NCBI RefSeq assembly: GCF_005116445.1 | Contig: NZ_SWBQ01000008.1 | Coordinates: 1 to 64,000 of the forward strand | DNA length: 64,000 nt | Direction: 5' to 3' | DNA from: Pedobacter frigoris | GTDB lineage: Bacteria; Bacteroidota; Bacteroidia; Sphingobacteriales; Sphingobacteriaceae | Part shown: positions 1-64,000 of the stretch, piece by piece | How the letters are laid out: every line of letters starts with the position of its first letter | How positions within the stretch are numbered: the first letter of the stretch is position 1 | Made by a program: the position numbers and the translations under genes | Notes under the pieces: generated by a model | What the model was told of the DNA's origin: nothing | Seen by the model: only the letters and a program-made list of their open reading frames with translations | Databases searched by the model: none

Positions 1-142
1 GCTTTCAAGAGCAGTAAACTGTTGTTTGTTCTTCCTAACTTAACTTCTTTCAATAATATGTCATTGTTATATGTTGAAATATAAAGCCTGTACTGCTGCA
101 AAGCGATACAGAGATATACAACTAAATAACATTAAAAATATT
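1..142 (+). other. 23S-5S rRNA intergenic spacer
   Basis: AT-rich stretch with no open reading frame directly before the 5S gene. The first few bases (GCTTTC) look like the extreme 3' end of a Bacteroidota 23S gene, so the window probably opens at the 23S/5S junction of an rRNA operon. That reading is an inference from position and the first bases; no 23S body is present. No tRNA fold was seen here. Confidence 0.5.
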
Positions 143-251
<109 letters not shown>

Positions 252-260
252 ATCTTAAAG

Positions 261-290
261 AAAGCCTGTAGCTAAAACTACAGGCTTTTC
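261..290 (+). terminator. rRNA operon terminator
   Basis: Perfect 11-bp stem AAAGCCTGTAG / CTACAGGCTTT (261-271 / 278-288) with a 6-nt loop and a short T run, 10 nt after the 5S gene. Confidence 0.85.
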
Positions 291-324
291 TTGTTTATAG
301 CGAAAATTTCCTAATCATCGCCTG

Positions 325-1285
325 ATGAAAGCTTTATTTTCAAATCTTACTTTCCAGGTGCTGCTTGCAATTACATTGGGTATCTTAACTGGTGCTTTTG
401 TTCCGGGATTCGCGCCGCATGCAAAGCTGATCAGCCAGACCTTCATCAATACCATCAATATGCTGATCGCCCCAATCATATTCCTGACTATAGTACTTGG
501 AATTGCGCATATGGGAGATATGAAAAAAAGTAGGCATGGTAGGTGGCAAGGCTTTGCTTTTGCTGCAGTCATTCGATAAACTATCGAAAGTATTTTTTAA
601 CATCATGAAGATCGTCATGCGTCTGGCTCCAATCGGGGCATTCGGTGGAATGGCATATAGTGTGGGGACTTATGGCTCGGTTTATCTTACCTGCTTCCTT
701 TTCATTTTTGTGGTATTAAATGCCATATGTAGGTATTACAAATTTAGTTTGTGGAGCTATTTAAAGTATATCAGACAGGAGATCTTAATTGTATTGGGTA
801 CTTCTTCCTCTGAGTCTGCTTTGCCCAGTATGATGCAGAAAATGGAAGCTTTTGGATGTAAGAAATCAATTGTTGGCCTGGTGATTCCTACGGGTTATTC
901 ATTCAATCTTGACGGAACAGCAATTTATCTTTCTATGGCCGTGATATTTCTTTGCCAGGTGTTTAATATTGATTTATCCATATGGCAGCAGATCACTGTT
1001 CTGGCAGTACTTATGGTGACATCGAAGGGGGCTGCAGGAGTTACAGGAAGCGGGTTTATTGTATTGGCATCTACATTAACCGCGCTGAAGATTATGCCGG
1101 TGGAGCATATTGTGATTCTTCTGGGAGTAGACCGATTCATGTCGGAAGCCAGGGCGATTACGAACCTTATAGGTAACGGAATTGCGGCTGTGGTGATAGC
1201 GAAAAGCGAAAACGACTTTAATGAGGAGAAATACCGCCTGGCAATACAACCTGATGCAATAGAAAGGGCTGAAGAAAATATTTAG
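325..1285 (+). pseudogene. dctA: Decayed dicarboxylate/cation symporter (DctA/GltP family)
   Basis: Two fragments in different frames together resemble a sodium or proton-coupled dicarboxylate symporter. The 5' part (325 to about 535) has the N-terminal membrane segment and the block IIFLTIVLGIAHMGDMKK. A run of seven A (about 523-529) shifts the frame; with six A the reading would continue as VGMVGGKALLLL. The 3' part (to 1285) carries LAPIGAFGGMAY, GTSSSESALPSMM, PTGYSFNLDGT, TSKGAAGVTGSGF and DRFMSEARAITNLIGNG, the substrate and ion-binding core of the family. Directly after GGKALLLLQ the text jumps to SFDKLSKVFFNIM, so roughly 110-130 residues usually found between them (several membrane helices) are missing. 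A second shorter gap lies between GTYG and SVYLTC. Total coding length is well below the usual 400-430 residues. Frameshift plus two deletions argue for a true pseudogene rather than one sequencing error. Confidence 0.88.
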
Positions 1286-1314
1286 CGGATATCTGGGTTT
1301 TTTCTCTCCAAGTG

Positions 1315-1345
1315 TTTGACAATTAAAGATATTACACTATCTTTG
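1315..1345 (+). promoter_or_regulatory. Promoter of rplM operon, Bacteroidota type
   Basis: TTTG (1315-1318), 19 bp, then TATCTTTG (1338-1345), matching the Bacteroidota -33/-7 consensus. The predicted start of transcription (about 1349) coincides with a small stem-loop CCCT-loop-AGGG (1350-1364), and leaves a leader of about 50 nt before rplM. Confidence 0.75.
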
Positions 1346-1400
1346 CAGTCCCTAAAATTGAGGGGAATAAATAATTGTTAAACAAATTAAATACAAGCAA

Positions 1401-1844
1401 GTGAATACGTTAAGTTACAAAACTGTCTCTGCCAATGCAAAAACTGTTAATAAACAGTGGGTTGTTGTTGACGCACAAGGCGAGATTTTGGGGCGCTTGT
1501 CATCGAAGATCGCTATGATCATCCGTGGTAAAAACAAGCCTGAGTACACCCCACACGTAGACTGCGGAGATAACGTTATCGTTATTAATGCAGACAAGGT
1601 TAAGTTGACCGGAAGTAAATTTACTGATAAAGTTTATACTTCTTACACTGGTTATCCAGGGGGTCAGCGCTTCATTTCTCCTAAAGAGTTAATGGCGAAA
1701 CATCCTAAGCGTGTTATCGAGAAAGCGGTTCGTGGTATGTTACCTAAAACTAAGCTTGGTGCGAAATTATACACCAACCTTTATGTTTATGCAGGTACTG
1801 AGCATCCTCACGCAGCACAATCACCAAAAACCATTACACTTTAA
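1401..1844 (+). CDS. rplM: 50S ribosomal protein L13 (uL13)
   Basis: Large-subunit ribosomal protein of 147 residues, near the usual 142-150. Seen motifs: WVVVDAQGEILGRLSSKIA, RGKNKPEYTPHVDCGD, the block YTGYPGG and GMLPKTKLGAKL. The start is GTG at 1401, which gives the expected N-terminus; no ATG fits. First gene of the rplM-rpsI-rpsB run; rpsI follows after 10 nt, as in many bacteria where L13 and S9 are co-transcribed. Any autoregulation through the leader is not visible beyond the small stem-loop at 1350-1364. Confidence 0.98.
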   Translation: MNTLSYKTVSANAKTVNKQWVVVDAQGEILGRLSSKIAMIIRGKNKPEYTPHVDCGDNVIVINADKVKLTGSKFTDKVYTSYTGYPGGQRFISPKELMAKHPKRVIEKAVRGMLPKTKLGAKLYTNLYVYAGTEHPHAAQSPKTITL

Positions 1845-1854
1845 TTAAGAAGAA

Positions 1855-2241
1855 ATGTCAGTTACAAATACTTCAGGAAGAAGAAAAACTGCTGTTGCTC
1901 GTATCTATTTAAAAGAGGGCAATGGTACTATTACCGTAAACGGTAAAGATCATAAAGTATATTTCCCAACGTTGCCTTTGCAATACATCGTTAACCAATC
2001 ATTCGAAGTTTCAGAATTGACAGGTCAATATGATGTAAATGTAAATGTAGCAGGTGGTGGTATCAAAGGTCAGGCAGAAGCTGTTCGTTTAGCTATCGCT
2101 AAGGCTATCGTTGAATTAGATGCTGAGAAAAAACCAGCATTGCGCGCTAAAGGGTTAATGACCCGTGATATGCGTATGGTTGAGCGTAAGAAACCAGGAC
2201 GTAAGAAAGCACGTAAGAAATTCCAATTCAGTAAACGTTAA
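1855..2241 (+). CDS. rpsI: 30S ribosomal protein S9 (uS9)
   Basis: Small-subunit protein of 128 residues, full length. It begins TNTSGRRKTAVARIYLKEG and ends in the typical basic tail ARKKFQFSKR, whose last Arg contacts P-site tRNA in known ribosomes. GGGIKGQAEAVRLAIAKA is the central conserved block. It sits between rplM (10 nt upstream) and rpsB (18 nt downstream) in one operon. Confidence 0.98.
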   Translation: MSVTNTSGRRKTAVARIYLKEGNGTITVNGKDHKVYFPTLPLQYIVNQSFEVSELTGQYDVNVNVAGGGIKGQAEAVRLAIAKAIVELDAEKKPALRAKGLMTRDMRMVERKKPGRKKARKKFQFSKR

Positions 2242-2259
2242 TCTTAAGGAGACAAAACA

Positions 2260-3084
2260 ATGGCAAGAACTACATATCAAGACTTATTGGATGCAGGTGT
2301 ACACTTTGGTCACCTTACCCGTAAATGGAACCCAAAAATGGCACCATATATTTTTATGGAACGCAATGGTATCCACATTATAGATTTAAATAAAACTTTA
2401 ACTAAAACTGAAGAAGCTGCTTCAGCAATCAAACAGATCGTTAAATCTGGTCGTAAGATTCTTTTCGTAGCTACTAAGAAACAAGCTAAAGAAATCGTTG
2501 CTGAGCAAGCAAAAAAAGTAAACATGCCTTTCGTAACCGAGCGTTGGTTAGGTGGTATGTTGACTAACTTTGCTACTGTACGTAAGTCAATCAAGAAGAT
2601 GGTTACCATCGATAAAATGACTAAGGACGGTACATATTCAATCCTTTCTAAAAAGGAGCGTTTAATGATTCAGCGTGAGCGTATCAAATTGGAAAGCTTA
2701 TTAGGTGGTATCGCGGATTTAAACCGTTTACCTGCTGCTATCTTTTTAATTGACGTTAAAAAAGAACACATTGCTGTTAGCGAAGCGTTGAAATTGAACA
2801 TTCCAACTTTTGCAATGGTAGATACTAACTCTGATCCTTCTAACATCGATTTCCCAATCCCTGCGAATGATGATGCTACTAAATCTATCTCTTTAATTAC
2901 TGATGTAATCATCAAAGCAATTGAAGAAGGTTTAGACGAGCGCAAACGCGAAAAAGACGAGGAAACTGAAAAAGAAGCTGTAGCTGCTAAAGCTGCTGCT
3001 GATGCTCCTGAAGCTGCTGCTCCTGGTGCAAGAAGAAAAAAAGTTGAAGCTGATACTGAAGAAGGTACAAGCGAAGAAGCTTAA
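2260..3084 (+). CDS. rpsB: 30S ribosomal protein S2 (uS2)
   Basis: Small-subunit protein of 274 residues. Core blocks: LLDAGVHFGHLTRKWNPKM, FVTERWLGGMLTNF, GGIADLNRLPAAIFLIDVKKE and PTFAMVDTNSDPSNIDFPIPAND. The last 45 or so residues are a lysine/alanine/glutamate-rich tail (EKEAVAAKAAADAPEAAAPG...), an extension common in Bacteroidota S2 and expected to be disordered. An SD-like AAGGAG lies about 9 nt before the ATG, one of few in this window. tsf follows after a structured 99-nt gap. Confidence 0.98.
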   Translation: MARTTYQDLLDAGVHFGHLTRKWNPKMAPYIFMERNGIHIIDLNKTLTKTEEAASAIKQIVKSGRKILFVATKKQAKEIVAEQAKKVNMPFVTERWLGGMLTNFATVRKSIKKMVTIDKMTKDGTYSILSKKERLMIQRERIKLESLLGGIADLNRLPAAIFLIDVKKEHIAVSEALKLNIPTFAMVDTNSDPSNIDFPIPANDDATKSISLITDVIIKAIEEGLDERKREKDEETEKEAVAAKAAADAPEAAAPGARRKKVEADTEEGTSEEA

Positions 3085-3097
3085 ATAATATAATATT

Positions 3098-3150
3098 GGG
3101 TTGTATTGGTGCGTTGAGGGTTTAATACTTACAACAATCTTATACAACCC
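3098..3150 (+). promoter_or_regulatory. Long-range stem-loop between rpsB and tsf
   Basis: GGGTTGTAT (3098-3106) pairs perfectly with ATACAACCC (3142-3150), enclosing 35 nt, and is followed by ATAATTTTTG. It could be a weak terminator/attenuator, an mRNA processing structure, or an operator. TAATTTTTG right after it is close to, but one base longer than, a -7 promoter box, so tsf may also have its own promoter. Function inferred only from position. Confidence 0.45.
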
Positions 3151-3183
3151 ATAATTTTTGATAAAAACTTAAAAAGAAATAAA

Positions 3184-4023
3184 ATGTCTACAGTACAAAT
3201 TTCTGCAGCAGATGTAAACAAATTGCGCCAACAAACTGGTGCTGGTATGATGGACTGCAAAAAAGCTTTGATCGAAGCTAACGGTGATTTTGAAGCGGCA
3301 GTTGATTATCTACGTAAAAAAGGTGCTAAAGTTGCAGCTTCTCGTCAGGATCGTGATTCTAACGAAGGTGTTGTTATTGCTAAAGCTACAGCTGATGGCA
3401 AACGCGGTATTGTTATCGAATTGAACTGCGAAACTGATTTCGTTGCTAAAAATGCTGATTTCGTTGCCTTAGGTAATAAATTTGCTGATTTAGCTGTTGA
3501 GAAAAACCCGGCTTCTTTGGAAGAATTATTGGGTCTTGAAATTGATGGGCAGAAAGTATCTGACCTGATCATCGAGAACACTGGTAAAATAGGCGAGAAA
3601 ATCGGTATCTCTAAATTCGAAACTGTATCTGGAGAGAAAGTTGTTCCTTACATCCACGGTAACTACCGTTTAGGTGTTTTGGTTGCTTTAAACCAGGATG
3701 TTGCAGGTGTTGAAGAAGCTGGTAAAGATGTAGCGATGCAAATTGCTGCAATGAGCCCTGTTGCTTTAGATAAAGGTGACGTTGATGCAACGACTATCGA
3801 GCGTGAAACTGAAATCGCAAAAGAGCAAATCCGTGCTGAAGGTAAGCCTGAAGAAATGGTTGAGAAAATTGCTGCTGGTAAATTGAATAAATTCTACAAA
3901 GACAGTACTTTATTGAACCAGGAATTTGTGAAAGATTCATCTAAAGATGTTCGTAAATTCTTAAATGATACAGCTAACGGTTTAACTGTTACTGCATTCA
4001 AACGTATCCAATTAGGAGCTTAG
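3184..4023 (+). CDS. tsf: Elongation factor Ts
   Basis: Nucleotide exchange factor for EF-Tu, 279 residues. The N-terminal UBA-like domain contains VNKLRQQTGAGMMDCKKALIEANGDFEAAVDYLRKKG (about residues 10-46), and the EF-Tu-disrupting motif appears as IELNCETDFVAKN (about residues 78-90). Core repeats follow, ending NDTANGLTVTAFKRIQLGA. Usual operon partner of rpsB. A strong terminator follows. Confidence 0.98.
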   Translation: MSTVQISAADVNKLRQQTGAGMMDCKKALIEANGDFEAAVDYLRKKGAKVAASRQDRDSNEGVVIAKATADGKRGIVIELNCETDFVAKNADFVALGNKFADLAVEKNPASLEELLGLEIDGQKVSDLIIENTGKIGEKIGISKFETVSGEKVVPYIHGNYRLGVLVALNQDVAGVEEAGKDVAMQIAAMSPVALDKGDVDATTIERETEIAKEQIRAEGKPEEMVEKIAAGKLNKFYKDSTLLNQEFVKDSSKDVRKFLNDTANGLTVTAFKRIQLGA

Positions 4024-4047
4024 TCTCTTTTTAATGATATTAAAAAG

Positions 4048-4075
4048 TCCCTTGTTTTCAAGGGATTTTTTTTTT
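4048..4075 (+). terminator. Intrinsic terminator after tsf
   Basis: Stem TCCCTTG / CAAGGGA (4048-4054 / 4059-4065) with a TTTT loop and a run of ten T. Confidence 0.92.
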
Positions 4076-4092
4076 GCCTTATATTAGCAATT

Positions 4093-5208
4093 ATGATCGC
4101 TATAAAGAATGGTAAGTTCTTTTTGAAGGATGAACTGGTGACTAACCATATCATCCTTATTGAAGAAGGAAAAATAATTGATGTTCAAGGAAATCAAGTA
4201 CCGGAAGGTAGTCAGGAAATTGATGCTGAAGGCGCTTATATTACTTCGGGTTTTATAGACCTGCAGATTTATGGTAGCGGGGGCAATCTGTTCTCTGCTT
4301 ATCCTTCTGTGGAAACATTGCGCCAAATGGACGCTAATCTGATCAGTAAGGGGACGACAGGTTTTTTAGCTTGCGTAGCGACCAATACGCCTGAAGTAGT
4401 TCATGAGTCAATCATCGCTGCGAAAGCATATAGAAATGAAGCTAATGCCTTTTTAGGCCTGCACCTGGAAGGCCCTTATCTGAATGCCAAACGCAAAGGA
4501 GCGCACATTGAGGAATACATTTGCAAGGCCTCACTGGAAGAAGTAAAACGCCTGATGGAACATGCTGATGGCACAGTAAAAATGATGACCATTGCAGCTG
4601 AATTGCAGGATGATGAGGTAATTAATTATTTGCTCGATCAGGGAGTTGTACTTTCTATGGGGCACAGCGATGCGACTTTTGAAGAAGCTACAAAGGCTTA
4701 TGACGAGGGCGTTGCGAGTACTACACATTTGTTCAACGCCATGCCATCGATACACCACAGGGCACCAAACTTGCCGGTAGCGGTGTTTGGCCATCCAACA
4801 GCAATGGCAAGTATCATAGCAGATGGCAGTCATGTAGATTTTGAGGTGATAAAGATGAGCTATAAGCTGATGAAGGACCGGTTGTTTTTAATTACTGATG
4901 CCGTCACGGCCTGCAGTATCGGGCCCTATCAGCATCAGCTTTCGGGTGAGAAGTTCATTACGCCGGAAGGCACGCTTTCGGGTTCAAATATTACCCTGCT
5001 ACAAGCAGTACAAAATTGTGTTTCATATTGTGATGTGCCGTTAGCAGCAGCATTAAGAATGGCATCTTTAAATCCCGCAAAACTGATGAGCCTGGATCAG
5101 AAAATTGGTAATTTGAATGCCGGTTGTAAGGCAGATTTGTTATTTTTATCTGATAGTCTGGAGTTAAGTAAGATTTTAAAGGATGGCCGGGAACACACGA
5201 AGACATAG
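4093..5208 (+). CDS. nagA: N-acetylglucosamine-6-phosphate deacetylase
   Basis: Amidohydrolase that removes the acetyl group from GlcNAc-6-phosphate in amino-sugar and cell-wall recycling. 371 residues, cytoplasmic. Seen: GFIDLQIYG near residue 55, where many amidohydrolases have HxH but E. coli NagA also has non-histidine residues; HLEGPYLN (metal-binding Glu), MGHSDATFEEA (His), TTHLFNAM (His), IADGSHV, and LITDAV with the catalytic Asp. GTLSGSNITLLQAV is the C-terminal family block. The pattern fits a one-metal NagA. It stands alone between the tsf terminator and pyrH; no nagB is nearby. Confidence 0.93.
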   Translation: MIAIKNGKFFLKDELVTNHIILIEEGKIIDVQGNQVPEGSQEIDAEGAYITSGFIDLQIYGSGGNLFSAYPSVETLRQMDANLISKGTTGFLACVATNTPEVVHESIIAAKAYRNEANAFLGLHLEGPYLNAKRKGAHIEEYICKASLEEVKRLMEHADGTVKMMTIAAELQDDEVINYLLDQGVVLSMGHSDATFEEATKAYDEGVASTTHLFNAMPSIHHRAPNLPVAVFGHPTAMASIIADGSHVDFEVIKMSYKLMKDRLFLITDAVTACSIGPYQHQLSGEKFITPEGTLSGSNITLLQAVQNCVSYCDVPLAAALRMASLNPAKLMSLDQKIGNLNAGCKADLLFLSDSLELSKILKDGREHTKT

Positions 5209-5247
5209 TGTAGAGAACAATACATTGGAAATAAAAGCAATTTTATC

Positions 5248-5255
5248 TAAGTTTG
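5248..5255 (+). promoter_or_regulatory. -7 promoter box of pyrH (leaderless candidate)
   Basis: TAAGTTTG matches TAnnTTTG exactly; its last base lies 4 nt before the pyrH ATG, so transcription would start at or next to the start codon. No clear -33 TTTG was found. Confidence 0.55.
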
Positions 5256-5259
5256 CCCC

Positions 5260-5964
5260 ATGAAGTATAAACGGATTCTACTGAAGTTAAGTGGCGAATC
5301 GCTGATGGGCGATAAGCAATATGGTATTGATAATGAGGTTGTAAAACAATATGCCGAAGACATCAAAGCTGTGCATGACAAAGGCCTTGAAATTGCAATA
5401 GTGATAGGCGGAGGTAATATTTTTAGAGGTTTAAGTGCAGAAAAGTCTGGTATGGATAGAGCACAAGCTGATTATATGGGAATGCTGGCCACAGTAATTA
5501 ACAGTATGGCATTGCAGGATGCACTTGAAAAAGTAGGCCTTAAGACCAGATTGCTGACAGCAATAAAAATGGAGCAGATCTGTGAGCCGTTTATCCGCCG
5601 CAGGGCAGTACGTCACCTCGAAAAAGGCCGCGTTGTAATCTTCGGTGCGGGAACAGGTAATCCTTACTTTACTACAGATTCTGCGGCGGCGTTACGTGCG
5701 ATTGAAATTAAAGCTGATGTGGTTTTAAAAGGTACACGTGTAGATGGTATTTATACGGCAGATCCGGAAAAAGATCCATCTGCGACGAAGTATTCGGAGA
5801 TATCTTTTAAAGAAGTTTATGCCAAAGGACTGAATGTGATGGACATGACTGCTTTTACACTTTGCGAAGAAAATAAGCTTCCTATTATTGTTTTTGACAT
5901 GAATAAGTCCGGTAACTTCATGAAGATTGCCGGAGGCGAAGAAATAGGAACACTCGTTAGATAA
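5260..5964 (+). CDS. pyrH: Uridylate kinase (UMP kinase)
   Basis: Bacterial hexameric UMP kinase of the amino-acid kinase fold, making UDP for pyrimidine nucleotide synthesis; 234 residues, full length. Motifs: [13 protein letters not shown] (N-terminal phosphate loop), [31 protein letters not shown] (UMP-binding) and [15 protein letters not shown]. frr follows after 21 nt, the standard pyrH-frr pair. Confidence 0.98.
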
Positions 5965-5985
5965 AAAATAAAAACTTTATACATT

Positions 5986-6549
5986 ATGAATGACCTCATA
6001 AAGAAACAATTACAGGACGCTCAGGCTACAATGGATAAAGCCATTGCACATTGTGAGTCGGAACTGACGAAAATTCGTGCAGGAAAAGCTTCAGCAGGTA
6101 TGCTTGATGGTATCATGGTTGATTATTATGGAAATCCGACTCCGTTAAGCCAAGTTGCAAGCATCAATACACCAGATGCACGTACTTTGTTGCTGCAGCC
6201 ATGGGAAAAAGCTCTGCTTATTCCTATTGAGCGTGCGATTATGGAAGCAAATATTGGAATTAACCCTCAGAATGATGGTATTATGATCCGTCTGGTTGTT
6301 CCTCCGTTGACTGAAGAGCGTAGAAAGGATTTGGTCAAGAAAGTGAAGGAAGAAGCTGAAAGAGGTCGTATCACTGTCCGAAACATCCGTAAAGATGCCA
6401 ACGAGAAAATTAAAAAGCTAAAAGGCGAAAGCGTTTCTGATGATGAAATCAAAACAGGAGAAGCAGAAGTGCAAAAAATCACGGATGCCTATATTCTGAA
6501 AGTAGATAAACACGCAGAAGCAAAAGAGAAAGATATCATGACGGTATAA
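5986..6549 (+). CDS. frr: Ribosome-recycling factor
   Basis: Splits post-termination ribosomes together with EF-G. 187 residues, full length. Typical blocks: ELTKIRAGKASAGMLDGI, VDYYGNPTPLSQVA, IGINPQNDGIMIRLVVPPLTEERRK and VRNIRKDANEKIKKL, giving the three-helix bundle domain and the small hinge domain. Second gene of the pyrH-frr unit, ended by a terminator at about 6579. Confidence 0.98.
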   Translation: MNDLIKKQLQDAQATMDKAIAHCESELTKIRAGKASAGMLDGIMVDYYGNPTPLSQVASINTPDARTLLLQPWEKALLIPIERAIMEANIGINPQNDGIMIRLVVPPLTEERRKDLVKKVKEEAERGRITVRNIRKDANEKIKKLKGESVSDDEIKTGEAEVQKITDAYILKVDKHAEAKEKDIMTV

Positions 6550-6578
6550 GCCGGGTATTTATAATCTATAAGTAAATT

Positions 6579-6617
6579 AAAGGGAATGAGGTCAGTACTT
6601 CATTCCCTTTCTTTATT
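6579..6617 (+). terminator. Intrinsic terminator after frr
   Basis: Stem AAAGGGAATG / CATTCCCTTT (6579-6588 / 6601-6610) with a 12-nt loop and a T-rich tail CTTTATTTTT. Confidence 0.88.
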
Positions 6618-6646
6618 TTTGATCCCTCAGAAACAAAACTAGATTA

Positions 6647-8395
6647 ATGAAATTACTTCTTGAATACTTGAAAAACCATAAATGGACAGTGGTTTTGGCA
6701 CTATTCCTGGCTGCTATTAATATTGGGTTTTCATTGCTCGATCCTTACATCACAGGAAGGATTGTAGACCAGTTTATAGAAAAAAAGAACCTGCTGAGCA
6801 GGAGTGAATTTATATTGGGTGTTCTGGGGCTGGTTGGACTCGGGATTGGCGCTGCAATGGTATCCCGGATTGCCAAGAACTTTCAGGATTACTTTACAAG
6901 CATTATCGTTCAGAAGGTTGGTGCGAGGATGTATGCAGATGGCCTAAAGCATTCTCTGGAATTGCCTTATCAGGTGTTCGAGGATCAGCGTAGTGGTGAA
7001 ACTTTAGGCATTCTTCAGAAAGTACGCCTGGACTCAGAGAAGTTTATAACTGCTTTTATCAGTATACTGTTTGTGAGCCTGATCGGAATGATATTCGTGA
7101 TCGTGTATTCTGTCACAGTAAGCTATAAAGTGACCCTGATCTACTTCTCGGCAATTCCGATCATTAGTTTTGTAAGCTGGTTTTTGAGCAGAAAGATCAA
7201 GACCATACAAAAAAGTATTGTTGCTGAAACGACTGCACTTGCAGGATCTACAACAGAATCTTTGAGAAACATTGAGCTGGTAAAGAGTTTGGGACTGGCC
7301 AATCAGGAAATAGACCGCCTGAATAAAACAACCTATAAAATTCTGGGTCTTGAATTGAGAAAGGTAAAATACGTACGTAGCATGAGCTTTGTGCAGGGTA
7401 CGACGGTCAACTTCGTAAGGAGTACGATGGTCGTGGTCTTATTGATCCTCATCTTCGAAAATACAATTTCGCCGGGACAGTATTTTTCGTTCCTGTTTTA
7501 TTCTTTCTTCCTGTTTGGACCCTTGCAGGAATTAGGGAATGTGATCCTGACCTGGAGGGAAGCAGAGGTATCGCTGGGCAATTTCAAGAAGATTTTAAGC
7601 ACTCCTATAGACCAGAAGCCAATGAATCCGGTGAAGTTGGAGAAAATTACCAAACTTGCTTTTGACGGGGTTAATTTTAAACATCTTACCGGAAAACACA
7701 ATGCACTTAACGACATTTCTTTCACGACTCACAACGGAGAGACCATAGCTTTCGTTGGACCGTCCGGATCAGGGAAAACTACCCTGGTGAAGCTGTTGGT
7801 TGGACTTTATCAGCCAATTGAGGGGGAGGTATATTATAATGACACTTCGAGTAAAGAAATAGATCTGGATCTGTTGAGGGAAAAAATTGGCTTTGTAACT
7901 CAGGATACCCAACTGTTTTCAGGCACAATTAGAGAAAACCTGCAGTTTGTAAGACCAGGGGCCACAGATGAAGCGTGTATGCGTGTATTGCAGCAGGCGG
8001 CTTGTCATAACCTGCTGGCCAGAGCTGACAATGGTCTCGATACAGTTATTGGCGAGGGAGGCGTAAAAGTATCAGGAGGAGAGAAGCAAAGGCTGTCTAT
8101 TGCACGCGCATTATTAAGAAAACCAGATATTCTGGTGTTTGATGAGGCTACATCCTCACTGGATTCTTTGACTGAAGAAGACATTACTGCTACGATCAGG
8201 GATATTTCAGTACATACCAATCACATCACGATATTAATCGCGCACAGGCTATCTACGATCCGTCATGCAGACCGCATATTTGTGCTGGAAAGAGGTCATA
8301 TCATTGAGCAGGGCAAGCATGAGGATTTACTGGCATTGAACGGTTTATATTATGCCATGTGGAGACAGCAGATTGGCGAGCGGCTGGAAGTTTAA
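6647..8395 (+). CDS. ABC transporter, fused permease and ATPase (exporter type)
   Basis: Half-transporter of 582 residues: an N-terminal six-helix exporter membrane domain (about 1-310) followed by a nucleotide-binding domain. Walker A is GPSGSGKTT, the signature is VSGGEKQRLSIARAL, Walker B is ILVFDEATSSLD, and the switch His is in IAHRLSTIRHADRI. Likely a homodimeric multidrug or lipid exporter of the MsbA/LmrA class in the inner membrane; the substrate cannot be read from the sequence. Its stop overlaps by 4 bp the stop of the convergent MFS gene. Confidence 0.92.
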   Translation: MKLLLEYLKNHKWTVVLALFLAAINIGFSLLDPYITGRIVDQFIEKKNLLSRSEFILGVLGLVGLGIGAAMVSRIAKNFQDYFTSIIVQKVGARMYADGLKHSLELPYQVFEDQRSGETLGILQKVRLDSEKFITAFISILFVSLIGMIFVIVYSVTVSYKVTLIYFSAIPIISFVSWFLSRKIKTIQKSIVAETTALAGSTTESLRNIELVKSLGLANQEIDRLNKTTYKILGLELRKVKYVRSMSFVQGTTVNFVRSTMVVVLLILIFENTISPGQYFSFLFYSFFLFGPLQELGNVILTWREAEVSLGNFKKILSTPIDQKPMNPVKLEKITKLAFDGVNFKHLTGKHNALNDISFTTHNGETIAFVGPSGSGKTTLVKLLVGLYQPIEGEVYYNDTSSKEIDLDLLREKIGFVTQDTQLFSGTIRENLQFVRPGATDEACMRVLQQAACHNLLARADNGLDTVIGEGGVKVSGGEKQRLSIARALLRKPDILVFDEATSSLDSLTEEDITATIRDISVHTNHITILIAHRLSTIRHADRIFVLERGHIIEQGKHEDLLALNGLYYAMWRQQIGERLEV

Positions 8396-9666
8396 ACCTT
8401 TTGCTCGTTGATTTCCTGGAGGCTTAATTTTAGGAGTCCTTTTGTCTTCAGATAAGTAATTCCCGCTACTACTATGGTCATGCTGCCGCCAAATACCACG
8501 GCAGGGACTGTTCGCATGAGTTTGGCGGTAAGGCCCGATTCAAATGCGCCGATTTCATTGGAAGATCCGATGAACATGCTGTTTACGGCAGATACGCGTC
8601 CGCGCATTTCATCAGGTGTAAGCAGCTGCATGATGGTAGAGCGAATGATTACACTGATGCTGTCGAAAGCGCCTTCTGCAAAGAGAAATAAAAGCGTGAG
8701 GTAAAAGTTTTTGGACAATCCAAAACAGATGATACTCACTCCGAAACCAGTGACCGCAATCAGCAGATTTCGCCAGGGTTTATTCATTGGAGAAAAGCGA
8801 GTCATGGCCAGCATAGTGATTACAGCTCCGCTTGATACTGCAGCGCGCATAAACCCCAGCCCTTCTGAGCCAACTTTCAAGATGTCATGAGCAAAGACAG
8901 GCAGTAAAGCTACAGCACCGCCAAAGAAGACTGAAAACAGATCCAGGCTCATTGCACCAAGCATCATCTTTGTTTTAAATACAAATCGTACTCCTTCAGT
9001 GAGGCTTTTAACAATACTTTCCTTAGGTATAAATGTGGGTGGGTGAGGTTTTAAAAAGAAGATACAGACTAAGGCTATGAATATGAAACTGATGATCACG
9101 ATATAGGTGACTGTGATTCCAAAGAAAGCATAAATGAGCCCCCCTGCCATTGGACCCAGGATAGAAGCCATTTGCCAGCTGGAGCTGTTCCATGTACTTG
9201 AATTTGGATAGAGCTTTTTGGGGATGATCTGTGCCATTAACGAGAAGGTAGCAGGGCTGAAAAATCCTCTTGCTATCCCAATTCCAAATATCATACAATA
9301 CATAATTGGTACAATATAGCTGGTAGGAACATAAGCATGCATCTGTTTGGTGGTCACGATGAGCATCACCAGTGAACAAAGGAATACTCCGCTAAAAATC
9401 TTTAATAGGAGACCTCTCTTTTCAGACTTATCGGCCACATAGCCGCCATATAAGGCAATGCTAATGGATGGAATGGCCTCGCACAACCCGATGAAGGCAA
9501 GTGCAAGTGGGTCTTTAGTGAGCTGATAGATGTGAAAACCGATGACCACTGCCTGCATCTGGTAGGCAAATGTGAAGAAGAAACGCATTCCGAGGTAGGA
9601 ACGAAACTCCCGGTAGCGGAGGGCGGCGTATGGATCCGGTTTCTCTATGAGATCTGTATTGTCCAA
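8392..9666 (-). CDS. MFS transporter (EntS-like, MFS_3 type)
   Basis: Twelve-helix major facilitator protein, 424 residues. The N-terminus has RYREFRSYLGMRFFFTFAYQM and the family motif A region GGYVADKSEKRGLL between helices 2 and 3; FSPATFSLMAQIIPKK and PDEMRGRVSAVNSMFIGSSNEIG are typical of the enterobactin-exporter-like branch. It may export a siderophore or a drug, but the local context (an ABC exporter, thiamine genes) gives no substrate. It is convergent with the ABC gene, sharing TTAA at 8392-8395 as both stop codons. Confidence 0.88.
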   Translation of the reverse strand: MDNTDLIEKPDPYAALRYREFRSYLGMRFFFTFAYQMQAVVIGFHIYQLTKDPLALAFIGLCEAIPSISIALYGGYVADKSEKRGLLLKIFSGVFLCSLVMLIVTTKQMHAYVPTSYIVPIMYCMIFGIGIARGFFSPATFSLMAQIIPKKLYPNSSTWNSSSWQMASILGPMAGGLIYAFFGITVTYIVIISFIFIALVCIFFLKPHPPTFIPKESIVKSLTEGVRFVFKTKMMLGAMSLDLFSVFFGGAVALLPVFAHDILKVGSEGLGFMRAAVSSGAVITMLAMTRFSPMNKPWRNLLIAVTGFGVSIICFGLSKNFYLTLLFLFAEGAFDSISVIIRSTIMQLLTPDEMRGRVSAVNSMFIGSSNEIGAFESGLTAKLMRTVPAVVFGGSMTIVVAGITYLKTKGLLKLSLQEINEQKV

Positions 9667-9732
9667 AGGAATTGATTTTAGACAAATGTAAGTGTTAGCA
9701 GAGAAGATATTAAAACCCTGCTTAAAATATCA

Positions 9733-10365
9733 TTACATAATCTTGTCATAAAATGAGCCATATGCATCTTTCATATTTTCGGATTGATTGATGGCCGCAG
9801 AGGCCGCAATTCCAAAGATGCCGGTTTGCATGAGCGCATCCACGTCTTCTATGGTGACGCCCCCGACGGCAAGTACAGGCAGGTCTATTTGGTGTTCTCT
9901 TAACTTCAGCATCGTAGTTTGATAACCATCTATACCCAGCAAAGGAAAACCATTTAGTTTGGTAGTGGTTTCGTAAAATGGTCCGAGACCGGCATAGTCA
10001 ACCCCTTCTTTATTCAGCCTGATCAGCCCTTCGAGTGTATTGGATGATCCGCCAATGGTAATGGCTTCGCCAAGCTCGTCCCTGATCTTAAGAAAATCAG
10101 CATCCATATCCTCGATATGAAAACCCTGGATATCGGCTTTACCATTTAGGTGGATATGATCCGTAACGATTAGAGTTGCTCCCCAATCGTCACAGATCTC
10201 TGCTATTGCATTGATATCTTTTAAAAGCTCATCGTCACTTTTGGTCAGGCAGCGGTACTGGATCCATTTTGCACCCGATTCGCAGGCTATTTGGGCCTGT
10301 TCGATGTGTGTGTACTGTTCTATATCGTGCGTAATAAAGTGGAGTTTTTCGATGAACTTCTTCAT
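9733..10365 (-). CDS. thiE: Thiamine-phosphate synthase-like protein (ThiE/TenI family), divergent
   Basis: TIM-barrel protein of 210 residues, the fold that joins HMP-PP and HET-P to thiamine phosphate. Seen: WIQYRCLTKS (usual Q-x-R-x-K, here Lys is Leu), IVTDHIHL (usual N-D, here T-D), TIGGSSNT (conserved Ser), YAGLGPFYETTTKL (T-x-T-K kept), LAVGGVTIEDV and SAAIN. Two positions that bind the pyrophosphate or metal in Bacillus ThiE are therefore changed by my manual alignment. It starts 5 nt after the TonB receptor stop, in the same TPP-riboswitch operon, so it belongs to thiamine metabolism. It may be a working ThiE, a salvage variant, or a TenI-like paralog without synthase activity. Confidence 0.75.
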   Translation of the reverse strand: MKKFIEKLHFITHDIEQYTHIEQAQIACESGAKWIQYRCLTKSDDELLKDINAIAEICDDWGATLIVTDHIHLNGKADIQGFHIEDMDADFLKIRDELGEAITIGGSSNTLEGLIRLNKEGVDYAGLGPFYETTTKLNGFPLLGIDGYQTTMLKLREHQIDLPVLAVGGVTIEDVDALMQTGIFGIAASAAINQSENMKDAYGSFYDKIM

Positions 10366-10370
10366 GTATT

Positions 10371-12869
10371 TTAAAAATTCAGATTAAGCGAAAGTAAGAA
10401 ATTAGTTCCTGCCTGCGGAAAGTAAAAATTTTCGGTAACCGTTGCCCATGGATAAATTGAACTGTAGGTATAGCCATTACTCTCGTACTTTTTATTGAGG
10501 ATGTTGTTTGCCAGCAAGGCAACATTGATGTTCTTGATCCCTTTCAGACTGAAATTATAACCTAGTCTGGCATTGTTTACCCAATAGGCATCCAGCTTGC
10601 GGCTTTCATTCTGCGTATTGTCCATGAACTGTTTGCTCACGTACTTGCTTTGCAGCGCTACAGCCAAACCTGCAAGAGGTTTGTAAACCAGTTCACCAAA
10701 AACTACAGTATTTGGCGAGAAGGAAATATCAGGGTTTTTGTAAGTTGTCGCCTGCACATTGATCAGGTCAAAATTAGCATCATATTCAGAAACATAATCG
10801 ATGTAGTTTTTGATCTTGTTTTTGCTAAAAGCAGCATTTGCGTTAACAGCAAAATGAGAACTGATGGTGTAAGACGCATCCAGCTCCAGTCCTATACGAT
10901 AACTTTTATCGACATTCTGACGATAAGCATCTGAATATTCATTGATCTCTCCAGTAAAGATCAACTGATCTTTGTAGAACATTCCATAGACATTAGCACC
11001 TGCATTGAAGCGGTCATCCTTAAAGCGATATCCAGCTTCTACGTTGTTTAAACGCTCAGCTTTAGGATTGGGAAGGCCTTCTTTTAAATTGGTGAAGTCA
11101 TCTCTATTCGGCTCTTTATTGGCTACACTAAATGAAGCGTAAGCATTGCTTTGCTCATTCATAAAATAAGTAGCCCCTACTTTAGGATTGAAGAAGTTAT
11201 AGTTGTTGTTGAAGTCAAGCGCCTTGCGGTTCTTATCTGTGCCGCTGATTTTGTAAGCGACATTTCTGTATTGAAGGTCTGCAAACAGGCTCAACTGAGC
11301 TGTAGGATTGTAGTTTATCTTGCCAAAGGTATTGAAATCGTCTTTGTTGCCTTTTCCATCATAATAATGATGGTCATTGGCCGCAGTAGAAGCATGTTCA
11401 GCCCAGGTGATTTCTCCAAAATGTTTGCCTCTATATTGATTGTAAGCACCGCCAAGTGTAAAGTTCAAATCAGACTGAGGCTGGTAATTGAAAGCATAGG
11501 TAAAACCATAGAAGTCATTATCTAGCCAGCGACGACGCACCAGGTTTGTTTTGGTGATGGTTGTTCCACCTACGACAACGTTCGGTAGTCCGTATTTCGT
11601 AAACTTCTGACTGTTTTTGTATTCCTCGAAATACCCTTCGCCATCAGTATAGTGCAAAGCACCATTGAATGAGAAATGCTCGCTAAACTGTTTTGCATAC
11701 AATGCCTGGTAGTGGTTTTGTTTGTAATTATCTACCTGGTCTTTATAAGTAAATTGATTGTATGTCCGGTTGTCCGAATTGAAGAGGTTCAGGGAATCAG
11801 CCTTTGTATAGTACAGGTATTCAAGATTGTTATTGTAATGCTCCTTTAAGCCTTCCAGATCTCCTCTTAGTTTAGCCTCGGGAACACCATTCCAGGCTTG
11901 GTAAGTTTCTTCTGTGCCCGAAAATACATTTACGCGCAATAAGTCGTTTTTACCATGATAAGCGCCCGATAGGAAGTACGATTTTAGATCAGAAGCTCCG
12001 CGGTCTATAAAACCATCAGACTTTATCCTTGACAAGCGGCCATCAAAGCTCCATTTATTGTCGATAAGACCTGTTCCCACTTTTACAGTGTTTTTTAAGG
12101 TATTAAATGTTCCGAATGAATTGTTGATTTCCGCGTAAGGAATTTCAGAAGAAGATAGGGTCTGGATGTTCAAACTTCCGCCAAAAGCACCAGCACCGTT
12201 TGTAGATATTCCCACCCCACGCTGAATCTGAATATTGTCTACAGAAGAAGCAAAATCAGGCATATTTACCCAGAAAGTGCCCTGGCTTTCACTGTCGTTA
12301 TAAGGAATTCCGTTTACAGTCACGTTAACGCGGCTGGCGTCACTGCCCCTGATTCGGATCCCGGTATATCCAACTCCGGCGCCGGCATCAGACGTTACCA
12401 CGACGCCGGGAGTATTGTTTAAAATAAAAGGAAGGTCTTGTCCGAAGTTGTTTTCTTCTATTTCAGCCTTGCCGATGTTTTTATAAGTAGTAGCAGACTT
12501 TTCATTTGCACGTGTTGCCCGCACCGTTACTTCATCTGCAAGGAGCGCAGATTGCTCCAGGGTAAAGTTGATGTTCTCGTCGGATGAAAGGGTGATGATC
12601 TTTTCAATGGATTTATAACCGATGAAACTCGCTGATAAAGTGTAGCTTCCTGCTTTCAGGTTACTGATTTTATAATTTCCATTGGCGTCGGCATTTGTGC
12701 CGGTAGTCTTTCCTTTAATCCTGATGCTCGCGCCCGGTAAATTTCCGTTTGTTTGTGATACAGTACCTGAAATGGTGAATTGAGCCATTGATGCCAATGG
12801 CAATAGCAGCACAGCAAATGCTGCGATGATTGATCTTTTCAATTTTTTTGAATTTAAATGAATTTCCAT
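10371..12869 (-). CDS. TonB-dependent outer-membrane receptor, probable thiamine or thiamine-precursor transporter
   Basis: 832 residues. Signal peptide at about 1-29 (LLLPLASMAQ), a carboxypeptidase-regulatory-like domain (about 31-115, SGTVSQTNGNLPGASIRIKG), a plug domain (about 120-240, with PGVVVTSDAGAGVGYTGIRI and IRGSDASRVNVTVNG) and a C-terminal beta barrel ending in Phe (SLNLNF). A TPP riboswitch ends right at its start codon, so production should fall when thiamine pyrophosphate is plentiful. This matches the TPP-regulated receptors known in Bacteroidota (Omr1/OMthi). Substrate assigned from regulation, not from the binding site. Confidence 0.88.
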   Translation of the reverse strand: MEIHLNSKKLKRSIIAAFAVLLLPLASMAQFTISGTVSQTNGNLPGASIRIKGKTTGTNADANGNYKISNLKAGSYTLSASFIGYKSIEKIITLSSDENINFTLEQSALLADEVTVRATRANEKSATTYKNIGKAEIEENNFGQDLPFILNNTPGVVVTSDAGAGVGYTGIRIRGSDASRVNVTVNGIPYNDSESQGTFWVNMPDFASSVDNIQIQRGVGISTNGAGAFGGSLNIQTLSSSEIPYAEINNSFGTFNTLKNTVKVGTGLIDNKWSFDGRLSRIKSDGFIDRGASDLKSYFLSGAYHGKNDLLRVNVFSGTEETYQAWNGVPEAKLRGDLEGLKEHYNNNLEYLYYTKADSLNLFNSDNRTYNQFTYKDQVDNYKQNHYQALYAKQFSEHFSFNGALHYTDGEGYFEEYKNSQKFTKYGLPNVVVGGTTITKTNLVRRRWLDNDFYGFTYAFNYQPQSDLNFTLGGAYNQYRGKHFGEITWAEHASTAANDHHYYDGKGNKDDFNTFGKINYNPTAQLSLFADLQYRNVAYKISGTDKNRKALDFNNNYNFFNPKVGATYFMNEQSNAYASFSVANKEPNRDDFTNLKEGLPNPKAERLNNVEAGYRFKDDRFNAGANVYGMFYKDQLIFTGEINEYSDAYRQNVDKSYRIGLELDASYTISSHFAVNANAAFSKNKIKNYIDYVSEYDANFDLINVQATTYKNPDISFSPNTVVFGELVYKPLAGLAVALQSKYVSKQFMDNTQNESRKLDAYWVNNARLGYNFSLKGIKNINVALLANNILNKKYESNGYTYSSIYPWATVTENFYFPQAGTNFLLSLNLNF

Positions 12870-12870
12870 A

Positions 12871-12977
12871 ACTCTTATCCCTCCGCCGGCATTATCCGGA
12901 TCAGGTGCTTATAACTTTTCAGTTATAAAGGGTATACTCTCAGCCTGTTTTTGTGTTTATGAAACAAGGCACCCCAT
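12871..12977 (-). promoter_or_regulatory. TPP riboswitch (THI element)
   Basis: Read on the minus strand it has GGGGTGCC at the 5' end (12975-12968), GGCTGAGA followed by TATACCC, an optional helix (TATAACTGAAAAGTTATA), ACCTGATCCGGATAATGCCGG and the closing GGAGGGATAAGAG. All hallmark THI-box segments are present. The element ends only a few bases before the receptor ATG and there is no terminator after it, so control is most likely at translation, with the GGAGGG of the 3' helix acting as ribosome site or as its cover. Confidence 0.96.
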
Positions 12978-12986
12978 TTGATATGG

Positions 12987-12994
12987 CAAAGTTA
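12987..12994 (-). promoter_or_regulatory. -7 promoter box of the TPP-riboswitch operon
   Basis: On the minus strand TAACTTTG, an exact TAnnTTTG match, ending about 11 nt before the riboswitch. It puts the transcription start near 12983, just ahead of the first riboswitch helix, so the receptor-thiE pair has its own promoter separate from the nadR-like gene upstream. Confidence 0.7.
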
Positions 12995-13025
12995 CCTAAA
13001 AAAAATAAAATTAGGTCGAATTGCT

Positions 13026-13559
13026 TTATTTAGATTGCTGCAGGAAGTCATCAACTGCAACTATGGCATTGGTCAATCTGTCTTCGACACCGTGGATCAC
13101 TTTGTAATTCGCCCCCAAAGCCTGTAGTTCACTGTGCCAAACCTGCATGAAATGTTCGCGTTTGTGAGGGAAGTCCCGCAATGGATCTTCCTGCCAGGGG
13201 AGGTCGATGTCCAGGAGCAGGTACAAATCATAATTGTATTTTGGGAGCGCATCCAGCACTACTTCCGGAGTTTCTCCAAAAACTTCATCGCTCCAAATCT
13301 TTACAGTCAGAAAAGTGGTATCGCAAAAGATCAGGTTTTTATCGGCAATCGCAAGAATGGAGTCTTCCAGCGCGACTTGTCCGTGAAACATGTTTATTTC
13401 ATCCTGCAGGTCGCAGGGCGAGGTTAATGCCGCGCAATAATAGCGGGCATATTCCGGAACCCACAGCGTATTGTAGTGCTTTGCCAGCTGTTGGGTAATG
13501 GTTGATTTGCCTGTACTCTCGGGACCTACGATCGCTATTTTTCTAATGGGTCTGTTCAC
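13026..13559 (-). CDS. NadR-like P-loop kinase (AAA_28)
   Basis: 177 residues with an N-terminal P-loop, KIAIVGPESTGKSTITQQL, as in the ribosylnicotinamide kinase domain of NadR; VPEYARYY and DTTFLTVKIWSDEVFG are further family blocks. No adenylyltransferase or DNA-binding domain is present. The start overlaps the end of the pnuC-family gene by 17 bp, so the pair is translationally linked: a transporter plus a kinase that traps the imported compound. Nicotinamide riboside is the textbook substrate; because a TPP-controlled receptor operon lies directly downstream, thiamine is an alternative. Confidence 0.8.
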   Translation of the reverse strand: MNRPIRKIAIVGPESTGKSTITQQLAKHYNTLWVPEYARYYCAALTSPCDLQDEINMFHGQVALEDSILAIADKNLIFCDTTFLTVKIWSDEVFGETPEVVLDALPKYNYDLYLLLDIDLPWQEDPLRDFPHKREHFMQVWHSELQALGANYKVIHGVEDRLTNAIVAVDDFLQQSK

Positions 13560-14154
13560 GGTAAGTTTTTTTCCAGTCTAAGTAACCAACGGATGCAATG
13601 TAAATATAAAGTGCATACATGATTGCGGTGGCATAGAGGTCTTTATAAATATACATGCCGACATATATAATGTCTACAAAAATCCAGATCAGCCAATTTT
13701 GTACGACCTTTCTGGCCAGAAATATTTGAGCTACCAGACTGCACGCCGTACAAAAGCTATCTATATAGGGCAGGGAAGCGTTTGTGTTTTTATACAACAG
13801 CTGTCCCAGTAAAAAGGTAAAGATGATCACTCCAACCAACGAGAGTAATAGCTCCTTTTGAGTGATGTTTACGATTGGTCTTGATGCCTCTGGGTTATTT
13901 CTGTGTTTGCTCCAATAATACCATCCATAGATGTTCATGAAAAAAAAATAAAACTGAAGGCCCATATCCGCATACAGCTTAGACTCGAAGAAGATGAAAA
14001 TGTAGATGACCACACTGATGATTGCGATGGGCCAGCTGTAGATGTTGTTTTTTGCGGCAAGCCATACACACAATATACCTGTAAATACGCCACACCATTC
14101 CATCGCTCCTGTTTGAATAAAAAGCTGCGTAAAACTATCCTTCAGTAATTCCAT
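13543..14154 (-). CDS. pnuC: PnuC-family vitamin transporter (nicotinamide riboside or thiamine)
   Basis: Integral membrane protein of 203 residues with about seven helices. Family features: GVFTGILCVWLAAKNNIYSWP in helix 1-2, QFYFFFMNIYGWYYW, and near the C-terminus VVQNWLIWIFVDIIYVGMY, the NW..W..D pattern used for substrate binding in PnuC. Facilitated diffusion is driven by phosphorylation inside the cell, which suits the overlapping kinase gene. PnuT (thiamine) and PnuC (nicotinamide riboside) cannot be separated by eye. A -7 box ends 4 nt before the ATG. Confidence 0.83.
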   Translation of the reverse strand: MELLKDSFTQLFIQTGAMEWCGVFTGILCVWLAAKNNIYSWPIAIISVVIYIFIFFESKLYADMGLQFYFFFMNIYGWYYWSKHRNNPEASRPIVNITQKELLLSLVGVIIFTFLLGQLLYKNTNASLPYIDSFCTACSLVAQIFLARKVVQNWLIWIFVDIIYVGMYIYKDLYATAIMYALYIYIASVGYLDWKKTYREQTH

Positions 14155-14158
14155 CGCT

Positions 14159-14166
14159 CAAAAGTA
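14159..14166 (-). promoter_or_regulatory. -7 promoter box of pnuC (leaderless candidate)
   Basis: Minus-strand TACTTTTG, exact TAnnTTTG match, followed by AGCG and the ATG. Predicted transcription start at or within a few bases of the start codon. Confidence 0.5.
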
Positions 14167-14187
14167 CTAAACAGATTTGCATAAAAA

Positions 14188-14218
14188 AATCCGGCAGGGA
14201 AAGATTCCCGGCCGGATT
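14188..14218 (-). terminator. Intrinsic terminator, minus strand, upstream of pnuC
   Basis: Stem AATCCGGC...GCCGGATT with an inner GGGAA/TTCCC helix (one mismatch), loop AGA. On the minus strand it is followed by seven T. It lies 34 nt before the pnuC ATG, so it ends some transcript that starts in the 14220-14500 gap, or works as an attenuator. Confidence 0.75.
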
Positions 14219-14502
14219 ATAAACCAAACAAACTATTTATGAAGATTACCCTCTAACCAGAGGATTTTTTAATTCTGAATTATACCTGGTACTGTGCAAG
14301 CTTTGAGCCAATAAATGAAAAGAAGGTTTATGTGACTTAACGATGACCTGCTTATGGCTATTTCCTGAATTTTCGAAAACAAATACAAGCCTGACTTGTC
14401 TTTAAGTAGAGGAGATTTGAGTATGGTACACACCTACTAATTAATTTTATGTTAAACTCTGCTGATCAGAGATTACTGCTGATCTGCTAAACAACCATCC
14501 TT
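14219..14502 (+). other. Intergenic region with mini-ORF, small hairpin and direct repeat
   Basis: No gene-sized ORF. On the plus strand there is a five-codon mini-ORF (MKITL, 14239-14256) whose stop lies inside a hairpin CCTCT-AACC-AGAGG (14250-14263) followed by six T, an arrangement that resembles a leader-peptide attenuator or a weak terminator. Closer to the next gene a direct repeat CTGCTGATC occurs at 14459-14467 and 14476-14484, a possible operator. No exact promoter box was found on either strand. Confidence 0.35.
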
Positions 14503-14820
14503 ATGAAAAAGTTAAGTTTAAGTCTTTTAGTGTTTACGCTATTAGCGCTCGGAATACTTGCCTTTACATTTATTAAAAATGGGGGAATAAAAGGAACTAT
14601 TGTACCTGCTGATGGTGCAACTGAAGTCATCGCCATATCGGCGACAGATACGTTGAGAACGACAATAAGCAATGGTAGTTTTGGATTTGGTGAGGTCAAG
14701 CCTGCTACTTATACGATTTGGGTGAAAGGGAAATTGCCTTATAAAGACACCTCAGTTGAAAACGTAGCTGTTATAGACAGCACGGTTACTGATGTCGGCG
14801 AGATCAAACTTCAGCAATAA
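14503..14820 (+). CDS. Small exported protein with carboxypeptidase-regulatory-like fold
   Basis: 105 residues. A hydrophobic N-terminus (about residues 4-24) acts as a signal peptide or membrane anchor. The rest resembles a single beta-sandwich CarboxypepD_reg repeat: IKGTIVPADGATEVIAI, SNGSFGFGEVKPATYTIWVKG and a final DVGEIKLQQ. Such domains are usually found at the N-terminus of SusC/TonB receptors; here it stands alone, so its role is unknown. It has its own terminator and is divergent from pnuC. Confidence 0.72.
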   Translation: MKKLSLSLLVFTLLALGILAFTFIKNGGIKGTIVPADGATEVIAISATDTLRTTISNGSFGFGEVKPATYTIWVKGKLPYKDTSVENVAVIDSTVTDVGEIKLQQ

Positions 14821-14837
14821 TTGGTTTAAAATAATCT

Positions 14838-14867
14838 AAAAAGGGGGCGTTTTTGCCCCTTTTTTTA
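14838..14867 (+). terminator. Intrinsic terminator
   Basis: AAAAAGGGGGC, loop GTTTTT, GCCCC and a run of T; 18 nt after the preceding stop. Confidence 0.88.
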
Positions 14868-14915
14868 TTTATAAGCCTTTTTGAAAAAAAGCCTTATTTT
14901 TAATGTTCAAAAGCG

Positions 14916-14944
14916 TAACTTTGCATCCCGACAGAAGAGTCGGG
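14916..14944 (+). promoter_or_regulatory. carB -7 promoter box and 5' hairpin
   Basis: TAACTTTG (14916-14923) matches the -7 consensus. A perfect stem CCCGAC / GTCGGG (14927-14932 / 14939-14944) begins at the expected transcription start. A leader of about 110 nt follows before carB; no PyrR-type site was recognised in it. Confidence 0.6.
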
Positions 14945-15037
14945 TTCTTTATGATTATCAAAGGGAATCTCAAGACTGTTCCAGTCCATAACAAAGCATA
15001 TTTTTCATCAATTATACTTTAGACTTTTTAAAGCCTT

Positions 15038-17854
15038 ATGCCTAAAGACACCTCCATACGCTCAGTACTGATTATCGGATCTGGACCCATTATTATTGGT
15101 CAGGCCTGTGAATTTGATTATTCAGGATCGCAAGCAGCCTTATCTCTAAAAGAAGAGGGAATTGAAGTTTCCATAATTAACTCAAATCCTGCAACAATTA
15201 TGACCGACAAGGTGATTGGCGATCATGTTTATCTATGGCCTTTAACTGTAGATTCAATCGAGCAGATTTTGCAAGAACGTAAAATAGATGCCGTATTGCC
15301 TACTATGGGTGGACAAACAGCATTGAACCTATGTATCGAAGCATCTGAACGGGGGATCTGGGATAAATACGGAGTTAAAGTAATCGGTGTAGACGTTGCT
15401 GCAATAGAGAAAACGGAAAACCGTGAAGCGTTCCGCCAGTTAATGGTTGATATAGGTGTGGGTGTTGCTACTTCAAAAATTGCAAACTCTTTCCTTGAAG
15501 GTAAAGAAGCTGCTCAGGAAATTGGTTATCCATTGGTTATCCGCCCATCTTATACACTAGGTGGATTTGGTGGCGGTTTCGTACACAAGAAAGAAGAGTT
15601 TGACCAGGCTTTAAAACGCGGGCTTGAGGCTTCTCCGACCCACGAGGTTTTGGTAGAGCAAGCAGTGTTGGGTTGGAAAGAATACGAGCTGGAGTTGTTG
15701 AGAGACAGTAATGACAATGTGATCATCATCTGCTCTATTGAAAACTTCGATCCAATGGGTATACATACCGGTGATTCTATCACTGTGGCACCTGCGATGA
15801 CATTATCTGACCGTTGTTATCAGGATATGCGTAACCAGGCGATCAAAATGATGCGTGCGATTGGGAACTTCGCTGGTGGTTGCAATGTACAGTTCTCTGT
15901 AAACCCGGATAACGATGAGATCATCGCGATCGAGATCAACCCAAGGGTTTCCCGTTCATCGGCCCTGGCGAGTAAAGCTACTGGCTATCCAATTGCTAAA
16001 ATAGCGGCTAAACTGGCTATCGGTTACAACCTGGATGAACTGGAAAATCAAATCACAAAAACTACATCTGCATATTTTGAACCTACACTTGATTACGTTA
16101 TCGTAAAAGTTCCCCGCTGGAACTTCGATAAATTTAAAGGAGCAAATACAGAACTGGGCTTGCAGATGAAATCTGTAGGTGAGGTAATGGCCATCGGACG
16201 TACTTTTATAGAAGCCATACAGAAGGCTTGCCAGAGTTTGGAAATCGGCAGAGCGGGTTTGGGCGCTGATGGTAAACATAACCGCAGTATTGAAGAGATC
16301 ATGCACGGTCTTGAACATCCAAGCTGGAATCGTTTATTCCTGATCAAAGATGCCATGAGTATGGGCGTTCCATTGGAATCAATCCGTAAAGTTACGCGTA
16401 TCGATAAATGGTTCCTATCACAAATACAGGAATTGGTTCAGCTGGAAACAGAATTGAAACGTTACTCCCTAAATAATATCCCTAAAGATTTCTTCTTCAC
16501 GCTGAAGCAAAAAGGCTTCTCTGACATTCAGATTTCTTATCTGCTTGGAAATGTAACAGAAGACGAGGTTTATGAGCGTAGAAAGTCATTAGGAATCAGA
16601 CGTGTTTATAAGATGGTGGATACCTGTGCTGCGGAGTTTGCTGCACAAACACCTTACTACTATTCCACTTTCGAAGAAGAGAATGAATCGCATCCTTCAG
16701 ATAAAAAGAAAGTGATTGTGCTTGGTTCTGGTCCTAACCGTATCGGTCAGGGTATAGAATTTGACTACTCTTGTGTACACGGATTGCTGGCTGCTAAAGA
16801 AACAGGATTTGAGGCGATCATGATCAACTGTAACCCTGAGACTGTATCTACAGATTTCAATATGGCTGATAAATTATACTTCGAGCCTGTATTCTGGGAA
16901 CATGTACGTGAGATCATAGAGCTGGAAAATCCGGTTGGAGTAATTGTTCAGCTTGGCGGACAAACGGCGCTTAAAATGGCTGAAAAGCTTCATGAGAACG
17001 GAATTAAGATCATTGGTACATCATATAACGATATGGATGTGGCAGAGGACAGGGGACGTTTCTCTGACCTGTTAAAAGAACTGGAGATTCCTTATCCTAA
17101 ATATGGTGTCGCAGAAAATGCAGAAGAAGCAATTGGTGTAGCAAATGAAGTAGGTTATCCGGTGCTTGTCAGACCAAGTTATGTACTGGGCGGACAAGGC
17201 ATGAGTATCGTCATTAACGATGAAGATCTGGAGAAAGCAGTTGTGAAATTACTGGGAGATTTGCCTGGTAACCGCGTACTGATTGACCACTTCCTGGATA
17301 GGGCCGAAGAAACTGAATCTGATTCGATTTGTGATGGTGAAGATGTACATATCGTCGGGCTAATGGAGCACATCGAACCTGCAGGTATCCACTCAGGAGA
17401 CTCAAGTGCTGTATTGCCACCGTTCAGTTTGTCTGAAAAGGTAATGAACGACATGGAGACTTACTCTAAGAAAATAGCCAGGGCATTAAATGTAATTGGA
17501 TTATTGAACATCCAGTTTGCAGTTAAAGATGAGAAAGTATATGTAATCGAGGCCAATCCAAGGGCATCAAGGACAGTTCCTTTCATTGCTAAGGCTTATG
17601 ATGTTCCTTACATTAACATTGCTGCCAAAGTAATGCTGGGTGTAAACAAGTTGAAAGACTTCACCATCGAGCGTAAACTGGTAGGTTATGCGATTAAGGA
17701 GCCTGTATTCTCTTTCTATAAATTCCCTGAGGTAACTAAAGAGCTGGGGCCGGAAATGAAGTCGACAGGTGAGGCCATCAGATTTATTAAAGACACTGAA
17801 GACCCTTACTTTAGGAAGCTGATCAAAGACAAATCAATGTATTTATCTAAATAA
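15038..17854 (+). CDS. carB: Carbamoyl-phosphate synthase large subunit, without allosteric domain
   Basis: Makes carbamoyl phosphate from bicarbonate, ATP and ammonia for arginine and pyrimidines. 938 residues, against about 1070 in E. coli. First ATP-grasp half: VLIIGSGPIIIGQACEFDYSG, PTMGGQTALNL, PSYTLGGFGGGF, EINPRVSRSSALASKATG. Oligomerisation region, then second half: VLGSGPNRIGQGIEFDYSC, VQLGGQTALKMA, PSYVLGGQGMSIV, EANPRASRTVPF. The protein stops about 15-20 residues after KSTGEAIRFIKD, so the C-terminal MGS-like domain that binds UMP, IMP or ornithine in E. coli is absent. This looks natural: the stop is followed at once by a terminator and the end is not a frameshift. No carA is nearby. 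Confidence 0.96.
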   Translation: MPKDTSIRSVLIIGSGPIIIGQACEFDYSGSQAALSLKEEGIEVSIINSNPATIMTDKVIGDHVYLWPLTVDSIEQILQERKIDAVLPTMGGQTALNLCIEASERGIWDKYGVKVIGVDVAAIEKTENREAFRQLMVDIGVGVATSKIANSFLEGKEAAQEIGYPLVIRPSYTLGGFGGGFVHKKEEFDQALKRGLEASPTHEVLVEQAVLGWKEYELELLRDSNDNVIIICSIENFDPMGIHTGDSITVAPAMTLSDRCYQDMRNQAIKMMRAIGNFAGGCNVQFSVNPDNDEIIAIEINPRVSRSSALASKATGYPIAKIAAKLAIGYNLDELENQITKTTSAYFEPTLDYVIVKVPRWNFDKFKGANTELGLQMKSVGEVMAIGRTFIEAIQKACQSLEIGRAGLGADGKHNRSIEEIMHGLEHPSWNRLFLIKDAMSMGVPLESIRKVTRIDKWFLSQIQELVQLETELKRYSLNNIPKDFFFTLKQKGFSDIQISYLLGNVTEDEVYERRKSLGIRRVYKMVDTCAAEFAAQTPYYYSTFEEENESHPSDKKKVIVLGSGPNRIGQGIEFDYSCVHGLLAAKETGFEAIMINCNPETVSTDFNMADKLYFEPVFWEHVREIIELENPVGVIVQLGGQTALKMAEKLHENGIKIIGTSYNDMDVAEDRGRFSDLLKELEIPYPKYGVAENAEEAIGVANEVGYPVLVRPSYVLGGQGMSIVINDEDLEKAVVKLLGDLPGNRVLIDHFLDRAEETESDSICDGEDVHIVGLMEHIEPAGIHSGDSSAVLPPFSLSEKVMNDMETYSKKIARALNVIGLLNIQFAVKDEKVYVIEANPRASRTVPFIAKAYDVPYINIAAKVMLGVNKLKDFTIERKLVGYAIKEPVFSFYKFPEVTKELGPEMKSTGEAIRFIKDTEDPYFRKLIKDKSMYLSK

Positions 17855-17858
17855 TATA

Positions 17859-17884
17859 AAGTCCCGAAAGGGACTTTTTTATTT
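17859..17884. terminator. Bidirectional terminator, carB / DUF3137
   Basis: AAGTCCC-GAAA-GGGACTT with a T run on the plus strand, in the 29-bp gap between convergent genes; A residues on the other side give only a weak T tail for the minus strand. Confidence 0.82.
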
Positions 17885-18849
17885 TACTGCTTTCCCCAGA
17901 TCCGGGTATTTAGGTCAAGCTCCTCAACGATTCCATACATAAATCGAATCACATCGAGGTCTGCATTGAGCGACTCTTGATCAAGAAGTGTTTTGAACTG
18001 CGGGGGTTCAAAGTAATCTTTGTTCAGGGGAAAGGCGATGTACATATACGTGTCTATGAAAGAAACTGAGATGGTATACTTGCTTTTGTTTTCCAGCTCA
18101 CACAGTCGCTCCATCATAGCAGGAGTAAGGATATAGCGTGCTTCTACCTGGTCGGTAGAATAGGTGACAAAGCAGTTGTTAAAATCAGGGTTTTCCAATT
18201 TTACGAGTTCTCTGCTGTTTGATGAAAAAACGGGGATGTTATTGGAGATCCATGTTCCGATTGAACTGCCGAAGTCCTTTGGTCTAATTACAGTAACACC
18301 ATTAAAATGTTTATTGAAATCAGCGCAAAAAATGATGCCTTTAAAGATCTGATGCCATTCTGTTCTTTTTCCATTCTTGGTTTGAGTCTCAGTTTTGTAT
18401 TCCGCATGTACCTCAGAAAAACCAAATCTCGTTTTCCCTGCTGAGCCAAGAATTTGATCCTGACTTGAATACCTGTCAGGCTCTTGGCTAAACAATTGAG
18501 ACGAAACAAAATTACCTTCAGAAAGGCCTGTCTGGTAATCAATTTCTAAAGATTGGTCTATAGATTTTAAGGCAACAGCTATAACTTTCTGTTTAAACCC
18601 ATGTCTGTATTCAGAAAACATTTGGCTGCCCTTGTTGAGTTTTACAAATCCAAAGATAAGTGACGCCAATCCTGGGATCGCCCCTACAAGAAACAGATCG
18701 GCCAGAAAAAATCCTAAGACGAAAAATAGTATGCCAGCTCCGATAAATATAAAGCTATTGATTTTTAGATCAGCTACAGCTTTACGCTGTTTTTCAAGTT
18801 CGTCTAACGTGCTGGTCAGTACATTGCTGCCTGATGTATCCTCTGTCAT
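17884..18849 (-). CDS. DUF3137 domain membrane protein
   Basis: 321 residues. N-terminal coiled part (LDELEKQRKAVADLK), then two adjacent membrane helices (about 29-70, IGAGILFFVLGFFLADLFLV and a second), then a large cytoplasmic domain with FKGIIFCADFNKHFNGVTVI and VEARYILTPAMMERLCELE, typical of DUF3137. No enzymatic motif is evident. It is often encoded next to LemA, as here: its ATG overlaps the lemA stop by 1 bp. Function unknown. Confidence 0.82.
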   Translation of the reverse strand: MTEDTSGSNVLTSTLDELEKQRKAVADLKINSFIFIGAGILFFVLGFFLADLFLVGAIPGLASLIFGFVKLNKGSQMFSEYRHGFKQKVIAVALKSIDQSLEIDYQTGLSEGNFVSSQLFSQEPDRYSSQDQILGSAGKTRFGFSEVHAEYKTETQTKNGKRTEWHQIFKGIIFCADFNKHFNGVTVIRPKDFGSSIGTWISNNIPVFSSNSRELVKLENPDFNNCFVTYSTDQVEARYILTPAMMERLCELENKSKYTISVSFIDTYMYIAFPLNKDYFEPPQFKTLLDQESLNADLDVIRFMYGIVEELDLNTRIWGKQ

Positions 18850-19406
18850 TAACTATTAAAAAGGTCTTTAGCACTGATGTTCTTCCTTTCTTCTTCTGTA
18901 TTCTCAAGTACGGAGATCTGCTGATAGTTAAGCATTCCTGCAAACATACTTCCTGGGAACATCATAATGGCATTGTTGTAATCGGTGACTGCGGCGTTAT
19001 ATGTTCTTCTGGCTGCGGCAATCTGCTCTTCACTTTCAGTCCACGTAGACTGCAGGTTAAGGAAATTTTGATTGGCCTTTAAGTCGGGGTAGTTTTCGAC
19101 ATTAACCATGATCCCTCTTACGCTCGAACTTAATTGTCTGTCTATATCTAATTTTTGCTCAGTGCTTAGATTGCTGTTGCCTGCCTGGGCGCGGAGTTCA
19201 ACGACTTTCGTCAATAGATCCCCTTCGTATTGCATGTATTGTTTAACCGTCTCTACCAGGTTAGGCAGCAGGTCAAATCGTTTTTTTAACATGACATCTA
19301 TTGCGGAAAAAGCGTTGGTTACCTGGTTCTTTTTTCCGATAAGTGAATTGTACATTCCTATTCCAATGATCAGGAATACAATTATGATTATGGCTGCTAC
19401 TATCAT
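18849..19406 (-). CDS. lemA: LemA family protein
   Basis: 185 residues, one N-terminal membrane helix (about 3-20, IIIIVFLIIGIGMY) followed by a helical-bundle domain: NSLIGKKNQVTNAFSAIDVMLKKR, DLLPNLVETVKQYM, ENYPDLKANQNFL and ARRTYNAAVTDYNNAIMMFPG, all LemA signatures. Role in bacteria is poorly known; it is linked to membrane stress in some. First gene of a two-gene unit with the DUF3137 gene. Confidence 0.93.
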   Translation of the reverse strand: MIVAAIIIIVFLIIGIGMYNSLIGKKNQVTNAFSAIDVMLKKRFDLLPNLVETVKQYMQYEGDLLTKVVELRAQAGNSNLSTEQKLDIDRQLSSSVRGIMVNVENYPDLKANQNFLNLQSTWTESEEQIAAARRTYNAAVTDYNNAIMMFPGSMFAGMLNYQQISVLENTEEERKNISAKDLFNS

Positions 19407-19504
19407 TTTTGGTAATTAAGAGGTTATCAGTTTTTAAATATATAAAATTCAGGATTAAAAACTCTTTGATCAGCGTAGTTAAAGATTGTTACAATGACAG
19501 AAAA

Positions 19505-19534
19505 AAGAAACCCTGTTCCGGAGAGAACAGGGTT
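19505..19534 (-). terminator. Distal minus-strand terminator upstream of lemA
   Basis: Stem AACCCTGTTC / GAACAGGGTT (19509-19518 / 19525-19534). On the minus strand it is followed by TTCTTTTTT. It lies about 100 nt before lemA and is the second of two terminators in tandem. Confidence 0.72.
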
Positions 19535-19604
19535 TTATCAATCAATATTAAAAAGGAGAACCTTCTTAACAATTCAAAATTACAATTCTTTTATCGTTTA
19601 AAAC

Positions 19605-19638
19605 AAAAAAATCCTCGTTACCTTACGATAACGAGGAT
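19605..19638 (-). terminator. Strong minus-strand terminator
   Basis: Stem ATCCTCGTTA / TAACGAGGAT (19611-19620 / 19629-19638), 8-nt loop, followed on the minus strand by seven T. It lies 220 nt after the radA stop. Confidence 0.85.
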
Positions 19639-19860
19639 AATCATCCCTATTGTTTTGTTATCATGCATAAGCATCATAACGCAATGATATATTCAATAAG
19701 CAAGCCATATTTTTAAATTTAATGTAATTATCTGTTATACAACTATTTGTATCATATTTTGGTTCTGCTAATCTTTTATTCCCGGGAAATAATATCCACA
19801 AAATGTAGAAATTTATAGCAAAATTACCCATTGATTTGAGCATTTGTTGCCTCAGTTAAA
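19639..19860 (-). ncRNA. Candidate small transcript between radA and its downstream terminator
   Basis: On the minus strand an exact -7 box TAATTTTG (plus 19826-19819) lies just after the radA stop and a strong terminator ends the region at 19605, giving a possible RNA of about 210 nt. It holds short ORFs, for example a 15-codon one (MACLLNISLRYDAYA, plus 19716-19669 approximately) and a 60-codon one containing it; neither looks like a known protein. It may be a small RNA, a microprotein mRNA, or simply a long radA 3' untranslated region. Confidence 0.35.
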
Positions 19861-21237
19861 TTATCCAAACAGTATTGAGAACACATCTTCAATCTTGCTT
19901 ACAGCAGTCAGTTCAATTTTATATTTATCTGTGATCAGCCCTTTCATGTTATAGTTCGAAATGAAAATCCTGTCAAACCCTAGTTTTTCAGCTTCAGTTA
20001 TTCTTTGTTCGATCCTGTTCACCGCTCTTATTTCTCCTGAAAGTCCAACCTCAGCAGCGAAACAGATCTTTGAAGAGATAGCAATGTCCTCATGCGAGGA
20101 AATTATGGCTACCAGAATAGCAAGGTCTATGGCGGGATCTTCTACTTTAATTCCGCCGGCAATATTGAGAAAAACATCGCGGGTGCTAAGCCTGAACCCA
20201 CACCTTTTTTCAAGAACAGCGAGGAGCATATTCATTCGTTTGGTGTCAAAGCCATTTGCTGACCTCTGAGGCGTTCCGTAGGCAGCGGTGCTAACCAATG
20301 CCTGGGTTTCTATCAGCATCGGTCTCGCGCCCTCTAAAGTGGCTGAAATTGCTATGCCGCTGAGTTCCTCATTCCGCTGGGACAATAGAATTTCTGATGG
20401 ATTAGATACCTGCCTTAATCCATTACCGTGCATCGCATAGATTCCCAATTCAGCGGCAGCTCCAAAACGATTCTTTATTGACCGTAAAATTCGGTAAACA
20501 TGGTGCCTATCGCCTTCAAATTGTAAAACAGTATCTACCATATGCTCCAGGATCTTTGGGCCTGCGATAGTTCCGTCTTTTGTGATGTGCCCGATTAAAA
20601 ATACCGGGGTATCTGTTTCTTTCGCAAATCTTAGCAGTTCTGAAGTACACTCCCTCACCTGAGAAACACTGCCAGGAGTAGAGTCAATGTGGGCAGAGTG
20701 CAATGTCTGTATCGAGTCTACCACCAAAATATCCGGTTCAAGTAGCTCTATTTGTTTGAATATGTTTTGCGTGGATGTTTCTGTAAGGATATAACAATCT
20801 GCTTTCGGGCTGGAGGTTATCCTTTCAGCACGCATCTTAATCTGTTGTTCGCTTTCTTCTCCGGATATGTACAGGATCTTTTTCCCGGAAATATTTAGCG
20901 CGAGCTGAAGCATCAAAGTTGATTTTCCTATACCCGGTTCTCCACCTATTAAGATTACAGAGCCAGCAACAAGTCCGCCGCCCAGTACCCTGTCCAGTTC
21001 TTGATCACCGGTAAGTATCCTTTCTTCTGTTATAGAAAGGATTTCTTCAACTTTTGCCGGTTTGCTCATTCTTTGGCTACCTGCGGTTGTCTTCCAGGAA
21101 GGAACTTTAGTTGTTGCTTTTTCAATAATTTCTTCAACGAACGTATTCCATTCATTACAAGAGGGACATTTACCGAGCCATTTTGCAGATTCATAACCGC
21201 AGCTCTGACAGAAATATGCTGATTTAGTTTTAGCCAA
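19861..21237 (-). CDS. radA: DNA repair protein RadA (Sms)
   Basis: RecA-like ATPase that promotes branch migration in recombination. 458 residues. N-terminal zinc finger CQSCGYESAKWLGKCPSC (residues 9-26), Walker A GGEPGIGKST, the RadA motif KNRFG (SIKNRFGAAAELG), then a Lon-protease-like C-terminal domain (RMNMLLAVLEKRCGFRLS... LAILVAIISS). The start is TTG at 21237, which gives the expected MAKTKSAYFC N-terminus. Monocistronic by appearance. Confidence 0.96.
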   Translation of the reverse strand: MAKTKSAYFCQSCGYESAKWLGKCPSCNEWNTFVEEIIEKATTKVPSWKTTAGSQRMSKPAKVEEILSITEERILTGDQELDRVLGGGLVAGSVILIGGEPGIGKSTLMLQLALNISGKKILYISGEESEQQIKMRAERITSSPKADCYILTETSTQNIFKQIELLEPDILVVDSIQTLHSAHIDSTPGSVSQVRECTSELLRFAKETDTPVFLIGHITKDGTIAGPKILEHMVDTVLQFEGDRHHVYRILRSIKNRFGAAAELGIYAMHGNGLRQVSNPSEILLSQRNEELSGIAISATLEGARPMLIETQALVSTAAYGTPQRSANGFDTKRMNMLLAVLEKRCGFRLSTRDVFLNIAGGIKVEDPAIDLAILVAIISSHEDIAISSKICFAAEVGLSGEIRAVNRIEQRITEAEKLGFDRIFISNYNMKGLITDKYKIELTAVSKIEDVFSILFG

Positions 21238-21400
21238 TTGATTTACGATTTTAGATTTACGAGTGACGATTTTCAGTACAGTGCCTATTCGTCAATTGTC
21301 AATCGCAAGGTCGGAATTTTAATCTAATGTTTTAGATTTAGGGGATAAGATTTTCAACAACGATGGGTTCGTAATCCGTAGTGAAATACCTCCAATAAAA
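21238..21400. other. Intergenic region with ATTTACGA-type repeats
   Basis: No gene. The part next to radA has reiterated units of the form GATTTACGA / GATTTTAGATTTACGAG, similar to the arms of the palindrome at 21401-21441. These look like extragenic repeat remnants. Confidence 0.4.
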
Positions 21401-21441
21401 ACGAGTTACGATTTAAGCAATTTGCTTAAATCGTAACTCGT
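21401..21441 (-). terminator. 41-nt perfect palindrome after rng
   Basis: Arms of 20 bp (21401-21420 and 21422-21441) are perfectly complementary around a single base. On the minus strand, 16 nt after the rng stop, it is followed by TTTTTATT, so it can end rng transcription. Its sequence shares ACGA(G)TTACGATTT words with the neighbouring repeats, so it may also be a REP-like element. Confidence 0.75.
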
Positions 21442-21457
21442 GAATCTATAATCGTAA

Positions 21458-23008
21458 TTATAATTTGATTTCTTCGTCCTTTGCAGAAAGGAAATGAAAT
21501 TCAGTCAGGTTGTATGATGAAACCGATCTGATCTTTATCCTTTGTCCGAATTTAAAGAACCATTTCCATTGTAAGGAAATAAAACCTTTTTTAATAAAGG
21601 CTTCGATGTAAGGGTGTACACAAAGCGTAATGTTTTTTTCGTTTTGCTCTTGCAAAATATAGGTAAGGTTATTTTCAATGTCATCCATCAAAACAATACT
21701 TGCCTTAATCTCTCCTGTACCATCGCAGGTCGGACATTTTTCACTGGTAACGATGTTCATCTCAGGTCTTACACGCTGACGTGTAATCTGAACGAGCCCA
21801 AATTTACTTGGAGGAAGAATGGTGTGTTTTGCACGGTCCAGCAACATCAGATCTTTCAGATGATCAAAAAGCATCTTACGGTTTACAGGCTTGTGCATAT
21901 CAATGAAATCAATCACAACAATGCCGCCCATATCTCTCAGACGCAGTTGTCTTGCAATTTCTTTTGCCGCCTCTTTATTGACCTGTAAGGCATTTTCTTC
22001 CTGATTCTCTTTACTTGCAGTTCTGTTTCCACTATTTACGTCGATGACGTGAAGTGCTTCAGTATGCTCAACAACAAGATAGGCGCCTCCTGCCAGGTTA
22101 ACAGTTTTACCAAAGGAATTTTTGATCTGCTTCTCTATGCCGAAATGCTCAAAGATTGGTTCTTTATGTTTGTACAGCTTTACAATCTTTTCCATTTCAG
22201 GAGAGATCTCGTGTACATATGAGCGGATATCCTCGAAGAGGTTAGTGTCATTTACATAAACATTCGTAAAATCAGTACTTAAAATATCTCTTATCAGGGT
22301 AGATGTACGATCCATTTCACCCCAGACACGCTTAGACGGTTCTGCCTCAGGCAGCTTTTTAATGAAGTTTTCCCATTTAGCAACAGAGTCTAACAAGTCT
22401 TTCTGAAGCTCAGCAACACCCTTCCCCTCAGAAACAGTTCTGATGATTACTCCAAAATTCTTTGGTTTAATACTTTCAATAATCTTTTTTAAGCGATTAC
22501 GTTCCGTATTGCTTTTAATCTTTTTGGATATAGAGATTACGTTGGAAAAGGGAACCAGTACAATGTACCTTCCTGCGATTGATAAGTCTGAACTTAAACG
22601 CGGACCTTTAGTCGATATTGGTTCTTTGGCGATCTGAACAGGTAAAACTAGATTTTTACTTACTACCTCAGAAATTTTTCCCGCTTTGTTAATGTCTCCT
22701 TCCAACTTGAAGTTATCCAATAAAGTGCCATTAACAGAGCCGTTACGCTTGATTTTAGTTAGCTTTATTAAAGACTGGACTTGAGGACCAAGATCAAAGT
22801 AATGGAGGAACGCATCCTTCTCATAACCAACATCTACAAACGCAGCATTTAGACCTGGCATAATTTTCTTAATGCGGCCTAAATAAATATCGCCAACGGC
22901 GTAGTTGTTATTGATCTGTTCTTTATGAAGTTCTACAAGGTGCTTGTCTTCAACTAAAGCTATGGTTACTCCCAATGGAGAGGAATCTATAATTAGTTCT
23001 TTTACCAA
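21458..23008 (-). CDS. rng: Ribonuclease G / E family endoribonuclease
   Basis: 516 residues, single-strand RNA endonuclease for rRNA and mRNA processing. N-terminal S1 domain with GDIYLGRIKKIMPGLNAAFVDVGYEKDAFLHY, then the RNase H-like and DNase I-like catalytic part with the Mg-binding DVNSG (ALHVIDVNSGNRTAS) and GGIVVIDFIDM, and a zinc-link motif CPTCDGTG. No long C-terminal degradosome tail, so RNase G rather than E. TTG start at 23008 gives the family N-terminus MVKELIIDSS. It lies after the 29-codon COX24-type gene. Confidence 0.95.
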   Translation of the reverse strand: MVKELIIDSSPLGVTIALVEDKHLVELHKEQINNNYAVGDIYLGRIKKIMPGLNAAFVDVGYEKDAFLHYFDLGPQVQSLIKLTKIKRNGSVNGTLLDNFKLEGDINKAGKISEVVSKNLVLPVQIAKEPISTKGPRLSSDLSIAGRYIVLVPFSNVISISKKIKSNTERNRLKKIIESIKPKNFGVIIRTVSEGKGVAELQKDLLDSVAKWENFIKKLPEAEPSKRVWGEMDRTSTLIRDILSTDFTNVYVNDTNLFEDIRSYVHEISPEMEKIVKLYKHKEPIFEHFGIEKQIKNSFGKTVNLAGGAYLVVEHTEALHVIDVNSGNRTASKENQEENALQVNKEAAKEIARQLRLRDMGGIVVIDFIDMHKPVNRKMLFDHLKDLMLLDRAKHTILPPSKFGLVQITRQRVRPEMNIVTSEKCPTCDGTGEIKASIVLMDDIENNLTYILQEQNEKNITLCVHPYIEAFIKKGFISLQWKWFFKFGQRIKIRSVSSYNLTEFHFLSAKDEEIKL

Positions 23009-23054
23009 AAGCTACAGATTTTAAGGCTTTACAGCCTTATTAACACATGGACAA

Positions 23055-23114
23055 TAAAAAAAAACTATGCAATCAACAATTAAGGCTACGATCAGATCCT
23101 AGCCTTAATTGTTG
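23055..23114 (-). terminator. Terminator after the COX24-type gene
   Basis: 14-bp perfect stem CAACAATTAAGGCT / AGCCTTAATTGTTG (23073-23086 / 23101-23114), 14-nt loop; on the minus strand a T run begins 9 nt later (plus 23063-23055). Confidence 0.65.
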
Positions 23115-23132
23115 TGCATCACATTAAGAAAA

Positions 23133-23222
23133 CTATTTTTTCTTATGTCTGTTTTTTCTTAAACGTTTTTTGCGTTTGTGGGTAGCCATTTTATGTCTTT
23201 TTCTTTTTTTACCGCTTGGCAT
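23133..23222 (-). CDS. 29-residue highly basic protein, AURKAIP1/COX24 (mS38-like) domain
   Basis: ATG at 23222, TAG at 23133-23135. The product starts MPSGKKRKRHKMATHKRKKR and is almost only Lys, Arg and His. It matches the short COX24_C/DUF1713 family that is conserved in Bacteroidota and related to the mitochondrial ribosomal protein mS38, so it is probably a small ribosome-associated protein. It is too short for most ORF callers. It lies between the TPR/HU genes and rng, with its own terminator. Confidence 0.85.
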   Translation of the reverse strand: MPSGKKRKRHKMATHKRKKRLRKNRHKKK

Positions 23223-23258
23223 AGTTTTAAAATTTAAATATTTTTATAAATCTGTTTA

Positions 23259-24131
23259 TTAATTTTTACTTTTTAGCTCTACTACTTTGTCATCTATAAA
23301 TTTAGATAATGTAGCGTTAGCTGCTAGCTTTTTACTGTTCACATAAGCTTCAATAGCCTCAGTATTTTTGCCTAAGTTTTCATAAGCCGTACCCAGATAG
23401 AAATAAGCATCCGGAGTAGGCTTAATCGCGATGATGTCTTTAAAACGAATGATCGCTTTATCAAATTGACCCGATTTAATCGCAAATGTGCCTAAGCTCA
23501 TGTTGGCTTTTAAATTTTTCGGATCCTTTTTCACAACATCCATCAACATAGCAATACCCTGCATTGGCATTCCCATTCCATTAACTATGGTAATTCCCAG
23601 ACCCGTTTTAGCATCGTTACTGGTAGAGTCTATTTTCACCGCATTGCTAAAAGCAGTATTTGCTTTTTGTAATAATGCAGGCTGCATTAAACTATCTCTT
23701 GTATTGTCAAATGCCTTTAAAAAACGTTCTCCAGTGATTAACCAATTGTTTAATGTCTGTTCCTTGTTCGCTACAATTTCCAGGTATAAAGCACTTGGAA
23801 TAGTTTGTTCAACATCATCCCACTTCTGAGCAAGTAGTTTGGCGGTAGCGGTCTTTTCATCTTCCGCAGCCCCTTTATACTTGTTTTCAAGCGAGGTAAT
23901 TTCTGCGGCAAGACTGGCATTCATCGTATTCTTTGCCGAAGTAGAAACTTCATCCAGATTAATTGGCTCTGGAGCAGCAGCTGATGATGACATTTGTCCG
24001 CCTGCAGGAACTTTACTGGTTTCCTCTTTTGGTTTTACTAAACCTTTAATATCACGAGTAAACAAAAACGCAATAAGCACAGCTATTGCACTTACGATGA
24101 TTAATTGTTTAGATCGGATACTGTTTAGCAT
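23259..24131 (-). CDS. TPR-repeat membrane-anchored protein
   Basis: 290 residues. One N-terminal membrane helix (about 8-25, QLIIVSAIAVLIAFLF), a low-complexity linker, and at least three TPR-like units in the C-terminal half, e.g. AKTGLGITIVNGMGMPMQGIAMLMDVVKKDP, LKANMSLGTFAIKSGQFDKAIIRFKDI and DAYFYLGTAYENLGKNTEAIEAYVNSKKL. Probably a scaffold facing the periplasm. It starts 6 nt after the HU stop and so is in one unit with it. Partner unknown. Confidence 0.82.
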   Translation of the reverse strand: MLNSIRSKQLIIVSAIAVLIAFLFTRDIKGLVKPKEETSKVPAGGQMSSSAAAPEPINLDEVSTSAKNTMNASLAAEITSLENKYKGAAEDEKTATAKLLAQKWDDVEQTIPSALYLEIVANKEQTLNNWLITGERFLKAFDNTRDSLMQPALLQKANTAFSNAVKIDSTSNDAKTGLGITIVNGMGMPMQGIAMLMDVVKKDPKNLKANMSLGTFAIKSGQFDKAIIRFKDIIAIKPTPDAYFYLGTAYENLGKNTEAIEAYVNSKKLAANATLSKFIDDKVVELKSKN

Positions 24132-24137
24132 AATCGA

Positions 24138-24440
24138 TTAAGCTTCTACGCTTACTTTTTTTGAGTTGTTCTTTACTTTATCAACAAATACTTTTGCTGG
24201 TTTGAAACTTGGAACAAAATGCTCCGGGATAATGATTGCAGTGTTTTTAGAAATATTTCTAGCAGTTTTCTGCGCTCTCTTTTTTACAACAAAACTACCA
24301 AAACCTCTTACATATACATTCTCTCCGCCGATCATACTGTTTTTGATCACTTTGAAAAATGCTTCAACGGTTTCTTGTACATCTACCTTTTCAATTCCTG
24401 TTTTCGTTGATATTTCTGAAATAATATCTGCCTTAGTCAT
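24138..24440 (-). CDS. hup: HU/IHF family DNA-binding protein
   Basis: 100 residues, nucleoid protein. MTKADIISEISTKTG start, helical dimer part, then the beta arm: VYVRGFGSFVVKKRAQKTARN and PEHFVPSFKPAKVFVDKV. HU and IHF subunits cannot be separated by eye. First gene of the HU-TPR unit; a -7 box lies 56 nt upstream. Confidence 0.95.
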   Translation of the reverse strand: MTKADIISEISTKTGIEKVDVQETVEAFFKVIKNSMIGGENVYVRGFGSFVVKKRAQKTARNISKNTAIIIPEHFVPSFKPAKVFVDKVKNNSKKVSVEA

Positions 24441-24495
24441 ATTCTCTATTAATTTATTTATATGTATTATATACTTTATAAGTGTTTTGGGGTTG

Positions 24496-24503
24496 CAAAA
24501 GTA
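24496..24503 (-). promoter_or_regulatory. -7 promoter box of the HU gene
   Basis: Minus-strand TACTTTTG, exact consensus; leader of about 50 nt to the HU ATG. Confidence 0.55.
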
Positions 24504-24589
24504 TTGCTTTTTAATGAGATAGGAAAATAAAAGATGATTTATTTGTTAAGTCTTCTATCACTGAATTGCAAGTTTTACGAATAACGGCG

Positions 24590-24597
24590 TATTTTTG
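24590..24597 (+). promoter_or_regulatory. -7 promoter box of mutY (leaderless candidate)
   Basis: TATTTTTG, exact consensus, ending 5 nt before the mutY ATG; ATTG at 24565-24568 could serve as a -33 element (21 bp spacing). Confidence 0.55.
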
Positions 24598-24602
24598 TAC
24601 TT

Positions 24603-25652
24603 ATGGCTTTTCAAACTGAAATCACAAAGTGGTATTTGCACAATAAAAGGGACCTGCCCTGGCGAAAAACAACAGATCCATATGTGATCTGGCTGTCGGA
24701 AATCATTCTGCAGCAAACCAGGGTAGAGCAGGGATTGCCATATTTTAATAGATTTCTGGAAGCCTACCCAACGGTATCCGACTTCGCAAACGCGACAGAG
24801 GAACAGGTACTGAAGTTGTGGCAGGGCCTTGGCTACTATTCCAGAGGTCGTAATATGCTGTTTACCGCCCGGCAAATACAGGAAAAGTATAAGGGCATCT
24901 TTCCTGTTAAGTATGACGAACTGATTCTCTTGAAGGGGGTGGGCGACTATACTGCTGCGGCAATTTCATCCTTCGCCGCTGATGAGGTTAAGCCAGTCGT
25001 AGATGGCAATGTATTTAGGGTGCTTTCACGGTATTTTGGAATTGATACACCGATAAATAGTACAGAAGGAAAGAAAAAGTTTCTTGCTTTGGCCAATGAG
25101 CTGATCATCGGAGAAGTTCCTTCTTTATATAACCAGGCTATCATGGAATTTGGCGCAATGCAATGTAAGCCAAAATCACCTTTATGCAGCATTTGTCCAC
25201 TCCAGGCCGACTGTTTTGCCAGGAGAAATAATCTCGTGAACGTCCTGCCTGTCAAAGAGAAAAAGCTCAAAAAACGTACGCGTTATTTCAACTATTTCGT
25301 TTGTACAAACAGCGATCAGATCCTCGTAAAACGCCGTACAGCTGGTGATATCTGGCAGGAGCTTTATGATTTTCCACTTCTGGAAACCCCCGATCAATAC
25401 CATAACATACAGGAAGAATTTCTATCACAAGTGAAAAGTAGTTTTGGAAATGACTGCACAATCGCGCCTTTGGAACAAAAAAAACATTTACTAACACACC
25501 AAACTATATATGTTCAATTTTTTGCTTTAGATAATTATATCATTAACTTTAATCAGAATGCAGAAATAAAATGGGTAACATTTGATGAGTTCGACGAATT
25601 ACCGCAACCTAAAGTGATCACCAATTTTATGAGCTCTTATTCCGTAAATTAG
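24603..25652 (+). CDS. mutY: A/G-specific adenine DNA glycosylase
   Basis: Removes adenine opposite 8-oxoguanine. 349 residues. N-terminal HhH-GPD glycosylase domain: LPWRKTTDPYVIWLSEIILQQT with the catalytic Glu, LKGVGDYTAAAISSFA (helix-hairpin-helix) and PVVDGNVFRVLSR with the catalytic Asp. Iron-sulfur cluster ligands in CKPKSPLCSICPLQADC (C-x6-C-x2-C-x5-C). C-terminal NUDIX-like domain (about 230-345) for 8-oxoG recognition, with RTAGDIWQELYDFPLLE. ssb follows after 14 nt. Confidence 0.96.
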   Translation: MAFQTEITKWYLHNKRDLPWRKTTDPYVIWLSEIILQQTRVEQGLPYFNRFLEAYPTVSDFANATEEQVLKLWQGLGYYSRGRNMLFTARQIQEKYKGIFPVKYDELILLKGVGDYTAAAISSFAADEVKPVVDGNVFRVLSRYFGIDTPINSTEGKKKFLALANELIIGEVPSLYNQAIMEFGAMQCKPKSPLCSICPLQADCFARRNNLVNVLPVKEKKLKKRTRYFNYFVCTNSDQILVKRRTAGDIWQELYDFPLLETPDQYHNIQEEFLSQVKSSFGNDCTIAPLEQKKHLLTHQTIYVQFFALDNYIINFNQNAEIKWVTFDEFDELPQPKVITNFMSSYSVN

Positions 25653-25666
25653 AAAAAACAGAATTC

Positions 25667-26089
25667 ATGTCAGGTATTAACAAAGTTATTTTAGTTGGAC
25701 ATTTAGGCAAAGATCCTGAAGTCAGACATTTAGATGGTGGTGTAACTGTTGCCAGTTTTCCTTTGGCAACGTCAGAAACCTATAACAAGGATGGCAAAAG
25801 AATAGAGCAAACAGAATGGCACAATATAGTATTGTGGCGAGGATTGGCCGAAGTAGCTTCAAAGTATTTGCAAAAGGGCAAGCTGGTTTACATAGAAGGT
25901 AAGCTGCGAACACGTTCTTTCGAAGACAGGGAAAAAATAAAGAAATACGTCACCGAAGTGGTTGCAGAAAACTTTACTATTCTTGGAAGAAAGAGCGACT
26001 TTGAACCTACTCCTGCAACCGGGGAGCACACTACCCCAAAAAGCGAGACTGATTATATTGATGACCCGGCGGGAGACCTGCCTTTTTAG
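25667..26089 (+). CDS. ssb: Single-stranded DNA-binding protein
   Basis: 140 residues: OB fold (about 1-105) with INKVILVGHLGKDPEVRHLDGG and QTEWHNIVLWRGLAEVASKYL, then a short linker and the acidic C-terminal tip DDPAGDLPF that binds partner proteins. Co-transcribed with mutY by spacing. Followed by a very long palindromic terminator. Confidence 0.96.
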   Translation: MSGINKVILVGHLGKDPEVRHLDGGVTVASFPLATSETYNKDGKRIEQTEWHNIVLWRGLAEVASKYLQKGKLVYIEGKLRTRSFEDREKIKKYVTEVVAENFTILGRKSDFEPTPATGEHTTPKSETDYIDDPAGDLPF

Positions 26090-26100
26090 AATAAATGATA

Positions 26101-26148
26101 GCACACTAAAAAAGCCTTTAGAATCTTCTAAAGGCTTTTTTAGTGTGC
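26101..26148. terminator. 48-nt perfect palindrome, bidirectional terminator
   Basis: Arms of 23 bp (26101-26123 / 26126-26148) are perfectly complementary around TC, with internal AAAAAA/TTTTTT tracts so that either strand gives a GC stem AGCCTTTAGA plus T run. It separates convergent ssb and the DUF4270 gene. Confidence 0.9.
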
Positions 26149-26160
26149 TGTAGAATAAGT

Positions 26161-27618
26161 CTATTCTGCTATTCTTGTGTAGTATATGTTAAGCTTTATA
26201 CCTTTCTGTCCTGTAGGGATAGATTTAGTATTGATGACAGCTCTTGCTGCGGAGGTTACCGAAGGAGTTAAATTGTACTCGGTCAATGAACTCGGCGCCA
26301 AATAAGTACCATAGTTTTCCGTTGCACCATTGATCAGATCCTGGATGTAGGCCGTTACAGTAAATACATACCTTTTGTTAGTGGTATCATAAAAACCGCC
26401 AAATAAAGTCTCAGATCCAGCATACCTGTAAGGGTCTCCGCCACCTGTAGAAGTAGGCGCATCATTGTCAGGGATGTTTTTCCTTTGTCCGGCAATGTCA
26501 AGTTTATAAAGTGCCAGTCTTGGTGCAGCCACAAAAGGAGCGACATCAGTTCCTGCATTTAAATTGACCACCAGTTCTGCTCTGTTTACTACTATTTTAG
26601 CATTGGCATTACCAGCTTTAGCTCTCGTTACAAAATCTTTCAGATCAGGGAATGTAATTTTATTCCTAACCCCGGCCATTGCTTGTAGATAAGTTACCTG
26701 ATATGGCGTTGTTGGGTTCGGGGCATCAAGCTGAACCTTTACAGGAGTGCCTGTGTAGTCATGTTTGATTGTTGCCGCTACAGGACCTGAACTCGCGCTG
26801 ATTGGAAATTTAACTGCTACAGTATCGGTAACAGATGCTGTAGCAGCGTTTTGCTTCTTATAATAGATTTCTACATTGGCATCGGCTCCGGTAAAACCAA
26901 AAAATATTATTCCGCCTTTACCTGTGCTGCCCGCTTTGTTGACACTAACGTGCAAGCCTTTAAAAACATTGGCAAATTTGTTATTTGTAGATCTGTTTGC
27001 AGAATCCAGGTTGATGATACTGCTTTGAATAAACGCAGTATTCAATTTTATTCTGATCTGGGGTACTACAGTTTTAAGCGTGTCAGCCTTTCCTGTTACA
27101 ATGTCCGTTATCTTAGTAGGCGTTTTAGGCTGTATTTTACCCGTAAAAGTTCCAAGCACAGTCGTCTCAACCGGCCATTCCTTATTGCTTGGGAAATTTT
27201 TCTGCAAAGACAAGTTGTCTTTCAATTGTTGTACATTAAAACTGTAAACAGAGGTAGTGGTATCTCCATAAAACTGAGTAGAATATGGCAGAACCAGTAC
27301 TGCAGAGTCTATAGCTGCATTTGTTCCGAAAGTATAATAGCTCGCAGCAGGCAATGTTACCGCCATTGCCAGGCTTGCTTCCGTATTTCCAAAAATAGGG
27401 TCAGCATTGATAAAACCAAGAGGGTGTCTTGGCATAGCAATCGTTGAAGTTACCTCATCAGGTACAGTGGTTGTGGCTACGGTCACTCCGTCTTCCAACG
27501 TTCCTTTAATTGCAAATTCAGGATCCGGATCAAAACCGATAGTGTTGGTGTTTTTACACGAAGTAAAAAGAAAAAGACCTATCAACAGGGTCAATAAGTC
27601 TTGTTTTGTAAATTTCAT
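26161..27618 (-). CDS. DUF4270 lipoprotein
   Basis: 485 residues. Lipobox LFTSC at residues 17-21, so an outer-membrane or periplasmic lipoprotein. Body is beta-rich with the DUF4270 start IGFDPDPEF and IDSAVLVLPYSTQFYGDTTT, KITFPDLKDF and a C-terminal IPTGQKGIKLNIYYTRI. Family is Bacteroidota-specific and of unknown function, often next to the glycogen synthase-like and pantothenate genes, exactly as here. Confidence 0.88.
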   Translation of the reverse strand: MKFTKQDLLTLLIGLFLFTSCKNTNTIGFDPDPEFAIKGTLEDGVTVATTTVPDEVTSTIAMPRHPLGFINADPIFGNTEASLAMAVTLPAASYYTFGTNAAIDSAVLVLPYSTQFYGDTTTSVYSFNVQQLKDNLSLQKNFPSNKEWPVETTVLGTFTGKIQPKTPTKITDIVTGKADTLKTVVPQIRIKLNTAFIQSSIINLDSANRSTNNKFANVFKGLHVSVNKAGSTGKGGIIFFGFTGADANVEIYYKKQNAATASVTDTVAVKFPISASSGPVAATIKHDYTGTPVKVQLDAPNPTTPYQVTYLQAMAGVRNKITFPDLKDFVTRAKAGNANAKIVVNRAELVVNLNAGTDVAPFVAAPRLALYKLDIAGQRKNIPDNDAPTSTGGGDPYRYAGSETLFGGFYDTTNKRYVFTVTAYIQDLINGATENYGTYLAPSSLTEYNLTPSVTSAARAVINTKSIPTGQKGIKLNIYYTRIAE

Positions 27619-27638
27619 ATTTTTAAAATAACCTGAGT

Positions 27639-28469
27639 TTATGCTATTGAAACCAATTCTTCATTCGAAATTTCTTCATAAAGTGAATAGAAATTGTCGA
27701 AATTTTCGGTTAAATTATAAGCTAAAGTTGGCTTATTAGAATCTTTAACAAATTTTAACACATTGGCATCGATCTTTTCATCAGCTAATACCACTGCGTC
27801 TGAGTAAGTTACGGCTCCAATATGTAAAGCATTACAATCTGCTTTTTCAAATACCTTAGTGTCTTCTAGGGTCATAGAGTTCATCACGGCTTTTTTGTAT
27901 AAATCAGTATTTAATGTTTCAGAAAAGCACTGCTCATAAATAGAATACACCACTTTTGAATTTTTAAAAGTAGGATCATTTTTGTAAGTAGTTTTGATAT
28001 ACGCAGGTACCAAAGCCGTCATCCAGCCATGGCAGTGTACGATATCCGGAGACCAGCCTAATTTCTTAACAGTTTCAAGGGCGCCTTTGCAAAAGAAGAT
28101 CGTTCTTTCGTCATTGTCCGCATAAAACTTATCTTCTTTGTCTCTGAATACATATTTGCGCTGAAAATAATCTTCATTATCCAGAAAATATACCTGCATA
28201 CGTGCAGCCGGGATAGAAGCAACTTTAATGATTAGCGGGTTGTCATTGTCATCAATAATAATGTTCATGCCTGAGAGGCGGATAACCTCATGCAATCTGT
28301 TCCTTCTTTCGTTAATGTTTCCAAACCTGGGCATCAAAATGCGGATTTCGAATCCTTTATCCTGCATTGCCTGTGGTAACTGACGGGTAATTTCTGAAAT
28401 CTTTGTGAGTTCAAGGAAAGGCGACATCTCGTGTGTAACAATCAGTAGCTTCGTTTTTGCCATCTCCAT
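27639..28469 (-). CDS. Glycogen/starch synthase-like protein, catalytic N-domain only
   Basis: 276 residues resembling the N-terminal GT5 domain of glycogen synthase: LLIVTHEMSPFLELTKISEI, LPQAMQDKGFEIRILMPRFG, and DIVHCHGWMTALVPAYIKTTY. The C-terminal GT-B half that holds the ADP-glucose site is missing, and the usual KTGGL is changed to ELTKI. This short form is a recognised Bacteroidota type rather than a fresh truncation, and its activity is unproven. ATG at 28469 or the third codon. Divergent from panC; DUF4270 follows after 20 nt. Confidence 0.78.
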   Translation of the reverse strand: MEMAKTKLLIVTHEMSPFLELTKISEITRQLPQAMQDKGFEIRILMPRFGNINERRNRLHEVIRLSGMNIIIDDNDNPLIIKVASIPAARMQVYFLDNEDYFQRKYVFRDKEDKFYADNDERTIFFCKGALETVKKLGWSPDIVHCHGWMTALVPAYIKTTYKNDPTFKNSKVVYSIYEQCFSETLNTDLYKKAVMNSMTLEDTKVFEKADCNALHIGAVTYSDAVVLADEKIDANVLKFVKDSNKPTLAYNLTENFDNFYSLYEEISNEELVSIA

Positions 28470-28616
28470 ATTCGTAAATAAAAATTTATGTTAAAGAAAA
28501 GATTATCAAGGGGCAAAGGTAAGCAAAATAATAACATTTATCAATATAATACGCAAGATGTTTTGTTGGGAATGTATAAATAACCAACTTTGGCGTTTGA
28601 AATTTTATAAGCTGGT

Positions 28617-29486
28617 TTGGAAGTTATAAATACTATTGCGGCATTGAAGTCGCTGCTTGGTCCAAAAAAATTGGCCCAACAGAAAATCGCGCTCGTGCCT
28701 ACAATGGGTGCATTGCACAAAGGACACGTATCGCTTATCAGAATCGCGCAGCGCCATGCTGATGTGGTGGTGTGCAGCATCTTCGTAAACCCTACACAAT
28801 TTACAGATCCTAAAGATCTGGAGAAATATCCGAGGCCTCTGGAACATGATATGGCAATGCTAAAGGAATCCGGATGTAATGTCGTATTTATGCCTTCAGT
28901 AAAAGAAATGTACCCTGAGCCTGAAACCTGGCACATCGACCTGGGGCCGGCAGAGTTTCTTTTGGAAGGGGAATTTAGAAAAGGACATTATCAGGGCGTT
29001 ACACAGATCGTTAAAAAACTCTTCGATGCGGTAGAACCCGATACAGCCTTCTTTGGACAAAAAGATTTTCAGCAGGTGCTGATGATCGAAAATATGGTTG
29101 CCCACTTTAAGCTGCCTGTTAAAATCATCACCTGTCCAATAGTCAGGGAAGAAGACGGACTCGCCATGAGCTCCAGAAATATACACCTCAATGCCGAAGA
29201 TAGAAAGCACGCGGTCGTATTAAGCGAGGCACTCTATCATGTAAAAGAATTTTTCGATAATAACTGTAAAACGCAGGAGGGTATAAAAAAAGAAAAATTA
29301 CCAGCGCTGGAGGATGTGGCCAAGCGGATGATTTCACGCACTCCTGGTGTTGAGCTGGATTATTTTGTAATCGTAAGTGGTCATACTCTCATGCCTCCTA
29401 CCGACAGTTATGGGCTGGGGCTTGTCGCTCTAGTGGCCGCTAAAGTAGGTGAAACCCGCCTTATTGATAATATGATACTGAGCTGA
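28617..29486 (+). CDS. panC: Pantothenate synthetase (pantoate-beta-alanine ligase)
   Basis: Joins pantoate and beta-alanine in coenzyme A synthesis. 289 residues. Motifs: ALVPTMGALHKGHVSLI (adenylate site), VVCSIFVNPTQF, FFGQKDFQQVLMIENM and VREEDGLAMSSRNIHL. The start is TTG at 28617 (TTGGAAGTTATA); no upstream ATG is in frame. panD lies 45 nt downstream with its own -7 box. Confidence 0.95.
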   Translation: MEVINTIAALKSLLGPKKLAQQKIALVPTMGALHKGHVSLIRIAQRHADVVVCSIFVNPTQFTDPKDLEKYPRPLEHDMAMLKESGCNVVFMPSVKEMYPEPETWHIDLGPAEFLLEGEFRKGHYQGVTQIVKKLFDAVEPDTAFFGQKDFQQVLMIENMVAHFKLPVKIITCPIVREEDGLAMSSRNIHLNAEDRKHAVVLSEALYHVKEFFDNNCKTQEGIKKEKLPALEDVAKRMISRTPGVELDYFVIVSGHTLMPPTDSYGLGLVALVAAKVGETRLIDNMILS

Positions 29487-29519
29487 ACAATAGAAAAACC
29501 ATTCATTCACAAATTTAGC

Positions 29520-29527
29520 TAACTTTG
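29520..29527 (+). promoter_or_regulatory. -7 promoter box of panD (leaderless candidate)
   Basis: TAACTTTG, exact consensus, ending 4 nt before the panD ATG. Confidence 0.55.
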
Positions 29528-29531
29528 CAGT

Positions 29532-29882
29532 ATGATTATCGAGATATTAAAATCGAAGATACACCGTGTTAAAGTAACACAGGCAGAACTCAACTATGTT
29601 GGAAGCATTACCATTGATGAAGATCTGATGGATGCAGCCCAGATTATCGCAAACGAAAAAGTGCAGATCGTAAATAATAATAATGGCGAGCGCTTTGAAA
29701 CCTATGTGATCAAAGGAGAGCGAGGTACAGGTACCATATGTTTAAACGGCGCTACCGCACGCCGGGTACAGGTTGGTGATATATTAATTATCATGTCTTA
29801 TGGTTCATTACCAGTAGAGGAGGCAAAAAAATACCATCCGATACTAGTGTTCCCGGACGACAATAACCGTCTTTTGAAATAA
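29532..29882 (+). CDS. panD: Aspartate 1-decarboxylase
   Basis: Makes beta-alanine for pantothenate. 116 residues, usual length. The self-cleavage site Gly-Ser is in [17 protein letters not shown] (about residues 24-25), which yields the pyruvoyl group. [28 protein letters not shown] is the conserved C-terminal block. Follows panC, which uses its product. Confidence 0.97.
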
Positions 29883-29942
29883 AATTTCATTCATCTTCCA
29901 AAATAATACTATGCAACCATAACACTTTGTGTTGGAATTGTA

Positions 29943-29950
29943 TAAATTTG
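29943..29950 (+). promoter_or_regulatory. -7 promoter box upstream of acyl-CoA dehydrogenase
   Basis: TAAATTTG, exact consensus; about 28 nt before the ATG at 29979. Confidence 0.45.
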
Positions 29951-29978
29951 GCATAACTTATTATTTAATAATATAATT

Positions 29979-31118
29979 ATGCTATTTCAATTAAGTGAAG
30001 AACAGTTGATGATCCAGCAGGCAGCAAGGGATTTTGCACAAAATGAACTTAAGCCTGGGGTTATTGAAAGAGATGAGCATCAAAAGTTTCCTGCTGAACA
30101 GGTAAAAAAGTTGGGCGAACTCGGCTTTTTAGGAATGATGGTGTCCGAAAAATACGATGGCAGCGGTATGGATGCCATATCTTATGTGTTGGTTATGGAA
30201 GAGCTGTCGAAAATAGACGCGTCGTCTTCTGTAGTCGTATCTGTAAATAATTCCCTGGTATGTTACGGACTTGAAGCCTATGGCTCAGAGTTCCAGAAAG
30301 AAAAATATTTAAAGCCCCTGGCTTCCGGAGAAAAGATTGGTGCGTTCTGTCTGTCGGAGCCCGAAGCAGGTTCTGATGCCACTTCCCAGCAAACTACTGC
30401 AGAAGATAAAGGTGATTATTATTTGCTGAACGGGACTAAAAACTGGATCACCAATGGAAGTACAGCCTCCACTTATCTGGTTATTGCCCAGACCGACCGT
30501 TCTTTAAAACATAAAGGTATCAATGCATTTATTGTAGAAAAAGGCATGGAGGGTTTCACTGTAGGCCCGAAAGAGAATAAACTGGGTATTCGCGGCTCAG
30601 ATACACATTCATTAATGTTCAACGACGTTAAAGTCCCAAAAGAAAACAGGATTGGCGAGGAAGGTTTTGGCTTTAAGTTCGCCATGAAAACATTGGAAGG
30701 CGGACGTATCGGTATCGCTGCACAGGCACTGGGTATTGCGGCAGGTGCGTATGAGCTGGCGCTTGCCTATTCAAAAGAACGTAAATCATTTGGCAAACCA
30801 ATTTCAGATCATCAGGCTATTGCATTTAAACTTGCCGACATGGCCACCCAGATAGAGGCAGCACGTTTGCTGGTTTACAAAGCAGCCTGGTTAAAAGACC
30901 AGGGACAACCTTATACACTCGCAGGATCTATGGCAAAATTATATGCTTCTAAAGTCGCTATGGATGTAACGATAGAAGCTGTTCAGATACATGGAGGATA
31001 TGGATTTGTAAAAGAATATCATGTAGAGCGTATGATGCGTGATGCTAAAATTACTCAAATTTATGAGGGTACCACAGAGATTCAGAAAATGGTCATCTCC
31101 AGAGAAGTGTTGAGGTAA
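29979..31118 (+). CDS. Acyl-CoA dehydrogenase (short-chain type)
   Basis: FAD enzyme for the first step of fatty-acid beta-oxidation, 379 residues, full length. Motifs: CLSEPEAGSDA and KNWITNG (FAD/substrate site), GIRGSDTHSLMFNDVKVPKEN, QAIAFKLADMATQIEAARLL, and the catalytic Glu in QIYEGTTEIQ near residue 366. Likely acts with electron-transfer flavoprotein. Single gene. Confidence 0.94.
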   Translation: MLFQLSEEQLMIQQAARDFAQNELKPGVIERDEHQKFPAEQVKKLGELGFLGMMVSEKYDGSGMDAISYVLVMEELSKIDASSSVVVSVNNSLVCYGLEAYGSEFQKEKYLKPLASGEKIGAFCLSEPEAGSDATSQQTTAEDKGDYYLLNGTKNWITNGSTASTYLVIAQTDRSLKHKGINAFIVEKGMEGFTVGPKENKLGIRGSDTHSLMFNDVKVPKENRIGEEGFGFKFAMKTLEGGRIGIAAQALGIAAGAYELALAYSKERKSFGKPISDHQAIAFKLADMATQIEAARLLVYKAAWLKDQGQPYTLAGSMAKLYASKVAMDVTIEAVQIHGGYGFVKEYHVERMMRDAKITQIYEGTTEIQKMVISREVLR

Positions 31119-31148
31119 AAAGCGCGCATTAACCCAGGATTTGCATCA

Positions 31149-31258
31149 CGTCATCTCGAATGAAAAGAGAGATCTCTTGTTCATACATAGCTTGCTCTGC
31201 AGCAACTTCATGTTCAAGAAATCTCTCATAGCTGCGCTTCCCTCGAGATAATGGGGGC
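31149..31258. repeat. Degenerate interspersed inverted repeat
   Basis: Left part CGTCATCTCGAATG...AGAGATCTCTTG and right part TCAAGAAATCTCTC...CCTCGAGATAATG are imperfect inverted copies. This is the layout of the common Bacteroidota extragenic element (CGTCATCTCGA...AGAGATCTCTTG). Imperfect arms suggest an old copy. No ORF. Confidence 0.6.
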
Positions 31259-31279
31259 GAAGTTTAAGCATGGAGTTTA

Positions 31280-31627
31280 TTAATCCTTATCGCTACCAGC
31301 TACGGCACCAAAAATTGCTTTGATAATCGCAACTACAATGGCCAGAATCGCAGCAGCCCAGAATCCGGTAGTGCTGAATCCTGCCATCAGGTTATCTACC
31401 AACAAGATCATCAATACACTGATGATAAAGGAAACCAGTCCAAGCGTTAAAAAATTAACAGGAAAGGTTAGCACCCTTAGGATAAATCCGATGGTGGCAT
31501 TGGCCAGTGCAATCAGGATGGCTGCAATTATTGCTGTTCCATAGCCGTCAACTGATACCCCCGGGACTAGCTTTGCGCCCAGAAATACAGCGAGTCCCAT
31601 TAATAAAATTTCTACAATCAGTCTCAT
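31280..31627 (-). CDS. Phage holin family 4 / YvlD-type membrane protein
   Basis: 115 residues, four predicted membrane helices with the family pattern LGAKLVPGVSVDGYGTAIIAA, ALANATIGFILRVLTFPVNFLTLGL and FWAAAILAIVVAIIKAIFG (PF04020). In spite of the family name there is no phage context. Role unknown. Confidence 0.88.
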   Translation of the reverse strand: MRLIVEILLMGLAVFLGAKLVPGVSVDGYGTAIIAAILIALANATIGFILRVLTFPVNFLTLGLVSFIISVLMILLVDNLMAGFSTTGFWAAAILAIVVAIIKAIFGAVAGSDKD

Positions 31628-31645
31628 AATGTTTAATTTAGTGAT

Positions 31646-32074
31646 ATGGTTAAAAGTATTATTAAGTTTTCAGCAGTAATCATGCTGTTTATATCAGCAT
31701 GTTCATCATCAAATAGCAAGCCACTTTTAATCGAATTTTCGGCCGATAGCACAGCAATAGAGTTTCACAATATCGATCCTGCAGGTCTGCTGCAATTAAA
31801 AAACGCCAACTCCGCTGACAGTGTGCTGGTCGAACTGGTCTCTGTATTACAGACGCTATCTGAAAAGGACACTTCTTTAAGGGAAGAGCCCATAAAGGGG
31901 AAGCTACTGCTCACTGATAGTAGCATTGTTTTTAAACCTTACGCTCCTTTTATAAAGGGCAGGGAGTATCTGGTGATTACACATTTGAATGCCAGTTTCG
32001 GTAGCATGGAAAAAATGCTGAAGAACGAAATGGCTGGTTCCGTAAAGCCAAATCAAGAAGTGCTGACCCGATAA
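31646..32074 (+). CDS. Small lipoprotein of unknown function
   Basis: 142 residues. Signal peptide and lipobox ending in AC (IMLFISACSSSNSK), then a soluble domain with IEFSADSTAIEFHNIDPAGLLQLKN and GKLLLTDSSIVFKPYAPFIKGREYLVITHLNASFG. I do not recognise the family. The KPYAPFIKGREYLV part resembles bacterial Ig-like edge strands. Divergent from the holin-like gene by 18 nt. Confidence 0.7.
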   Translation: MVKSIIKFSAVIMLFISACSSSNSKPLLIEFSADSTAIEFHNIDPAGLLQLKNANSADSVLVELVSVLQTLSEKDTSLREEPIKGKLLLTDSSIVFKPYAPFIKGREYLVITHLNASFGSMEKMLKNEMAGSVKPNQEVLTR

Positions 32075-32132
32075 TAATTTCAGACGAACCTCAACGAATT
32101 TTCATTTATGACACCTGTGTAATTCTTTTCTA

Positions 32133-32245
32133 TTTAAACAATATTGATACAATATTTAAACATTGTTTACACAATAGTTATACAATCAAAAATTGTTTAA
32201 ACTATGTTTTTATAATGTTTAAAATTTGTTTAATTAAAGTTTTAA
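32133..32245. repeat. Cluster of TAAACA/TGTTTA repeats
   Basis: Within about 110 very AT-rich bases there are at least five TAAACA or TGTTTA words, including a perfect palindrome TAAACA-T-TGTTTA (32157-32169). They sit directly upstream of the DUF6266 pseudogene and could be operator sites or low-complexity promoter DNA. Confidence 0.4.
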
Positions 32246-32272
32246 TATGATATTCATATCAATCAAATTAAT

Positions 32273-32932
32273 ATGGGAAAATTAACAGAGGGGCTGGACG
32301 GTGCATTGAGCTGAAAAATAGGCAATCATGTTTACTATAACATGTTCGGAGAGATCCGTGTGCGCATGAAGCCCAGTAAAAGAACAGGTAAGAAGACCAA
32401 AAAGGAAAAGTCAAATACCGGAGGTTTTGCTAAAGTACAGGCTTTCATGAAGCCGCTTTAGGAGTACCTGACAATTGGATATAAAGATTATGGGACTAAA
32501 ACCGGCGGGTACAACGGGGCTGTTTCTTACGCGTTGAACAATGCGGTTGAGGGCGATCATGCCCATCGGTTTGTAAATCCGTAGAAGGTGAGGGTTTGTG
32601 GCGGTCAGCTTCATTTTCCTGAATCAATAGACACGGTGCTGGAGGCAGATAATTTTCTACGGTTCAACTGGAGTACAGAGGAGGGCGACAATGGTCATGA
32701 TCAGGATCAGGTTTTTATGCTTGCCTATTCGCCTGGTGAAGATAAAGGCGATAGTGGAAAGCATGTATGTCAGCCTACAGGTGCATTTAGAAAAGACGGT
32801 ACAGACGGATTGCAGTTGAAGCCAAAAAGGAATGAAGTCGAATATCATATATATATAGGGTTTATAGCGCTCGACAGGTCTTGTCAGGCAGATAGCGTTT
32901 ATCTGGGTAAGGTGACAGTTCTGGCTAAATAG
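32273..32932 (+). pseudogene. DUF6266 family protein, broken by three in-frame stops
   Basis: One reading frame of 220 codons from ATG 32273 to TAG 32930-32932 is interrupted by TGA at 32312-32314, TAG at 32459-32461 and TAG at 32582-32584; no frameshift is needed. The restored protein runs MGKLTEGLDGALS-x-KIGNHVYYNMFGEIRVRMKPSK... GGFAKVQAFMKPL-x-EYLTIGYKDYG... YNGAVSYALNNAVEGDH... DNFLRFNWSTEEGDNGHDQDQVFMLAYS, which I recognise as a DUF6266 protein, a family expanded in Pedobacter with unknown role. The stops are one base away from GGA, CAG and GAG. Only the last 116 codons remain open. Confidence 0.85.
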
Positions 32933-33020
32933 ATAAGCATTCCTTTTAAAATTGAGTTGATTTGGCATTTCGTAAAGCATTGATTGTGACCTCGCATTTT
33001 TATTTTGCAAAATAATTTCA

Positions 33021-33075
33021 TACATTTGCACAGTAATAGAGGTAAGAGGGGGCAGGAGTCCCCTCTTTTCTATTA
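33021..33075 (+). promoter_or_regulatory. rimP operon promoter and leader hairpin
   Basis: -7 box TACATTTG at 33021-33028. A long hairpin begins at the predicted +1: TAATAG (33034-33039) pairs CTATTA (33070-33075) and AAGAGGGG (33044-33051) pairs CCCCTCTT (33060-33067), loop GCAGGAGT. The inner stem plus TTTT could also act as an attenuator ahead of rimP-nusA-infB. Confidence 0.6.
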
Positions 33076-33089
33076 CAGGCAAATTGGTT

Positions 33090-33554
33090 ATGCAGGTAGA
33101 AAAAAGAGTAAAAGAGTTAGTTGAAGAAAAGATTTCGGACAGACCGGAATTGTTTTTGGTAGAAATAAAAATGCTTCCGAACAATAAGCTTATTATTCAT
33201 GTTGACGGTGATGAGGGCATTACAATTCAGGATTGTGCAGCAATCAGCAGACATGTTGGCTTTCATTTAGAAGAGGAGAACACCATAGAGAAGGCGTACA
33301 ATTTAGAAGTTTCTTCGCCTGGTATTGGAGAGCCGCTAAGGCTGAAGAGACAGTATGAAAAGAACGTAGGCCGTGAGGTGAGCGTGAAATTGTCGGGCGG
33401 AGAAGTGAAGGAAGGCAAATTGCTTTCTGTAAACGAAGCGGGCATCATTATCGAAGCCAAAGTAAAAGAAAAAGGTAAAAAAATGCAGCTGCTGGAAACA
33501 GCTGTTGATTTTAATAATATAACAGAAACAAAGGTTTTAATTTCATTTAAATAA
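33090..33554 (+). CDS. rimP: Ribosome maturation factor RimP
   Basis: 154 residues from ATG 33090 (a TTG two codons earlier is possible). 30S maturation factor. Seen: ELFLVEIKMLPNNKLIIHVDGDEGITIQDCAAISRHV and NLEVSSPGIGEPLRLKRQYEKNVGREV, the two-domain RimP pattern. First gene of the widely conserved rimP-nusA-infB operon; nusA starts 2 nt after its stop. Confidence 0.95.
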   Translation: MQVEKRVKELVEEKISDRPELFLVEIKMLPNNKLIIHVDGDEGITIQDCAAISRHVGFHLEEENTIEKAYNLEVSSPGIGEPLRLKRQYEKNVGREVSVKLSGGEVKEGKLLSVNEAGIIIEAKVKEKGKKMQLLETAVDFNNITETKVLISFK

Positions 33555-33556
33555 AA

Positions 33557-34792
33557 ATGAGCAATATTAACTTAATCGATTCATTTCAGGAGTTTAAGGA
33601 CTTCAAAAATATCGACCGTCCTACAGTGATTAGTGTGCTGGAAGAGGTATTTCGCAGTATGTTGCGTAAGAAATACGGTACTGATGAGAATTGTGACGTA
33701 ATCGTTAACCCGGATAATGGGGATTTAGAGATCTGGCGTACCAGAAAAGTGATGGAAGATGGTTTTTCTGAGGATGACGATTTGGAAATTGAACTTGCTG
33801 AAGTTAAACTACTGGATGCGGATATGGAAGTTGGCGACGACTACATCGAGCAGATCACATTGGAAAGCTTTGGCCGTCGTGCAATATTAGCAGCACGTCA
33901 GACATTGGTTTCTAAAGTATTGGAGCTTGAAAAAGACGAGATCTTTAAAAAATATAAAGACAGGGTTGGTGAGATTGTAACCGGTGAGGTTTACCAGGTT
34001 TGGAAGAAAGAAACTTTGGTACTTGATGATGAAGGTAATGAGTTGATGATGCCTAAAACTGAGCAGATTCCGGCTGATTATTTCAAAAAAGGTGATTCTG
34101 TACGTGCCGTAATCCTTAAAGTGGATATGGTAAATGCAACACCTAAGATCATCATCTCAAGGATTGCTCCTGAGTTCTTACAGCGCTTGTTTGAGATTGA
34201 GGTTCCTGAGATCTTTGACGGCCTGATCACGATCAAGAAAATTGTTCGCGAACCGGGAGAAAGAGCCAAGGTTGCTGTGGAGTCTTATGACGACAGGATT
34301 GATCCTGTTGGAGCTTGTGTGGGTATGAAAGGTTCACGTATTCACGGTATCGTGAGAGAACTGAAAAATGAAAATATTGACGTAATTAACTTTACAAACA
34401 ACATTTCATTGTACATCACGAGGGCATTAAGTCCGGCAAAAATCACTTCTATTAAACTGGATGACGAGACTAAACACGCTTCAGTTTACTTAAAACCGGA
34501 TCAGGTTTCTCTGGCGATTGGTAGAGGTGGGCACAACATTAAATTGGCAGGTAAATTAACAGGATACGAAATCGATGTATATCGCGAGGCCGGAGAAGAA
34601 GATGAGGATGTGGATATTGAAGAATTCTCAGACGAAATCGATAGCTGGATCATTGATGAGTTAAAAGCTATTGGCTGCGATACAGCTAAAAGTGTATTGG
34701 CCCTTTCTGTTGATGAGCTTGTAAAACGCACGGATCTTGAAGAGGAAACGATCAAGGAAGTGATGAGTATTTTGAAATCAGAATTTGAATAA
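33557..34792 (+). CDS. nusA: Transcription termination/antitermination protein NusA
   Basis: 411 residues. N-terminal RNA polymerase-binding domain (to about 125), S1 domain (about 135-200; KDRVGEIVTGEVYQVWKKE), two KH domains (about 230-345) with GACVGMKGSRIHGIVREL and SLAIGRGGHNIKLAGKLTGYEIDV, and one short helix-hairpin-helix end (LKAIGCDTAKSVLALSVDEL). The two acidic C-terminal repeats of E. coli NusA are not present, as usual outside Gammaproteobacteria. Confidence 0.96.
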   Translation: MSNINLIDSFQEFKDFKNIDRPTVISVLEEVFRSMLRKKYGTDENCDVIVNPDNGDLEIWRTRKVMEDGFSEDDDLEIELAEVKLLDADMEVGDDYIEQITLESFGRRAILAARQTLVSKVLELEKDEIFKKYKDRVGEIVTGEVYQVWKKETLVLDDEGNELMMPKTEQIPADYFKKGDSVRAVILKVDMVNATPKIIISRIAPEFLQRLFEIEVPEIFDGLITIKKIVREPGERAKVAVESYDDRIDPVGACVGMKGSRIHGIVRELKNENIDVINFTNNISLYITRALSPAKITSIKLDDETKHASVYLKPDQVSLAIGRGGHNIKLAGKLTGYEIDVYREAGEEDEDVDIEEFSDEIDSWIIDELKAIGCDTAKSVLALSVDELVKRTDLEEETIKEVMSILKSEFE

Positions 34793-34871
34793 TACGTTCT
34801 CTATGTTTTTACTAAATTATGTAGTCATTAAAAACTAATTGTCTACACATGAAATAAACAAGAATAAACGT

Positions 34872-34879
34872 TACTTTTG
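34872..34879 (+). promoter_or_regulatory. Internal -7 promoter box before infB
   Basis: TACTTTTG, exact consensus, 30 nt before infB in the 117-bp nusA-infB gap; suggests an extra promoter inside the operon. Confidence 0.5.
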
Positions 34880-34909
34880 TATAAGAATTAAAGAAAAAAT
34901 AGGATATCA

Positions 34910-37900
34910 ATGTCAGACGACAAACCAATAATTTTATTTAAAGCAGTTAAGGAACTTAACGTAGGGATCGCTACGGCCGTTGAGTTCCTGGAAAAGAAAG
35001 GCTTTTCTGTTGAGAATAAACCCACTACTAAGCTCTCACGCGACATGTACAATGCGCTGTTGAAAGAGTTTCAGGGCGATAAAATCGTAAAAGAAGAAGC
35101 CAATCAGATTGTTATTGGTAAAATTCGTCGTGATGAGCCTGAGATAGCTGAGAAAGCTGCTGAGGCGCCTAGAAAAAATGTTGAATTTGAAAATGAAGGC
35201 ATTTTAATTAAAAATCTGAACAGTTATACTCCTCCGGCTGAAAAAGCTAAGGAAGAAGTTCCCGCTAAGCCGGCTGTAGAAGAGAAAACTGAAGAAAAAG
35301 CAGAAGAAGGCGCTTTGCCTGGTGTAAAAATCGTAGGAAAGATCAATCTTGATGATCTGAACTCTAAAACACGCCCTGTCAAAAAAGAGGAAGCTCCTGC
35401 CCCTGCACCAGAACCTAATGCTCCTGAAGTTCAGGAAGCTCCTAAGGCTGAAGTTAAAGAGGAAGCTCCTGTTGAAAAACCGGTTGAAGCAGCGAAGCCA
35501 GAGGTTGAGAAACCGGCAGAGCCTGTAAAAGCGGTTGAAGAAGTGAAACCAGAGGAGGCTCCTAAGCCTGTAGAAACACCAGTGGTGAAAGCAGAGCCGG
35601 TAGCACCTAAGGAAGAAGCTGCTCCGAAAGTAGAAAAACCAGAGGAGACTGAGGTGATCAAAGCACGCTCTGTAAAACTTTCAGGTCCGAACATCATTGG
35701 TAAAATTACTTTGCCGGTGACACCAGACCGTAAGTCGCAGCCTGTGGCTTCATCTGCAGATAGCGCTGATGCTAAGCGTAAGCGTAAACGCAAAAAGACT
35801 CCTGGAGGACATCCGGGTCAGCCTGGTCAGCAAGGTCAGGGTGGTCAACAACAAGGTGGACAACCTGCTCAGCAAGGCGGGCAGCCTGGTCAGCCAAGAG
35901 CTGCAGCACCTGTGGGCAACAGACCTGATTTTAGAAATAATACTAACAATACAGCCAACAGGCCAAACTTTAGGAACAGCAAACCGGGAGCTCCTTCCGG
36001 CGGACCTAAGGAAGAACCTACGGAAAAAGAAATACAAGATCAGATCAAAGCAACACTTGCCCGTTTGAGCGGTGCTGGTAAGTCTGGTAAATTTGCTCAG
36101 CGTGCAAAATTACGTCGTGGCAAGAGAGATGACGTCGCTCTTTCTGCGGAAGAAGCGGCAATGGAGCAGGAGCTTCAGTCTAAAGTTTTGAAAGTTACAG
36201 AATTTGTAACAGCGAATGAACTGGCTTCCATGATGGACGTACCGGTGACCAAGATTATTGGTACTTGTATGAGTCTGGGTATGTTCGTGTCGATCAACCA
36301 GCGTTTGGATGCAGAGACACTAACCATCGTGGCCGATGAGTTTGGTTACGAAATTCAATTTGTGAAACCAGACGATGAGAGTGACAGCATCATTGAAGAA
36401 GTAGATACAGAGGAAGAATTGCAGCCAAGAGCGCCAGTGGTAACCATCATGGGTCACGTGGATCATGGTAAGACATCTTTGCTGGATTATATCCGTAAAG
36501 CAAACGTGGTAGCAGGTGAGGCCGGTGGTATCACCCAGCACATCGGTGCCTATATGGTAACGACTCCAACAGGCAAGAAAGTAACCTTCCTGGATACACC
36601 GGGTCACGAGGCCTTTACGGCCATGCGTGCAAGGGGTGCCAAGGTAGCGGATATTGCGATTATCGTGATCGCTGCGGATGATGCGGTGATGCCACAAACG
36701 AAAGAGGCGATTAGCCATGCGCAGGCAGCTGGCGTTCCTTTGGTATTTGCATTTACAAAAATTGATAAACCGGGTGCAAACTCAGAAAAAATACGCGAGC
36801 AGTTGTCTACCATGAACATCCTTGTAGAGGATTGGGGTGGTAAATTCCAGTCGCAGGAGATTTCAGGTAAAAGCGGATTAAATGTAGACCTGTTATTAGA
36901 AAAAGTATTATTAGAAGCAGAATTATTAGAATTAAAAGCTAATCCCGATAAACGTGCTACAGGTAGCGTAATTGAGGCTACTTTAGATAAAGGACGCGGT
37001 ATTGTAACTACAGTTCTGGTACAGGCAGGTACGCTAAAAATAGGAGATCCTATTTTGGCCGGAAGTTATAGCGGACGTGTGAAAGCATTGTTCAATGAGC
37101 GTGGACAGAAAGTGGATCAGGCAGGCCCGTCGGTACCGGTACAGGTATTGGGTATGCAGGGTGCGCCAACAGCGGGTGACCGTTTTAACGCCATGGAAAG
37201 TGAAGTGGAAGCGAGAGAAATTGCCAACAAGCGTCTGCAACTGATGCGTGAGCAGGGCCTTCGTACACAGAAACACATTACCCTGGATGAGATTGGCCGT
37301 CGTTTGGCGATCGGTAACTTTAAAGAACTCAACCTGATTGTGAAGGGTGACGTGGATGGTTCTATCGAGGCATTGTCTGACTCCCTGTTGAAATTGTCTA
37401 CACCTGAGATACAGATCAATGTGATCAGTAAAGCGGTGGGTCAGATCTCTGAATCTGATGTATTGCTGGCATCAGCTTCTGATGCGATCATCATCGGTTT
37501 CCAGGTAAGGCCTTCTCCGGGAGCGCGTAAGCTTGCCGAGGCAGAGCAAATCGATATCCGTCTGTACTCTATCATCTACGATGCGATCAACGAGATCAAA
37601 GCGGCGATGGAAGGTATGTTGGCACCTGAGTTTGAAGAGAAGATCACGGCTAACGTTGAGATCAGAGATACCTTCAAAATCACTAAAGTGGGTACAATTG
37701 CGGGATGTATGGTTCTTGACGGAACGATCACACGTAACAGCAAGATCCGTATCGTAAGAGACGGTGTGGTAATCTATACTGGTGAACTTGCTTCATTGAA
37801 ACGTTATAAAGATGATGTGAAGGAAGTATCAAGAGGTTACGAGTGCGGATTGAATATCCATAACTTTAATAACATTGAAGTAGGGGATATTGTTGAAGCC

Positions 37901-37933
37901 TACGAACAGGTAGAAGTAAAACGTAAGTTGTAA
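34910..37933 (+). CDS. infB: Translation initiation factor IF-2
   Basis: GTPase that brings initiator tRNA to the 30S subunit, 1007 residues. N-terminal IF2_N helix domain (1-60), then a long low-complexity linker: Glu/Pro/Ala/Lys-rich (about 70-265) and Gly/Gln/Pro-rich (about 295-335; [20 protein letters not shown]). A second IF2_N unit precedes the G domain (about 505-675) with [24 protein letters not shown] and TKIDKPGA. Domains II-IV follow, ending [10 protein letters not shown]. Last gene of rimP-nusA-infB, with a terminator. Confidence 0.97.
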
Positions 37934-37954
37934 AAGACTTGAATATATTATTGT

Positions 37955-37985
37955 AAAGCGCCTTATTTTTTAAGGCGCTTTTTTT
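37955..37985 (+). terminator. Terminator after infB
   Basis: Perfect 11-bp stem AAAGCGCCTTA / TAAGGCGCTTT (37955-37965 / 37971-37981), TTTTT loop, T run. Confidence 0.92.
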
Positions 37986-37999
37986 GGTTTAATTTACAG

Positions 38000-38971
38000 A
38001 TGCTGCTTAGGAGGATTTTTATTTTTGTATGTTTTGTGATGTTGGGCGTGACAGCATTTTCTCAGGGGAGGATGCCTGTATGTGGCCCTTATTCTCAATT
38101 TTATAGCAAAGACAGCCTGAATATTGTAACCTTTGGCGCCAGTACAGTGCAGGGCAATCCCGACCCTCTTAATTTTCAGACCTCATTAAAATCCTTTCTC
38201 GAAAACTGCTATACAGGTAAACCTGTGGTGATTGCCAATCATGGGATTGCGGGTGAAAATACTACACAGGGGCTGTTGCGTTTTGATAAGGCAATAGAAA
38301 ACAAGACAGGTTTCGTACTGATCCTCATGGGTGCAAATGATGCAGTACAGATTATAGACGGGAATGAGAAGTTGAGTAATACGCTGAGTAATATGCGTAC
38401 TATGATTAATAAAGCCAGGAGCAGGAAACTTGCTGTGATCTTAGGAACAATTCAATATTTCGTAGAAACACCGGGCCGGACTCCAGCTGCAAGGCTCTCG
38501 CAGCGTAGAAACAGAACGATTGATATGATCAACAATGGCTACAAGAATCTGGCAAAGGAACTTGGGGTTAGGGTTGCGGATATCAATTCTCTAATAGGTA
38601 AGAATAAGCAGCTTTATGCAGATGATGTACACCCCAATGCAAAGGGGTACGGGGTGATTTCTTTGATGTGGTTTGATGCTTTAAATCAGGAAATCATTGA
38701 AAACTACCTTTCTCCGGGGATTGTTCAGAACTATCCGAATCCTGCAAATACTTTTACTAAACTCGGGTTTAACCTTCCCAACGCAGCGAGGGTTAAAATC
38801 ACGCTATATAATATCTTCGGACAAAGGGTTGCTGTCGTTTTCGATGATTACAGAAATGCCGGATACCAGGAGGAAAATATCTCTACTGAAATGTACGCTG
38901 CGGGGGTGTATGTATTGCATTATGAGCTGTTGGGTCATAAGTTTTCAAAAAAACTCGTCATCGTGCATTAA
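38000..38971 (+). CDS. Secreted SGNH/GDSL hydrolase with type IX secretion signal
   Basis: 323 residues. Signal peptide to about residue 21 (GVTAFSQ). SGNH blocks: FGASTVQG with the catalytic Ser, NHGIAGENT, LMGANDAV (Asn), and DDVHPNAKGYG (Asp-x-x-His). The last 80 residues form a T9SS type A sorting domain: IVQNYPNPANTFTKLGFNLP, LYNIFGQRVAVVF, AAGVYVLHY and a basic end FSKKLVIVH. So an esterase exported to the surface or outside by the type IX system; the substrate may be acetylated polysaccharide, which fits the sugar genes downstream, but that is a guess. Confidence 0.9.
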   Translation: MLLRRIFIFVCFVMLGVTAFSQGRMPVCGPYSQFYSKDSLNIVTFGASTVQGNPDPLNFQTSLKSFLENCYTGKPVVIANHGIAGENTTQGLLRFDKAIENKTGFVLILMGANDAVQIIDGNEKLSNTLSNMRTMINKARSRKLAVILGTIQYFVETPGRTPAARLSQRRNRTIDMINNGYKNLAKELGVRVADINSLIGKNKQLYADDVHPNAKGYGVISLMWFDALNQEIIENYLSPGIVQNYPNPANTFTKLGFNLPNAARVKITLYNIFGQRVAVVFDDYRNAGYQEENISTEMYAAGVYVLHYELLGHKFSKKLVIVH

Positions 38972-39074
38972 ACTATCTACCCTTTTTATATCTAAATCTT
39001 TACTGTTAACAAGTGTTAATCTTTGTGATTTTAGCAAAGAAAAGTGGATTTTTGCGCCGACCTAATTGTATTTA

Positions 39075-40154
39075 ATGGAGCTAGTAGAGAAAAAAGAAAA
39101 GAAGAATTTTGATTTTGTTGATACAATCAGGTGTATTTCAATGATAGGGATCGTTTTTGAGCATTGCGCTGCGGGTGGCACAGGCTTATACCGGTCGTCA
39201 TTTTTCGATACCGTAGTTGAAACCTCAGTGATACAATCTTTTAAATTCAGTACGATCGCCTTCTTTTTAATTGGGGGGTTTCTAATTAATCATAAGTTCC
39301 AGGAATATACGGCAGGACAATATCTGAAGAACAGATTCAGGAGTACAATTAAGCCATGGCTTTTCTGGTTATTGATATATGTTGCCTTAATGGTATTGGA
39401 TAGGTATGTGGCTTATTTGAGGGGTGGTGATGATGTGCTGGCAACAAATTTCTTTGGCTATGTCTGGGACCGCTTTGTCTTCGGAATATTTTATACCTCC
39501 AGTTGGTTCGTATTGAATTTTCTGATCTGTATCTGTATTCTCCTGCTATTTAAGCGCTATTTGTATAGCTGGGGACTTGGAGTGTCATTAGCACTGCTTT
39601 CGCTGATTTATAGCTTAAATATATACCATCAGTGGTTTTTAAGTACGCACTCAACAGCCTTATTTGGTTTTGTGTTTTACCTTTGGCTTGGGGTGATGCT
39701 CAACAGGTATTTTGAGGTGGTGATGTCATCTATCAGGAAGACATCTTGGTTTGTACTGATATCAGTAGTTGTGCTGTTATTTGCACTGGCTATTGCTGAA
39801 TCTTTTGCGCTTGTGCAAATGGAGTCGAAGGATGCTTACAATACGTTGAGGATTACGAATGTGCTTTATTCATTTGGCATGTTTGCCCTCTTGTTAAAGA
39901 TTGGGGCACTGGATTTTTTACAGCGAAACTTTGAGCCCAGGAAAACTACTTTTGGTATTTACCTTGTGCATTTTGTAGTTGTTGTAAGGCTCCTTCCCTT
40001 GATATTTCAACCGCTAAAACTTGATCTTGAAGCATATTCAGTATGGCAGAATACAGGTATTCATATACTGCGCTTCTTCATTGTCTACGGCGTGAGTTTT
40101 TTGATGGTTAGGCTGATTCAGAAAACCAGGTTTAAATGGATTATCGGGAACTAA
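39075..40154 (+). CDS. Acyltransferase family 3 membrane protein
   Basis: 359 residues from ATG 39075 (a TTG three codons upstream is less likely). About ten membrane helices. N-terminal DFVDTIRCISMIGIVFEHCA has the family Arg and His of Acyl_transf_3 (O-acetylase class), and FGIYLVHFVVVVRL is the usual late helix. Probably O-acetylates a surface sugar. It is convergent with a glycosyltransferase operon, and the stops overlap (CTAA, 40151-40154). Confidence 0.83.
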   Translation: MELVEKKEKKNFDFVDTIRCISMIGIVFEHCAAGGTGLYRSSFFDTVVETSVIQSFKFSTIAFFLIGGFLINHKFQEYTAGQYLKNRFRSTIKPWLFWLLIYVALMVLDRYVAYLRGGDDVLATNFFGYVWDRFVFGIFYTSSWFVLNFLICICILLLFKRYLYSWGLGVSLALLSLIYSLNIYHQWFLSTHSTALFGFVFYLWLGVMLNRYFEVVMSSIRKTSWFVLISVVVLLFALAIAESFALVQMESKDAYNTLRITNVLYSFGMFALLLKIGALDFLQRNFEPRKTTFGIYLVHFVVVVRLLPLIFQPLKLDLEAYSVWQNTGIHILRFFIVYGVSFLMVRLIQKTRFKWIIGN

Positions 40155-41107
40155 CTATAACTTGCCAGAATCTGGTCTATTCTGTTGGAATAGGTATGGT
40201 TTTTTAGGATATTCTCCTGCATTTTTTTAATCATTTCCATGCGTTTATCGGGGTGGGAAATGTAGTGGTGCGCTTTTTCGAGAAAGTCATCGCCATTTGT
40301 TGTAATAATGAGCTCATCTTCCTGAAATAGTTCACCTGCAAGCGGGTTGTCGCAGATCTGAAACCCGCCAAGCATAGAAGATTTGAATACCATTTCGTTC
40401 AGTAACATCCTATTTTTGATCTCAATTTCTGTATGGATGTTCGGCGTAATGAATGAGCGGCTGTAGTAACCTTTTGATTCAATCGTCCTGGGGTTGATCA
40501 TGTTGTGCTCATTGTATTCCAAATAATTGCTGAACGTCGTTTTCAATGGTTGAATAAAAGCCTTATAGGTAGTTGTACGGGTACCAATATCGCCAACCCA
40601 TAAGAAATCAAACTCAGGGTTTAACAGCGGGGCGGAGTATTTTGCACTGTCCGCGCAGTGCAGCGACTGCATAACACTTATTCCAAGATCTTTTTGATAT
40701 CCTCCAAAGAAACGTTCGTTAAAAGATTCGTCATATGGCGACCTGATCAGTATATTGTGTTTTGTACTGTACTTGTTTAATACCTGCTTTGTCTTTGCTG
40801 TTACAGCAAGGGTTTTAGGCAGGTAGCTACAGCTGGAATAAAATGAACCTGATAAGACTAACTTAGTGTTCTTAAGTAGGCTTAAGGGGATGTTAGATAC
40901 GTTCTCCACGTCAGTAAAAATCACATCAGGAGCGTAGGTAATTAGTCTCAGCTTTTCATGCGGCCAAAAGGAGCTTTTCAGTTTAATAAGATCGAAAATT
41001 CTGAAAGTATCCTTTCTTTCTGTGAAAGCATTTTTAAATCCATCGACAACAGTTTTAGTCGCGTAGTCCTGTGTGTTGTTTATATTGTATATGTATGCAA
41101 CTTTCAT
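40151..41107 (-). CDS. Glycosyltransferase, GT-B type (Glyco_trans_1_2-like)
   Basis: 318 residues. N-terminal MKVAYIYNINNTQDYATKT and a C-terminal half with MVFKSSMLGGFQICDNPLAGELFQEDELIITTNGDDFLEKAHHYISHP, the pattern of the spore-coat-like glycosyltransferase domain (PF13524) where a new sugar is added from a nucleotide donor. Linkage and sugar unknown. Last gene of the six-gene carbohydrate operon. Confidence 0.75.
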   Translation of the reverse strand: MKVAYIYNINNTQDYATKTVVDGFKNAFTERKDTFRIFDLIKLKSSFWPHEKLRLITYAPDVIFTDVENVSNIPLSLLKNTKLVLSGSFYSSCSYLPKTLAVTAKTKQVLNKYSTKHNILIRSPYDESFNERFFGGYQKDLGISVMQSLHCADSAKYSAPLLNPEFDFLWVGDIGTRTTTYKAFIQPLKTTFSNYLEYNEHNMINPRTIESKGYYSRSFITPNIHTEIEIKNRMLLNEMVFKSSMLGGFQICDNPLAGELFQEDELIITTNGDDFLEKAHHYISHPDKRMEMIKKMQENILKNHTYSNRIDQILASYS

Positions 41108-41133
41108 GAATCGGTGATGTTTAAAGTATTAAT

Positions 41134-41991
41134 TTATATACTCAACCAGGTTTGAGGGATCAATCCTGAAGTATCTAAATTAACATCATTTACCCATTTC
41201 TTTGGACAAATGACAATATTATTTTGGTTTTGATTGAGCCATGCTCCCCACCAGCTAAAACTGCTGTTTGCGATGATGTTGTGCTTGCATTGACTCATTA
41301 GCTGCATATCAATGTAGCTGGAAGAATTGTTGTTCCATGAAATGAACTCACAGTTGGTGATCTTCAGGTTTTCCTGACACCACGCGATGTCGTTGGAAAA
41401 GATAAAATATCTTGGTGAATCCACTTTGGACTGAATGTAAGCTATTGCGCTTTGGTAATATTTCAGGCTACACAATCCGCCAAGCAGGGGATCGGTAAGG
41501 TAGTCACCCCTTCTGATGTGGATAGACACGCTGTTGGAATTTTGAATGCGATTTAATGCCTGTTGATTTTTATCGTCAAGTGGATTTTTGAATTCAAAAT
41601 CTGTTTTTAGTGCTTTACTGATGTCTTGAAAATAGGCGATGTTTTGCCAGTATCCCCAGTAATACGCAGGTTTGGGATTGGTCAAAACTTGCGGATCAAA
41701 GCCAAAAAGATTGCTTTCCTCCTGATAGGCTTTTTTTAAGTTCATTATTCTTCTGAGCTTTCTGTAGATCCATTTTTTATGCTGAACCTGATAGAGCTTG
41801 CTTTTGAACAGGGATGCTTCGGAAACATGAATGTCAAAAATATCTTCCAGTTCAAATCCGTTGTGCAGTCCATAATCATGGAAACCCTGTAAATCCGCTT
41901 TTACATTGGGAAATCTTTTCTGCAATGCTTTATAGAACGCATATTGAAACATCTGATTACCTAAGCCGCCTAAAAATCTAACAATTTTCAT
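41134..41991 (-). CDS. Alpha-1,2-fucosyltransferase-like glycosyltransferase (GT11)
   Basis: 285 residues. N-terminal FLGGLGNQMFQYAFYKAL and the GDP-fucose motif VSIHIRRGDYL (about residues 152-162) plus ANSSFSWWGAWLNQN near the C-terminus are the GT11 signatures. It likely adds fucose (or a related deoxyhexose) to a surface glycan. Spacing to neighbours is 15-26 nt within the operon. Confidence 0.92.
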   Translation of the reverse strand: MKIVRFLGGLGNQMFQYAFYKALQKRFPNVKADLQGFHDYGLHNGFELEDIFDIHVSEASLFKSKLYQVQHKKWIYRKLRRIMNLKKAYQEESNLFGFDPQVLTNPKPAYYWGYWQNIAYFQDISKALKTDFEFKNPLDDKNQQALNRIQNSNSVSIHIRRGDYLTDPLLGGLCSLKYYQSAIAYIQSKVDSPRYFIFSNDIAWCQENLKITNCEFISWNNNSSSYIDMQLMSQCKHNIIANSSFSWWGAWLNQNQNNIVICPKKWVNDVNLDTSGLIPQTWLSI

Positions 41992-42006
41992 TAAGTCTAA
42001 TATAGA

Positions 42007-43026
42007 TTATTTAGAGATTGAACCGATGCCATTAATGGAAAGCTTAAAGGTTTTTCTTAACTGGCGTAAACTTACGAAAGACCATTTGAAAAGATTCTTG
42101 TTGAGTAATAGGGAAAGCGCATTCATTTTGGCTCTTTTTATGTAGATAATTTGAAACCAATAATTAAACAATACCTTTTCAAAAGGGATTTGCGGATATT
42201 TTTTTAAAGACTGATTCGCCGTTTTTAACCTGGTGAATAGAGAAAGGTAGTCAGTAAAGCTGGATGCATTAAAGTCCCCCTCCAATAGGCTGAAAAGCGC
42301 TTTACTTGTCCTTTCGTCAGGTTCGATTTGTAGTTGAGTCAGTTGGTTCTGTTTAATCGCAAAAACTTTCTCACGCCCGGTTTCAGATTGAACTATAGAA
42401 ATGTTGTTGTCGTGAATTCTGTATTTTACCAGTATGCAATCCAAATTGTTGACCTGGTATTTAGCTGAAATCCGGGTAAAAAGCTCATAATCTTCAGCTG
42501 GTGCATAATCTAGATATCCGTTTAATTCCCTTAATACTGCAGATTTATACATTACTGTAGAGTTGATAAACGTATTTTGAAAAAGCAGTGTCATTTTTAT
42601 TTTATCAGCGCCAACAGGAACTATGAACCTATTATCTTCCACATGCTTTCCGGTTTTGTCGATCACTGTGCCATGCCCCCCGCATAGAGCAAAATCAGGA
42701 TGTTCCTGAAAGAAGGTATATTGAAGTTCTAAACGATTCGGGACAGCAACATCATCGCTGTCTAATATGGCAATATATTCACCTCTGGCTTCGGTTAAAG
42801 CTACATTTCTGGTGTAGGTCAGTCCGCGGTTTTTGTCATTGTTTACTAACCTGATCCTGGGATCCTTAAACTCATTTACGATATCAAGGGTCTGGTCTGT
42901 AGAGCCATCGTTAATTATTAATAATTCGAAGTCTTCAAAGGTTTGGTCCAGGATACTTTGGATAGATTCATTGATGTAGCCGGCCGCGTTGTAAGCTGCC
43001 ATGCAAACCGTTATTTTTGGGAGCAT
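42007..43026 (-). CDS. Glycosyltransferase family 2
   Basis: About 339 residues from ATG 43026 (MLPKITVCMAAYNAAGYI), one base after the upstream stop; longer starts to 43095 overlap the previous gene and lack homology to the fold. GT-A features: NDGSTDQTLDIV, AILDSDDVAVPNRLELQ (DxD site) and APAEDYELFTRIS (ED). Adds a sugar to a surface polymer; donor unknown. Confidence 0.87.
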   Translation of the reverse strand: MLPKITVCMAAYNAAGYINESIQSILDQTFEDFELLIINDGSTDQTLDIVNEFKDPRIRLVNNDKNRGLTYTRNVALTEARGEYIAILDSDDVAVPNRLELQYTFFQEHPDFALCGGHGTVIDKTGKHVEDNRFIVPVGADKIKMTLLFQNTFINSTVMYKSAVLRELNGYLDYAPAEDYELFTRISAKYQVNNLDCILVKYRIHDNNISIVQSETGREKVFAIKQNQLTQLQIEPDERTSKALFSLLEGDFNASSFTDYLSLFTRLKTANQSLKKYPQIPFEKVLFNYWFQIIYIKRAKMNALSLLLNKNLFKWSFVSLRQLRKTFKLSINGIGSISK

Positions 43027-43027
43027 A

Positions 43028-44221
43028 CTAAATTCGTTTTTCATATTTACCGGATCGTGAAGAGAGGATTTTTCTGTACGATTCATCGAAATCACAGTTG
43101 TTGTAAAGTTGCTTTACAGTATTAAACGCATTAATACTAAAGGTTTTTAAGTGCGCTCTGTTGCTGATGAAAAATTCTAATTCTTTAATGAATTGTAGCG
43201 CAAGATCCTCCACATTATGCAGGTTGTCGACTACAATACCATTTTCTTTTGTGCGTGAAATATAATTTGAAAGTTCGCCGACGTCAGTAGATATTGGGAC
43301 TACCCCCATATTCATTCCTTCAAAAACAACCAGTCCCCAACTCTCACGGCGTGAGGTAAGCAGTAAGAGGTGCGCATCTTTATAATGGTCGTTTAAAATA
43401 GCTTTATCATGCACTGGCCCAACTATTTTTGTGTTTGAAGGAACAATAGTATCGCCAGGGCTAAAATCACCGATCAATTTAAATTCGATAGGAAGGTTTA
43501 GGTCATGGGCAATTTCTGCTACCCTGATAAACACATTTGGTCGTTTTTCCTCGCTATTTCTCCCCACAAAAAGAACCTGTAAGGTGTCCTCATAGTTTTT
43601 TTCCGGAAAGACTCCATCAAAAGGAATTTTATTTTGAATTACAGTTAGTCTTTCCAGATACTGTTCCGGTATATGATTAATTGAATACAGGTCTTTAAAC
43701 TGTTGGATCAGTACATTTCCGACAACAATTCTTTTATTAATCCGGGGAACATGCGGAAGGCTATACCTCTCTATCGCTTGGTCATCATCATCTTTAAAAT
43801 TATGCATGATATCGATGATCTGAACATGAGGGGCTAAATATGGAATCAAATCATACATGAAGCTACTACACCAGCCTGATACTACAGCATGCTGCTGTGC
43901 GTTAATCGAAGCTGCCAGCATTTTATATAATTGTTGTTTAAGCTCTTTTTTTTCCGCCCATCTACCCAGTTCTATGACGTCTGCTGCTGCCTGAAATTCT
44001 TTTTTAAATCCATCAGTTATTGACCTGTCAGTAATGAAACAAAGCGGTTTAGGATCATTGAAGAGATTCATGATGTCGACATGGACACGTTCAGCTCCAC
44101 CAAACGACCAGGAGGGAAAGAAGAAGTATAACTCTCTTTGCTTTGCAAGTTCCGTTTTGATACGGAAGTATTTGGCCAAAGCAGTAAGATTGTCTGCTAT
44201 TCTTTTAAATTTTTTAAACAT
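43028..44221 (-). CDS. Glycosyltransferase family 4/1 (GT-B)
   Basis: 397 residues. N-terminal half has YFFFPSWSFGGAERVHVDIMNLF; C-terminal half has LQVLFVGRNSEEKRPNVFIRVAE, GPVHDKAILNDHYKDAHLLLLTSRRESWGLVVFEGMNMGVVPISTDVG, the E-x7-E retaining motif region. Retaining glycosyltransferase of the surface polysaccharide operon. Confidence 0.9.
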   Translation of the reverse strand: MFKKFKRIADNLTALAKYFRIKTELAKQRELYFFFPSWSFGGAERVHVDIMNLFNDPKPLCFITDRSITDGFKKEFQAAADVIELGRWAEKKELKQQLYKMLAASINAQQHAVVSGWCSSFMYDLIPYLAPHVQIIDIMHNFKDDDDQAIERYSLPHVPRINKRIVVGNVLIQQFKDLYSINHIPEQYLERLTVIQNKIPFDGVFPEKNYEDTLQVLFVGRNSEEKRPNVFIRVAEIAHDLNLPIEFKLIGDFSPGDTIVPSNTKIVGPVHDKAILNDHYKDAHLLLLTSRRESWGLVVFEGMNMGVVPISTDVGELSNYISRTKENGIVVDNLHNVEDLALQFIKELEFFISNRAHLKTFSINAFNTVKQLYNNCDFDESYRKILSSRSGKYEKRI

Positions 44222-44267
44222 AATTAATTCTTGCCTTTGATTGTTTACAATAAACTGGAGCGCGGAT

Positions 44268-45230
44268 TTAATTGTTTATAAACGCCTTTATTTGTGTTGT
44301 TATTCGATCTGGCTTAACAAAAGGAAATAAGTAGCACATGATTCTTCTCTGTCTGGATTTTTTTTGTGGAGAAGACGAAAAGATATACCTGATTGGAGTA
44401 ATTAATCTCAGCCTGATTTTATTAAATAAACTGAGCTTGTTGTTGGGCCCATATTTTATGGCCAGATAGTAATTGTCGATGATCAGGTTGGACTTCCTAA
44501 AGTTTTCAAACAAACTGTTTTTGTAGGTTAAAGTTAGCCTCCCTTCAGGGATATAATGTTGTAAAGACAATCTGGGATCGTAGTATAATTTGTAACCTTT
44601 AAGGACTAGTCTCAGGCAGTACTCCGTGTCTTCTGCTGTTAATATTTTATGATCTGATTTGTTGATCAGAAGAGAAGGGAAATTACGGTAAGCATCCAGA
44701 TAAAGCTGTGTTCTGGAACTTAAGCCTGCTCCCCATAGCCTTCCCTTAAACGTGACGTCACCTGTGTTTTTGGATTGTGTTCCAATAGCGTAACCTTCTT
44801 GTACAGGTTCAAACCATTCAGGTAATCCTGAATTTCCAGTTGCAGCTTTAGCTTGTCCGCCCAAAGCTCCGATATCATCGTTTTCGTCGAGGATGTCAAA
44901 CGCTGTTTGTACGTACTTTGAATCCAGCCAGTTGTCATCATCACAAATGATAAAGTATTCATATTTCGCCAATGCGATTCCTTTTTGCAATGCGTAAAGT
45001 TTACCTGGTGTGCTTTCCTGGATGAGTGTCAGAGGAACGTTTTTAATATTGTGCTCATTCCAATAAGCTGCAGCGATCTCGGCTGAGTGATCTGTAGAAG
45101 CATTGTCGGCCAACAGGATTTCCCATTCCAAATTATCGCTAACTTCCTGGGCAGCCAGGTATTTCAATGTATCGGGCAGCCGCAGCGCTCCATTATAAGT
45201 ACAAACAATAACGGTAATACCTTTCTTCAT
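44268..45230 (-). CDS. Glycosyltransferase family 2
   Basis: 320 residues. ITVIVCTYNGALRLPDTLKYL, LLADNASTDHSAEIA, FIICDDDNWLDSKYVQ (DDD metal site) and LTAEDTEYCLRLVLKGYKLYYDPRL. Starts 4 nt after the ABC transporter stop, so clearly co-transcribed. Confidence 0.9.
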   Translation of the reverse strand: MKKGITVIVCTYNGALRLPDTLKYLAAQEVSDNLEWEILLADNASTDHSAEIAAAYWNEHNIKNVPLTLIQESTPGKLYALQKGIALAKYEYFIICDDDNWLDSKYVQTAFDILDENDDIGALGGQAKAATGNSGLPEWFEPVQEGYAIGTQSKNTGDVTFKGRLWGAGLSSRTQLYLDAYRNFPSLLINKSDHKILTAEDTEYCLRLVLKGYKLYYDPRLSLQHYIPEGRLTLTYKNSLFENFRKSNLIIDNYYLAIKYGPNNKLSLFNKIRLRLITPIRYIFSSSPQKKSRQRRIMCYLFPFVKPDRITTQIKAFINN

Positions 45231-45234
45231 CAGT

Positions 45235-47061
45235 TTAACTAAACGTTTGTAATTGTATTAGTTTGTTGTATAAGCCATTGTGGTCAACTAATTCTCTATG
45301 CGTACCTTTTTCAACAATCTGACCTTTATCAATCACCAGAATCAGGTCTGCGCCATGTATCGTACTTAACCTGTGCGCAATTACAATTGATGTGCGGTTC
45401 TGGGTGAGTTTGTTTAATGCATCCTGAACAAGTTTTTCTGATTCCGTATCCAAAGCAGACGTCGCTTCATCCAAGAGCATAATTGGAGGGTTAGAAAGAA
45501 CAGCTCTTGCAATACAAATGCGTTGTCGTTGTCCGCCAGATAAGCGATTCCCCCTATCACCTACGAAAGTATCATAGCCGTTTTCGCTTTGCAAAATAAA
45601 TTCGTGTGCATTGGCGATTTTCGCAGCAGCAACTACTTCTTCAGGAGTTGCCTCTGGTTTCGAAAAGGCAATGTTGTTAAAGATGGTATCATTGAACAAT
45701 AAAGATTCCTGATTAACGAGACCCATCTGTGAGCGAATACTTTCTATGGTTAAATCGGTATAGGGATGCCCGTCTATCTTAATTGTTCCGGACTTTGGAT
45801 CATGAAAACGTGGGATAAGATCCATTAACGTACTTTTTCCACCACCAGAAGGTCCTACCAACGCAATGGTTTTGCCTTTTTCAACAACAAGATTAATATT
45901 TTTCAGGACGTCTTTGTTTCCATACGAAAACGAAACATTTTCAAGAACCAGCGAATTCTGAAAAGAATTTATTGTAGTTGCATCTGGCTTGTTTACCTGT
46001 TCAGATTTTGTATCGATTAACTCCAGAACGCGTTCTCCGGCGGCTATACCTGAATGTATTCCTGCAAAGGAATCAGTAAGGGCTTTTGCCGGTCGCATGA
46101 CTTGCGAAAATAAGGCTATATATGCTATAAATTGCCCAACAGAAAGCGCATCCGGTTGCTTGCTCAAAATTAATGAGCCGCCATACCAGACAATAAAGGT
46201 TACCATGACAACGCCCAGGAATTCCGAGACGGGCGAACCCAGTTGTTGTCTTCTTACCATTTTTCTATTTAGATTGGAGTAGAAAACATTTTCCGCATGG
46301 AATTTATCTTTAATCCTTTGTGTGGCATTAAACGCTTTGATGATTTTTATCCCTCCGAGGGCTTCATCCAAAGAGCCGATCATTTTGGCAAAAGATTCAT
46401 GTGATTCCTTTGCCTGTCGTTTTAATCTTTTTACAATTTTACTAATGATAAAAGCAGATACCGGGATCACCATTAACGAAAATAAGGTCAGCTTTACAGA
46501 TATCATTAATAAAGCAATAACATAAAATATAAGTGTAAGAGGCTCTTTAAATACAACCTGCAAGGTATTGGTGACTGTAAATTGGACAACCTGTACGTCT
46601 GAGGATACCTTTGAAATGATGTCGCCCTTACGTTCATTGTTAAAATAGCCGACATGAAGGTTCATGACGTTGTTAAACACTGTTTTACGAAGATTGAGCA
46701 GGGTGTGGACCCGTAAATCTTCCATTATTCTTTGAGAAAAATATTTGAAAATATTTGAAAGCAGAACGGAACACAAAATAATCAGACATATGTATCCTAA
46801 TGTCGGCTGTTCGCCATAGGTAGCCACAGAGTAGTTGACGAATTCCTCAAACCTCGTTATCAGATCAAAAGAATGTGTGGTTTTTGTCGGATCAGGCAAC
46901 TTCTCTGTAGTTTTCGACATCATTACACTAAAAAGTGGTGAAAGTAAAGTAAGGTTTAATACGCCGAAAAAAACTGCAAGAAAAGTGGTAATTACGTAAG
47001 GTATGGCAAATTTTTCTATGGGTTTTGCGAACGATAATAATCTGAAGTACGTTTTCATCAT
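45235..47061 (-). CDS. ABC exporter, MsbA-like (lipid/oligosaccharide flippase)
   Basis: About 608 residues from ATG 47061 (or 47058); an upstream in-frame start lacks support. Exporter membrane domain of six helices (about 20-330) and an ATPase: Walker A GPSGGGKST, signature LSGGQRQRICIARA, Walker B IMLLDEATSALD, IVIAHRLSTIHGADL. At the head of a glycosyltransferase operon, it probably flips the lipid-linked product (lipid A-core or an undecaprenyl-linked glycan) across the inner membrane. Substrate is inferred from context. Confidence 0.87.
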   Translation of the reverse strand: MMKTYFRLLSFAKPIEKFAIPYVITTFLAVFFGVLNLTLLSPLFSVMMSKTTEKLPDPTKTTHSFDLITRFEEFVNYSVATYGEQPTLGYICLIILCSVLLSNIFKYFSQRIMEDLRVHTLLNLRKTVFNNVMNLHVGYFNNERKGDIISKVSSDVQVVQFTVTNTLQVVFKEPLTLIFYVIALLMISVKLTLFSLMVIPVSAFIISKIVKRLKRQAKESHESFAKMIGSLDEALGGIKIIKAFNATQRIKDKFHAENVFYSNLNRKMVRRQQLGSPVSEFLGVVMVTFIVWYGGSLILSKQPDALSVGQFIAYIALFSQVMRPAKALTDSFAGIHSGIAAGERVLELIDTKSEQVNKPDATTINSFQNSLVLENVSFSYGNKDVLKNINLVVEKGKTIALVGPSGGGKSTLMDLIPRFHDPKSGTIKIDGHPYTDLTIESIRSQMGLVNQESLLFNDTIFNNIAFSKPEATPEEVVAAAKIANAHEFILQSENGYDTFVGDRGNRLSGGQRQRICIARAVLSNPPIMLLDEATSALDTESEKLVQDALNKLTQNRTSIVIAHRLSTIHGADLILVIDKGQIVEKGTHRELVDHNGLYNKLIQLQTFS

Positions 47062-47120
47062 AATGATAAGTGTTTTGTTGGTTTTGCCCGATTTTGATAA
47101 CAGTAGCATTAACCAGCCTG

Positions 47121-47128
47121 CAAATGTA
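47121..47128 (-). promoter_or_regulatory. -7 promoter box of the glycosyltransferase operon
   Basis: Minus-strand TACATTTG, exact consensus, about 60 nt before the ABC exporter ATG. Confidence 0.55.
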
Positions 47129-47166
47129 CGGACTATTTAGCTTTTTTATTTGCTGAAAAAACGCTG

Positions 47167-47174
47167 TATATTTG
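47167..47174 (+). promoter_or_regulatory. -7 promoter box of the divergent GT2 gene (leaderless candidate)
   Basis: TATATTTG, exact consensus, ending 6 nt before the ATG at 47181. Confidence 0.55.
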
Positions 47175-47180
47175 CTTTTC

Positions 47181-48287
47181 ATGCACAATGTGAACTCGAT
47201 AGATGTCGTAATCCCTTCTTTCAGATTAAATGAAGAAATCCTATTAGGGATTTTTGACGTGGACCATCCCGTTGGATTTACAATTAATTTTTATGTTGTT
47301 GCCGATAATCCTGGTTTGAAAGTTCCGGCTTCGATAGTTGAGCTTTCAGAAAAGGGGTTGATTATCCTCGTGGTAAATCAAGTAAATCTCGGCTTTGCTC
47401 AAACACGTAATAAGGGGATCATGATGGGCAAAGGTAAATGGCTGCTTTTGCTTGACGATGATATTGTGCCCGATAAACATTTGTTGACAGCTTATGCTGA
47501 CGCGATTGCAGAACATCGTGATGCGATTGGTTTTGCAGGAGTGACTAACTTTCCGGAAACATTCAATTCAGCGACAAGAGCCATGGAACTTCATGGACTT
47601 ACCGGTCATTTTAAAGCCGCAAAAACGCATAAAAAATTGATGTGGGTGCCTACAGCAAATGTCATGCTGAACAGAGATAAGATGGATCCGGCATTGTTCA
47701 ATGAAAGTTTAAATAAAGGCGGAGAAGATATTGAGTTTTTGGTGAGAAATGTTAACCTGTTTGGTGAGCAATACATATCGGTTCCTCTTGCATCAGTTAC
47801 GCATCCCTGGTGGGACAACGGCGCTATTCAGACTGAAAGGCAATTCCGTTATGGTGTTGGTGCGGCTCAAATTGCAGCGACTCCCACAATTAGTCCTTAT
47901 ACTTATCATGATTTTACAAATACGGTAGAAACACTATTATTGCTTTTATTGGCATCGCCTTTCATTATTTTAAATTGTTCTTTATACTCCTTTTTTCTGA
48001 TCTGTTTAATTTTTGTTGGAGCGGAATTTTTAACCAATGCAACTAAAGCAATATTTAAGACGTCGGGCTTTTCTTTAGGATTGATCATAAACCTGTTCTG
48101 GTTAAAGAATTGTTACGAGGCCGGATATTTATATGAAAGTATAAGGAGCGGACGTTGGAGCGGTTTTGCTGAGCGGATTGAAATGGGTTTTGTGAAGAAG
48201 AATCCAAGCTGGTTCAGGTTAAATAAATGGAAAATCATCAAAACCTGTCTGATTATAATTGGTCTGCTATTGGCTACAATTGTTTAA
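47181..48287 (+). CDS. Glycosyltransferase family 2 with C-terminal membrane helices
   Basis: 368 residues from ATG 47181 (MHNVNSIDVVIPSF). GT-A core: NLGFAQTRNKGIMMGKGKWLLLLDDDIVP and NKGGEDIEFLVRN. From about residue 255 there are two or three membrane helices (ETLLLLLLASPFIILNCSLY and others) and one at the C-terminus, so the enzyme sits on the inner membrane. Divergent from the main operon; 14-bp tail overlap with the convergent GT2. Confidence 0.85.
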   Translation: MHNVNSIDVVIPSFRLNEEILLGIFDVDHPVGFTINFYVVADNPGLKVPASIVELSEKGLIILVVNQVNLGFAQTRNKGIMMGKGKWLLLLDDDIVPDKHLLTAYADAIAEHRDAIGFAGVTNFPETFNSATRAMELHGLTGHFKAAKTHKKLMWVPTANVMLNRDKMDPALFNESLNKGGEDIEFLVRNVNLFGEQYISVPLASVTHPWWDNGAIQTERQFRYGVGAAQIAATPTISPYTYHDFTNTVETLLLLLLASPFIILNCSLYSFFLICLIFVGAEFLTNATKAIFKTSGFSLGLIINLFWLKNCYEAGYLYESIRSGRWSGFAERIEMGFVKKNPSWFRLNKWKIIKTCLIIIGLLLATIV

Positions 48288-49065
48288 TGCCATTTTTGCA
48301 TTTTATTGTTCCGTCTTTAATAACCGCTAAATATTTTTTATAGTTCAGGTCTTCGTTATGGCGTGAGTTGATTTTATGATAAAGATGGAAGCATATGGCC
48401 TTCATTTTTAATTGCCGCTGCTTAATTCCCAGATTGGTGAGCCGGGCAGCCAGCTCAATGTCCTCATGTCCCCAACCCTGCAAGTCGTTGTTATAACCGT
48501 TTACGTCGACAAAATCCTGCTTCCAAAAGGAAAAGTTACAACCTCTTAAATTGTTGGATTTCAATTGATCGCCTCTGAACAGTGGAGCGAATAACGGCGA
48601 TCTGGTCGCATTGATTTTGCTGCCTACGCCCGAACTGAAAACATTTATTTTTGGATTTTGAGTTTTTAATATTGTTTGAGTGCGTTCGGCAGACAGCATT
48701 GAGCGGCTGCCTTTGATGTAATGCCCTTGCATTGCTTCGCTGCGGTGGTCGGCAATAAATTTTGGGTGCAGGACAATGTCGCCATCAATCTGGATGATGT
48801 GTTCCCCATTGGCAGCGTTAATTGCTCTATTCATTACAATGGTTTTTCTAAAGCCATCATCCTCTTGCCAGAAATGAGTGACAGGAATGGTTGTCATTAG
48901 TTTAAAGTCGTCTATCACGGCTTTTGTTGCTGGCCCGGAGCCGTCGTCGGCAATGAGAATTTCAACAGGAAGAACAGACTGCGCCAATACACTTTTTAAG
49001 CTAACCAGAAGGGCTTCCGGCCAGTTGTAAGTAGAGATAACAAGTGAAATGGATGGGCTTTGCAT
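48274..49065 (-). CDS. Glycosyltransferase family 2 with galactosyltransferase-type C-domain
   Basis: 263 residues. ISLVISTYNWPEALLVSLKSVLAQ, LIADDGSGPATKAVIDDF, IIQIDGDIVLHPKFIADH and GWGHEDIELAARLTNLGIKQRQLK (Glyco_transf_7C block). Close paralog of the next gene upstream (49069-49878), with which it shares layout and length; the two are 3 nt apart. Likely adds sugars to LPS core or capsule. Confidence 0.9.
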   Translation of the reverse strand: MQSPSISLVISTYNWPEALLVSLKSVLAQSVLPVEILIADDGSGPATKAVIDDFKLMTTIPVTHFWQEDDGFRKTIVMNRAINAANGEHIIQIDGDIVLHPKFIADHRSEAMQGHYIKGSRSMLSAERTQTILKTQNPKINVFSSGVGSKINATRSPLFAPLFRGDQLKSNNLRGCNFSFWKQDFVDVNGYNNDLQGWGHEDIELAARLTNLGIKQRQLKMKAICFHLYHKINSRHNEDLNYKKYLAVIKDGTIKCKNGIKQL

Positions 49066-49068
49066 TAG

Positions 49069-49878
49069 CTAAGTGTATTGATTAATACCATGTTCAATAT
49101 AAGTCGTTTTGTTGGTAATGGCATCTTTAAACTTCCTCGTGTTTTCCTCCAGGAAGGTTTTAGCGTTTTCTTTATGATAAATGTGGAATGCGATTGCTCC
49201 CAGTTTTATAAAGCGTTTTTGGAGACCTGTATTTAATAAGCGAGCGATAAACTCTTTGTCCTCTGGTCCCCAGCCATTAAAAGATTCGTTGTATCCATTC
49301 ACCTTGATTGCGTCTTTACGCCAATAGGCCATGTTGCAGCCATGAATTTCGTAAAGTTCATAACCCTTTATTTTATAGTCATTCTCAAAGTGTTTCCATA
49401 GAAAAGGCATTCTAAGCGCACTGAAGACATTGGTAATGCCTTTACTAAAAGCACTGATTTTATATTTTTTGGAAGCGAGCATCTCTTCCGAGATCTCGTC
49501 GTTGATGTAAATCCTACTTGCCCGAACGAATGAGTTGGCCTTCGCAAATTTCACGTGATCTTCTATGAATCTTGGGTGCATGATGATGTCACCATCGATC
49601 TGTACGATGTAATCGCTGCTTGCTTTTGCTATGGCCTTATTTCTGATTTCTGCTAGCCTAAACCCATTGTCTTCCTGCCATACATGATGGAGGGGGATTT
49701 GGGAAAGCTTTGCATACTTTTCTATGAGTGCTTTTGTTTCAGCACCCGATCCATCGTCGGCTATAACAATCTCGTTGGGTAATACTGTTTGATTTAGAGC
49801 GCTCAAGAGTACAACTTCTAATGCCTCAGGCCAGTTATAAGTAGAAATCATCAGTGAAGTTGTAGGGTAGTTGCGCAT
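49069..49878 (-). CDS. Glycosyltransferase family 2, paralog of the downstream gene
   Basis: 269 residues. SLMISTYNWPEALEVVLLSALNQ, VIADDGSGAETKALIEKY, IVQIDGDIIMHPRFIEDH, HGCNMAYWRKDAIKVNGY and GWGPEDKEFIARLLNTGLQKR. Same domain order as its neighbour; together they look like an old tandem duplication that has diverged in specificity. Confidence 0.9.
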   Translation of the reverse strand: MRNYPTTSLMISTYNWPEALEVVLLSALNQTVLPNEIVIADDGSGAETKALIEKYAKLSQIPLHHVWQEDNGFRLAEIRNKAIAKASSDYIVQIDGDIIMHPRFIEDHVKFAKANSFVRASRIYINDEISEEMLASKKYKISAFSKGITNVFSALRMPFLWKHFENDYKIKGYELYEIHGCNMAYWRKDAIKVNGYNESFNGWGPEDKEFIARLLNTGLQKRFIKLGAIAFHIYHKENAKTFLEENTRKFKDAITNKTTYIEHGINQYT

Positions 49879-50024
49879 TATGATTTATTCATTAAATAAT
49901 TTCATTTTTTCGATTAACCGAGGGCGGAATCTCTCATTGGGGTTGCTGCGCCGTTTGCAAATATAAAATTTAAAAAATCTTATTTATAAATTCTAATATT
50001 TGTAGAAAACAAGCCTAAAATCTC

Positions 50025-50915
50025 ATGCAAAATGCAACAGCACTTGTCGAAGGAATGAAAAAAGGGGATTTTATCTCCCTTGCCAGGGTTTTAACTTTGG
50101 TAGAGAATGATTTAGAGCCTTATAAGAAGATTCTTTTTAAGCTGCAAATCAATCCAGATGTTCCCGTGATAGGTATCACAGGGCCTCCGGGTGCTGGGAA
50201 AAGTACGCTGGTGAATGCCATTACTGCCCATTTGAGTGATTTAGGTAAGAAGATTGCCATTCTGGCTGTAGATCCGACCTCTCCATTCAATTTTGGGTCT
50301 TTGCTGGGCGATCGCATCAGAATGTCCAAGCACTTTAACAACCCTAAAATCTTTATTCGCTCTTTAGCTACACGAGGCGCCCTGGGAGGGATTTCAGGGA
50401 AGACCATTGAAATGGTGGATGTGCTTAAGTCATCTGGATTTGACCTGATCCTGGTCGAAACAGTTGGCGTGGGGCAATCTGAGGTAGAGATAGCAGGGCT
50501 TGCCGACAGGACTGTTGTCGTCCTGGTTCCTGAATCCGGTGATGAGATTCAAAACATTAAATCCGGGTTGATGGAAATCGCTCAGGGATTTGTGGTGAAT
50601 AAAGCAGACAGGGAGGGGGCTGATGCATTTGCTAATAATTTGCAGAAGCTGGTACACCAGCAACATCAGGATGTCCCGGTATTTAAAACAGTTGCGGACA
50701 AAACGGAGGGGATTGTTGAATTATGCAATTGGCTAATGTTACCCATTTTGGCAGACAATGAGCGGAAGGCTTTATTGATGGCAGAGAAAGTTTTTAGAAT
50801 CATAGCGCATTATCGGATGCAGAATATTAATAAAGCGAAACTGAGGGCTGAAATAAGTGTAGGGATGAAGCTATCAGATTTCAATATTTATCGGTTTATT
50901 GATGGTCTGATTTGA
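50025..50915 (+). CDS. meaB: Methylmalonyl-CoA mutase-associated GTPase MeaB (ArgK family)
   Basis: 296 residues; G3E chaperone GTPase that protects and reloads the B12-dependent methylmalonyl-CoA mutase. Walker A GITGPPGAGKSTLVNAI, AVDPTSPFNFGSLLGDRIRM, ETVGVGQSEVEIAGLADRTVVVLVPESGDEIQ and VVNKADREGAD. The mutase itself is not in the window. Confidence 0.94.
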   Translation: MQNATALVEGMKKGDFISLARVLTLVENDLEPYKKILFKLQINPDVPVIGITGPPGAGKSTLVNAITAHLSDLGKKIAILAVDPTSPFNFGSLLGDRIRMSKHFNNPKIFIRSLATRGALGGISGKTIEMVDVLKSSGFDLILVETVGVGQSEVEIAGLADRTVVVLVPESGDEIQNIKSGLMEIAQGFVVNKADREGADAFANNLQKLVHQQHQDVPVFKTVADKTEGIVELCNWLMLPILADNERKALLMAEKVFRIIAHYRMQNINKAKLRAEISVGMKLSDFNIYRFIDGLI

Positions 50916-51121
50916 CGGATACACACTTTTGGTCATCCGCTCCATTTAGAAAATGTCTCAAAAACAGGACTGATTTGTATATAGCATTAGTACAACTTTA
51001 CATACTTTTTTTGTTAAATTCCTTTTTATGATACATATTGCAGGATATCTATAAAATAATTTAGCCTGAAATGGCTAATTATTGATATTTACGAACTTTG
51101 GAACGGAGTTTGTACAAGTGT
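50916..51121. other. Intergenic region between meaB and ompA-like gene
   Basis: AT-rich, no gene. A small stem TTAGCC-TGAAAT-GGCTAA (51061-51078) is present. The promoter of the porin gene follows. Confidence 0.4.
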
Positions 51122-51151
51122 TTTGAGAAATTAAAAATTTGTTTAATTTTG
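51122..51151 (+). promoter_or_regulatory. Promoter of the OmpA-like gene
   Basis: TTTG (51122-51125), 18 bp, TAATTTTG (51144-51151): good match to both Bacteroidota promoter elements. A leader of about 50 nt follows, AT-rich, with AAAATTTGTTTAACC just ahead of the start region. Confidence 0.78.
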
Positions 51152-51203
51152 CTACACAAAAAACAATACAATTAAAATTTGTTTAACCTTAAAAAAGAAA
51201 ATT

Positions 51204-52541
51204 ATGAATTATTCTACTTTAAAAAAGGGTCTAGCAGTTTCTTTTGTTGCATTAATGGGAGCTACGTCTCTAGCTAATGCTCAGGAATCTGCGACTTCGT
51301 CTTCTGCCAAGGTATTTGGTGGGAGAAGCCAGTACAGAACTTGGTCTCTAGGTGTTAACGGTGGTGTTTTATCTCCATTTGTTGTAACTGGTGGATCAAA
51401 CGACTTTACTAACTGGGAGCCAAACTTAGGTTATGGTATCTCATTGAGAAAACAATTAGGTCATGCATTTGGCTTAGAAGGTAATGTTTTCCGTGGAAAA
51501 GTTTCTGGTACTAACAAAGACGCTAACGCTAGCGGAGTTGTTAATGGTATCAGTGCTTTTGAAACTGAACTTGCTTATTCAGCTGATTTAAGAGGTGTTG
51601 TTAATGTTGCAACTGTTGACTTCTTACGTCGCGAGAACTCTGTTAACTTCTTCGTAACTGCTGGTTATGGTGTTGCTGCTTACAGAGCTGCTTTAAACGG
51701 TGCTGATCCTAAAGATTTGGGAGAAGTTTACGGTGAAGACGGAGACAAAAAATACATCAAAGAAGCTTACATCCCTGTAGGTGCTGGTGTTAAATTTAAA
51801 GTTTCTGAGCGTGTATCATTTAACTTAGGTTATACAATGCACTTCTTAGACGGAGATAACTTTGATGGAGTTTATGCTAAAGGTACATCTAAAGATAAAT
51901 TCTCTTACGGATATGCTGGTCTAGAATTCTCATTAGGTTCTAGCGCTAAGCCAAACTTGGATTGGGTTAACCCACTTGCTTTAATGTATGATGAATTGAA
52001 AGATCCTACGTTACGTCAAGAAGTTGAAGCTTTAAAAACTCGTGTATCTGCTGTTGAAGCTTCTGTTGAGGCTTTGAAAAAAGATAGCGATGGTGACGGT
52101 GTTTCTGATCAGTTTGACAAATGCCCGGGTACTCCTGCTGGTACTGCAGTTGATGGTTCAGGATGTCCTCTACCTAAAGCTCCAGAGCCTACTACAGTTG
52201 CTACAAGCAATTTAACTGGTTTTGAAACTATCCAATTTGAATTTAACTCATCAGTTTTGAAAACTGAAGCTTACCCTACTTTAGATAAATTATCTTCAGT
52301 ATTGCGTGAAAACGGTGGTAAAGTAACTGTTAACGGTTATGCTTCAAGCGAAGGTACTGCTGCATACAATTTGAAATTATCTAAAGACAGAGCTAACTCT
52401 GTTAAAACTTACTTAGTTAACTCTGGAGTTAACGCTAGTCAAGTTGCAACTAAAGGTAATGGCGAAGCTAATCCAATTGCTTCTAACGATACTGAAGAAG
52501 GTCGTATCCAAAACCGTCGTGTTGAATCAGCTAGAAACTAA
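51204..52541 (+). CDS. OmpA-family outer-membrane protein with TSP3 linker
   Basis: 445 residues. Signal peptide to about residue 26 (GATSLANAQ). N-terminal beta barrel (about 40-255; alternating WSLGVNGGVLSPF, VSFNLGYTMHFLDG, FSYGYAGLEFSLGS). A coiled segment (VEALKTRVSAVEASVEALK), a calcium-binding thrombospondin type 3 repeat DSDGDGVSDQFDKCPGTPAG, and a peptidoglycan-binding OmpA domain (about 345-445; NGYASSEGTAAYNLKLSKDRA and GRIQNRRVE). Codon use is strongly biased to T-rich codons like those of the ribosomal genes, and the promoter is strong, so an abundant protein. Confidence 0.93.
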   Translation: MNYSTLKKGLAVSFVALMGATSLANAQESATSSSAKVFGGRSQYRTWSLGVNGGVLSPFVVTGGSNDFTNWEPNLGYGISLRKQLGHAFGLEGNVFRGKVSGTNKDANASGVVNGISAFETELAYSADLRGVVNVATVDFLRRENSVNFFVTAGYGVAAYRAALNGADPKDLGEVYGEDGDKKYIKEAYIPVGAGVKFKVSERVSFNLGYTMHFLDGDNFDGVYAKGTSKDKFSYGYAGLEFSLGSSAKPNLDWVNPLALMYDELKDPTLRQEVEALKTRVSAVEASVEALKKDSDGDGVSDQFDKCPGTPAGTAVDGSGCPLPKAPEPTTVATSNLTGFETIQFEFNSSVLKTEAYPTLDKLSSVLRENGGKVTVNGYASSEGTAAYNLKLSKDRANSVKTYLVNSGVNASQVATKGNGEANPIASNDTEEGRIQNRRVESARN

Positions 52542-52564
52542 GAATTTCTAACAACAATACTAAG

Positions 52565-52595
52565 AGAGGGCTCCATTATTGGAGCCCTCTTTTTA
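52565..52595 (+). terminator. Terminator after the OmpA-like gene
   Basis: Perfect stem AGAGGGCTCCA / TGGAGCCCTCT (52565-52575 / 52580-52590) and T5. Confidence 0.93.
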
Positions 52596-52630
52596 TATAT
52601 AATGACCTCTACAATTAGAATAGCTTAGTA

Positions 52631-53599
52631 ATGCGCACACCATTAATCTTCCAGCAAGTACAATTGATAATTAAGAAGAATAAGCTTTCATATTATACAG
52701 TAAGCTTTATCAGGTGGGTAATCCCAGCTATATTTTATCGTCGTCAGCTTACAAAGAAGTTAGCGGTATTAAATAAATACGATATGGCTGACGTAATGGA
52801 GCGTGTGAATTACTACAATAAATTAGAAAGAAATATCCCGATAGGAAAAGGATCGATACCTGTTAAGGATCTCAGAAAGTTCAAAAAGCCTAAGGCATAT
52901 TACTTTGATACCTTTGAATACGCACGTTATTTTAACCCTTTCTTCAGACTCAATTTACTCATTGGGGATATTACTTATGTAGCTGGATATCCTACGATTC
53001 AGAAGAGCAGGCCTATTGGTAAGGACAATGCTAACGGCGTACTTTTAAAACTGGATAAGCATCGTCATTTTATTTTTTTAAATGATCAGGTTAAGTTTGA
53101 GGAAAAGAAAGATGTGCTAATTGGCAGGGCCGCAATAAGACAACCTCATAGGATGAGATTTATGGAAATGTATTTTAACCATCCAATGTGTGATCTGGGG
53201 CAGGTTAACAAGAGTGGAGGAAACATCGCCTGGCTTAAACCTAAGATTTCCATTACGGAGCATCTTCAGTACAAGTTTATTTTAAGCTTGGAAGGATACG
53301 ATGTAGCGACGAATCTCAAGTGGATCATGTCATCCAACTCTATTGCGGTAATGCCAAAGCCGAAATATGAGACTTGGTTTATGGAGGGATGTCTGGTGCC
53401 CGATTTTCATTACATTTTGATTAAAGACGATTATTCTGACCTTGAAGAAAGGCTTCTGTATTTTATAAATCATCCAGATAAAGCACTTAAAATTATTAGC
53501 AATGCCAATGACTATGTAAAGCAGTTTTTGAATAAAGACAAAGAAGATCTGATATCAATATTGGTTTTGAAAAAGTATTTTGAATGTACTTCCAGTTAA
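52631..53599 (+). CDS. Glycosyltransferase family 90 (LpsA/CAP10-like)
   Basis: 322 residues. Central and C-terminal blocks are typical: RAAIRQPHRMRFMEMYFNHP, EHLQYKFILSLEGYDVATNLKWIMSSNSIAVMPKPKYETWFMEG and LIKDDYSDLEERLLYFINHPD. Such enzymes add xylose, glucose or galactose to LPS or capsule. Separated by 2.7 kb from the main glycan island, with its own short upstream region after a terminator. Confidence 0.88.
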   Translation: MRTPLIFQQVQLIIKKNKLSYYTVSFIRWVIPAIFYRRQLTKKLAVLNKYDMADVMERVNYYNKLERNIPIGKGSIPVKDLRKFKKPKAYYFDTFEYARYFNPFFRLNLLIGDITYVAGYPTIQKSRPIGKDNANGVLLKLDKHRHFIFLNDQVKFEEKKDVLIGRAAIRQPHRMRFMEMYFNHPMCDLGQVNKSGGNIAWLKPKISITEHLQYKFILSLEGYDVATNLKWIMSSNSIAVMPKPKYETWFMEGCLVPDFHYILIKDDYSDLEERLLYFINHPDKALKIISNANDYVKQFLNKDKEDLISILVLKKYFECTSS

Positions 53600-53676
53600 A
53601 TTGAATCTGGTTGTATTAGGATATGAAACAGGTAATAAATTGTATTTAGGACTATTTTATCTAAGTTTGTATTGTT

Positions 53677-53815
53677 ATGTATTTTTTTAGAAAGAAAGAC
53701 CCTAACCAGCCTAACAATATTAATATTAAAATAATGCATATTATTAATGCCACGGCGATTATTGCTTGCTGCAGGTATTTTATGGAAATTAATTGATTGG
53801 ATTTTACTGAAATGA
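53677..53815 (+). pseudogene. Frameshifted small membrane protein overlapping ridA
   Basis: ATG 53677 opens MYFFRKKDPNQPNNINIKIM and runs about 30 codons with HIINATAIIA, then meets a stop (39 codons) if read on. In the +1 frame from 53771 the text becomes AGILWKLIDWILLK and stops at TGA 53813-53815, which overlaps the ridA ATG (53812) as ATGA. The joined protein, about 46 residues with one membrane helix, resembles short Bacteroidota proteins with a KKDPN-P-NINLKIMHGIN start (DUF6728-like). A 2-nt deletion (or +1) near 53765-53772 explains the shift. Could be a recent mutation or a sequencing error. Confidence 0.65.
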
Positions 53816-54192
53816 ATAAAATAATAAACACTACAAATGCACCGGCACCTATAGGGCCTTATAACCAGGCAGTAATTGCTAACGGTTTTTTATTTATGTC
53901 TGGCCAGGTGGCAATAAATCCGGCTAACGGTGAAGTTGTTCAATCTTCTATCGCAGAAGAAACACATCAGGTGATGAGAAACATTAAATCGGTTTTACTG
54001 GAAGCAGGCTACGGGTTTGAGGATGTTGTTAAGACGACTATTTTTCTTTCTGATATGAGTCTGTTTGCTGAAGTGAACGATATCTATGGTTCTTATTTTG
54101 AGCACAATTTTCCTGCACGTGAAACTGTAGCTGTTAAAGGGCTTCCTAAGGGCGTGAATGTGGAGATATCCATGACTGCTTACAAAGGTTAA
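53812..54192 (+). CDS. ridA: RidA family enamine/imine deaminase
   Basis: 126 residues from ATG 53812; a TTG start five codons upstream is unlikely. Removes reactive 2-aminoacrylate. Blocks: TNAPAPIGPYNQAVIANGFLFMSGQ, VMRNIKSVLLEAGYGFEDVVKTTIFLSDM, and FPARETVAVKGLPKGVNVEISMTAYKG with the key Arg and Glu. The start is coupled by ATGA overlap to the preceding broken small ORF. Confidence 0.95.
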   Translation: MNKIINTTNAPAPIGPYNQAVIANGFLFMSGQVAINPANGEVVQSSIAEETHQVMRNIKSVLLEAGYGFEDVVKTTIFLSDMSLFAEVNDIYGSYFEHNFPARETVAVKGLPKGVNVEISMTAYKG

Positions 54193-54196
54193 GGCT

Positions 54197-55108
54197 GTGC
54201 CTAAATCGAATCTGAGGTATTTTTTTGCCGGCATACTATCATTTGCTATATGGGGTTTTTTTTCAATTCCCCTTAGAAATCTTAAGGAATTTCCTTCAGA
54301 AGAGATTCTATATTACCGGATATTTACTTCGCTGGTATTTATCTGGATTGCAATTCTCCTTTTTAGAAGGAAGCAGTTAAAGGCCGATATTCAATATTTA
54401 GCAGGTGCGACCAAAAAGAAAAGACAGACCATTGGGCTGCAGATCGCAGTATCTACTGTTTTCCTGACCTTAAACTGGTATACTTATATCTATGCAGTGA
54501 ACAATGTCAGTCTGCAATCTGCGGCATTTGCATATATGGTTTGTCCATTGTTGACTGCTTTTGGCGGTTTTATTCTGCTAAAGGAAGAACTGTCACGACT
54601 AAAGCTCATCTCGCTTGGGATTGCTTTGCTGAGTATATTGCTGTTGGCTACAGGATCCTTGATAGAAGTAGCCTGGTCGGTAATTATTGCCCTGCTCTAT
54701 GCATTCTATTTAATCCTGCAGCGTAAAATGCAAAATCTGGATAAGTTAAATGTGCTGGCGGTTCAGATTGGTGTAGCGGTATTGCTGATGTTACCTTTTT
54801 ATTTATCCAAGCACGGGGATTTTCCTGCAAGCTTATGGTTTTGGGGTAATATTTCAGTAGTGGCTGTTGTGTTTACAATTATCCCTCTTTTTCTAAGTCT
54901 TTATGCTCTGATTGGAATCCCTTCATCGACATTGGGGATTATCATTTATATTAATCCAATCATTGCTTTTGCAGTGGCCGTATTGTATTTCAATGAACAC
55001 ATAGATACGCATAAACTATTTGCCTATTTACTGCTCATGGTCTCAGTATTTGTGTTTAATTGGGGCATCATCAAAGATATGCTTAACTTTAGGAGAAAAA
55101 CTGTTTAA
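54197..55108 (+). CDS. rarD: RarD/EamA-type permease
   Basis: 303 residues, ten membrane helices in two EamA repeats. FFAGILSFAIWGFFSIPLRNL, YRIFTSLVFIWIAI, LNWYTYIYAVNNVSLQSAAFAYMVCPLLTAFGGFILLKEELSRLKLI, and PSSTLGIIIYINPIIAFAVAVLYFNE. GTG start, 4 nt after ridA, so one unit. Family exports or imports small metabolites; substrate unknown. Confidence 0.87.
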   Translation: MPKSNLRYFFAGILSFAIWGFFSIPLRNLKEFPSEEILYYRIFTSLVFIWIAILLFRRKQLKADIQYLAGATKKKRQTIGLQIAVSTVFLTLNWYTYIYAVNNVSLQSAAFAYMVCPLLTAFGGFILLKEELSRLKLISLGIALLSILLLATGSLIEVAWSVIIALLYAFYLILQRKMQNLDKLNVLAVQIGVAVLLMLPFYLSKHGDFPASLWFWGNISVVAVVFTIIPLFLSLYALIGIPSSTLGIIIYINPIIAFAVAVLYFNEHIDTHKLFAYLLLMVSVFVFNWGIIKDMLNFRRKTV

Positions 55109-55111
55109 ACC

Positions 55112-57217
55112 TTGTTTGCTGCTACTTTAGATACGACTATAGAATTTCTTAAGGGCGTAGGTCCTAAGCGTGCTGAGCTGTTTCAAAAAGAGCTGGGTAT
55201 TTTTACCTACGATCATTTGTTGAATTACTACCCTTTCAGGTATATTGACAGGACGAGGTTCTATAAGATCAACGAACTCGATCCTGATTTGCCATATGTT
55301 CAGATTCTTGGCAGGATAACCAGCAAAGAGATCATTGGTGAAAAGCATAAGAAGCGCCTGGTCGCCAGACTAACTGATGAGACTGGTACGATAGAACTGG
55401 TGTGGTTTCAGAGTTTGAAATGGGTAGATGAGAATCTGAGCAAAGGAAAAGTTTACATTGTGTTTGGCAAGCCTGTAGTATTTAATGGCTCATTTAGTAT
55501 TTCTCATCCGGAACTGGAAAATTATCCAAGGCCAGCGACTATAACCGGTAATCTGAGACTACAGCCTGTATACCACTCTACAGAAAAACTGAAGAAGTTT
55601 TTTCTGGACAGCAAAGGAATACAGAAACTCCAGACCCAGCTCATTGAGCAGCATATCAAAGAAGTGAGGGAAAGTCTGCCTCTGCATGTTCTGGAAAAAT
55701 ATCATATGATATCCAAAAAAGAGGCACTTCTAAACATCCATTTCCCCAAGGATGTGAAAGCCTTAAAAAGCGCTGAAAGAAGACTGAAATTTGAAGAGTT
55801 GTTTTTTATTCAATTGCAACTATTACACACCAAGCAGCAAAGAGAGTTGCGCTTTAAAGGACATGCCTTTGGTGCTGTGGGTGATAAGGTAAACACATTC
55901 TATAAAGAAATACTTCCATTTGAACTGACGAACGCCCAGAAGCGGGTCATTAAAGAAATACGTCTGGATACACAGCGTGGAATTCAGATGAACCGTTTGG
56001 TTCAGGGAGACGTTGGGAGCGGTAAAACAGTGGTCGCCCTGATGAGTATGCTTCTTGCCAATGATAATGGATTCCAGGCCTGTATGATGGCTCCTACGGA
56101 GATATTGGCCAGGCAACACTATGAGTCCATTGCTTCATTGGTAAAAGATGGACTGGTAAGCGTAGCGATTCTGACCGGCAGCTCGACTAAAAAGCAAAGA
56201 ACACAACTGCACAAAGAACTGGAAGCAGGTGAGATTGATATTCTGGTCGGTACTCATGCGTTGATAGAAGATAAAGTTGTGTTTAAGAACTTAGGTCTGG
56301 TTGTGATCGATGAGCAGCATCGTTTTGGTGTGGAGCAGCGAGCTAAATTATGGAGAAAGAATGTCATCCCTCCGCATATCCTGGTGATGACTGCTACCCC
56401 TATTCCCCGTACTTTGGCGATGACTTTGTACGGAGATCTCGACGTCTCCATTATAGACGAATTGCCTGCAGGAAGAAAACCCATTGACACCAGGCATTTG
56501 TATGAAGGACAGCGTTTGCGGATGTTTGGTTTCATGAAGCAGGAGATCGCTAAAGGCAGACAAATCTATATCGTTTATCCGCTAATCAAGGAAAGTGAAA
56601 AATTAGACCTGTTGCACCTCGAAGCAGGTATAGAACAGATGAGGTACCAGTTTCCACTCCCGGATTACCAAATCAGTATTGTTCATGGCAAAATGCCCAA
56701 TGCGGATAAGCAATACGAAATGCAGCGGTTTATAGAAGGAAAGAACCAGATCATGGTGGCTACTACGGTGATTGAGGTTGGTGTAAATGTGCCAAATGCT
56801 TCGGTAATGATCATTGAAAATGCTGAGCGCTTTGGACTGTCGCAGCTGCACCAGTTGAGGGGTAGGGTGGGTCGTGGTGCGGAGCAGTCTTTTTGTATCC
56901 TGATGTCTGGCAATAAGCTGAGCAAAGAAGGTAAGCTGCGTTTGGAAACTATGGTTAAGACCAATAACGGGTTTGAGATTTCAGAGATAGACCTGCAGTT
57001 GCGCGGCCCCGGTGATATCTCCGGAACACAGCAAAGTGGGGTGCTGGATCTAAAGCTCGCGGATCTGGCTACAGACCAGCTTATTTTACAAGAAGCAAGA
57101 TCAACAGTAATGGAGATTCTTAAGGCAGATCCTATGCTGGAAGAACCCAATAATAGCCTGCTAAGGACATACCTCGCTAAAAGAAGCAGAGGTATAGCCT
57201 TTGACAAAATTTCTTAA
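55112..57217 (+). CDS. recG: ATP-dependent DNA helicase RecG
   Basis: 701 residues; remodels stalled forks and Holliday junctions. N-terminal wedge/OB domain (to about 270; FLKGVGPKRAELFQKELGI, LNYYPFRYIDR), helicase domains with RLVQGDVGSGKTVVALM (Walker A), APTEILARQHYE, VVIDEQHRFGVEQR (DEQH box), VMTATPIPRTLAMTLYGDLD, VIEVGVNVPNASVMIIENAERFGLSQLHQLRGRVGRG and a C-terminal GPGDISGTQQSG. TTG start, 3 nt after rarD. Confidence 0.97.
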   Translation: MFAATLDTTIEFLKGVGPKRAELFQKELGIFTYDHLLNYYPFRYIDRTRFYKINELDPDLPYVQILGRITSKEIIGEKHKKRLVARLTDETGTIELVWFQSLKWVDENLSKGKVYIVFGKPVVFNGSFSISHPELENYPRPATITGNLRLQPVYHSTEKLKKFFLDSKGIQKLQTQLIEQHIKEVRESLPLHVLEKYHMISKKEALLNIHFPKDVKALKSAERRLKFEELFFIQLQLLHTKQQRELRFKGHAFGAVGDKVNTFYKEILPFELTNAQKRVIKEIRLDTQRGIQMNRLVQGDVGSGKTVVALMSMLLANDNGFQACMMAPTEILARQHYESIASLVKDGLVSVAILTGSSTKKQRTQLHKELEAGEIDILVGTHALIEDKVVFKNLGLVVIDEQHRFGVEQRAKLWRKNVIPPHILVMTATPIPRTLAMTLYGDLDVSIIDELPAGRKPIDTRHLYEGQRLRMFGFMKQEIAKGRQIYIVYPLIKESEKLDLLHLEAGIEQMRYQFPLPDYQISIVHGKMPNADKQYEMQRFIEGKNQIMVATTVIEVGVNVPNASVMIIENAERFGLSQLHQLRGRVGRGAEQSFCILMSGNKLSKEGKLRLETMVKTNNGFEISEIDLQLRGPGDISGTQQSGVLDLKLADLATDQLILQEARSTVMEILKADPMLEEPNNSLLRTYLAKRSRGIAFDKIS

Positions 57218-58443
57218 TCCTCGTCGCTTCCCGGAAGAGAACCTGAACCTGAATAAGCACCCTTGCGGATTACCGGAACTTTCATATGTTTATATAATTC
57301 ATCGAGGTGTAGCAAACTTCCATTAGTCAGGTTGCCCAGGAAAATGATGACAATATTCTTCTCAATATCACGCACGTAGATGTGCCTGAAACCGTGCCAC
57401 CATCCAGTATGGTAAACGACCTTTTTTCCTTTATCCCCGTCAAACATTCTCCAGCCATAGCCATAATTAAAGTGTCCGTTGATCGCTTTATTGCGGCCCT
57501 TATAGGCTGAGTCCAGGCTTGCTTTCTTTAGTAATCTTCCATTCTTCAAAGACTTGTCGAATAAAACAAGGTCGTGCAGTGTACTGTAAATCCCTTTGTC
57601 ACCTACGGGGCCATCCAGGAAGTTTTGTACCACTGAATACCTCCAGGTACGGTCGTGACCAATCACATCAACAGGTATTTTCGGGTATACCGTAGTAGAG
57701 TAGACATGGGTATTTTTCATGCCTGCCGGTTTAAAGATGTTTTCCATCATGTAATCCGCGTAGGTTTTGCCAGTTACCTTTTCTATGATTGCGGCAAGTA
57801 CCATATAGTTGGAGTTGTTGTAGTGAAAACGGTTATCCGGTTTCGCATAAGGGTTTGGTTTTTTCTCGGCGATGACCTGCATGACATCCTGATTGGATAC
57901 TCCTTTTTTCATGTCGCGCTTTTCCTTACGCCAGATGTCATCGATGAAATACACATAATTCATCATCCCGCTGCGGTGCGAAAGGAGCATCTTTACCTTA
58001 ATCCCATCATATGGAAAGTTGGGGTAAAACTTTTTTACGTCATCATCTAATGAAAGCTTACCTTGTTCCACCAATTGCATAATGGCTGTACCTGTAAAAG
58101 GTTTGGTTACAGAAGCGAGCTCAAACTCTGACTTTATTTTTAAACTGTCGCGGTGCAGGTAATCTGCCCAGCCAATTGCTTTTTCATACAGGATTTTGCC
58201 GTCTTTAGCAACCAGCATATTGCCGTTAAAACCATATTTCTTGTGCAGGTTGTATACGAAATCTGCAATCCATTTATCTCCTTTAGCAGGATTGTAAGCC
58301 AGGAGCGTGCTGTCGGCTTTATCATCATCTGCGGTGCGCTCTTTACTTGGTTCCTTTAGGGTTGCGCTTTTTTCTGAACTTGAACAGGCTGTAAATAAAA
58401 AAGTGGCCATTGCGGCCGCAGCAAGGATATTACGATAATTCAT
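57214..58443 (-). CDS. Serine hydrolase lipoprotein (beta-lactamase/AmpC-like fold)
   Basis: 409 residues. Lipobox FTAC near residue 20. Penicillin-binding-type triad: S-x-x-K in FELASVTKPFTGTAIM, Y-x-N in FHYNNSNYMVLAAI, and H-T-G in VVYHTGWWHGF. Probably a periplasmic peptidase or esterase; not evidence for antibiotic resistance. Stops overlap recG by TTAA (57214-57217). Confidence 0.9.
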   Translation of the reverse strand: MNYRNILAAAAMATFLFTACSSSEKSATLKEPSKERTADDDKADSTLLAYNPAKGDKWIADFVYNLHKKYGFNGNMLVAKDGKILYEKAIGWADYLHRDSLKIKSEFELASVTKPFTGTAIMQLVEQGKLSLDDDVKKFYPNFPYDGIKVKMLLSHRSGMMNYVYFIDDIWRKEKRDMKKGVSNQDVMQVIAEKKPNPYAKPDNRFHYNNSNYMVLAAIIEKVTGKTYADYMMENIFKPAGMKNTHVYSTTVYPKIPVDVIGHDRTWRYSVVQNFLDGPVGDKGIYSTLHDLVLFDKSLKNGRLLKKASLDSAYKGRNKAINGHFNYGYGWRMFDGDKGKKVVYHTGWWHGFRHIYVRDIEKNIVIIFLGNLTNGSLLHLDELYKHMKVPVIRKGAYSGSGSLPGSDED

Positions 58444-58530
58444 GAATTGTGTGTGTACAGTTTAAAAAGTCGAAAATTAAGGATTTTTAACCCTTTAAAC
58501 GTAAAAGAGTTTTAAACATTGTTAGGTTTC

Positions 58531-59277
58531 TTACTTGTTGAGGAGGTTTTTTACCCGCTCACGGTTGGGTTTGGAAACCGGAATTTTGTAACCTTCTGTT
58601 AATAAGAGGGTACCGCCATCTTCTTTAAGCCAGCTCTTTACGAATGCTGGATTTACGAGGTGCGACTGGTGGCTGCGGATAAATCCATTCGGCTGCAGCA
58701 TGTCGGCATATTCTTTCAAAGGTTTGGAAACCATGATCTTTTCTCCTGAGGTCAGGAAGAAATTGGTGTAGGTATTGTCTGCTTCGCAGCGGATGATTTC
58801 GCTGACCTGTACATACCTGATTTCCTGAAGTTGGGGAAGCGCTATTTTGGGGGGAGCGCTATCCCCTTTTTTTATCAGGTTTAGCAGAAAGTCCAGTTGC
58901 TGGTTCTGTTTTTTTTCCCGGATCTTAAGCTCGGCTTTGCCGACCGCAGCAATCAGTTCATCTATGTCGACGGGTTTTAGGAGGTAATCCAGTGCGGCGA
59001 ATTTTACCGCCTGAATACCGTAGTGGTCATAAGCTGTTACAAATATGATTTCGAAGGATTTGTCGGGCAATAAATTAAGCAGATCAAAACCGGTATGTGT
59101 TCCCATTTGTATGTCGAGGAATAGCAGATCCGGCCGATGATTTTTAACAGAGATGGCGGCCAGTTCCACATCCTTTTCCACGGCGACAATCTCTACCTGA
59201 CTGCAATGTTTTTTTATCAGTGCGCTGAGGTTTTCGAGGTTTGCGGGTTCATCGTCTACTAAAATCGCTTTCATCAT
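58531..59277 (-). CDS. LytTR-family response regulator
   Basis: 248 residues. Receiver domain (1-120): acidic pocket DDEPANLE, phospho-Asp in LLFLDIQMGTHTGFDLL, switch Lys in DYLLKPVDIDEL. LytTR DNA-binding domain (about 145-245): VSEIIRCEADNTYTNFFLTSGEKIMVSKPLKEY and FIRSHQSHLVNPAFVKSW. Starts 2 nt after its kinase gene. Binds direct repeats; a candidate site lies at 60229-60252. Confidence 0.95.
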   Translation of the reverse strand: MMKAILVDDEPANLENLSALIKKHCSQVEIVAVEKDVELAAISVKNHRPDLLFLDIQMGTHTGFDLLNLLPDKSFEIIFVTAYDHYGIQAVKFAALDYLLKPVDIDELIAAVGKAELKIREKKQNQQLDFLLNLIKKGDSAPPKIALPQLQEIRYVQVSEIIRCEADNTYTNFFLTSGEKIMVSKPLKEYADMLQPNGFIRSHQSHLVNPAFVKSWLKEDGGTLLLTEGYKIPVSKPNRERVKNLLNK

Positions 59278-59278
59278 C

Positions 59279-60016
59279 TTACAGCCAGTTGGTTAAAGTA
59301 ATGACGACGGTTGTCCCCTCATTCCCACTATTGATATTCATCATCATCTTTGTGTGTTTATTGATAGAATTGAATAAAGCGATGCGGCTGCGCATGAGTT
59401 TTATGCCATGGCCTTCACTTTTACTGTTTGCCTTGAAACCATGCCCATTATCAAAGATGGCGAGGGTAAGGTCGTTGCCTTTGCTCGAAAATTTGATCAT
59501 GATATTTCCCGGTTCCTTTAAATTGGCAATTCCATGTTTCACGGCATTTTCTGCAAAAGGCTGGAGCAGCATCGACGGGATTTCAATATTCTCCGTATCC
59601 AGCGTATATTCCGCATCAATCTGGAAGGTAAACCCAAATCTCAACTGTTCCATCTGCAGGTAATCGTCCAGCAGGCGCATTTCTTCTGCTATGCTGATCT
59701 GTTCTTTTGCTTCCAGTACATTGCGGGTCAGACGTGCAAATTTTCCGAGATAACGGTTGGCATTGTCGATGTCGTTCTTGTTCATTAGGTTCTGGATGCC
59801 GGCAAGGGCATTGAACATGAAATGAGGATTGAGCTGTGACCTGACTGTGCTCAGCTTCATTTTTTCCACTTCTTTCTGTTGCTTTTCCCCAGTTGGAAAG
59901 ACTCTTTTGTAGAGAAACATGATGACCAAAGTTACTACTGTTATAACGACCATCATAAATACGAGTGAAATTATTATGAGAATAATCTCTTGTAAACCCA
60001 TCATTGCCAGAATCAT
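59279..60016 (-). CDS. LytS-type sensor histidine kinase
   Basis: 245 residues. A single N-terminal membrane helix (about 10-35) and no extracellular sensor domain. His_kinase domain with the phospho-His in LNPHFMFNALAGIQNLM, and HATPase with ENAVKHGI (N box), LAIFDNGHGF and GHGIKLMRSRI. The missing sensor suggests that signal input comes from a partner, for instance the 53-residue membrane peptide whose stop overlaps its ATG. Confidence 0.95.
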   Translation of the reverse strand: MILAMMGLQEIILIIISLVFMMVVITVVTLVIMFLYKRVFPTGEKQQKEVEKMKLSTVRSQLNPHFMFNALAGIQNLMNKNDIDNANRYLGKFARLTRNVLEAKEQISIAEEMRLLDDYLQMEQLRFGFTFQIDAEYTLDTENIEIPSMLLQPFAENAVKHGIANLKEPGNIMIKFSSKGNDLTLAIFDNGHGFKANSKSEGHGIKLMRSRIALFNSINKHTKMMMNINSGNEGTTVVITLTNWL

Positions 60017-60174
60017 CTAAAATCCTCCTTTTTAAAACCAGTGTTCTTTTTCATTAGGTAACGGATCAATAAAACCAATGCGGTTATGACCAGGATTAAA
60101 AATGTTCCTCCGATCGCCAGTATCATCAGTTCAGCAAGACCAAACATGGCTGCAATTTCGTTTTTTATCATCAT
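60013..60174 (-). CDS. 53-residue single-span membrane peptide, first gene of the LytTR operon
   Basis: ATG 60174 (or the next codon), TGA 60013-60015. Starts MMIKNEIAAMFGLAELMILA, then a hydrophobic run to about residue 38 (GGTFLILVITALVLLIRYLM) and a basic/acidic tail KKNTGFKKEDFR. The stop overlaps the kinase start as ATGA, and its last codons contain AAGGAGG, a perfect ribosome site for the kinase (rare here). I do not recognise the family. It is too short for the usual ORF length limit. Confidence 0.72.
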   Translation of the reverse strand: MMIKNEIAAMFGLAELMILAIGGTFLILVITALVLLIRYLMKKNTGFKKEDFR

Positions 60175-60194
60175 TTTCGATTAATTTAGAAGCT

Positions 60195-60202
60195 CAAAAC
60201 TA
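60195..60202 (-). promoter_or_regulatory. -7 promoter box of the LytTR operon
   Basis: Minus-strand TAGTTTTG, exact consensus, 20 nt before the small membrane peptide ATG. Confidence 0.5.
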
Positions 60203-60228
60203 TGTTAAGGTTTAGCTTATAAAAAAGG

Positions 60229-60252
60229 CCAAACAGTAAAGTGACCAAACAG
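60229..60252. promoter_or_regulatory. Direct repeat CCAAACAG, candidate LytTR operator
   Basis: CCAAACAG occurs at 60229-60236 and 60245-60252 (16 bp apart). Read on the minus strand each is (T/A)CTGTTTGG, close to the LytTR half-site [TA][AC][CA]GTTN[AG][TG] except at position 3. The spacing is shorter than the usual 21-22 bp, so this is tentative. Confidence 0.35.
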
Positions 60253-60426
60253 ACCAGTATTTGCCGGAATTGAAAAAGTATTCAAAACCCGGCTGGTTCT
60301 TATCCATTTTTCACAGCGATGCCAACATGTTCTTCAGATCCTAAACTTTCTGCCAAAATAAGGAGAATTTCTCTGCCTGTATTCAACATCTGACAATAAA
60401 CACATCATTAAAAATTATAAAAATCT

Positions 60427-60434
60427 TAAGTTTG
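60427..60434 (+). promoter_or_regulatory. -7 promoter box of fumC
   Basis: TAAGTTTG, exact consensus; about 21 nt before the ATG. Confidence 0.55.
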
Positions 60435-60455
60435 CACCTATAAACTTAGAACACT

Positions 60456-61853
60456 ATGAATTTTAGAATCGAACACGATACGATGGGTGAAGTACAGGTG
60501 CCTGCTGATAAATATTGGGGTGCTCAAACTGAACGTTCAAGAAATAACTTTAAAATAGGTCCGGAGGCTTCTATGCCAAAGGAAATCATACATGCATTTG
60601 GTTACCTGAAAAAGGCAGCAGCCCTGGCTAATACTGAGCTTGGTGTTTTATCTGCAGAAAAAGCAGAACTGATAGTTAAGGCCTGTGATGAAGTCATCGC
60701 GGGAAGTCTTGATGACCAGTTTCCATTGGTGATCTGGCAAACAGGTTCGGGTACTCAGAGTAATATGAACGGTAACGAAGTAATTGCCAATCGTGCTCAT
60801 GTTCTGAATGGCGGACAACTAAGTGATGATCAGAAAATCCTTCATCCAAACGATGATGTCAATAAATCACAATCTTCAAATGATACCTATCCGACTGCGA
60901 TGCACATCGCGGCATACAAACAAGCAGTAGAGGTTACGATTCCAGGATTAGAAAAGTTACGCAATACACTGCATGAAAAAGCGGTAGAATTCAAAGACAT
61001 TGTTAAAACAGGCCGTACCCATTTTATGGATGCTACACCTTTGACACTTGGACAGGAATTCTCCGGTTATGTTCAGCAAATAGACAATAGCGTCAGAGCA
61101 GTAAAAAATGCGCTGGTAATGATCAGCGAATTGGCACTGGGTGGTACAGCGGTAGGTACCGGACTGAATACCCCTAAGGGATATGATGTGTTGGTGGCAA
61201 AAAAGATAGCCGAACTGACAGGCCTTCCATTTGTGACTGCCCCGAATAAATTCGAAGCTTTAGCAGCACACGATGCCATGGTAGAACTTTCAGGAGCATA
61301 CAAGCGTACTGCTGTTTCGTTGATGAAGATCGCGAATGACGTGAGGATCCTGAGTTCAGGCCCACGTTGCGGTATCGGAGAGATCATCATTCCTGATAAT
61401 GAGCCGGGATCGTCAATTATGCCGGGTAAAGTGAATCCTACCCAACCGGAAGCTATGACTATGGTCTGTGCCCAGGTAATGGGTAATGATGTTACCGTGA
61501 GTATAGGCGGCAGCAATGGTCATTTTGAACTGAACGTATTTAAGCCGGTAATGGCAGCCAATGTATTGCAATCAGGCAGACTGATCGGTGATGCGTGTGT
61601 GTCCTTTAATGATAAATGTGCAGTAGGTATCCTGCCTAACCTGCCTGAGATTAAGAAACACCTGCAAAACTCACTGATGCTGGTTACAGCATTGAACCCG
61701 CATGTGGGTTATGAAAATGCAGCTAAGATTGCTAAGAAAGCTCATAAGGAAAATAAGACGCTGAAAGAAGCTTCTGTTGAACTTGGCTTGCTTACAGCAG
61801 AACAATTTGATGAGTGGGTTCGTCCTGAAGACATGGTAGGTAGTTTAAAGTAA
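60456..61853 (+). CDS. fumC: Fumarate hydratase class II
   Basis: Citric-acid-cycle enzyme, fumarate to malate; 465 residues, full length. [21 protein letters not shown] start, [60 protein letters not shown] with the catalytic His, and the signature [16 protein letters not shown] with the active-site Ser. Iron-independent class. The lipoprotein gene follows 20 nt later. Confidence 0.97.
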
Positions 61854-61873
61854 TCAATCATAAAATACCCTGT

Positions 61874-62368
61874 ATGTTTAGAGTCCTCTTTTCCCTTTTG
61901 TTTGTTACTGTTCTGGCTGCTTCGTGCAGAAGATTGCCGGACATTCAGGGAAAGGGTGAGGGATTTTTACAGGGTATCTGGAATCAGGATAGCGTTGCCC
62001 ATGCAGAGAAATTATTGAGTTACACACTTCATAACTTCAAGTTTACCTGCGATTCTTTTTATGTGGATATGGTGACACATTCAAAGGCAAACTACTATTC
62101 TGATTCCTGTTTCAATAACGGTGTCTGGAAAGAATACGCAAAGGGCACTTATCAGGTTAGGTCAGATACCCTTTTTCTGCTGGGCACCTATACCAAGGCC
62201 AATTACAAGCAAAAGATTTCCGGGTGTTATCAGATCGGGCAGTACATTAAGCGTTTTAAGGTCATCTACGCTGAGAAGGACGAGATGATATTTGAAAGTA
62301 TAGAAAATCAGCGCGAGTTAAATCTTAAATTAAAACAGCCGATCACCTGCATTCCCAAAGCACTATAA
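61874..62368 (+). CDS. Lipoprotein of unknown function downstream of fumC
   Basis: 164 residues. Signal and lipobox LAASC (about residue 18). Then GFLQGIWNQDSVAHAEKLLSYTLHNFKFTCDSFYVDM, KEYAKGTYQVRSDTLFLLGTYT and YQIGQYIKRFKVIYAEKDEMIFES: a beta-barrel-like, lipocalin-sized domain. No enzymatic motif. Database names for similar genes may read fumarate hydratase through annotation drift; the sequence gives no support for that. Confidence 0.72.
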   Translation: MFRVLFSLLFVTVLAASCRRLPDIQGKGEGFLQGIWNQDSVAHAEKLLSYTLHNFKFTCDSFYVDMVTHSKANYYSDSCFNNGVWKEYAKGTYQVRSDTLFLLGTYTKANYKQKISGCYQIGQYIKRFKVIYAEKDEMIFESIENQRELNLKLKQPITCIPKAL

Positions 62369-62380
62369 ACAAATCATAAG

Positions 62381-63184
62381 ATGAACAAATTTTCGATCAG
62401 TAAAACCATTAAAGTAATTGCTTTTGCAGCTATTGCCTACATGCCTTTAAATGCAAGCGCATGGGGGATGCTGGGTCATAGGATAGTAGGTCAAATTGCC
62501 GAAAGCCACCTGAGCGCCAAAGCGCGTAAAGGAGTAAAAGGAATATTGGGAAATGAAAGCCTGGCGATGGCAAGTAACTGGGGCGACTTTATCAAATCTG
62601 ATCCTGCATATAACTATTTGTACAACTGGCATTTTGTAAACCTGCCTGGCGAATTGGATCAACAAGGAGTATTTAGTTTTCTGGATTCAGATAAAGAGGC
62701 CAATGTGTACAACAAAACGATAGAGATGATCTCTGTTTTGAAGAATAAGCAAAGTACTACTGATCAGAAAATACTGGCCATGCGTTTATTGGTGCACCTG
62801 GTGGGTGATTTAAATCAGCCTATGCACACTGCACGTAAAGAGGACCTGGGCGGCAATAAAGTATTTGTAACCTGGTTTGGTGAGAAATCAAACCTGCACA
62901 GGGTATGGGATGAGTCATTGATCGAGTATCAGCAACTCAGCTATACCGAATATGTAGCGGCTATTAATTTTCCAACCACTCAGCAATTGAGCACCTGGAA
63001 AAACAATTCTTTAAAGGATTTTGTATACGGATCTTATCAGGCCTGCAACAAAATTTATGCATATACCAAACCTGAAGATAAGCTGAGTTATAAATACAAC
63101 TTCGATTTTGTAAACATGCTGAATGAGCAATTGTTAAAAGGTGGTGTTTGTCTGGCCAACATCCTAAACGACATCTATAAATAA
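62381..63184 (+). CDS. S1/P1-family zinc nuclease, secreted
   Basis: 267 residues. Signal peptide to about residue 27 (PLNASA), so the mature chain begins with Trp (WGMLGHRIVGQIAESHLS), the usual N-terminal zinc ligand. Further ligands in SNWGDFIKSDPAYNYLYNWHFVNLP and RLLVHLVGDLNQPMHTARKEDLGGNKV...NLHRVWDESLIE. Cleaves single-stranded nucleic acids outside the cytoplasm for nutrient recovery. Stop overlaps the next start by 1 nt. Confidence 0.94.
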   Translation: MNKFSISKTIKVIAFAAIAYMPLNASAWGMLGHRIVGQIAESHLSAKARKGVKGILGNESLAMASNWGDFIKSDPAYNYLYNWHFVNLPGELDQQGVFSFLDSDKEANVYNKTIEMISVLKNKQSTTDQKILAMRLLVHLVGDLNQPMHTARKEDLGGNKVFVTWFGEKSNLHRVWDESLIEYQQLSYTEYVAAINFPTTQQLSTWKNNSLKDFVYGSYQACNKIYAYTKPEDKLSYKYNFDFVNMLNEQLLKGGVCLANILNDIYK

Positions 63185-63630
63185 TGAAGATTTTGATGGT
63201 ATGTCTGGGTAATATCTGCAGGTCACCTTTGGCCGAAGGCATTATGCGTCATTTGGTTGACGAGCAGGGTCTGGGCTGGCACATCGCTTCGGCTGGTACC
63301 GGCGACTGGCATGTAAATCAGCCGGCAGACAGAAGGAGCATCGCTGTGGCTAAGAACTTTGGCTATGACATTTCTAAACAAAGGGCCAGGCATTTCAATA
63401 AGCAGATGTTTGACGCTTATGACTACATACTCGTAATGGATCAGAACAACCTGAGGGATGTTTTAAGGCTTGCGGATGATCATGAACAACGGAAAAAGGT
63501 AAAGCTGTTTCTGACAGAAGAAAATGAGGTGACAGATCCTTATTTTGATGACAGGTTATTCGAGCCTGTTTTTCTGGAGATAGAAGAGCGTTGCAAACAA
63601 CTCATACAAGAATTAAAGCCGTTGTCTTAA
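63184..63630 (+). CDS. Low-molecular-weight protein-tyrosine phosphatase
   Basis: 148 residues. P-loop VCLGNICRSPLAEG (C-x5-R-S at the N-terminus) and the acid DPYFDD in the C-terminal part. Such enzymes often act on the tyrosine kinases of exopolysaccharide export; no such kinase is in view. Overlaps the nuclease stop (TAATG); its own stop overlaps the convergent membrane gene by 4 bp. Confidence 0.94.
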   Translation: MKILMVCLGNICRSPLAEGIMRHLVDEQGLGWHIASAGTGDWHVNQPADRRSIAVAKNFGYDISKQRARHFNKQMFDAYDYILVMDQNNLRDVLRLADDHEQRKKVKLFLTEENEVTDPYFDDRLFEPVFLEIEERCKQLIQELKPLS

Positions 63631-64000
63631 TAGACCGCGGCTTTTTGCTGACTGGAAAGTGCCGCTTTTTGCTGATTGGAAAGGTAGATATAATTGAACA
63701 TACAAAACGATGCTATTGCCCCGAAGGTGTGCCAGAGAAAGTGCGTGCCAAAATCGACCCATAGCCATTTGTCGGCAATGCGGAAGGTAAGTGCCAGGAC
63801 GAATGACAACAGTGCAAAACCTACCCATCTGCCATGCATCCAATTGGTATGAATCAGATAGGCTACCGCCGGGCCTAGCACCAGTGTGGCCATCATCGCA
63901 TAGTTGATGTTAATGAACAAATGCGGGTCTGTGTTTATCAGAATATCCTTTAAAAAGAACTGAGCGAACACATATGCAACTACGATCAGCAGCGCAAAAT
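63627..64000 (-). CDS. Multi-span membrane protein, 5' end outside the window
   Basis: The frame stays open to the window edge (FALLIVVAYVFAQFFLKD at the truncated start), so the true start lies to the right. At least four membrane segments are seen, with WVGFALLSFVLALTFRIADKWLWVDFGTHFLWHTFGAIA, an arrangement of D, H and H like the CREST/ceramidase-type membrane hydrolases; that assignment is tentative. The C-terminus has two copies of an eight-residue unit (SNQQKAAL, SSQQKAAV). Confidence 0.65.
   Translation of the reverse strand, partial: FALLIVVAYVFAQFFLKDILINTDPHLFININYAMMATLVLGPAVAYLIHTNWMHGRWVGFALLSFVLALTFRIADKWLWVDFGTHFLWHTFGAIASFCMFNYIYLSNQQKAALSSQQKAAVY
63637..63684. repeat. 24-bp tandem duplication
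   Basis: Two adjacent 24-nt units (63637-63660, 63661-63684) agree at 21 of 24 positions and keep the frame of the minus-strand gene, adding eight residues to its C-terminus. Confidence 0.85.

Follow-up and report, generated by a model that had tools for sequence, protein, structure and literature searches.

A one-helix microprotein encoded before a sensor-less LytS-type kinase in Pedobacter frigoris, and a related peptide family beside membrane-anchored LytTR proteins

The window analysed here, a 64,000-nucleotide stretch of the Pedobacter frigoris genome (contig NZ_SWBQ01000008.1, positions 1 to 64,000), carries on its minus strand a run of three genes in the order microprotein, histidine kinase and receiver-LytTR regulator, with the fumarase gene fumC divergent from this operon and starting at 60456. 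The features of the locus are as follows:

60232..60282, minus strand: three operator-like direct repeats with a 21-bp period, AATACTTTT / AATACTGGT / TTTACTGTT
60195..60202, minus strand: promoter-like TAGTTTTG, which fits the -7 consensus TAnnTTTG
60013..60174, minus strand: microprotein ORF of 53 codons (53 aa), from the ATG at 60174 to the TGA at 60013
60024..60030, minus strand: AAGGAGG, within the last codons of the microprotein and 7 nt 5' of the kinase ATG
59279..60016, minus strand: LytS-type histidine kinase, 245 aa (Pfam PF06580, E = 2.7e-20)
58531..59277, minus strand: response regulator with receiver and LytTR domains (PF00072, E = 3.1e-19; PF04397, E = 1.3e-15)

An earlier note on this DNA had read the locus as a three-part sensing module, with the small ORF as candidate signal-input subunit of a sensor-less kinase. 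Its coordinates for the 53-codon ORF were right and the strand is minus; frame 1 of the plus strand is interrupted by stops across the same positions. The ORF is a real coding gene, with an in-frame codon log-ratio of +0.25 per codon; the five alternative frames give -1.32 to -0.03, and the in-frame score ranks second among the 104 window ORFs of 45-60 aa. The translation, MMIKNEIAAMFGLAELMILAIGGTFLILVITALVLLIRYLMKKNTGFKKEDFR, forms one hydrophobic helix (Kyte-Doolittle 19-residue maximum 2.81) with a GxxE motif (G12/E15) and a basic tail, and is without a signal peptide. Judged by eye with the positive-inside rule, the peptide would lie N-out/C-in, and on our reading of the sequence few of its residues are expected outside the membrane. 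No credible Pfam or NCBIfam family was found for it, and four matches to solved structures, of glycophorin A and ACE2 (E = 0.33-0.68), were taken as chance.

The single helix, the overlap with the kinase gene and the perfect AAGGAGG in the last codons, all claimed from the letters, were borne out. The microprotein TGA and the kinase ATG share ATGA at 60016-60013, and AAGGAGG occurs as a single copy on both strands of the whole window. AGGAG or GGAGG lies no more than 21 nt before the longest-ORF start in 4 of the 49 window ORFs of at least 150 aa. By a rough estimate from base composition alone, several copies of AAGGAGG would be allowed per 64 kb; Shine-Dalgarno-like sites in the window look avoided, and the one at the kinase start has good spacing.

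In the kinase, His_kinase (PF06580) is the only Pfam family above its cut-off, HATPase_c falling just below (E = 5e-5, 24.1 bits, cut-off 26.4). Together with a regulator that has receiver and LytTR domains, these two families give the composition of a LytS/LytR-type two-component system; the multi-helix LYT sensor domain of LytS proper has no Pfam match in the window kinase at E <= 1. An AlphaFold2 model places a single N-terminal helix at residues 2-39; the model is of low confidence (mean pLDDT 65, 6 sequences) and was used for this helix alone. A kinase with one helix and without a sensory domain, as the earlier note had it, agrees with these results. Sixteen of its 17 closest relatives in the genus are 529-604 aa long, and the other (genome G033) has 277 aa. 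Those long relatives that were read consist of a signal peptide, a periplasmic part of about 300 aa (no Pfam match in the two scanned), one helix and the kinase, such that the window kinase retains the helix alone, without the periplasmic part of nearly all of its closest relatives. The nearest syntenic relative, in genome G035, has the order fumC, a TlpA-like thioredoxin gene, a 588-aa kinase and the regulator, followed by the genes found downstream in the window.

Two further observations concern these relatives. The G033 kinase beside fumC (L066:6644-7477) has also lost its periplasmic domain and has a different hydrophobic N-terminus with two helices by eye, a second and different sensor loss at the fumC-adjacent kinase locus. 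In three genomes a TlpA-like thioredoxin gene stands directly 5' of the kinase, at L076:4695-6158 (identity supported by Pfam), L080:4664-6076 and L084:409-1854, and the operator described below is weakened before the first of these genes, exact before the second and has one mismatch before the third.

The microprotein and the kinase N-terminus are alike, a point absent from the earlier note, as is the LytTR-type operator before the operon. With an HMM built from 20 relatives and free of window sequences, the microprotein came out on top of the 605 window ORFs of at least 25 aa, at 33.3 bits and E = 1.1e-9; next was the kinase N-terminus, at 18.7 bits and E = 4.2e-5, and the third ORF had E = 0.82. 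Controls were drawn from 6800 ORFs of loci fetched because they matched a related profile, which makes them hard controls; PLDc_N proteins scored 23-30 bits and a TatA 20.4, and family members without a signal peptide 11-36 bits. Since the kinase helix scores below the TatA, the HMM score alone is not decisive for it, and these values, the PLDc_N proteins coming from other genera, imply that such a helix is common in Bacteroidota. Direct residue comparison is better evidence: 15 of 38 residues are identical between peptide and kinase helix (BLASTP E = 0.011), compared with a mean of 6.1 in residue shuffles, 0 of 20000 of which reached 15. The microprotein resembles a stand-alone copy of the N-terminal membrane helix of the kinase. 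Third codon positions agree at 32%, so that if the two are copies, they are old ones.

A general membrane protein of TatA-like or PLDc_N-like kind, placed in the operon by chance, would also begin its helix with GxxEI, as TatA and PLDc_N proteins do, and the peptide shares a GxPEII-like helix start with TatA, whose topology is N-out/C-in. The peptide nonetheless lacks the FGxKK hinge and the amphipathic helix of TatA and has no match to TatA_B_E (PF02416) or PLDc_N at E <= 1, whereas real TatA reaches 58 bits (PF02416 at 4.8e-16 in a genuine control) and PLDc_N proteins 25-33 bits. With an operator, a gene overlap and a partner of similar helix at the same locus, such a chance placement is very improbable. 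The age of the divergence also bears on the idea that the peptide is a fading relic of the rearrangement that placed the helix on the kinase, still made and without a present role. The searches gave no orthologous arrangement from which conservation of the one in the window could be judged, and the same genome has a truncated TlpA-like ORF behind like repeats; yet despite the old divergence the frame, G12, E15, the helix and the basic tail are intact and codon usage is good, and we regard this history as quite unlikely.

Relatives of the peptide were found elsewhere in the genus. A first search of 145 genomes with the window peptide gave weak matches, several of them in adjacent pairs, and in the DNA there a small ORF encoding a similar helix immediately precedes the gene of a protein, some 180-215 aa long, that combines the same helix with a LytTR domain and has no receiver. 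We call this protein TM-LytTR (membrane-anchored LytTR protein; PF04397 alone in the three scanned), the peptide directly before it micro I, and a second type of peptide micro II; the helices of micro I and TM-LytTR are likewise alike in aligned pairs. The family comprises Pedobacter single-helix peptides of 40-76 aa with the GxxE motif. Helix profile A6, which includes the window sequences and for which the window's own match is therefore circular, matched 31 of the 145 genomes at E <= 2e-7. They comprise 23 with a micro I and TM-LytTR pair, four with micro II only (G157, G021, G060, G005), two with TM-LytTR alone (G022, G124), one with a broken or cut copy (G025) and the window genome; G107 has both micro types. 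A TM-LytTR without a family peptide was also found in G078 (E = 5.7e-5). Most members have a signal-peptide-like N-terminus by eye; such an N-terminus is absent from the peptides of the window, G132 and G130.

An intact peptide is present in 28 genomes and a TM-LytTR in 26, and 23 genomes have the first directly before the second. The two genes overlap in 21 of the 23 pairs, by 11 nt in 17, and an internal ATG would give the 11-nt overlap in three further pairs. Ten of the 23 pairs lie next to a kinase and regulator; the other 13 do not. Database records gave 13 loci, all from Pedobacter; 12 of these records show the pair, and for the 13th (P. terrae) it is seen in G004. They come from the same genomes and are thus not independent evidence. 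In the window genome no TM-LytTR was found: apart from the microprotein and the kinase, the helix profile has a single match there, at E = 0.29. Among the candidates scored, no further locus with the peptide before a short kinase was found in the genus, so the window arrangement was seen in 1 of 145 genomes. At 1e-5, again among the candidates scored, a class search (395 genomes) matched the window genome only and a family search (399 genomes) gave 28 matches, 23 of them Pedobacter. Three of the five non-Pedobacter matches (frames of 80-106 aa) were looked at (G264, G340, G344) and rejected as PLDc_N proteins, an assignment that does not extend to G179 and G358. The literature searches made here gave no paper that describes this peptide family, and a search for LytTR with Pedobacter gave 0 papers.

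Micro II has no adjacent kinase, regulator or TM-LytTR in two genomes (G157, G005); such genes lie between fumC and a hisS-like gene at L062:7019-7201 and L171:6593-6823. Genome G060 has a further small ORF (L165:3238-3426) with a GTPEII helix start, a helix-profile E of 2.1e-5 and no Pfam match.

The amino-acid sequence of these relatives is under purifying selection. Pairwise Nei-Gojobori dN/dS, calculated with our own script for 15 of the 23 micro I and for four micro II genes, was 0.08-0.34 across 51 micro I pairs, compared inside each of two length classes, and 0.05-0.10 across 6 micro II pairs. The check on dN/dS proposed at the outset accordingly came out in favor of selection in relatives, at 0.05-0.34, and gives no value for the window peptide itself, which has no close orthologue. 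This selection also bears on the reading that the ORF acts mainly in cis, by coupling translation to the kinase start, with the peptide itself of little matter. The ATGA overlap, the sole AAGGAGG of 64 kb placed 7 nt before the kinase ATG, and the gene overlaps seen in 21 of 23 relatives would all suit a cis role. Against it, selection acts on the amino acids of the family, the window peptide keeps the G, the E and the basic tail, and Shine-Dalgarno-like sites are rare in the window (4/49); we regard a mainly cis function as unlikely.

Absence of the ORF upstream of orthologous kinases had been set beforehand as the result that would refute the proposal. Of the 17 closest kinases, 16 have visible DNA upstream, and none of these follows a family peptide; the upstream search covered 35 same-strand ORFs of at least 28 aa starting within 500 bp (best family-HMM E = 0.1), and the 17th kinase (G014) begins at a contig end. 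Taken literally this refutes the proposal; the gene is rescued, with a changed meaning, by conservation of its family at other loci of the same regulon. Microprotein, sensor-less kinase and LytTR regulator do stand together in one operon, and that part of the three-part module holds. The weaker part is the signal-input subunit, a peptide that would sense a membrane or periplasmic cue and activate the kinase. The window kinase is without the periplasmic part of its closest relatives, and the peptide is coding and co-encoded with it, both of which count in favor of such a subunit. However, the usual neighbor of the family is a LytTR protein (23 of 28) and not a kinase, which is adjacent in just 10 of the 23 pairs; this and the 0 of 16 closest kinases weaken the proposal, and a peptide with almost no part outside the membrane offers little structural basis for ligand binding. 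We consider a true signal-input role rather unlikely.

In eight genomes compared in register (loci L071, L070, L082, L073, L172, L173, L174, L083), the last 150 nt of the TM-LytTR gene and of the same-genome regulator gene are 83-98% identical, and in six of the eight this exceeds every between-species TM-LytTR value (74-89% overall); G089 ties the between-species maximum (89) and G011 is lower (83 vs 86). For the 150 nt before these, identity is 70-75% within genomes and 67-85% between species, leaving out G092 (43-50%), which is probably out of register. Other pairs gave 87% (G132), 72% (G078) and 74% (G124) for the last 150 nt; among the 13 pairs compared, of which G107 and G022 were out of register, raised identity was not seen in G078 and G124. 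These values suggest that, in some of the genus, the DNA-binding part has undergone gene conversion. Because gene conversion would keep DNA recognition the same, the anchored protein probably acts there on the regulator's own sites.

Candidate sites of this kind lie before the operons. Upstream of micro I (21 genomes aligned), three conserved direct repeats of the form AATNCT(C/A)A recur every 21 bp, beginning about 110, 89 and 68 bp before the start codon. In the window the first repeat is at -108 of the microprotein ATG and the third is TTTACTGTT; AATNCT-N15-AATNCT has a single exact match in these 64 kb, at 60282-60256 (minus strand). The Bacteroidota -7 consensus is TAnnTTTG, and at about the position of the window's promoter-like TAGTTTTG, a TTT box is found in kinase promoters and TACTTTCG in micro I promoters. 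In an alignment with kinase-operon promoters, the window promoter has in common with them a third repeat TTTACTNTT and the TTT box near the start, which places the microprotein first behind a kinase-operon promoter. In G035 the repeats are weakened (AATTCT/GATACC/TTTACT) at about -110.

The pattern was learnt from the micro I promoters themselves, of which 19 of 23 have the exact pair and 22 of 23 have it when one mismatch is allowed, G115 being without it. The exact pair was found in 12 of 26 kinase promoters (all seven kinases tested between SUI1 and hisS are among the 14 without it), 1 of 3 TlpA promoters (a second has one mismatch) and 2 of 3 TM-LytTR-only promoters. None of the 5 micro II genes has it, nor does any of the 430 other genes of at least 150 aa at these loci; 13 of the 430 have a one-mismatch form. 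Across the window genome the pattern occurs 38 times, compared with 37 for a reversed control; at this chance level the pattern alone finds no regulon and only its position counts, the chance of an exact match within 5 bp of the expected place being about 4.5e-5 (38 sites, 2 x 4.69 Mb, 11 positions). LytTR regulators are described as binding 9-bp direct repeats, mostly with a 12-bp spacer, and as acting on autoregulated operons (PMC6193735). We propose the Pedobacter repeats as a candidate LytTR operator. Their position in the window matches that in related operons of kinase and peptide, so control of the microprotein-kinase operon by the LytTR regulator is probable.

Thirty of the 38 genomic sites were fetched, and two lie at -106/-107 of an ORF, both on other contigs of the window genome. 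One ORF (L213:6020-6238) encodes a truncated TlpA-like protein of 72 aa, 55% identical to the TlpA-like protein of G035, with three repeats of the same kind at -107, and is likely a remnant of a second copy of the operon. The other (L214:3407-4288) encodes a 293-aa Cupin_8 protein with an intergenic exact pair at -106, and may be a target of the regulator or a chance match.

Tuning of kinases by small membrane proteins has been described in a few enteric cases. MgrB, a short membrane protein of the kinase's own regulon (PMC8404706), acts on PhoQ along the membrane helices of the kinase (PMC10576120). Like MgrB, and like SafA and UgtS, the Pedobacter peptide is a small membrane protein, here of a single helix. 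It differs in being encoded directly before its partner in the same operon, and it resembles the helix of that partner in sequence. We use MgrB-PhoQ as an analogy for a possible mode of action. A second comparison is with the LytTR regulatory systems (HdrRM, BrsRM and the Bacteroides LRS-like operons), the Bacteroides operons being described as having a membrane protein first and membrane segments on the LytTR protein (PMC6193735). Common to both are a LytTR regulator, a membrane protein in the same operon and upstream repeats with LytTR spacing; repeats of about 9 bp with a 12-bp spacer upstream of the promoter correspond to the 21-bp period at -108. In contrast to these systems, the membrane protein is a one-helix protein of 40-76 aa and not NfeD/DUF2154 or another larger one, and the set includes a kinase and a receiver-type regulator, with the helix on the kinase and the receiver on the LytTR protein in the window. 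A receiver-less regulator is found in the TM-LytTR of the relatives; the window regulator has a receiver, and we therefore do not claim LRS membership for it. Finally, the microProteins of plants and animals are described as small, single-domain proteins related to a larger multidomain partner (PMC7534434, PMC6003976). The Pedobacter peptide is likewise related in sequence to one part of a larger partner (15/38 identical), but the common part is a membrane helix, the setting is bacterial, and interference is proposed here by analogy.

Taken together, we favor, with a probability of roughly 0.45, the explanation that the peptide is a membrane-helix partner that tunes the kinase within an operon driven by the regulator, in a feedback loop; the pairing itself we infer from sequence likeness. 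Peptide and kinase would associate side by side in the membrane through their like helix, and the peptide would set how easily the kinase dimer switches, most likely holding the kinase down, although this direction is a guess. If the regulator drives the operon, the level of the peptide would close the loop. In the relatives, the peptide would do the same to TM-LytTR, which often has almost the same DNA-binding part as the regulator; the window lineage would have exchanged LytTR for a kinase as the output joined to the partner helix. Persistence of the pair in 13 of 23 genomes without an adjacent kinase and regulator counts in favor of this explanation. Several observations count against this explanation. 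The peptide before a kinase is a single case, such that no coevolution is measurable; the kinase helix scores below a TatA with the family HMM, its kind being common in Bacteroidota; micro II is alone in two genomes and TM-LytTR is without a family peptide in three; and the operator is absent from 14 of 26 kinase promoters and from 5 of 5 micro II genes.

A broader proposal, which we hold tentatively as possible, is that Pedobacter has a modular kit whose working pair is a microprotein and an effector with the same helix, and in which the cytoplasmic output of the effector is interchangeable, being a LytTR domain in most of the species with the kit and a histidine kinase in the window species. 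The locus offers a family in which peptide and partner have a like helix, the output of the partner varies with species and the DNA site is readable, which would make the pairing directly testable by helix swaps; it also leads to cases of membrane-anchored and free LytTR regulators that are seemingly kept alike by gene conversion. If true, the kit would carry the microProtein principle over to bacteria and to a membrane helix, within a LytTR feedback loop of its own.
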